A DNA stretch of 22,877 nt, taken from NCBI GenBank assembly GCA_001275005.1, contig JWZX01003140.1, positions 1 through 22,877 on the forward strand, written 5' to 3'. This document shows positions 1 to 22,877 of this stretch, piece after piece. The position numbers and the translations under genes are program-made. Numbering within the stretch: position 1 is the first letter of the stretch; each line of letters begins with the position of its first letter. The notes beneath the pieces were generated by a model that searched no databases, was not told where the DNA came from, and was given only the letters and a program-made list of their open reading frames with translations. Source of the stretch: Chrysochromulina tobinii (lineage: Eukaryota; Haptophyta; Prymnesiales; Chrysochromulinaceae).

Positions 1-77
1 GTAAAGAGCCTTGTGCATGTAGGTTCGCCGTTTTCCCGCTCACCACGAGAGAAGAGCGCCGTCGCGAGAGGCAAGGA

Positions 78-677
78 ATGCGCGTCCTCTCGACGTCTGC
101 CCTCGATAGGCCAACATTCCTGAATTCCCTCGCGAATCGCTCGCTCTGCTTCCTCGGGCCAGCTAACACCTCGTGCGCCGTCCAGCGCGAATTGTGCTCC
201 GCCTGCGAGGTCCTCTTTATCACCAACAACATGGTGACGCTCATCGAGGCTTTACCATGCTTGAGCATGGTGCTCGTGACGAACCGTTTCTTTGGGCACC
301 GGGTTCTGGCTAACTCAGCATTGGCGGCGAATGCTTCGGCCGTGCTCTGCACCTACGGCCCAACGTGCCAGGCCATGGTATCTCGTGGCGTGCACAACCG
401 CACACTATTGATGGCACATCCAGCCGTGAGGACGGGCTCGGCAAACAGTTTGGCGTATGTCCTGAAGGCGGTGTGCGACATCAATGGTTACAGCGGCTGC
501 GCTCCGTTTTCAAGCATGCATATCACAGGCGTCACCTTCTACGACCGCGGCGGTGATTACATGGCTGGGTACCAGATCACAAATGAAAGCACGCGCCACG
601 ATGCGGAGGCGAACAAGGCGTACGTGCTAGCATGGGTGAAGTCCATTCGGTCCGATTGCGATAGAGCTGGCTTCTGA
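78..677 (+). CDS. Orphan ORF, weakly GT29/sialyltransferase-like
   Basis: An ATG-initiated 199-residue ORF with balanced composition. The product is not securely recognised. The N-terminal part reads CFLGPANTS..., reminiscent of a nucleotide-binding strand-loop. The C-terminal part has MHITGVTFYDRGGDY...GYQITNE followed by an RHD motif and a charged helix, which resembles the 'I.itGf.FY...Y..gY...HD' pattern of GT29-like and related bacterial sugar transferases. No signal peptide or membrane helix is obvious, and at 199 residues it is short for a complete glycosyltransferase, so a 5' exon before the window is possible. The family call is inference from a remembered motif; the ORF itself is better supported than its function. 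Confidence 0.4.
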   Translation: MRVLSTSALDRPTFLNSLANRSLCFLGPANTSCAVQRELCSACEVLFITNNMVTLIEALPCLSMVLVTNRFFGHRVLANSALAANASAVLCTYGPTCQAMVSRGVHNRTLLMAHPAVRTGSANSLAYVLKAVCDINGYSGCAPFSSMHITGVTFYDRGGDYMAGYQITNESTRHDAEANKAYVLAWVKSIRSDCDRAGF

Positions 678-843
678 TATGCACGAGCAACGATCAGACC
701 TACAATATCTCACACACACCCTTTTCACCGTCCCTCCTGTCACTTTGACTGATAACCTGGTGAGAGGGGCTCTTCACGCTCGTAGGAAATACTTATGAAG
801 GCGTTTTGAATTCCTACGAAAATAAAGGCGAGCACTTTCCGAG

Positions 844-2109
844 ATGGTGCATTCCGAGCGGAGCAGAACAAGGGCCTTGAGCAGAAGCAGCACGATTCGG
901 CACGATTTCATGAGCGACGATCGTGACGCAAACATGCTGGAGGAGGTGTGCACTGTGGCATCGCCCGATGTGATGGATGATGCTGCGGTGAAGCCCCTGC
1001 GCAACGACAGCTCCGACACGTGGCAGTGCTTCGTCTGCGTCGGCACCACCGAAGGGAAGGCCGCGAAGGAGGTCATCACCCTATCCTGCGGCCACAGCGT
1101 GCACGCGGCGTGCTGGGTGCCGTGCGTGTTGCCCACCCTGGGGGAGGACTCCGCGCAGGCGCGGTACGTGGAGGATCGGCTCGGGCGCAAGTGCGGCTTC
1201 TGCCGCACCGAGTTCTCGGAGGAGCTCGCGGGTGCGCTCAAGGACCGTCGCGCACTCATCCGCCAGGTGCGTAAAGAGTACCGAGAGTCGCGGGCCCGCA
1301 GCGACCCGGCGCTGCAAAGGATCTTGAGGCTAGTTCGCGGTGCCGGACTCGCAGCGGAAGGTAGCTGGCTGGCGCAGCTTCCGAGCGAGGACGATACGCT
1401 CGCCGATCCGCGGCTCCAGCCGATGCAGCTCGACATGGGCGACCAGATGTTCGCGCTCTCGGGCGCTGGCCTTCGGGAGGATAATGCTCGGAAGCTGGGG
1501 CTGCTGATGCGCGCCGAGCTGCAGAAGGCAGGTCATTCACCCTCGGGCACCCTCGAGACGCTTGCACACAGCCTGCTGCAAAAGGGCCTCGCGAACAAAG
1601 GCTTCTTCTTCCAGCTGCTTAAGAAGGAGCTGCTGCTCAAGTCGGAGCCGCTCCGCACCCTCATCGAGGAGCAGCTCGCGCCGCTAATCGAGGCGGAGAG
1701 AGGTAAGGCCATGCTCGACCAGAGCACCCCGCAGCCCGTGTTCACACCGCAGCCCGTCTTCTACGGAGGTGACGCCCTGGCGGCCCTCGGTCCAACGGCC
1801 ATGCCGCCGCCGCCGCCGTTGCCGCACTACACGGAGCAGATGGCGCAGATGGCGAGCATGGGCTTTGGGCGGAGAGGGTGCCTGGCGGCGCTTCGAGCCA
1901 CTGATGGCAACGTCGACGCTGCCATCGCCATCGTGCTCAACATGGGCCACGAGCACCATGGCAGGTCGCCAGCGCATCGTGAGGACGAAGCGGAGGGCGA
2001 GGACGAGGCGGAGCTCCAAGCGGCCCTCGCACTCTCGATGGTAGAGGTGCTGCCGTCACCGCCGCCAGAGCAGCCGTCGGGGCTGCCGCATGCGCCTGAA
2101 AGCAGATAG
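844..2109 (+). CDS. RING-H2 / UBA / UIM ubiquitin-pathway protein (likely E3 ligase)
   Basis: A 421-residue single-exon protein. A RING-H2 finger is visible: C62-x2-C65, C82-x-H84, H87-x2-C90, C117-x2-C120, with an unusually long 26-residue spacer before the last pair. The middle is helical and charged. A Pro-rich linker leads to a UBA domain at about 328-370 (EQMAQMASMGFGRRG... GNVDAAIAIVLNM). A ubiquitin-interacting motif lies at about 387-404 (EDEAELQAALALSMVE). By family knowledge the RING recruits an E2 and the UBA and UIM bind ubiquitin, so a ubiquitin ligase that recognises or extends ubiquitin chains is the best reading. The ATG at 844 is used; an internal ATG at 910 would still keep the RING. 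Domain identity is confident, target unknown. Confidence 0.8.
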   Translation: MVHSERSRTRALSRSSTIRHDFMSDDRDANMLEEVCTVASPDVMDDAAVKPLRNDSSDTWQCFVCVGTTEGKAAKEVITLSCGHSVHAACWVPCVLPTLGEDSAQARYVEDRLGRKCGFCRTEFSEELAGALKDRRALIRQVRKEYRESRARSDPALQRILRLVRGAGLAAEGSWLAQLPSEDDTLADPRLQPMQLDMGDQMFALSGAGLREDNARKLGLLMRAELQKAGHSPSGTLETLAHSLLQKGLANKGFFFQLLKKELLLKSEPLRTLIEEQLAPLIEAERGKAMLDQSTPQPVFTPQPVFYGGDALAALGPTAMPPPPPLPHYTEQMAQMASMGFGRRGCLAALRATDGNVDAAIAIVLNMGHEHHGRSPAHREDEAEGEDEAELQAALALSMVEVLPSPPPEQPSGLPHAPESR

Positions 2110-2507
2110 ATAGCCATCCGATACGCACCGGGCTACAATGTGCCATCCGTGGTTTTGGCATCATCTAGAGCGTCTCTCGGCGTGCCCGAGCCCCGGATGA
2201 CGGCGTTCAGAGCCACACGCGAGGTGTGTGCGCGTCTGCGCAAGTGTGGAGTCACTGTCTTGCCACATTGTCAGAAGTAATGTATCGAGCGTTAATGGTG
2301 CTCCGTGTGTATACGTCGTATGTGAGGTATGTTGCGGGGGCGCAAGATCGTTATTCGTGCGTAAGACGTTTTGACCGCAAGGCTGAAGTCTTGTTAGCGG
2401 GGCGGCGGGGTCCGGCTCCGGGGTGCGGGGAGGCTGGGTTTCAAAAATCAGATATGACACCCTCGGTCTCTTTCCACCCGGCTTTTGTGGGATCGTTTAC
2501 ATCCTCG
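2110..2507. other. Intergenic stretch, no feature seen
   Basis: No convincing ORF, RNA gene or repeat was recognised between the RING gene and the satellite. The short ORFs here lack family motifs. Confidence 0.5.
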
Positions 2508-2815
2508 GCGCGAGATTTTGACCTTGCCTTGGGGGAGGGTTTCAACACTGCTTGGGTAATTACCCTATGGTGTTTCAACATAGTGGGGCGCGAGATTTTG
2601 ACCTTGGGGGAGGGTTTCAACACTCGGGTAATTACCCTCTAAATGGTGTTTCAACTATTCAACATATAGTGGGGCGCGAGATTTTGACCTTGGGGGAGGG
2701 TTTCAACACTCGGGTAATTAACCTATGGTGTTTCAACATAGTGCAGGGGCGCGAGATTTTGACCTTGGGGGAGGGTTTCAACACTATTACCCTACATGGT
2801 GTTTCAACATAGTGC
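2508..2815. repeat. Four-copy ~75-86 bp tandem satellite with palindromic core
   Basis: Copies start at 2508, 2588, 2674 and 2749, so spacings are 80, 86 and 75. Each opens with GCGCGAGATTTTGACCTTG, continues GGGGGAGGGTTTCAACACT, then a core around GGGTAATTACCC, then GGTGTTTCAACATAGTG. AACAC on the left and GTGTT on the right pair across the core, giving an imperfect palindrome of about 28 nt. Nearly all copy-to-copy length variation falls in or beside that core. Confidence 0.9.
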
Positions 2816-2847
2816 TCGACCTGCACCTCTGCCACAAGGGTGGCGTA

Positions 2848-2958
2848 AGGGTGGCGGGTGGCGGCGGCAAGGGCGGCGGCGGCAAGGCCCGCGGGAAGGG
2901 CAAGAGAGGCGCCGCGACGGGCTCCGGTCGCGGTTGCTGTGCCGGTCGCCTCTCTTGA
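2848..2958 (+). pseudogene. Possible histone H2A N-terminal tail remnant
   Basis: Directly after the satellite one frame reads GGGGKGGGGKARGKGKRG, then a short diverged stretch and CCAGRLS before a TGA. The first part closely resembles the Gly/Lys/Arg tail of H2A, and the spacing to GR-L matches the start of the H2A fold (GLQFPVGR-I/L). No Met start and no histone fold follow. It may be a truncated copy or just GC-rich low complexity. Confidence 0.25.
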
Positions 2959-2959
2959 G

Positions 2960-3224
2960 AGCCGGCCGCCGTGTGTGGTGTGCGACTTGGTCGTGCGCGC
3001 GCGTGCGTCAGTGAGTCGGTTCGGCTCTGATGGAGTTTGTGCGATCCGGGAGTCTGTCCTGTGAGTCCCGACTACCCCGTTGTGTTTGACTTGACTTGAC
3101 CATACAAGAGCTCTCGTACACCTGAGACGAAGTCTGACGAAACGCAACCGAGAAGATCTCAAATGCGCACTACTACCCCCTTACCCAAAGGCCGTCGTCT
3201 TCGCCGCGCTGTGTGCCAGGGTAC
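2960..3224. other. Intergenic, probable 5' flank of the ankyrin gene
   Basis: No gene is recognised. The stretch becomes less GC-rich toward the ankyrin start and presumably holds its promoter and 5' UTR; no defined element could be assigned. Confidence 0.3.
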
Positions 3225-3992
3225 ATGAACATGTTCATCTGCAGCCCATTCTCTTCTTTCTGCGGACCCGAGCATCGCGACCCGAAGAAGGTAACAGAGG
3301 GCATCGCCGCCCTCTCGCTGCACGCCGCACTGGACCAGCACTCGCAGCTGAAGAATGTGCTCGCTGCAGACAAGCAGGCGGTGAGGACGCGCGATCGGGA
3401 CGGCGACCGCTACCCTCTGCACTGGGCAGCCGCACGCGGCCACATGCTCTGTGTGCAGTCGCTCATGCGCGCGGGCGCAGATGATGCCGCCCTTGATGCC
3501 AACGGCCAGACTGCGGCAGAGCTCGCAGAGGCGTATGGCGCGATGGACGTGCACTACTTTCTCGTGTATGGTCCGACTGAGGAGGATCCAAAGCCCATGA
3601 GCGCCGCGATGACGCACGACGCGCTCTCCCTACACTGCGCTCTCAACCAGCCCCGAGAGCTCAAAGCGATCCTCGACAGTGCGCTCGGGACCCATGCAGA
3701 CCCGAACAGGCTCGACACAGACAAAGATCGGCGGCCCCTCCACTGGGCGGCCGCACGCGGCGCGATCGAGTGCTGCCGGCTGCTCCTCGACGCGGGTGCC
3801 AACGCAATGAGCGAGGATAAGGACGGTCGTACCGGCGCCGACCTTGCCCTGCTCTGCAACCAGCGCGCAACGTACAGGTTGCTCTGTGATGCGATGCAGG
3901 TGAACGAGCAGGAGCTGAGCGCGCGCTATGCTCGAGACGGCAGCTCAGAGGCCATCCGATTAGGGGACATCCACACGTCCATATCAGAGTAG
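3225..3992 (+). CDS. Ankyrin-repeat protein with duplicated module
   Basis: A 255-residue protein starting at the ATG at 3225; a slightly longer reading would need a GTG start. Two ankyrin units are clear: RYPLHWAAARGHMLCVQSLM with ANGQTAAELAEAYG, and RRPLHWAAARGAIECCRLLL with KDGRTGADLALLCN. Each is preceded by a similar helix (ALSLHAALDQHSQLKNVL versus ALSLHCALNQPRELKAIL), so the protein is a tandem duplication of one ~110-residue module. Ankyrin repeats mediate protein-protein contacts; the partner is unknown. No membrane segment or catalytic domain is seen. Confidence 0.8.
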   Translation: MNMFICSPFSSFCGPEHRDPKKVTEGIAALSLHAALDQHSQLKNVLAADKQAVRTRDRDGDRYPLHWAAARGHMLCVQSLMRAGADDAALDANGQTAAELAEAYGAMDVHYFLVYGPTEEDPKPMSAAMTHDALSLHCALNQPRELKAILDSALGTHADPNRLDTDKDRRPLHWAAARGAIECCRLLLDAGANAMSEDKDGRTGADLALLCNQRATYRLLCDAMQVNEQELSARYARDGSSEAIRLGDIHTSISE

Positions 3993-4413
3993 GGAGAGGA
4001 TCGATTACAGCCGAGCCCACACCGAGAACAAGGAGGAGTATGTTGAGGAAGCACAACAAACAGGAAGCGGAGAGGCCAAATGCTCGTCCCGGAGCATGAG
4101 CACGAAAGCGCAAGCCGATGGAACACAATGAGGGAGGGAGCGGAGGAGCTGAATAAAAGCCCGTCCCGGAGCATGAGCCATGGCATGAGCACGAAAGCGC
4201 GAGCCGATGGGTCACGTGATTTGACCATGCATTCATGAGACACGAGACATCGACTTTCACGCGAAACGTATCGAACGTCCCTACTTTATTGTCGGTTTTA
4301 AGCGAGCAAGCCATGGCAAGCTTCTTTACTTGAATGCGTTTGCTTATGGTCACAGGAATGTCTCACTCTTATCCATATTTGGGTATTTCCACATTTGGGT
4401 CCTGAGGAGAAAA
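3993..4413. repeat. Intergenic spacer with a duplicated ~37 bp segment
   Basis: The segment at 4085-4121 (CGTCCCGGAGCATGAGCACG..., ending AGCCGATGG) recurs at 4162-4210. The second copy carries an extra ~12 nt formed by a local repeat of GCATGAG. The rest is intergenic and probably holds the ankyrin 3' end (AATAAA at 4152) and the protease promoter. Confidence 0.65.
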
Positions 4414-6039
4414 ATGCCACTGCTGAGCCTTGCCATGCTGGCGATTGCCATTCCTTTTAATATGAACAATATTAGATCCATGGTAGCTACCGATGGATCG
4501 AACGGCTTCTGCGTCCCGCTCACCAACGATAATAACGGCATCGTGTACACCACCTTCGCTGCGATCGGCACATCTTCCGTGCCACAACCGCTCGCCCTCG
4601 TGGTCGACACTGGCTCGTACGTGCTGGTGGCGGCCTCTACATACTGCACCCAAAGGGCCTGCCTGAACCACCGCCGCTTCGATTCAAACATGTCGTCCAC
4701 TTTTGTGGAGGAAGCCCCGAACAACGCGTTTCTGCTGCGCTATGGACAGGGCAACATCACCGTCCACGACGCGTCAGACCAGGTCGCCTTCCTGGGCCTG
4801 GAGCGGGCGACAACACCCATTCACGAGAGCAAGCTGGTCGACATCGGGCTCATGAGCGATCAGACCCTCCGCGGCTTCAGCGACGCGCCGTACGACGGCA
4901 TCATGGGCCTGGGCAAGCGCAAGACGACAGAGCTCAACCACCAGGCTTTCCTCGAGGACATGGAGATCGAGGGCTTCACGCTGTGCCTGGGCGATCCGGA
5001 GCTCCATGGTGACGGCATCGGCGGTCGTCTCGAGATGCAGAGTATGCTCGATGTGGGCAACCCGTACGTGACCCTGTCGACCATTGGCAAGTATGTTTGG
5101 GGCGCGATGCTAGATCACGTGAGCGTCCCCGGCCAGCCCCCTCTTGCGCACTGCTCGGCGCTGAGCGAGTGCGCGTCGATCATCGACTCGGGCACCACGC
5201 TGCTCCTCTTCCCGGAGCCGGTCGTCGACAGCCTGTACTACACCATCGAGGACGGCTGCGCCGAGTCCGATTGCCTTCTCACGCTTCAGAACCAGACGAC
5301 GTGCTCGGGGCCCCACTTCGATGGGCTGCCCCAACTGGAGCTGCGCGTGGGCGGCCAGATGCTCACGCTGCCGCCGCGCGTGTACATGGGCGAGATGGAG
5401 GTCGACGTGCCCACCACGAAGGAGATCAAGGTCGGGAACACCGAGGTGAGCGTGCCCTGGTACACGCCAGGCGTCCGGTGCATCCCGCTGCTCTCTACCA
5501 TCGACGAGCAGACGACATACGGGCCGATGGTGATCTTGGGGATGCCGTTCCTGCGTCACTACTCCGTGTACTTCAACCGCACCACCTGGGACATGTCGGT
5601 CGCAGAGATCAAGGAGGGCTCGGACGTTTGCTCCAAATGCGGCGCTCCGACCGCCGAGCAGGCGGCCACGAAGAGCGCCGAGCCGAGCGCTTCCATGCCG
5701 CTGCCCGCGGCGATGAACGCGATGCCGGTTGCGAGCGCGATCTCGCTCCAACCTGGCGGTGACCCGTGGGGGTCGAATATGAACGACGGCGGCGAGCCGG
5801 CGCCCATTCGGACTACGACTGACTCGTCCGACAAGCCAGCTTCTCGTCCGGGCGCCGTCGCAAGCGCGAGCGTCGTGACGGGCGCCCAGTGGGGCGGCCC
5901 GATGAAGACGAGCCTGCTGCGCGGCCCAAGCCTGTTCGGTGTGCCCTCCATCTTGGAGTCTGAGCAGTCAGGCTGGCTCAACCTGAACGAGGCGCAGCCG
6001 GCCTCCGACTCAAAGCCCCGGCGGCTGTGGGTCCTCTGA
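4414..6039 (+). CDS. Secreted pepsin-family (A1) aspartic protease
   Basis: From the ATG at 4414 (A-rich context) the protein is 541 residues. It opens with MPLLSLAMLAIAIPF, a short signal peptide. The first catalytic motif is VVDTGSYVLVAAS with Asp65. The flap carries RYGQGNI with its Tyr. YDGIMGLGK is the usual pepsin-fold signature. The second catalytic motif is SIIDSGTTLLLF with Asp258. VILGMPFLRHYSVYFNRTTW is the C-terminal signature. Paired Cys residues suggest disulfides. Both catalytic aspartates are present, so an active endopeptidase of the secretory or lysosomal/vacuolar route is expected. A ~120-residue Ser/Ala/Pro/Gly-rich tail follows the fold and has no membrane anchor. Reading 28 codons further upstream would require TTG. 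Confidence 0.88.
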   Translation: MPLLSLAMLAIAIPFNMNNIRSMVATDGSNGFCVPLTNDNNGIVYTTFAAIGTSSVPQPLALVVDTGSYVLVAASTYCTQRACLNHRRFDSNMSSTFVEEAPNNAFLLRYGQGNITVHDASDQVAFLGLERATTPIHESKLVDIGLMSDQTLRGFSDAPYDGIMGLGKRKTTELNHQAFLEDMEIEGFTLCLGDPELHGDGIGGRLEMQSMLDVGNPYVTLSTIGKYVWGAMLDHVSVPGQPPLAHCSALSECASIIDSGTTLLLFPEPVVDSLYYTIEDGCAESDCLLTLQNQTTCSGPHFDGLPQLELRVGGQMLTLPPRVYMGEMEVDVPTTKEIKVGNTEVSVPWYTPGVRCIPLLSTIDEQTTYGPMVILGMPFLRHYSVYFNRTTWDMSVAEIKEGSDVCSKCGAPTAEQAATKSAEPSASMPLPAAMNAMPVASAISLQPGGDPWGSNMNDGGEPAPIRTTTDSSDKPASRPGAVASASVVTGAQWGGPMKTSLLRGPSLFGVPSILESEQSGWLNLNEAQPASDSKPRRLWVL

Positions 6040-6512
6040 GGCGGCTGTTCGGTGGGGGCTCTGAGGAGGTGGAGGCGTGGTTCAAAATTAGTCATAGCTG
6101 CGTGCTCCGTGCACGTTTGCTTGGCATGCTGTGATCGTTGCCTCTTTGGCGACGCTCTCGACGAATGCACGCCGACCATATCGCCGACCACATCGGCCCA
6201 AGCGCCGATAAGCACTCTGGAGCCGAAGCATGCGCCCCACGACGGCAACAAGCCCGATACTAAAATAGACGGAAGCTGCACATCGTCCGTTCGTGTGGGA
6301 GCTTGCGTGGTGTGTGCGTGTATGCATGTGAGCGCGAGGAGGTGTACCGTCACCCTCTTGGTCAGCCCGGCGGATCGGGTCGTGGGCAGGGAGGGCGTTA
6401 CGGCGCGCCATTGGCGCTACATGGTCGGATGTGTTGAAAAATGGTAGGTTAGTCCACATGAAGTGAAGAGATCGTTAAGTTCAAGTCATGTCAAGTTCAA
6501 GTCGAGTCAAGT
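6040..6512. other. Intergenic, no gene supported
   Basis: A 131-codon plus-strand ORF and opposing ORFs lie here but show no family signature and end in simple TG-rich sequence. Short AAGTTCAAGTC-type direct repeats occur at about 6478-6512, just before the EF-hand start. Confidence 0.45.
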
Positions 6513-7607
6513 ATGAGATTGAGGCGAGCACACACAAACTCCTCGCGAGTGCCAGGAAAGATGCACGCTCTTGCCAGCTGCTTGGCCTCGAGCTTCGTTC
6601 TGCAGATGCGCGGGCTGGACTGCCGTCAGATGCGCACACCGGCCAGTGCATGCGTCGCTGCGGCCGAGCTGCAGTGGTCACCGCGCTTTCCGACCCTGTT
6701 CATGGCCGAATCAGCGGCTGCGATCGAGCTGTCTGCGTCCGACGTTGCTCAGATCCACGTGGAGTCGGACGCGATGTTCGATGCGATCGACACGAACGCC
6801 GACGGCGTGATCTCAGTCGTCGAGCTGCGCACGCATCTCTCCTCCATCGGCTACGCGGAGGAGGCGGCGGACAAGTTATTCGAGCTCATCGATGCTGATG
6901 AAAATGGCGAGTGCTCGCGCGAAGAGCTGCGCAATGCATTCGTGGAGTACAGCCAAGACCCGTCGCTGCAGGCGCTCTTGAGCACCCGGGTCGACCTCTC
7001 GCGCATTCACGCGGATGCCGACGCCTTCTTTGACGCGGTCGATTCTAATGGAGATGGGGCAGTCTCGCCACAGGAGATGCGCAAGCACGTGTCGTCGATC
7101 GGCTACGAGCCGGCCGCGGCGGAGCGCTTCTTCGCGCTGCTGGACGCGGATAAGAGCGGCGAGGTCTCGCGCAACGAGGTTCGCGAGGCCTTCCTGCGCT
7201 ACGAAGACCCAGCGCTGCGCCTTGCCCTGGGCCTCGGGACGAGTGAAGCCGATACCATCTTTGTGGCCATCGACGCCAACGGTGACGGCAACGTCGAGCA
7301 GGCTGAGCTTGCGCTGTACCTCTCGCGCAAGGGGTACGCCGCCGAGGCCGCCGCGACCATCTTCGCAACGCTCGACGTGAACGGCGACGGGCTCATCAGC
7401 CGCGAGGAGTTGCGCAACGGTTACGTGCGCTACGCGGCGCTGCGCGATGCGCTCGGCATGAAGACGACCGCGGGCAGCCGGGGCGGCAAGAACCAGCCGC
7501 TGCGCTGGGGGCGGGGCGCACGCAAGGGGCCGCAAGGGGTGATGGGGCGCAACAACGCCGGCGCCGACCAGTCGGCCGGCGGCGGCAAGGAGGGGCGAAA
7601 CAGCTAA
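6513..7607 (+). CDS. Six-EF-hand calcium-binding protein
   Basis: From the ATG at 6513 the protein is 364 residues. Six canonical 12-residue loops begin at D93 (DTNADGVISVVE), D127 (DADENGECSREE), D177 (DSNGDGAVSPQE), D211 (DADKSGEVSRNE), D254 (DANGDGNVEQAE) and D288 (DVNGDGLISREE). All keep Asp at 1, Gly at 6 and Glu at 12, so all six should bind calcium. They form three pairs, each with a linker like SSIGY or SRKGY, which points to internal triplication of a two-hand module. The first ~65 residues contain hydrophobic MHALASCLASSFVLQ and may be a targeting sequence; ATGs at 6561 and 6703 are alternative starts. The C-terminus is basic and Gly-rich. Confidence 0.85.
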   Translation: MRLRRAHTNSSRVPGKMHALASCLASSFVLQMRGLDCRQMRTPASACVAAAELQWSPRFPTLFMAESAAAIELSASDVAQIHVESDAMFDAIDTNADGVISVVELRTHLSSIGYAEEAADKLFELIDADENGECSREELRNAFVEYSQDPSLQALLSTRVDLSRIHADADAFFDAVDSNGDGAVSPQEMRKHVSSIGYEPAAAERFFALLDADKSGEVSRNEVREAFLRYEDPALRLALGLGTSEADTIFVAIDANGDGNVEQAELALYLSRKGYAAEAAATIFATLDVNGDGLISREELRNGYVRYAALRDALGMKTTAGSRGGKNQPLRWGRGARKGPQGVMGRNNAGADQSAGGGKEGRNS

Positions 7608-7720
7608 AAGACCAAAAGACTGTGACGAGGAAGAGCGAAGAGCGCCCACGCTCCGGCTCACACACGGACTCTGCAATTCTCCGAATCGTCAAACACTCAA
7701 ACTTGCGAAATCACTTTTTT

Positions 7721-8843
7721 ATGATGGCAGCGACAGTACCGGCGAGCATCGCTGATGTCCTGGCTGACGGGTACGGCAGCGGCGAGCCGATCCAGAACGA
7801 TTGCGCTAGCGCGGACGGTGCGCTCGTCCAGGCGTTCGGCTGGCTCGGCTGCTTGGCGGCGTGGGGGCTCTTCCTTGCGCCCATGCCCACGATGCGCGAG
7901 ATCATGAAGGTTGGGCACATCGGCGACTTCTCGCCGCTGCCGTATCTCGTCTCCATGCTGCAGTGCTTCCTGTGGGCGGTCTACGCGCTGCCGTTCATCA
8001 CCCCTTGTAAGACGCAGCCTCTCATCACGAATATCGTGGGCTTCCTGCTGGAGCTCGGGTACATTCTCATCTTCGTCCGCTTCGCACATTCACGCCGCCG
8101 CGGGATTGTCTCCAAGTCCGCCTTGGTCTGCCTCATCGCCGCCGTCATCGTCGCTGCCGCGGTGCTCGTTGCGCCGCACATCGAGTTCAAGTCCTTTCCC
8201 GACGTCAATGCCTCGCGATCGACGACGGTGCTGGGCTTTGCATGCTCCGTACTCAATGTGGCCATGTATGGTTCACCTCTCGGCGTGGTGCGGACTGTTA
8301 TACGGACTCGCTCTGTCCGCTACATGCCGCTTCCCCTCACGATAGGCTGCGGCCTGTGCTCCGTCATCTGGACGGTCTACGCGCTCCTGGTGATGGACTT
8401 TTTCATCTTGGTGAGTGAACACGCCGGCTGTGAACACGCCGGCTGTGATGCTGCTGCTCGAGCGCCGTACCGAGCGCATCCTTCGACGTGCTCTCTGCTC
8501 GAGCGCCGTCCCGAGCGCCTCCCTTGATGCGCTCTCTGCTCGAATCTGTGCGCGCGCGACTTGACTTGTGCCACTCCATCTGCCCATCGCCTCTCGGACA
8601 CAGGTGCCCAACGCCCTTGGGTGTCTCCTCACCGTCGCACAGCTGAGCGTCTATCGCTGGGCCTCACCGTTCTATGCTCCGGCGGACGACTACAACCCGA
8701 CACACCACAACTCGTTGCACGGCGAGTCCGTGCTGCGCAAGCCCTTCGCGCAGGACTCGCTCGTCTCGCCCACACTGGACCTACCGCCTCTGGAGAACAA
8801 TCGGCCGCCTGTCCGTACCAACAAACCACTCACCGATTTCTAA
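7721..8843 (+). CDS. SWEET (MtN3/saliva) sugar transporter, two exons
   Basis: Exon 1 is 7721-8410 and exon 2 is 8604-8843, joined in phase 0, giving about 309 residues. Seven hydrophobic helices fit the 3-1-3 SWEET fold. The first MtN3 repeat shows LFLAPMPTMREIMKVGHIGDFSPLPYLV and LWAVYALPF. The second shows TTVLGFACSVLNVAMYGSPLGVVRTVIRTRSVRYMPLPL and IWTVYALLVMDFFIL. Exon 2 gives VPNALGCLLTVAQLSVYRW, the seventh helix, so splicing is needed to complete the fold. The tail is a ~60-residue polar cytosolic segment. By family knowledge it is a passive sugar uniporter of plasma or internal membranes; the substrate cannot be told. The ATG at 7721 was chosen; the next codon is also ATG. Confidence 0.85.
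8411..8603 (+). other. SWEET intron with internal tandem duplications
   Basis: GTGAGTG donor at 8411 and ACACAG acceptor ending at 8603. Inside, a 15-nt unit is duplicated (8416-8430 and 8431-8445), and a ~40-nt unit beginning GCTCGAGCGCCGT is repeated from 8457 and 8497, with a partial third copy near 8538. No decamer array and no clear flanking direct repeat is seen, unlike the TPR-gene introns. Confidence 0.8.
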
Positions 8844-9208
8844 CACAGAGCACCTCGCTCCAGAGGGAGTCGCCCGGGGAGTGTTTCATATCAGCACCGA
8901 GACATCCGCGCGTACGCGGCAGAGGCGCGGCTGGACGGGAGGCGTCGGTGCACCCCCCGACACTGCGACACTTGTGCAGACTAGCCCGTAGCCCCCACTC
9001 GGATCAGAGATCACCCTCAGAGCTCAGTGAGCTACCTGAGGCGAGGGCATTACGTTCCGCGCTTTTCGATATTTTCGTTAAAGATTCTGCATTTTCGTTA
9101 AGACCCCCGGGGGTCGGTCTAAGGCGTCGGTCTTAGGTCGGTCCCGGCGCCTGTTGGCAGTTGTCGGATTAGGATAAGAATGCCTCGATTTCCACTCACC
9201 TCACACAT
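8844..9208. other. Convergent intergenic region of SWEET and TadA
   Basis: The 3' ends of two convergent genes meet here. A direct repeat ATTTTCGTTAA occurs at about 9071 and 9091. A perfect 14-nt palindrome GACCCCCGGGGGTC lies at 9102-9115, followed by GGTCTAAG / GTCTTAGG-type repeats. These could be terminator or 3'-UTR structure. No gene is seen. Confidence 0.45.
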
Positions 9209-9988
9209 TCACACTCTCCGAAGTAGAGGACTGCCCAGAACGCGCCGGAGCGCCTTGACGGTTCGGCTCTGGCCCAGGCCAAGTACGAGCCCACGCCGCG
9301 GCTCAGCTGCAGGTCCAGCTGTCCGTGGGGGCTCGGCCCCTGCTGCTGCCTCTGACGCTGCGCTTGTCGACGGACCCGAGGCTGATGCGGTCTCGGCGCT
9401 GAAGCCGGGCCGCTGGCGCTGCTGCTTGAAGAATCTGCGCATCAGGTCGCCTGCCTGATCGGCGAGCACTCCGCCGGTGACGCTCAGCGTGTGGTACGGA
9501 TGCGCAAAGTCACTCTGCGGGCGCAGCGCGCCCTCGATGGCGCCCAGGCGCGGGTTTGGTGCGCCGTAGACGAGCCGCTCGACGCGAAACGCATGCAGCG
9601 CGGCGAGACACATGGGGCACGGCTCAACGGTGCAGTACAGCGTCGTTGAGGATAACCGCCAGCTCGGCCAGCGTGGGTCGGCAGCAGCGGTACGAGCACA
9701 CAGCATCTCCGCATGCGCAGATGCATCGCGAAGCTCCTCAACTCGATTATGCGCCTGCGCCACGATGAGGCCGTCATGCACGATCACGGCACCGATGGGA
9801 ACCTCGCCGCTCGCAAAAGCAGCCTCTGCCTGACGCAGTGCCGCGGACATGAAGAGCTCATCGTCGCTGGATGAAGCGACGTTGGCACTGCACAGGAACG
9901 TATCACGGCCCGAGCGAGTATGCGCGCCGGTCATGAGCCGCGAGTGCTGCGCGACCAGCATGCCGCCGAGCACAGGCAATGGACGCAT
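9209..9988 (-). CDS. TadA-type tRNA adenosine (A34) deaminase, probably organellar
   Basis: From the ATG at 9988 the protein is 259 residues. The zinc/catalytic site is intact: SAHAEM (His92, Glu94) and EPCPMC (Cys124, Cys127). Further TadA signatures are EVPIGAVIV, HNRVEEL, STTLYCTVEPC, RLVYGAPNPRLGA and the C-terminal LMRRFFKQQR. The family converts adenosine to inosine at the wobble position of tRNA-Arg. The bacterial-type sequence plus a ~45-residue N-terminal extension (MRPLPVLGG..., Ser/Arg-rich) suggests import into plastid or mitochondrion; this is inference. A ~65-residue Ala/Ser/Pro-rich C-terminal extension beyond the bacterial end is unusual. A longer reading upstream would begin with GTG. 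Confidence 0.85.
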   Translation of the reverse strand: MRPLPVLGGMLVAQHSRLMTGAHTRSGRDTFLCSANVASSSDDELFMSAALRQAEAAFASGEVPIGAVIVHDGLIVAQAHNRVEELRDASAHAEMLCARTAAADPRWPSWRLSSTTLYCTVEPCPMCLAALHAFRVERLVYGAPNPRLGAIEGALRPQSDFAHPYHTLSVTGGVLADQAGDLMRRFFKQQRQRPGFSAETASASGPSTSAASEAAAGAEPPRTAGPAAEPRRGLVLGLGQSRTVKALRRVLGSPLLRRV

Positions 9989-10174
9989 GAAAACCTGTCT
10001 AATCCCGTGAGCCAGAGAAAGGTCATCTACCCCACCGTGCTCGCCTCCGGCCAGCAAGCCCTTTCCTGAGGGGGTTAAGGTCTCCTCATTTTCTTGACGG
10101 CTCTCTTCAATCGCGCAACCAAAATCGTCCTCCCGAAGGCCGAGCCGTCCGCTTCCACGCGCCTCGGCACGCAC

Positions 10175-10324
10175 ATGCCGCCCGCCGGCATAAACAAGAT
10201 CAAATTGCCCCCGCCACCTCCGCCGCCGCCACCGCCACTGCCGGATGCTAGGACTCCGTCCGCTGAGCCGCCGCTGGGCACGTTTCGGTATGAAGAGATG
10301 CTAGCGCAGCAGCTCCCTCCGTGA
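10175..10324 (+). CDS. N-terminal piece of the low-complexity gene, Pro-rich
   Basis: ATG at 10175 gives MPPAGINKIKLPPPPP... with a ten-proline run, then GTFRYEEMLAQQLPP and TGA at 10322-10324. One base later the +1 frame continues without a stop as DQQAAEAEIARLEMRL into the large ORF. The amphipathic LAQQL...DQQAAEAEIARLE reads as one helix broken by a single-base shift. Candidate short introns were tested and none joins in phase. Indel, assembly error or frameshifting cannot be separated here. Confidence 0.4.
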   Translation: MPPAGINKIKLPPPPPPPPPPLPDARTPSAEPPLGTFRYEEMLAQQLPP

Positions 10325-10361
10325 TCAGCAGGCCGCGGAGGCAGAGATCGCGCGGCTCGAG

Positions 10362-12503
10362 ATGCGGCTCATCTCAGCGACGATTGCCACCCGCCCGCCT
10401 CCTCAGTCGTCAGAGCGCAGCGAGTGGACCATGCGCACGCCATTACTCAGTGGCATCGGCAGCTTTCTCGGCAGTAGCAGCGGCGCCGCCGGCGGGCGTG
10501 ACTGTGGTCGGCTGGACTCGCTCGAGTCGTCGCCCGCGTCCACGCTACGCACGACCACGTCGGCTGGCACGCTGCGCCGCGACGCCTGCGACCCACTACG
10601 CAGCCTCGGGTTGTCGTGGCGTGATGGTGACTTTGTCGACTCCGCTGCCTCCTCGTCGCGGACAACGCTGCTTGGGGACGACTCGCGACCGCCTTCGTCA
10701 CGCATGACCTCCGCTCCGACGACGGACCGCTCAGGCGCCCCCGCCTATGGCGTGGCCGGCGGCGACAGCTCGTATCAGCAGCAGCAGCAGGAGTACAGGA
10801 AGTTGGAGGAAGCGTTGGCAGCCCTCGCGTTCGCGCCGTCGGTGGCGCCGCTGGCTGCGGGCGCGCTCAGCAGCAGCAGCAGCAGCAGCAGCTTCTCGCC
10901 CAATGCCTCGGGCGTCGTCTCGGGCGTCATCCACCTCGCCGAGGGCACTCGCGGCGCCCAGGGAGCCTTGATGGCGCTCGAAATGGAGCGGCTGACCAAA
11001 AAAGGGGGCGCCTTCAGCGCCGACGGTGCCCACGACGGCGCACTCGTCGCGCGTTGCGCCCCAGGGTTCGGCGCTCAACTCGGCGCCCAAGGGTTCGGCG
11101 CTCAACTCGGCGGCGCTGCTGTAACGCCGAGCGTCGCGATGCGCCTCCCCGGAGCCATGTACGCTCCGGCCGCCGCCGCCGCCTCCTCCGCCGCCTCCGC
11201 GTCGGCGTCGGCACGCTCAACAGCACGCTCGTCAGCACGGCACGAGCACCGAGGCCGCCATGGCACCTTGGAGATTATCGCCGAGGCGGAGATTGAGACG
11301 GAGATTATCGCCGAAGCGGAGATTCAGACGGAGATTATCACCGAGGCGGAGATTGAGACGGGCTCCGAGGTGGGCGACGGTACGGTGCGCTCGATACGGC
11401 GCTCGTACGGGCGCAACGCCGCCGAGCAGCACGGCGGGGTTGGCGATGGCGCCCACGACGGCGCCCATGACGGCGCCCATGACGGCGCCCATGACGGCGC
11501 CCATGACGGCGCCCATGACGGCGCCCGGGAGAATAGCCAAAACTACCAAAACAGGAGCAGCGGCAGCAGCAGCAGCGGAGGGGTTGGCGTTGGGAGCGCC
11601 GTATCGAGCAAGTCGCCGCCTGCAGCGGAGCGTCCGTGGAACCCGTTTGGGTGGCTCTTCTCCTCGCCTGCCCCCGGACCCGAAGGAACGCCCATCACGA
11701 CGCTCTCCCCACCCGCTCGCCTTCCTTACGGTTCGCAAGGCTCGCAAGGCTCACCGCAGCACCAGCACCAGCACCAGCACCAGCACCAGCACGCGCGAGC
11801 ACCGATGGCGCCGGTGCAGTCGGAGCAGCCGCAGCCGTACTCGCCCCCAGGGCTGCGGGTCGAGCAAGTGAACAAGAGCCGCGCCGCCAACCCGCCGCGC
11901 CGTACGAAGCCCTCGCCCGCAGACGAGGCCTCGCCTCTTCCCCACAGTGGAGCGGCCCGCAGCGCCGGCGGTGGCGCCGTCTTGAGCGTGCGCAGCTCCT
12001 TGCTCGGCGATCCGTCCGTAGCGGCGGCGGGCGGCGCGTGCCTCTCGGGGCGAGGTTCGTCAGAAGTGGGACGAGGTTCGTCAGAAGTGGGGCGAGGTTC
12101 GTCAGAAGTGGGACGAGGTTCGTCAGAAGTGGGGCGAGGTTCGTCAGAAGTGGGGCGAGGTTCGTCGGAGATGTCGTCGCGTCCTGTGCGCAGCAGCGGC
12201 GGCAGCCCTGGCCAGCGGAAGCTGAGGAGGGACCCGAATCAAGCAAGCGTCTTCACACCGCGCGAGGAGGAGAGCCTCCTCGTGAACGGATCTCCCGCGG
12301 GAGATCGCGTGCTCGCGCCGGAGGAGCCTCGAAGGTTTTCGAAGGAAGGGATCGCGGCGGCTTCGGAACGGCTGATGGCGAGCGGCAGCTGCGTCTCCCT
12401 GTTGCACTCGTGCGCGTCCACCGGCCCGATGGTCAACGGCAAGGGCTCGCCGCCCTCGTCGCGTGTAAATTACGGGACGCGTGGGACCAGCCAGTGCGCG
12501 TGA
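10362..12503 (+). CDS. Large low-complexity, probably disordered protein (core ORF)
   Basis: A 713-codon stop-free frame, extendable upstream in the same frame to about 10305. No catalytic or folded domain is recognised. It is a string of tandem repeats whose lengths are all multiples of three: poly-Gln and poly-Ser from CAG runs (about 10776 and 10868), a 27-nt unit twice (about 11060-11113, FGAQLGAQG), a 30-nt unit three times (11271-11360, EIIAEAEIET), a 12-nt unit six times (11448-11519, GAHD), CAGCAC six times (about 11757-11792, QH), and a 21-nt unit six times (about 12050-12175, RGSSEVG). Between them are conventional polar segments such as RRDPNQASVFTPREEESLLVNG. Frame preservation of the repeats argues that the ORF is or recently was translated. 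Function unknown. Confidence 0.55.
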   Translation: MRLISATIATRPPPQSSERSEWTMRTPLLSGIGSFLGSSSGAAGGRDCGRLDSLESSPASTLRTTTSAGTLRRDACDPLRSLGLSWRDGDFVDSAASSSRTTLLGDDSRPPSSRMTSAPTTDRSGAPAYGVAGGDSSYQQQQQEYRKLEEALAALAFAPSVAPLAAGALSSSSSSSSFSPNASGVVSGVIHLAEGTRGAQGALMALEMERLTKKGGAFSADGAHDGALVARCAPGFGAQLGAQGFGAQLGGAAVTPSVAMRLPGAMYAPAAAAASSAASASASARSTARSSARHEHRGRHGTLEIIAEAEIETEIIAEAEIQTEIITEAEIETGSEVGDGTVRSIRRSYGRNAAEQHGGVGDGAHDGAHDGAHDGAHDGAHDGAHDGARENSQNYQNRSSGSSSSGGVGVGSAVSSKSPPAAERPWNPFGWLFSSPAPGPEGTPITTLSPPARLPYGSQGSQGSPQHQHQHQHQHQHARAPMAPVQSEQPQPYSPPGLRVEQVNKSRAANPPRRTKPSPADEASPLPHSGAARSAGGGAVLSVRSSLLGDPSVAAAGGACLSGRGSSEVGRGSSEVGRGSSEVGRGSSEVGRGSSEVGRGSSEMSSRPVRSSGGSPGQRKLRRDPNQASVFTPREEESLLVNGSPAGDRVLAPEEPRRFSKEGIAAASERLMASGSCVSLLHSCASTGPMVNGKGSPPSSRVNYGTRGTSQCA

Positions 12504-12937
12504 GCTCGCTCGAGCTCGCGACGGCGCTTGGGCTCGATCTCGATCTCGATCTCGATCTCGATCTCGAGATATCGGAGCCGTCCGAGAGAGGCGTCGGTGA
12601 GCCCGGGGCGGAGGCGTTGTCGTGGGCAGATGCGCCCGTCTACGACTCTGGGTCCGCCTCGGCGCCCGGCACGGCGCCCTCTGCGGCGGAGTCTCGGGCG
12701 ACGGGCGGCGCTGACGCAGCGGCCAAGGGCAAAGAGAAGGCGAAAAAGGCGGGTGAAGCTGACGATCCGAAGCGAGTCAAAGGTAAGGCTGACGCGAAGG
12801 AGAAGGGCAAAGAGGCCAAGCTTGAGGAGGACAAGAAGAAGGCCGGCGCACCGCCGCCGCAAAGCCAGCGGGGGGCGCGAGCCCACCCCGACGAAACGGC
12901 CGCTCAGCACGGCGCTCGACGCGAGCCTGCTGAGTGA
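12504..12937 (+). CDS. Continuation of the low-complexity gene in another frame
   Basis: After the TGA at 12501-12503 a second frame reads LRDAWDQPVRVSSLELATALG, then an (LD)n run made by GATCTC repeats (about 12535-12567), an acidic/Ala-rich stretch and a Lys/Glu-rich helix (KGKEKAKKAGEADDPKRVKG). This frame is coding-like from about 12465 on, but upstream of that it is the Arg-rich shadow of the core ORF. The frame is lost again near a six-G run at 12870-12875, where another frame picks up PTKRPLSTALDASLLSERDV. Confidence 0.4.
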
Positions 12938-12972
12938 GCGGGACGTGAAGCGGCTCGAGCAGGCAGGGCCTC

Positions 12973-13503
12973 GGCGCATGCCACATCGACTATGCGAGCT
13001 TCGACAATGCGCGCCGCGGAGCGCAGGCGAGCGCCGTGCTGGGCGAGCCGAGTGGCGCCTCGGCTGGGAACTCCATGCGGGGCGGCATGGCCGGCGCGCC
13101 GGCGGCGGCGGCGGCGGTCGGTGGCGGGGGCGGCTCGGGCTCTTCACACTCGGGCTCTGCGACGCCTAAGCGTGAAGAGTCGCCTCGGCGTGACGCGTCG
13201 CCGCGTGACCGTCCCAAAAAAGGGACCAAGGACGCGAAGAGGGAGGCCGGTGGCGGGAAGAGGCCGACCACTGTGCTCGTGATGCGTGTGGGCGCTCCTC
13301 CGGCCGCAGAGGCCGTCCCTCCGGCCGCGCAGTCCGCGCGGCCGGCGGAGCGCATCATTTGGCCGGCGGACGCGCCGAGCGCGGCGTCTCCCAAATTAGG
13401 AATCGGAGCCCCCGCGCAAGTGCCGGAATCGGAGCGGGGGGGCAAGAAGCGGCCGCCCACCGCGGGGGCTCCCGCCGTGGCGCCGAAGGCGAACAAGAAA
13501 TAA
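12973..13503 (+). CDS. C-terminal piece of the low-complexity gene
   Basis: The frame reads GACHIDYASFDNARRGAQ, then ASAVLGEPSGASAGNSMRGG, Gly/Ala-rich and Lys/Arg/Ser-rich stretches and finally APAVAPKANKK with a TAA at 13501-13503. Immediately upstream the neighbouring frame reads SERDVKRLEQAG, so a further single-base shift lies near 12967-12972. The basic, disordered tail fits the rest of the locus. No domain is recognised. Confidence 0.4.
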   Translation, partial: GACHIDYASFDNARRGAQASAVLGEPSGASAGNSMRGGMAGAPAAAAAVGGGGGSGSSHSGSATPKREESPRRDASPRDRPKKGTKDAKREAGGGKRPTTVLVMRVGAPPAAEAVPPAAQSARPAERIIWPADAPSAASPKLGIGAPAQVPESERGGKKRPPTAGAPAVAPKANKK

Positions 13504-13521
13504 GGTAGGACAGAACGGAGT

Positions 13522-13540
13522 GCCGGACGATGCGTCCGGC
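13522..13540. other. Perfect stem-loop after the low-complexity gene
   Basis: GCCGGAC - GATGC - GTCCGGC forms a 7-bp perfect stem with a 5-nt loop, 18 nt after the stop at 13503. It lies in the short convergent gap (13504-13744) before the PIG-V 3' end. A 3'-UTR or transcript-end structure is possible; the rest of the gap shows only a second GC hairpin near 13570 and an AT-rich stretch around 13630. Confidence 0.4.
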
Positions 13541-13744
13541 AGGGCGTTATTTGAGGACGGTCATTATCGCGCGTGATCGCGCGGCCCTCGGCCTCGCGGC
13601 GCCCGCTCGCCGAAATACGTAGTAGCTAGTACTGTCTAAATAAATTCGATTCAATATATCGTATGACGTTGACGCATGACGGTTGACCCCCGCGTGTCCG
13701 GTCGGCGCTGATCTTCCCTGAGAGAGCGATTCCTACTAAAGCTT

Positions 13745-15442
13745 TCAGGTCCAAGGGAAGAAGTTGGCATGCAGCACCGTCCCCACGCTCGCGAAGATGG
13801 CGACGTAGCCACACAGCCAGCCGCGGAGTCTCCGGCTGCCCAGCCACGCACCTGCCGCTCTAGGCAGTGCGTCGCCGCCACCTCGGAGAAGGAGAATATG
13901 TGCCATGAACCAGTAAAAGGGCGGACATGCTGCCGCCGCGAGCCGTGTGCTGACTTGCACGTTGCCGAAGAGGAGGATGAGGCCGCTCAGGAGTGCCCAG
14001 TGCAGCGCGTAGATCCACACACGAGGCGTAAGCGCGCCCTCCGCTGTCGACGGCCTGTCCCCGCTGCCCTCGCTCGCCTCGGCAGCTCTGCGCGCCGAGG
14101 AGCGCCGAGCGCCGTTCTGAGCACTCGACTGGCTGCCCACGCTCGCCTCGGCTGCTCTGTCCGCCCGTAGCCCGAGCATGCATCGCACGGCTTCGCGAGG
14201 ACGAGTCCGCGCGCTCTGCACGCGCGCGGCGGCCAGGCAGGAGAGGCTCGCAGCAGCACAAAGCCCGAGTGCGGGCGCCGCCAATGCAAAGTTGGGCAGT
14301 TGGCGCCATTCATAGTAGCCCAAGAGGCGCACGCCCCAGTAGTGGCGCTGCACGTAAGCGTACAAATCGGGCAGCTGTCGCTCGCACCAGTCCGCAGGCA
14401 CCGTTGCGTCTCTCGCCGCATGCATGATGCGCGTTGGCGTGAGCCCCGCTGTGAGCCCCGCTGCCGCCGTCAATGGCGACGGCCCCCCCGCCACCGCCGC
14501 CGCCGCCGCCGCTCGCCCCCAGACTAACTTTGAGAGCCGGCCAAGAGGTGCCGCGGCCGCCGCAGAGTCGCTCGCGCCGCACACGCGCCGATAGCCTGCC
14601 ACCTGCCAGGCGACGTACGGGCTGTCCAATCAGTGTCCAATCAGTGTCCAATCAGTGTCCAATCAGTGTCCCGTGGCCACCTGCCAGGCGACGTACGGGC
14701 CGACGACGAGCAGAACCTGTAGCAACATGCTAAGCGAGGCGCCCGCTAGGGCGACAGCTGTCGCCGCGTGTTGGCGGCGTCCGGGGCTTGGCGCGTCCAG
14801 GATCTGCACGCAGCGGCGCAGGCCGGCGTGCGCCACCAAGAGCACGTGTAGCAGGCCGTTGGCTCGCGTGGCGGTGGCGAGGGCGAGAGCGACTGAGCCG
14901 GCCCATGCGTAGCTACGTTCCAGGAGCAGCATGCCCCCGAACGTGGCTGCCGCAAACGTCGACTCGGCGTACACGGTCGAGAAGAAGATGGAGGCCGGCG
15001 AGATACAAAACAGGAGCGCGGACGTGCGCGCGAGTCGCGCGTCCTGCAGCACGCACTCTCCCAGCCGGTGGAGGCAGCATGCGGCCACCACGAAGGTGCT
15101 GTTGGAGAGCAGCACGCCCGCAAGGATGTGCAACTCGGTCTCGCAAAGCGGCGGCAGCATGTGGGCCAATAGGGCAGCTAGCCAACGAATGAGCAGCGGG
15201 AACATGGGGAAGAAGGCGTGGCTATACTCGTGCTCGGCCCATCCACTCGCCGTCACCGAGAGGAAGTGGGCACTGTCCCAGCGTGTGAACGCGCTCGTGA
15301 GCGCCGGCGAAAGCAGACACTCCGGCGGCAAGTCCATGCGCAGTGCGCCATCCGGAGAGTGGTCGGGGAACACGTAATCCGCCGTGAGCGCGAGCAGCAG
15401 CGTGGCAGCGCGACTGAATAGGGCATTCACGCCCACGCGCAT
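13745..15442 (-). CDS. PIGV: PIG-V-like GPI mannosyltransferase 2, two exons
   Basis: Exon 1 is 15442-14681 and exon 2 is 14602-13745; joined in phase 0 they encode about 539 residues. The start is the ATG at 15442; the longer reading begins with GTG. PIG-V hallmarks are FTRWDSAHFLSVTASGW (W55-D56, luminal loop), HAFFPMFPLLIRW, SPASIFFSTVYAESTFA and ATRANGLLHVLL in exon 1. Exon 2 has WCERQLPDLYAYVQRHYWGV, LLGYYEWRQLPNFALA and several hydrophobic helices. The family adds the second mannose to the GPI anchor precursor in the ER lumen. Exon 2 carries Ala-rich and RAAEAS repeat insertions relative to the family core. Without the proposed intron the frame would stop at ...AWQVATGH. Confidence 0.82.
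14603..14680 (-). other. 78-nt PIG-V intron made by a perfect local duplication
   Basis: A 25-nt sequence at 14598-14622 is repeated perfectly at 14676-14700, exactly 78 nt away. On the minus strand each copy contains TGGCAG|GTGGC. Splicing from the GT in the upstream copy (14680-14679) to the AG in the downstream copy (14604-14603) leaves one copy and restores ...PYVAWQVAGYRR. Between the copies are four tandem units of TGTCCAATCAG (14623-14666), which bring an in-frame TGA on the minus strand. Confidence 0.75.
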
Positions 15443-15602
15443 TTCGGCCGCCAAACACACCGCCAATTTTGCAGGAAAAGCGCCAGCGCACAGAAAACGC
15501 ACAATAGCGAAAGGAGGTCCCGGATAAACGGTTCATTTCGATGTTGCTGTTCAAAATCATCTACACTCCCCTACAATTGTAAAAGGCTACTCGTAAATAC
15601 TG

Positions 15603-16100
15603 CTACCCGTGTGCCGTGTCCACCTGTGGTGACTCCGCTTGCGGGTCAGCAAGGTTGGAACCTGGCCTGGCCTTGTCAGCCCAGACGAAGTCAAACAGCT
15701 CCGCAAGGCGCGCACGGTCCGTGAGATGAAGTACGCCGACGAGGGTCTCCAGCGACGTTGACGCGCGGTAGACCTTTGGCTCGAGGCGTCTAGGCCCTCT
15801 GGCGCTCGCATTGCGGCCACGGCGCAGCCAGTCGAGCTCGCCCTCAGTAAGCCCAAAGTCGGCTACAATGCGCTCCAGCACGGCATACTGCCCCTCCGCA
15901 CAGCAGATATCCTGCACTTGCGTCGAGAGCGTGTCGAGCTTGTTCGGTGGCCAGAGCGCACGCTCGCGCGCCTCGAGCTCCCACACGGCATCTCCTAGGT
16001 AGGCGATTGTCACGGGTGCAAGCCGACCAAGCATTTCGCTTATCGGCGGCCGCCCGCCGGCAATCAAGCCCGCGGCGGCCGCGCAAAAGATTGCGTTCAT
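15603..16100 (-). CDS. Mini-ribonuclease III-like protein
   Basis: From the ATG at 16100 the protein is 165 residues, close to the ~130-150 of bacterial Mini-III. It has a single RNase III catalytic fold without a dsRNA-binding domain: AYLGDAVWELEAR (Asp37), an alpha-helical segment with QVQDICCAEGQ, LTEGELDWLRRGRNASARG, and VYRASTSLETLVGVLHL (Glu118). Asp37 and Glu118 match the expected metal-binding acidic pair. In bacteria the family matures 23S rRNA; plant relatives act in the chloroplast on rRNA and introns. A plastid role is therefore likely. The N-terminal MNAIFCAAAAGLIAG could be part of a targeting signal. A longer frame upstream would need a TTG start. Confidence 0.8.
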   Translation of the reverse strand: MNAIFCAAAAGLIAGGRPPISEMLGRLAPVTIAYLGDAVWELEARERALWPPNKLDTLSTQVQDICCAEGQYAVLERIVADFGLTEGELDWLRRGRNASARGPRRLEPKVYRASTSLETLVGVLHLTDRARLAELFDFVWADKARPGSNLADPQAESPQVDTAHG

Positions 16101-16307
16101 GGGGTGTGCGCCAAACGCTCCCGTGAAATCACACTCAAAACTCCGGCAAATCCTTGTACCGGTTACTTTTGTCCCAAGATAACTTCCGGACGTGAGCACA
16201 ATTTGGCCAAGCCCCGGGGGCGCCGTGTTCCAACATCGCACAGACAAGTATCTTTTCCACCCCAACTCTGATGTGCAGGCAACACACGGCCGAGCCGCCC
16301 GTCCGAA

Positions 16308-17543
16308 TCACAAGAGCGCTGAGCGCAGCGTCACGCCCAACGCGGTGGCGATCGCGTAACCGATTGCGCCCACGACGGCGCCCGGTCCGACGAGCGCGCG
16401 CCAGCCCATAGCACTCGCCATCGCGATGGCGGTCCCCACGCCGCCTACGTTGGCGTTCGATGCGATGATCAGCTGCGCCAACGAGATGCGTGTGCCAGCT
16501 ACACGGTTGCACAGCCACACGCCAAGAAGCATGCATGCAGAGTGCACCGCCAGTACGGTGGCTGCAAAGGCGGCGGCGGCTGGACCGGCGACCAGCAGCT
16601 CGGCGAGCCGCGCGCTCGCGCCGACCGTCGCCAAGAAAGCACAGAAGAGCGCGAGCGATGCATCGGCGAGCGGCGCAGCGATTGCACTGGCAAGAGCAGG
16701 TGCTCGCCTTCTCAACGTGCCCCCGGCGACTGTGCAGGCAGCACTCAGAGCGATGAACCCGCTGCCGGGCGTGTGCACCGCGGCCTCGAAGGCAACGGCC
16801 GCTCGGCAGCTTGCCATCGCCAAGGCCCCAATCGCCGCCACAAAGCCGGCCACGCGCAAGGGCGGGAGCGACGCAATCTCGTGCCGAGATGCGATCTCCG
16901 AGGAGCTCAGCGGCTTGGCGTCGACGCCGCCTTCGACTATGTTGTGCCTCGCCGGGAAGAGCCGCTGCAGCCACGGGGCACGCGCCGCGGCCGTGAGAAC
17001 CAGCAGGTACACGCCCATCAGAGCTAGGTCGGCTGCGAGCAGCGCTGGGATCAGTCCCGGATGAAGCTCCTGGGCACGCGTCGCAGCCGCCACGCCGAAA
17101 AAGTTGGCCGAGCCGCCAATGTAGGTGGCGCACATGAGGCCGGCAGCTGTCGCCGCAGCGTCACGCCCAAGGCGGGATACAGCGAAGGCAACCATGGATC
17201 CGAGGATGGTTCCGAGGGCGCCGAGGGCGAAGGCGATAAGCACCGGTCGTAGCACGGTGGCCGATGGTTCGCCCGTTTCGGCGGCCGCGTCGCCGCCCGC
17301 GGACAGCAAGCCCAAGGCCACCGCGAGTGGCAGCCCCACGGTTGAGCAACGGTCGAAGAGCGGGTGCGACATGGGCATCGCGCCTCCGTTTGACAAGGCC
17401 ATGGCAGCGCTGAAGGCGAGCATCGGAGGCGAGATGGCACGGCCGACGGCGGAGTCCTTGAGCGCGTAGGCAGACAATGTCGAAGCCGCGAGCGAGAGTG
17501 CTGGGGGTGGCGTCGGCAGCGCGAGCAGCACGATCGGTCGCAT
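16308..17543 (-). CDS. DUF819 family multi-pass membrane protein
   Basis: From the ATG at 17543 the protein is 411 residues with about ten hydrophobic helices. DUF819 signatures are MCATYIGGSANFFGVAAAT in the first half and LIIASNANVGGVGTAIAMASAMGW near the end, together with GALGTILGSMVAF and a closing TM hairpin. The family is found in bacteria (YjcL type) and in algae and plants. Its transport substrate is not established, and the internal two-fold pattern (GG-N motifs in each half) recalls secondary transporters. In photosynthetic eukaryotes it is often predicted plastid-located, but no clear transit peptide precedes the first helix here. A start 14 codons upstream would be GTG. Confidence 0.75.
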   Translation of the reverse strand: MRPIVLLALPTPPPALSLAASTLSAYALKDSAVGRAISPPMLAFSAAMALSNGGAMPMSHPLFDRCSTVGLPLAVALGLLSAGGDAAAETGEPSATVLRPVLIAFALGALGTILGSMVAFAVSRLGRDAAATAAGLMCATYIGGSANFFGVAAATRAQELHPGLIPALLAADLALMGVYLLVLTAAARAPWLQRLFPARHNIVEGGVDAKPLSSSEIASRHEIASLPPLRVAGFVAAIGALAMASCRAAVAFEAAVHTPGSGFIALSAACTVAGGTLRRRAPALASAIAAPLADASLALFCAFLATVGASARLAELLVAGPAAAAFAATVLAVHSACMLLGVWLCNRVAGTRISLAQLIIASNANVGGVGTAIAMASAMGWRALVGPGAVVGAIGYAIATALGVTLRSALL

Positions 17544-18600
17544 GAAGAGCCCGAGAGTAGGAGCCCTCGGACTCGCGGCGCTCACCGCTTGTCGAGTCGC
17601 GCGTGGAGGGAGTGTGGGCGTGTGAAATTGTCGCGTGATGTCTTAATACGTGAGAATCCAGCATGCAATGCATAGTGGTGGGGGGAAAGGGGGGAAGTGG
17701 GAATTTTTGTGGGAAGGTGGGGGAGCAAGCAGGGCTGCTGAGGAGTATGTGTGAAGCGATAGACGACGGTCAACTGGCTCTAGTTCCTGGCTGGCTTCTG
17801 TCGATGGTCTACATGTATGAGCATGCATCCTCATTCTTGGCCTCGCCCTCTTCTTTCCAATATTTGCAGCCCACCTGCAAGACAACAAGGATGTTAGCAT
17901 ACTGGTCAATCAAGATGTATAAGTTCCAATGTGGGTGGCCTCACCACAAGACTGGGCATTGCGGCGTGCGTACGCCTACGTGTGCACCGCATTTCAGCAC
18001 GACCTCAAGTTGGGAGGCCGTTGGGATGTCGTCGACTGCAAAGAGGGGAGAGTTGAACTCGTCTGATCACTCCGAACTTGGCCGCCAAGGTTTGCGAGGC
18101 GTGTAGCAGCACGCTCCAGATGTTGTCCAGACGCCCTCCTCCATGAAGCATGATGTCCATATTATTGACCTCATCGAAAGGCGGTGGCCAGTTTGCCGGT
18201 GGGATCCCAGTCGGGGGAGGGCCGGCGGCGGCATGCAGTCGGGGGAGGGCCGGCGGCGGCATGCACATTTCCTGGGGCCGGGTTGTGAGATAAGGCAGCA
18301 TCTATCGACAGCAACTCCATCTTGGCGTGATCTTGGCGTGGGCGCCCGCTCGTCGTCGGTACAGGGGATGGCACGATTAGCCGCACGGGTTACCGGCACG
18401 TGTCGTACAATCTGCCCTTCTTTGATTTCGATGTGTGCGCCTGCGCCCTGACCCCTGACACCGACTGGGCGCCCTTCTTCATGCCCACGTCGCTGCAGAC
18501 GGGGGCAACGAGTACCTGTTCGACTGCAGACGGGGGCAACGAGTACCTGTTCGACTGCGACCGCTTTGGCACCTTCAAGGTGCATGGCCGTGCCCGCGTA
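17544..18600 (-). pseudogene. Decayed minus-strand coding remnants
   Basis: No intact ORF is credible, but the minus strand shows coding-like fragments in shifting frames. They include HIEIKEGQIVRHVPVTRAAN (around 18380-18440), KMELLSIDAALSHNPAPGNV (around 18260-18325), PPPFDEVNNMDIMLHGGGRL (around 18135-18190) and SQLEVVLKCGAHVGVRT (around 17960-18020). Frame changes coincide with short tandem duplications: 28 nt at 18208-18263, 11 nt at 18319-18340 and 31 nt at 18495-18556. The family is not recognised. It could be the 3' part of the transposase locus upstream or a separate dead gene. Confidence 0.4.
17875..17944 (-). other. Intron-like segment in the decayed region
   Basis: On the minus strand a GTGAGGCC donor (from 17944), a TGCTAAC branch-like motif, a T-rich tract and TTGCAG (ending 17875) are ordered and spaced as in a 70-nt spliceosomal intron. 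The upstream frame ends ...TPQCPVL. Another strong 3' splice-site-like tract (CTCCCCTCTTTGCAG) lies near 18035-18050. This suggests an ordinary spliced gene once lay here. Confidence 0.35.
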
Positions 18601-19110
18601 AAAGAACCTTGCCTCCGCCTCCGAGAAATTGCGCCCGGCCTTGCTCAGCAATTCAAAGTAGTTGATCGCGCCGCCAAGTAGTAAGCCCAATGGAGCCACG
18701 TCAGCGCCACATCCCAGCGGCGGCGGTGGTCCACGCTCATACAGAGCGACGATCTTACCAAAAAACATTCTGCTGTAACGCACTCTGGTGACATGTCTGC
18801 GTTGAATGCTGCCTGCCATGCGTATGCCATGTATGCCATGCAGCCAACACCCCTTGTACATGTGGTAAGCTGGGGTACCCGCTGCTGAGTCTCCGAAGAG
18901 TCTAAAGTCCTTATCGAGGCCTTGACCCTGCCAAGACCCTGCCAAGCAAACGGGCCTCCACGGCAGACATCATGCATGTAGATCTCGACGAACATCTTGG
19001 AGCGTCGAAGTAGCGTGGCATCATGGCGTGAACCATTCACAGGTCCAAATCAATTGGTCCAAATAAGTTTGGGCAGTGCCTGCACGAGACATGCGAGAAC
19101 AGTGAAGGAT
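18600..19110 (-). pseudogene. Broken PIF/Harbinger-like (DDE_Tnp_4) transposase, catalytic part
   Basis: Minus-strand fragments keep the order of a Harbinger-type DDE domain: GPVNGSRHDATLLRRS (G-RHD motif), DFRLFGDSA (the usual G-D-S/P-A-Y site, with Tyr replaced), AFNADMSPECVTAE followed in another frame by FFGKIVALY (the N-x-MS-x-R-x-x-VE-x-FG region), then GGAINYFELL. The frame changes at least three times. One change is explained by an 11-nt tandem duplication at 18924-18945 and another by a 14-nt duplication at 19042-19064. It cannot encode an active enzyme as it stands. Family assignment rests on motif order, not a search. Confidence 0.55.
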
Positions 19111-19159
19111 TGGGTCGTACGTACTCAGTTGGGTCTTACGACTCAGGTTCGGGTGATCG

Positions 19160-19345
19160 GTGATGGTACACGTATGTTTGGGTTCCGCTTGGAGTGGTTG
19201 CCCGCATTCGTCGCAGTTCTGGACGTGCCCGACGAGGTCACGCTTGACGGCGATCACGTCTGCTCCGGCGAGGAGGCGGTGCTGCTGCTGCTCTACCGGC
19301 TCCGATGCACGGGCCCACGGGTCCTCTGCTGCTATCCATTGCCAA
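19160..19345 (+). pseudogene. Harbinger-like transposase N-terminal fragment on the opposite strand
   Basis: The plus strand reads FGFRLEWLPAFVAVLDVPDE, then CSGEEAVLLLLYRL. This is the pattern (FR...LP.L...LD.P......GEEALLLLLYRL) seen N-terminal to the DDE domain in algal and oomycete PIF/Harbinger transposases. A GTGAGC donor-like site follows at 19346, and no matching downstream exon is found before the TPR gene. The catalytic part lies on the other strand, so the two fragments point away from each other. Confidence 0.45.
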
Positions 19346-19600
19346 GTGAGCGTCCGCATCGTCGATTTTTGTTAATTTGTTTTTGCTTAATCGCATTGCC
19401 CATCACCCACCATGGGAGTTGGGCCTTGGGCGTTTCTGCGGTGCCGCAGTAAATTTAACATGTGACGAAACTTCCTTTGCGGACGCGTGAAGCCCCGCAC
19501 AAGTTTCGCCCCCACGCTCACAGCTGCTCGACGCCGTCCGTCGACCGAGGCTGCGGCTCGACGTTGTGCACGAGCTGCGCCTGATTTCCGGCCGAGACCC
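19346..19600. other. T-rich spacer before the TPR gene
   Basis: Includes a T-rich run (about 19365-19395) and then GC-rich sequence up to the ATG at 19601. An in-frame GTG at 19487 would add 38 Arg/Ala-rich residues; the ATG is preferred. It presumably holds the promoter and 5' UTR. Confidence 0.35.
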
Positions 19601-20868
19601 ATGTCATTCCTTCGGCCCGAGATTGCCGCCATCGATCCGAAAAACGCCACTCCAGAGCAGCTCGAGTTGCTTGCAAGCGACCCGATGCTGCGCAACCTCC
19701 AATTCCAGCTGCAGTGCGGCGTGCAGAACATCGAGCTCGAGTCCAACCAAGGCGCGCACAAGATCAGGAACATCAACGTGCCCGAGGGCGTGAACCCTCA
19801 GGAGTACTTGCAGCAGGTCATGGCCGAGGATAACCGGAACAAGCAACGCGAGGAGGCAGAGAAGAAGCGGCTCAAGGCGGCGGCGCGCGCCGAGAAACTC
19901 AAGACGAGTGACCCGTACCAGGTCATCGTGAGCGGCGCGGGCGTCGAGATGCTCAACGGTGTGTATGCGCGCGACGGCGAGGCGGTGCGCAACGGCGGTC
20001 GGGTCTTCAACGGTCCGAACGGCTTCGGTCTGTCGTACGAGTGCGTCTCGGGTGGCGCGGGCTGGATCATTGGCAAGGCGCCGCGCGCGTTCTACGCGAA
20101 CCAAACGGCGGACAAGGTGCCGCCAGAGGAGGACTGGATGATTCAGGAGCACGGCAAGGCGCCCTTGCCCACCTTCACCATCATCGAGCCCCTGATGGCA
20201 GTCGAGGCCAAGAAGGCAGAGGGCAACGCAGCGTTCAAGGAGGGGAAGCTGGAAGAAGCGATTGTCAAGTATGATGAGGCGCTGGCGCGATTGCCTCTGA
20301 GTGCGTCGAACGACCCCTGATGGACCCCCTGATCAGGTACGACGAGGCGCTCGCCCTGTGCCGTGAATGCGAGGGCGCCCATGGACTGGACGACGACGTG
20401 TATGGCAAGTTGTACGGGAATCGTGCCGAATGCCACCTGCAGCTCGGCCACTTTGAGCAGGTGAGGGCCTCGAATCGCCTCGAATCGCCTCTGACGGCCT
20501 ATGGTAGCCTCGGGTGGCCTCCAACAGCCTCCGATGACCTCTAGTAGCCTCTGATCGCCTCTGATCGCCTCTGATCGCCTCTGATAACCTCTAAATCGTT
20601 CTCTTTGAGCAGTGTCTCGCCGACGCGAGCCTCGCGATCGAGTACGATCCATGCTCCATCAAGGCTTTCGTGAGGAGGGCCAAGGCGGCGCAGGCGCTCG
20701 GCCAGCACGAGGTAGCCGAGCAGTGCCTGCGTGATGCGCTCGACATGACGCCAGGTAATAAGGAGGTACTCTCTCTGCAGGTGAGTGCCTCTGATTGCCT
20801 CTGATGGTCTCTACTTGCCTTTGATGGCATCTGAATGCCTCTGATTGCGACCGGTACTAACGAGGCCT

Positions 20869-20902
<34 letters not shown>

Positions 20903-22877
20903 TGTGCAGGACGAGTACCGCGTGGTTGGGCTCGCACGCAGCGGCAAGGACAGCGTGCTGATCGAGCTGCGTGAGTTGAGCTCACGATTGAGCTCGCTCC
21001 TGAAGCGAAAGGGCACGGCGGCGGAGGTGATTGCGATCTCCGCGAGTGTCATCCAAGTGCCCTCTGAACGTCTGACTGCCCTCTGACTGCCCTCTGACTG
21101 CTGCCGTCTGAGTGCTGCCGTCTGACTGCTGCCGTCTGACTGCTGTCTGAGTGAGTGTCGTCTGAGTGTCGTCTGAGTGTCGTCTGAGTGCCTTCTTGAG
21201 TGCCGTCTGACTGTCGTCTCCTTGCATCTGATTGCATCAGGTGATTGCCATCTTCAAGCAGATGCCGACGCTTCTCATGGCGCTGAAGCTTGTGCATGAT
21301 GTGGGGAATATTGGGGACCGAAGCTATGAGTCCGCGCCCAATTACGACGCCCAGGCGAGTTCTGATTGCCTCTGATTGCCTCTGATTGCCTCTGATTGCC
21401 TCTGCGCCCAATAACGACGCCCAGGCGAGTTCGGAATGCCTCTGAGTGCCTCTTATTGCCTCTGATTGCCTCTGAGTGCCTCTGACTGCCTCTGACTGCC
21501 TCTAAGTGCCCTCGGATGAGACGCGGCGCAGGTCTACTTTCGGCTGATGACGGATAATTACGCGCTGCTCGCACCCCTGATCCGACCGATGCCCAAACAA
21601 GCCGAGCTCCTACGAGAATGCCTCGAGACGATCGCCGCCTCGCTGCGTGATTGCATCTCCAATCAGCTTGCGTTTGACAAGTACGTCGGGCAGCTCGTGC
21701 CGTTGCTTCGCGCCAAGGCGACGTTGCCGTTTGAGCTGCTCAAGGCGGCGGTCAAGGTGCTCGGGACGATGGCCCATCGCGTCGCCGCACGCAAGATCAT
21801 GTACGATCCTGACTCGGCAGAGGGCGTGATGCACGTGCTTTCACATCCGGACTCGTCGCAGGCGCGTCCCGCGACGTACATCATCCAGGTGCGTGCCTCT
21901 GATGGCCTATGGGTGCCTGAGTGCCTCTGGGTGCCTCTGGGTGCCTCTGAGTGCCTCTGAGTGCCTCTGAGTGCCTCTGATTGCCACTGATCGCGCCCCG
22001 CGACGTACATAATCCAGGCGATCGATGACCTGAAGGACATGTCCACGCTCGCGACGCTGCTGAGCGTGCCTGGTGCATGCGACACGTTTTGGCGCGAGTC
22101 GCACTCGCGCCGCGAGGATATTCGGACGCCGGCGCGCTCGATTTTGGCGCGCGCGTTCGGCCACCCGATCTGCCGCAAACGGCTGCGCCTCGTCGAGCGC
22201 ACCAAACGCCTCGTCGGGCTGCTGGAGCAGATGACCGAGAACGAGAAGGAGCTCGAGACCTGGGACGTGGGCGACCCGAGTGCGAGCGAGCCCGAGCATC
22301 TGGTGGTGCGAGACCTGACGAACCTCGCGCCCGAGAGCAGCCGCGTGCTCACGGCGCTCGTGCTCGGGACGGCGCTCGAGACGATCTCGGACGCCGAGAT
22401 CGCCGAGGCGCTCCACCGGCTGGGCGTGTGGAAGCATCTCTCGTCGGCGCTCGTGGCGCGCCCTCCCCTCAGCTGCGCCGCACTAAAGCTGCTTCGCGCG
22501 ATGATGCAGCACTCGCGGCAAGCTCTCGAGCGAGCCGTCGAATACGGGCTGCCTGCGTGGCTGCTGCAGTGCCGCGAAACATCGGACGCTTCCGATGATC
22601 TGAACGCGAACGTCAAGACGACGCTCTACTCCCAGGACGCCCGAGACGACGCGTGCCAGGTGCTCGGCTTGGTCGCGAACCACGGGGCCTTCCATGCAGC
22701 CATCGACGCCTTCGATGAGGGTTCGGTGCTCCGTCGCATGAGCCAGGTGCTTCTGATGGCCTCTGATGGCCTCTGATGGCCTCTGATGGCCTCTGATGGC
22801 CTCTGATGGCCTCTGATGGCCTCTGATGGCCTCTGATGGCCTCTGATGGCCTCTGATTGCGGTGCTCCGTCGCATGA
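19601..22877 (+). CDS. TPR / armadillo-like co-chaperone-type protein, partial, at least 7 exons
   Basis: Exons: 19601-20268, 20337-20460, 20613-20780, 20910-21026 (or to 21056), 21241-21354, 21532-21888 and 22018-22746, continuing past the window. Frames join cleanly for at least 759 codons; intron 1 is phase 2, the others phase 0. The N-terminus has NATPEQLELLASDPMLRNL and a Lys/Glu-rich coiled coil. A compact domain at about 107-200 follows (GVEMLNGVYARDG... GGAGWIIGKAPRAFYANQ). Three TPR motifs begin at EAKKAEGNAAFKEGKLEEAI, continue KLYGNRAECHLQLGHFEQCL and end KAFVRRAKAAQALGQHEVAE. The rest is all-helical and armadillo-like. Architecture resembles UNC-45 or TTC12, which assist myosin or dynein assembly with Hsp90. 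That role is inference. Confidence 0.75.
20269..20336 (+). other. TPR-gene intron 1 (68 nt), start duplicates next exon
   Basis: Donor AA|GTATGATG and acceptor GATCAG|GTACGACG. The first 19 intron bases match the first 19 bases of exon 2 at 15 positions. Splicing gives EAIVKYDEALALCREC; retention gives a TGA a few codons later. One GCCTCTGA decamer lies inside. Confidence 0.75.
20461..20612 (+). other. TPR-gene intron 2 (152 nt), decamer array, 10-nt flanking repeat
   Basis: Exon 2 ends CTTTGAGCAG (20451-20460) and the intron ends with the identical CTTTGAGCAG (20603-20612). Between them are about 13 units of 10 nt beginning GCCTC or ACCTC, such as GCCTCGAATC and GCCTCTGATC. Confidence 0.85.
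20781..20909 (+). other. TPR-gene intron 3 (129 nt), decamers plus CT/GT microsatellite
   Basis: GTGAGTGCCTCTGAT donor, five or six diverged decamers, GGTACTAACG (TACTAAC branch consensus) at 20853-20862, then (CT)n(GT)n and GCAG. The exon before ends GGTACTCTCTCTGCAG, so the intron end looks like an expanded copy of it. Confidence 0.8.
21027..21240 (+). other. TPR-gene intron 4 (214 nt or 184 nt)
   Basis: GAG|GTGATTGCGATCT at the 5' end matches CAG|GTGATTGCCATCT at the acceptor and exon 5 start. An alternative in-phase donor is at 21057 (CAA|GTGCCC), directly before the repeat array, which would add ten residues. The array is made of CTGACTGC, GCCGTCTGA and GTGTCGTCTGA units. Confidence 0.7.
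21355..21531 (+). other. TPR-gene intron 5 (177 nt), GC donor, stacked copy
   Basis: Donor CAG|GCGAGT. The 29 nt spanning exon end and donor (21334-21362) recur with one mismatch at 21404-21432, 70 nt away, after four TCTGATTGCC units. A second decamer array follows, and the acceptor is GGCGCAG|GTCTAC. Confidence 0.75.
21889..22017 (+). other. TPR-gene intron 6 (129 nt), 21-nt flanking repeat
   Basis: The last 21 nt of exon 6 (21868-21888) and the last 21 nt of the intron (21997-22017) agree at 20 positions, both ending ATCCAG. About nine GTGCCTCTGA-like units fill the intron. Confidence 0.85.
22747..22877 (+). other. TPR-gene intron 7, incomplete at the window end
   Basis: Exon 7 ends ...CGCATGAGCCAG at 22746, then GTGCTTCTGATGG. 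Ten near-perfect CTCTGATGGC decamers run to about 22860. The final 18 bases of the window (22860-22877) repeat 22724-22741 exactly, the exon end without its last five bases. Confidence 0.8.

Follow-up and report, generated by a model that had tools for sequence, protein, structure and literature searches.

Introns bounded by direct repeats of exon sequence in Chrysochromulina tobinii: probable introner-type copying of short elements

Introduction

How spliceosomal introns originate and spread is an old open question, and many gained introns carry no footprint of the event that produced them. The window analysed here, the whole 22,877-nt contig JWZX01003140.1 of the haptophyte Chrysochromulina tobinii, ends within a gene for a TPR-domain protein whose introns, according to the original prediction, are nearly all bounded by direct repeats carrying the splice sites. 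The locus raises the question of how introns that repeat a piece of the adjoining exon came into being, and the genome offers very many copies with readable footprints, namely a long exon duplication, a constant end at the splice site and at least one scar of a parent gene.

Introns of the TPR gene and their boundary repeats

The gene (exons 1-7, 19601..22746, forward strand) has an open frame, TPR matches in Pfam and an ortholog, P0001, with 85% identity. It is partial, with the coding sequence starting at 19601, 759 open codons once spliced, and the 3' part lying beyond the contig. Six of the seven introns, all on the forward strand, are in phase 0, in agreement with the prediction for most of them, and intron 1 is in phase 2. 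Full-length ORFs of the orthologs P0001-P0005, P0009 and P0010 aligned across junctions 1-6 with no gap, as they did on the donor side of intron 7, the acceptor of which falls outside this comparison because the next exon is beyond the contig end. P0001 showed no interruption at any of the seven intron sites, and the ORFs P0001-P0005 were likewise uninterrupted, each of which, its source being unstated, could derive from genomic DNA or from a transcript; a search of bacterial and archaeal genome contigs yielded no intron-free ortholog DNA. In two relatives the ORF contained an insertion at an intron site, P0015 at that of intron 3 and P0008 at that of intron 5, the latter with a footprint similar to those of the window introns. 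At the protein level, splicing is predicted to leave the coding sequence of the window gene unchanged.

We anchored the repeat matches at the splice site and compared them with a null of about 50,000 random pairs of AG/GT and YAG sites from the window. Introns 2, 6 and 7 were found, as predicted, to repeat the end of the upstream exon at their own 3' end. Specifically, positions 20451-20460 recur at 20603-20612 (10/10, p 0.0001) in intron 2 (20461..20612, 152 nt, with a 10-nt array); positions 21863-21888 recur at 21992-22017 (24/26, a value never reached in the null) in intron 6 (21889..22017, 129 nt, with a 10-nt array); and in intron 7, represented by its 5' part only (22747..22877, donor GTGCTT followed by a 10-nt array at 100% matches), positions 22724-22741 recur after the array at 22860-22877 (18/18, cut by the contig end and given no p value). 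Introns 1 and 4 have the opposite arrangement, also foreseen, in which the 5' part is a copy of the downstream exon start: 20269-20286 versus 20337-20354 (15/18, p 0.0002) in intron 1 (20269..20336, 68 nt with GT-AG ends and one to two array units) and 21027-21039 versus 21241-21253 (12/13, p 0.0002) in intron 4 (21027..21240, 214 nt, containing arrays of about 11-14 nt and ending in GCATCAG). The small differences from the earlier counts of 15/19, 15/17 and 20/21 arise because our matches are anchored at the splice site.

In the same anchored test, no convincing boundary repeat was detected for intron 3 (20781..20909, 129 nt, an array plus (TC)n(TG)n; 5/5, p 0.03), and that of intron 5 (21355..21531, GC-AG, 177 nt) was unsupported (5/6, p 0.13). 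The description of nearly all introns as repeat-bounded thus stands for five of the seven (1, 2, 4, 6 and 7) and fails for introns 3 and 5, whose supposed partial repeats are not borne out at the boundaries; the two arrays of intron 5 are, however, parted by sequence that duplicates the end of the upstream exon and the donor inside the intron (21334-21362 versus 21404-21432, 28/29). A search for the acceptor of intron 7 on another contig gave six places when up to 2 mismatches were allowed, of which a single one, the known copy, was exact.

Two recurrent elements in the genome

Two elements, here called F1 and F2, recur between such repeats. F1 is a 10-nt minisatellite, often with the end CCTCCCTCATCAG, and F2 is a unit of about 40 nt with a CTCAC motif, which we take to be branch-site-like, a pyrimidine tract and the end CCCCACAG. 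The F1 end had 666 exact matches in the genome, rising to 4,141 when up to 3 mismatches were allowed, and its reversed control had none in either case; the F2 core had 757 exact matches (control 0), and its 20-base version had 2,410 at up to 3 mismatches (reversed control 5). Different exons surround the same element, that is, similar introns occupy non-homologous positions. The F1 and F2 loci described below were drawn from among the matches listed, with clustered places skipped, and the GT that follows AG in the F1 loci is present by construction because GT was part of the selection pattern. Similarity extends up to the splice site, the end CCACAG being found in 33 of 36 F2-type introns, while the F1 end was fixed by the search design.

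Direct repeats flanking the arrays and elements

An excess of flanking repeats over a control, a version of the check proposed earlier, was found in the sampled loci. The array statistics cover the window and 19 loci selected with an exact 23-mer. There, 65 of 113 ten-base arrays had flanks that matched each other at a score of at least 24, compared with 0.52% of 11,918 mispaired pairs, and 44 of 113 did so at a score of at least 40, compared with no mispaired pair, adjacent arrays not being independent. Direct-repeat pairs in this sequence of 194,914 bases numbered 476, a count to which one array may contribute several offsets; a single dinucleotide shuffle of it gave 3. In addition, in small loci picked by the element end, the exon side was repeated upstream in 14/20 F1 and 13/20 F2 cases, versus 7/195 when mispaired; a score of at least 24 was also reached at 144 of 1,879 unrelated YAG/G sites of the same loci, versus 19/35 for F1 and 4/7 for F2.

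Architecture of F2-type introns

Selecting F2 loci by the core alone, we fetched 60, of which 57 were usable. An acceptor-anchored repeat with a score of at least 20 was present in 39 of the 57 and absent from 18; those with the repeat had donor GT in 31/39 and GC in 4/39, and G at exon position -1 in 33/39. In 35 F2-type introns, the 5' part consists of 17-47 nt (median 30) from the start of the downstream exon and the acceptor comes from the element, the total length being 80 ± 7 nt. The lengths of the repeat and of the 5' segment compensate each other (r -0.71, n = 35; r -0.75 with all 36, that is, including L105, which was left out since its repeat runs into the element as a stacked copy). 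For repeat and element length in F1 and mixed sets, the values were r -0.60 (n = 9) in one set and r +0.14 (n = 17) in another, and the correlation is convincing in the F2 set only. Most element starts lie between 10 and 18 nt upstream of the anchor, in the majority of F2 loci within a span of about 8 nt, a clustering that follows from the choice of loci by exact core; a ragged 5' end of the element is moderately supported. When 14 F2 fillers were compared with the continuing exon, 12 were no closer than shuffles and two (L093 and L112) were closer, suggesting that a minority of F2 fillers may be decayed repeat.

A source exon was found for one of four fillers tested. In this intron, C19, located in an L-asparaginase gene with its junction within the Asparaginase_C domain, 62 nt match the C395 intron at 61 positions, and the copied segment includes at least 22 nt that are duplicated exon in the C395 gene. 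For the other three, the C22 filler had no other match; the C256 filler is common to three other F2 introns, with no source exon found; and the C405 filler, considered as a parental scar, proved to be a local 18-nt tandem duplication. Fillers of mixed origin occur.

Proposed origin and comparison with known systems

These data are probably best explained by introner-type mobile introns, in which an existing intron donates a copy of a short element to an exon, where the target stretch is duplicated around it. The proposal of introner-like insertion with target duplication gains support from the high-copy family sequence lying between the repeats and from the excess of flanking repeats over the control. 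In the main type, the element provides AG, and the duplicated exon start provides GT and the 5' part of the intron; in the mirror type, exemplified by window introns 2, 6 and 7, GT comes from the element and AG from the duplicated exon end; and in a third type the repeat itself contains AG/GT. Since element plus one duplicated exon copy makes up the intron, splicing would restore the exon sequence.

The constant end at the splice site suggests that copying begins at the intron end. We tentatively put forward, as quite possible, an end-anchored replication of introns in this lineage, in which synthesis would run from the splice-site end a variable distance back, halting at times within the exon duplicate that belongs to the parent intron. 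The product would be joined to the new exon, with fill-in of the staggered target ends giving the long repeat. The intron would then be part element and part host-exon copy, and some introns would carry a fossil of the parent exon, making genealogies directly readable. Two templates appear about equally likely, an intron or pre-mRNA used in target-primed reverse transcription and DNA used in microhomology-primed copying; whether parent-gene scars cross parent splice sites or never do so would tell DNA from RNA by sequence alone.

Target-primed retroposition, as in LINEs and SINEs, leaves a constant 3' end, variable 5' stops and a target duplication of variable length. The introns described here share the constancy of the 3' end and the variable duplication, and 5' variation was also seen, albeit in a core-selected sample, but they differ in having no poly(A) or known tail and in including mirror-type insertions. 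Among introners, the parts of Gozashti et al. 2022 (PMC9860276) used here describe target duplications of 3-9 bp and many families without any, and for a Chrysochromulina sp. introner a 4 bp target duplication, a carried 5' splice site and no inverted repeats. Our introns resemble these in that many similar introns occupy unrelated sites, the mRNA usually being unchanged in the introners, and in that one splice site is carried and the other comes from the duplicated target. They differ in that the target duplication is far longer (17-47 nt in the F2 type), in that the F2 type carries the 3' splice site and in that the bodies are minisatellites or an acceptor module of about 40 nt. Amoebophrya introner elements, in the portion of PMC7789003 used, likewise have direct repeats at the intron ends and transposon-like spread, but with repeats of 3-5 nt, inverted repeats of 8-20 nt and non-canonical splice sites. 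Our search of open-licence PMC papers found no introners with comparably long repeats.

Alternative explanations

Staggered double-strand breaks or paired nicks may have been repaired with filler DNA, the repeat being the filled-in overhang and the filler recurring through its abundance, with no element-specific machinery. We regard this as unlikely: variable repeat length, mirror types and mixed fillers fit it, and the text of PMC4202315 drawn on here so explains Daphnia pulex neointrons in which the end of the exon recurs at the far end of the intron, but the repeats there are 4-12 bp, with no recurrent element described in that text, and in the present genome shared element ends lie at the splice site thousands of times, which is not expected from random filler. 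Such repair overlaps the DNA-template form of introner-type copying.

It seems improbable that these are cut-and-paste DNA transposon introners, of the kind reported from Aureococcus and Micromonas, whose target duplication happens to be exceptionally long. Many copies, a target duplication and a splice site partly derived from it constitute the introner pattern in the parts of PMC9860276 cited above, and the starts of the element fall within about 8 nt of one another in most F2 loci; against this, the repeat length is not fixed, inspection of the F2 elements by eye showed no terminal inverted repeats, and a piece of the parent exon was copied into one intron.

More improbable still is pure tandem duplication of an AG/GT exon segment (the Rogers model) followed by local minisatellite growth, the other origin offered by the original prediction. 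As in the tandem genomic duplication introns of Rogers 1989 and Hellsten 2011 (cited in PMC4974935, of which part was used), a copy of the exon becomes intron sequence and the AG/GT of the duplicate can supply both splice sites; AG/GT lay inside the repeat in 48 of 84 candidates, whose strand and splice sites were set by a simple score and some of which are probably false, and at some loci the repeat-plus-element unit is present several times in tandem. However, this model leaves the foreign sequence between the copies unexplained, an element that those introns lack in the part used, and thousands of places share the same element ends.

An assembly or chance artefact is scarcely credible, since, although arrays break assemblies and the contig stops within intron 7, the copies of a repeat often show several base differences, the mispaired controls are low, a similar footprint occurs in the P0008 ORF of a relative and protein domains span the junctions. 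Reading-frame continuity was set aside as a test of splicing, being intact in 43/81 joins versus 35-39/81 at a shift of 1 or 2 and 46 at a shift of 3, and in 27/34 versus 26 and 24 in the F2 set, too weak a difference in a GC-rich genome. In four of eight spliced products the junction lay inside a Pfam domain (PIG-V, GH3 C-terminal, M14 and AAA). For example, the intron of the PIG-V mannosyltransferase gene (14603..14680, reverse strand), which contains an 11-nt array, has at its boundaries a direct repeat, 14598-14622 versus 14676-14700, that matches at 25/25 and contains AG/GT, and PF04188 extends across the joined junction with an E value of 8e-64.

Boundary repeats in the TPR gene

We rebuilt the TPR gene (window 19601-22877, running off the contig end) with six introns in full and the 5' part of a seventh, leaving 759 open codons; a protein search with its product gave 21 matches, 17 of them strong, and Pfam and PDB sequence matches were concentrated on the TPR part. 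Full-length ORFs of relatives (P0001-P0005, P0009 and P0010) aligned without gaps across the first six junctions and as far as the intron 7 donor; the exon after it lies beyond the contig, and the alignment there covers the donor side only. Judging from these alignments, the junctions are correct at the protein level for introns 1-6 and the intron 7 donor.

Nearly all introns of this gene had been described as bounded by direct repeats carrying the splice sites. When repeats anchored at the splice sites were compared with about 50,000 random AG|GT and YAG pairs from the same window, this held for introns 1, 2, 4 and 6 (p 0.0002 or less) and for intron 7, which has an 18/18 repeat up to the contig end, where the window also ends, but the boundary repeats of introns 3 (p 0.03) and 5 (p 0.13) were not convincing; intron 5 holds an internal copy of the upstream exon end (28/29).

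Outside the TPR gene, a 75-86-nt repeat (GGGGCGCGAGATTTTGACCTTGGGGGAGGG..) is present in about 3.3 copies at window 2507-2785, its units being bordered by AAG|GTCAAA on the minus strand; this is possibly another stacked intron family. At window 4078-4210, two overlapping direct repeats, one of 24 nt at offset 77 and one of 28 nt at offset 89, surround a sequence resembling, on the minus strand, the end of the F1 element described below (CTCCCTCATTG).

Repeat-bounded introns across the genome

The genome assembly comprises 53.15 Mb in 2,253 contigs. In 19 loci picked solely by an exact array 23-mer and analysed together with the window, the left and right flanks of arrays matched at a score of 24 or more in 65 of the 113 arrays with full flanks, neighbouring arrays of one intron not being independent, versus 0.52% of 11,918 mispaired controls; at a score of 40 the figures were 44/113 and 0. 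Scanning without reference to arrays yielded 476 repeat pairs, a count to which one array can contribute several offsets, versus 3 in one dinucleotide shuffle. The expected excess of flanking repeats over a control was thus borne out in the sampled loci. Among 84 GT-AG candidates with repeats, AG|GT lay inside the repeat in 48, GT was at the repeat start with AG from the element in 24, and AG was at the repeat end with GT from the element in 12.

For eight loci the spliced products were searched against Pfam, and in four a domain spans the joined junction: PIG-V, glycosyl hydrolase 3 C-terminal, peptidase M14 and AAA. The first belongs to another gene of the window, a PIG-V mannosyltransferase gene (region 14598-14700, minus strand), whose 78-nt intron shows an 11-nt array together with a 25-nt direct repeat free of mismatches. 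Of the other products, one has FAD_binding_3 ending three residues past the junction, one has an EF-hand elsewhere and two had no match.

Two element families recur within these introns. F1 is a 10-nt array, often ending GATTGCCTCCCTCATCAG; F2 is GCATGCAAGTGCTCACCACGGCG..CCCCACAG. As pattern counts, not proven introns, the F1 end plus GT occurs at 666 exact places and at 4,141 with up to 3 mismatches, and the F2 18-base core at 757 exact places, a 20-base version reaching 2,410 with up to 3 mismatches; reversed-pattern controls gave 0 and 0 for F1, and 0 and 5 for F2. In the 19 loci and the window, a repeat began at the AG of 19/35 F1 ends and 4/7 F2 ends, versus 144/1,879 for the remaining YAG|G sites, a comparison group that includes sites of other introns bounded by repeats. 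When 20 loci of each family, about 420-470 bases long, were examined, the exon side was repeated upstream in 14/20 for F1 and 13/20 for F2, versus 7/195 mispaired joins. An anchored repeat was present in 11 of the 20 F1 loci, which were selected with GT following AG, and a GT donor in 9 of these 11.

Anatomy of F2 introns

A further 40 F2 loci were added; F2 loci were selected by the core alone, from among the matches listed first, and 57 of the 60 were usable. Of these, 39 had an acceptor-anchored repeat; the donor was GT in 31 of them and GC in 4, and it was preceded by G in 33/39. Across all loci analysed, 36 F2-type introns combined a strong repeat with a GT or GC donor, 33 of them ending in CCACAG. 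In 19, including L105, a stacked copy, the element starts inside the consensus, which was derived from a small number of long copies; most of these starts lie 10-18 nt upstream of the anchor (extremes 4 and 34), and selection of the loci by the core means that shorter copies are under-sampled. The other 17 have 2-32 further bases not fitting the consensus. When 14 such fillers were compared with the continuing exon, 12 were unrelated and two may be decayed repeat; one upstream filler is common to four introns at different loci.

With L105 excluded, the introns measured 80 +- 7 nt and their repeats 17-47 nt, with a median of 30. Longer repeats go with shorter 5' segments (r -0.71; r -0.75 for all 36, for which independence would give an intron-length standard deviation of 13.6), a compensation that fits a narrow allowed intron length. 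The stretches around the core are identical in L071 (contig C101) and L088 (C235), suggesting that the locus is duplicated or that the assembly includes an alternative haplotype.

A daughter intron carrying parental exon

In one intron of contig C19 (loci L032/L072), a 62-nt insert follows the intron's own repeat of 22 nt. With up to 3 mismatches allowed, the only matches elsewhere to the 5' portion of this insert were in contig C395, where it occurs three times, 80 bases apart. In C395 this sequence forms the end of that contig's own 45-nt exon repeat and is followed by the same element; the repeat-element unit occurs twice in tandem, 177 nt are removed in all, and the last copy runs on in an open frame. 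That frame had no Pfam match, and the last copy is taken as exon from the open frame and the repeat structure. The C19 insert agrees with the first parental copy at 61 of 62 positions, including 22 bases identical in the C395 exon copy, which indicates that the daughter intron arose by copying that ran from the AG end of the C395 intron back into the parental exon copy. The C19 gene encodes L-asparaginase: junction residue 303 falls within Asparaginase_C (286-402, Pfam). Structures of L-asparaginase 1 (e.g. 2p2d and 6nxc) align with the product over 4-332, and a gap of two residues opens four residues beyond the junction. For the three other fillers tested, no source exon was found.

Exon-copy and element units are also tandemly repeated inside one intron at L018 4746-5160, L012 8702-9091 (minus strand) and C395 around 9561-9744.

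Mechanism and relation to introners

A recurrent element thus lies between long exon repeats, the repeat supplying a splice site, and the splice-site end of the element is near-constant, with one case of copied parent exon. The phenomenon is real and, by pattern counts, genome-wide. Copying, with either RNA or DNA as a possible template, would start at the intron end, and staggered target ends would be filled in; a constant AG end combined with variable 5' points resembles target-primed retroposition. Window introns 2, 6 and 7 are of a mirror type, in which the element brings GT and the duplicated exon end AG, and these would also fit copying of DNA that starts at the donor end.

The original prediction had offered introner-like insertion or tandem AG|GT duplication, the latter a model set out in PMC4974935. 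Our introns are introner-type in kind, set apart by unusually long exon duplication and, by inference, by end-anchored copying. In published accounts, introner target duplications are 3-9 bp, including 4 bp for an introner of a Chrysochromulina metagenome assembly that carries the 5' splice site (PMC9860276); exon-end repeats of Daphnia neointrons are 4-12 bp (PMC4202315); and direct repeats near splice sites in a general survey are 4-30 bp, mean 11.4 (PMC11782384). The available text of the Chrysochromulina tobin genome paper gives one intron per gene on average and a GC content of 63.4% (63.2% in the window), with no mention of such elements (PMC4580454).

Intron sites in relatives

P0001, the ortholog closest to this gene at 85% identity, has no interruption at any of the seven intron sites. 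Its 11.7-kb contig suggests that it was called from genomic DNA, in which case the window introns would be absent from that locus. Relatives' ORFs have insertions exactly at the weak-repeat sites (P0015 at site 3, P0008 at site 5), so these two sites may be older.

Repeated exon peptide flanks two insertions in P0008: VLSLQDE.. occurs twice directly before site 3, and a second IDELKDM copy lies in another frame after an insertion. The frame-shifted copy is supported by a codon-consistency test, in which the +2 frame fitted 29/32 residues (7/7 in the repeated part alone) and the +1 frame 6, while 500 shuffles averaged 8 and never exceeded 15. If the donor is at Q|A, this insertion may occupy the site of window intron 6 with its repeat on the downstream-exon side, and, the repeat being on the opposite side, an independent, parallel gain is possible. 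In P0017, an in-frame insertion after NQ and before VAFDKYV, at a position without an intron in the window gene, looks like a read-through intron.
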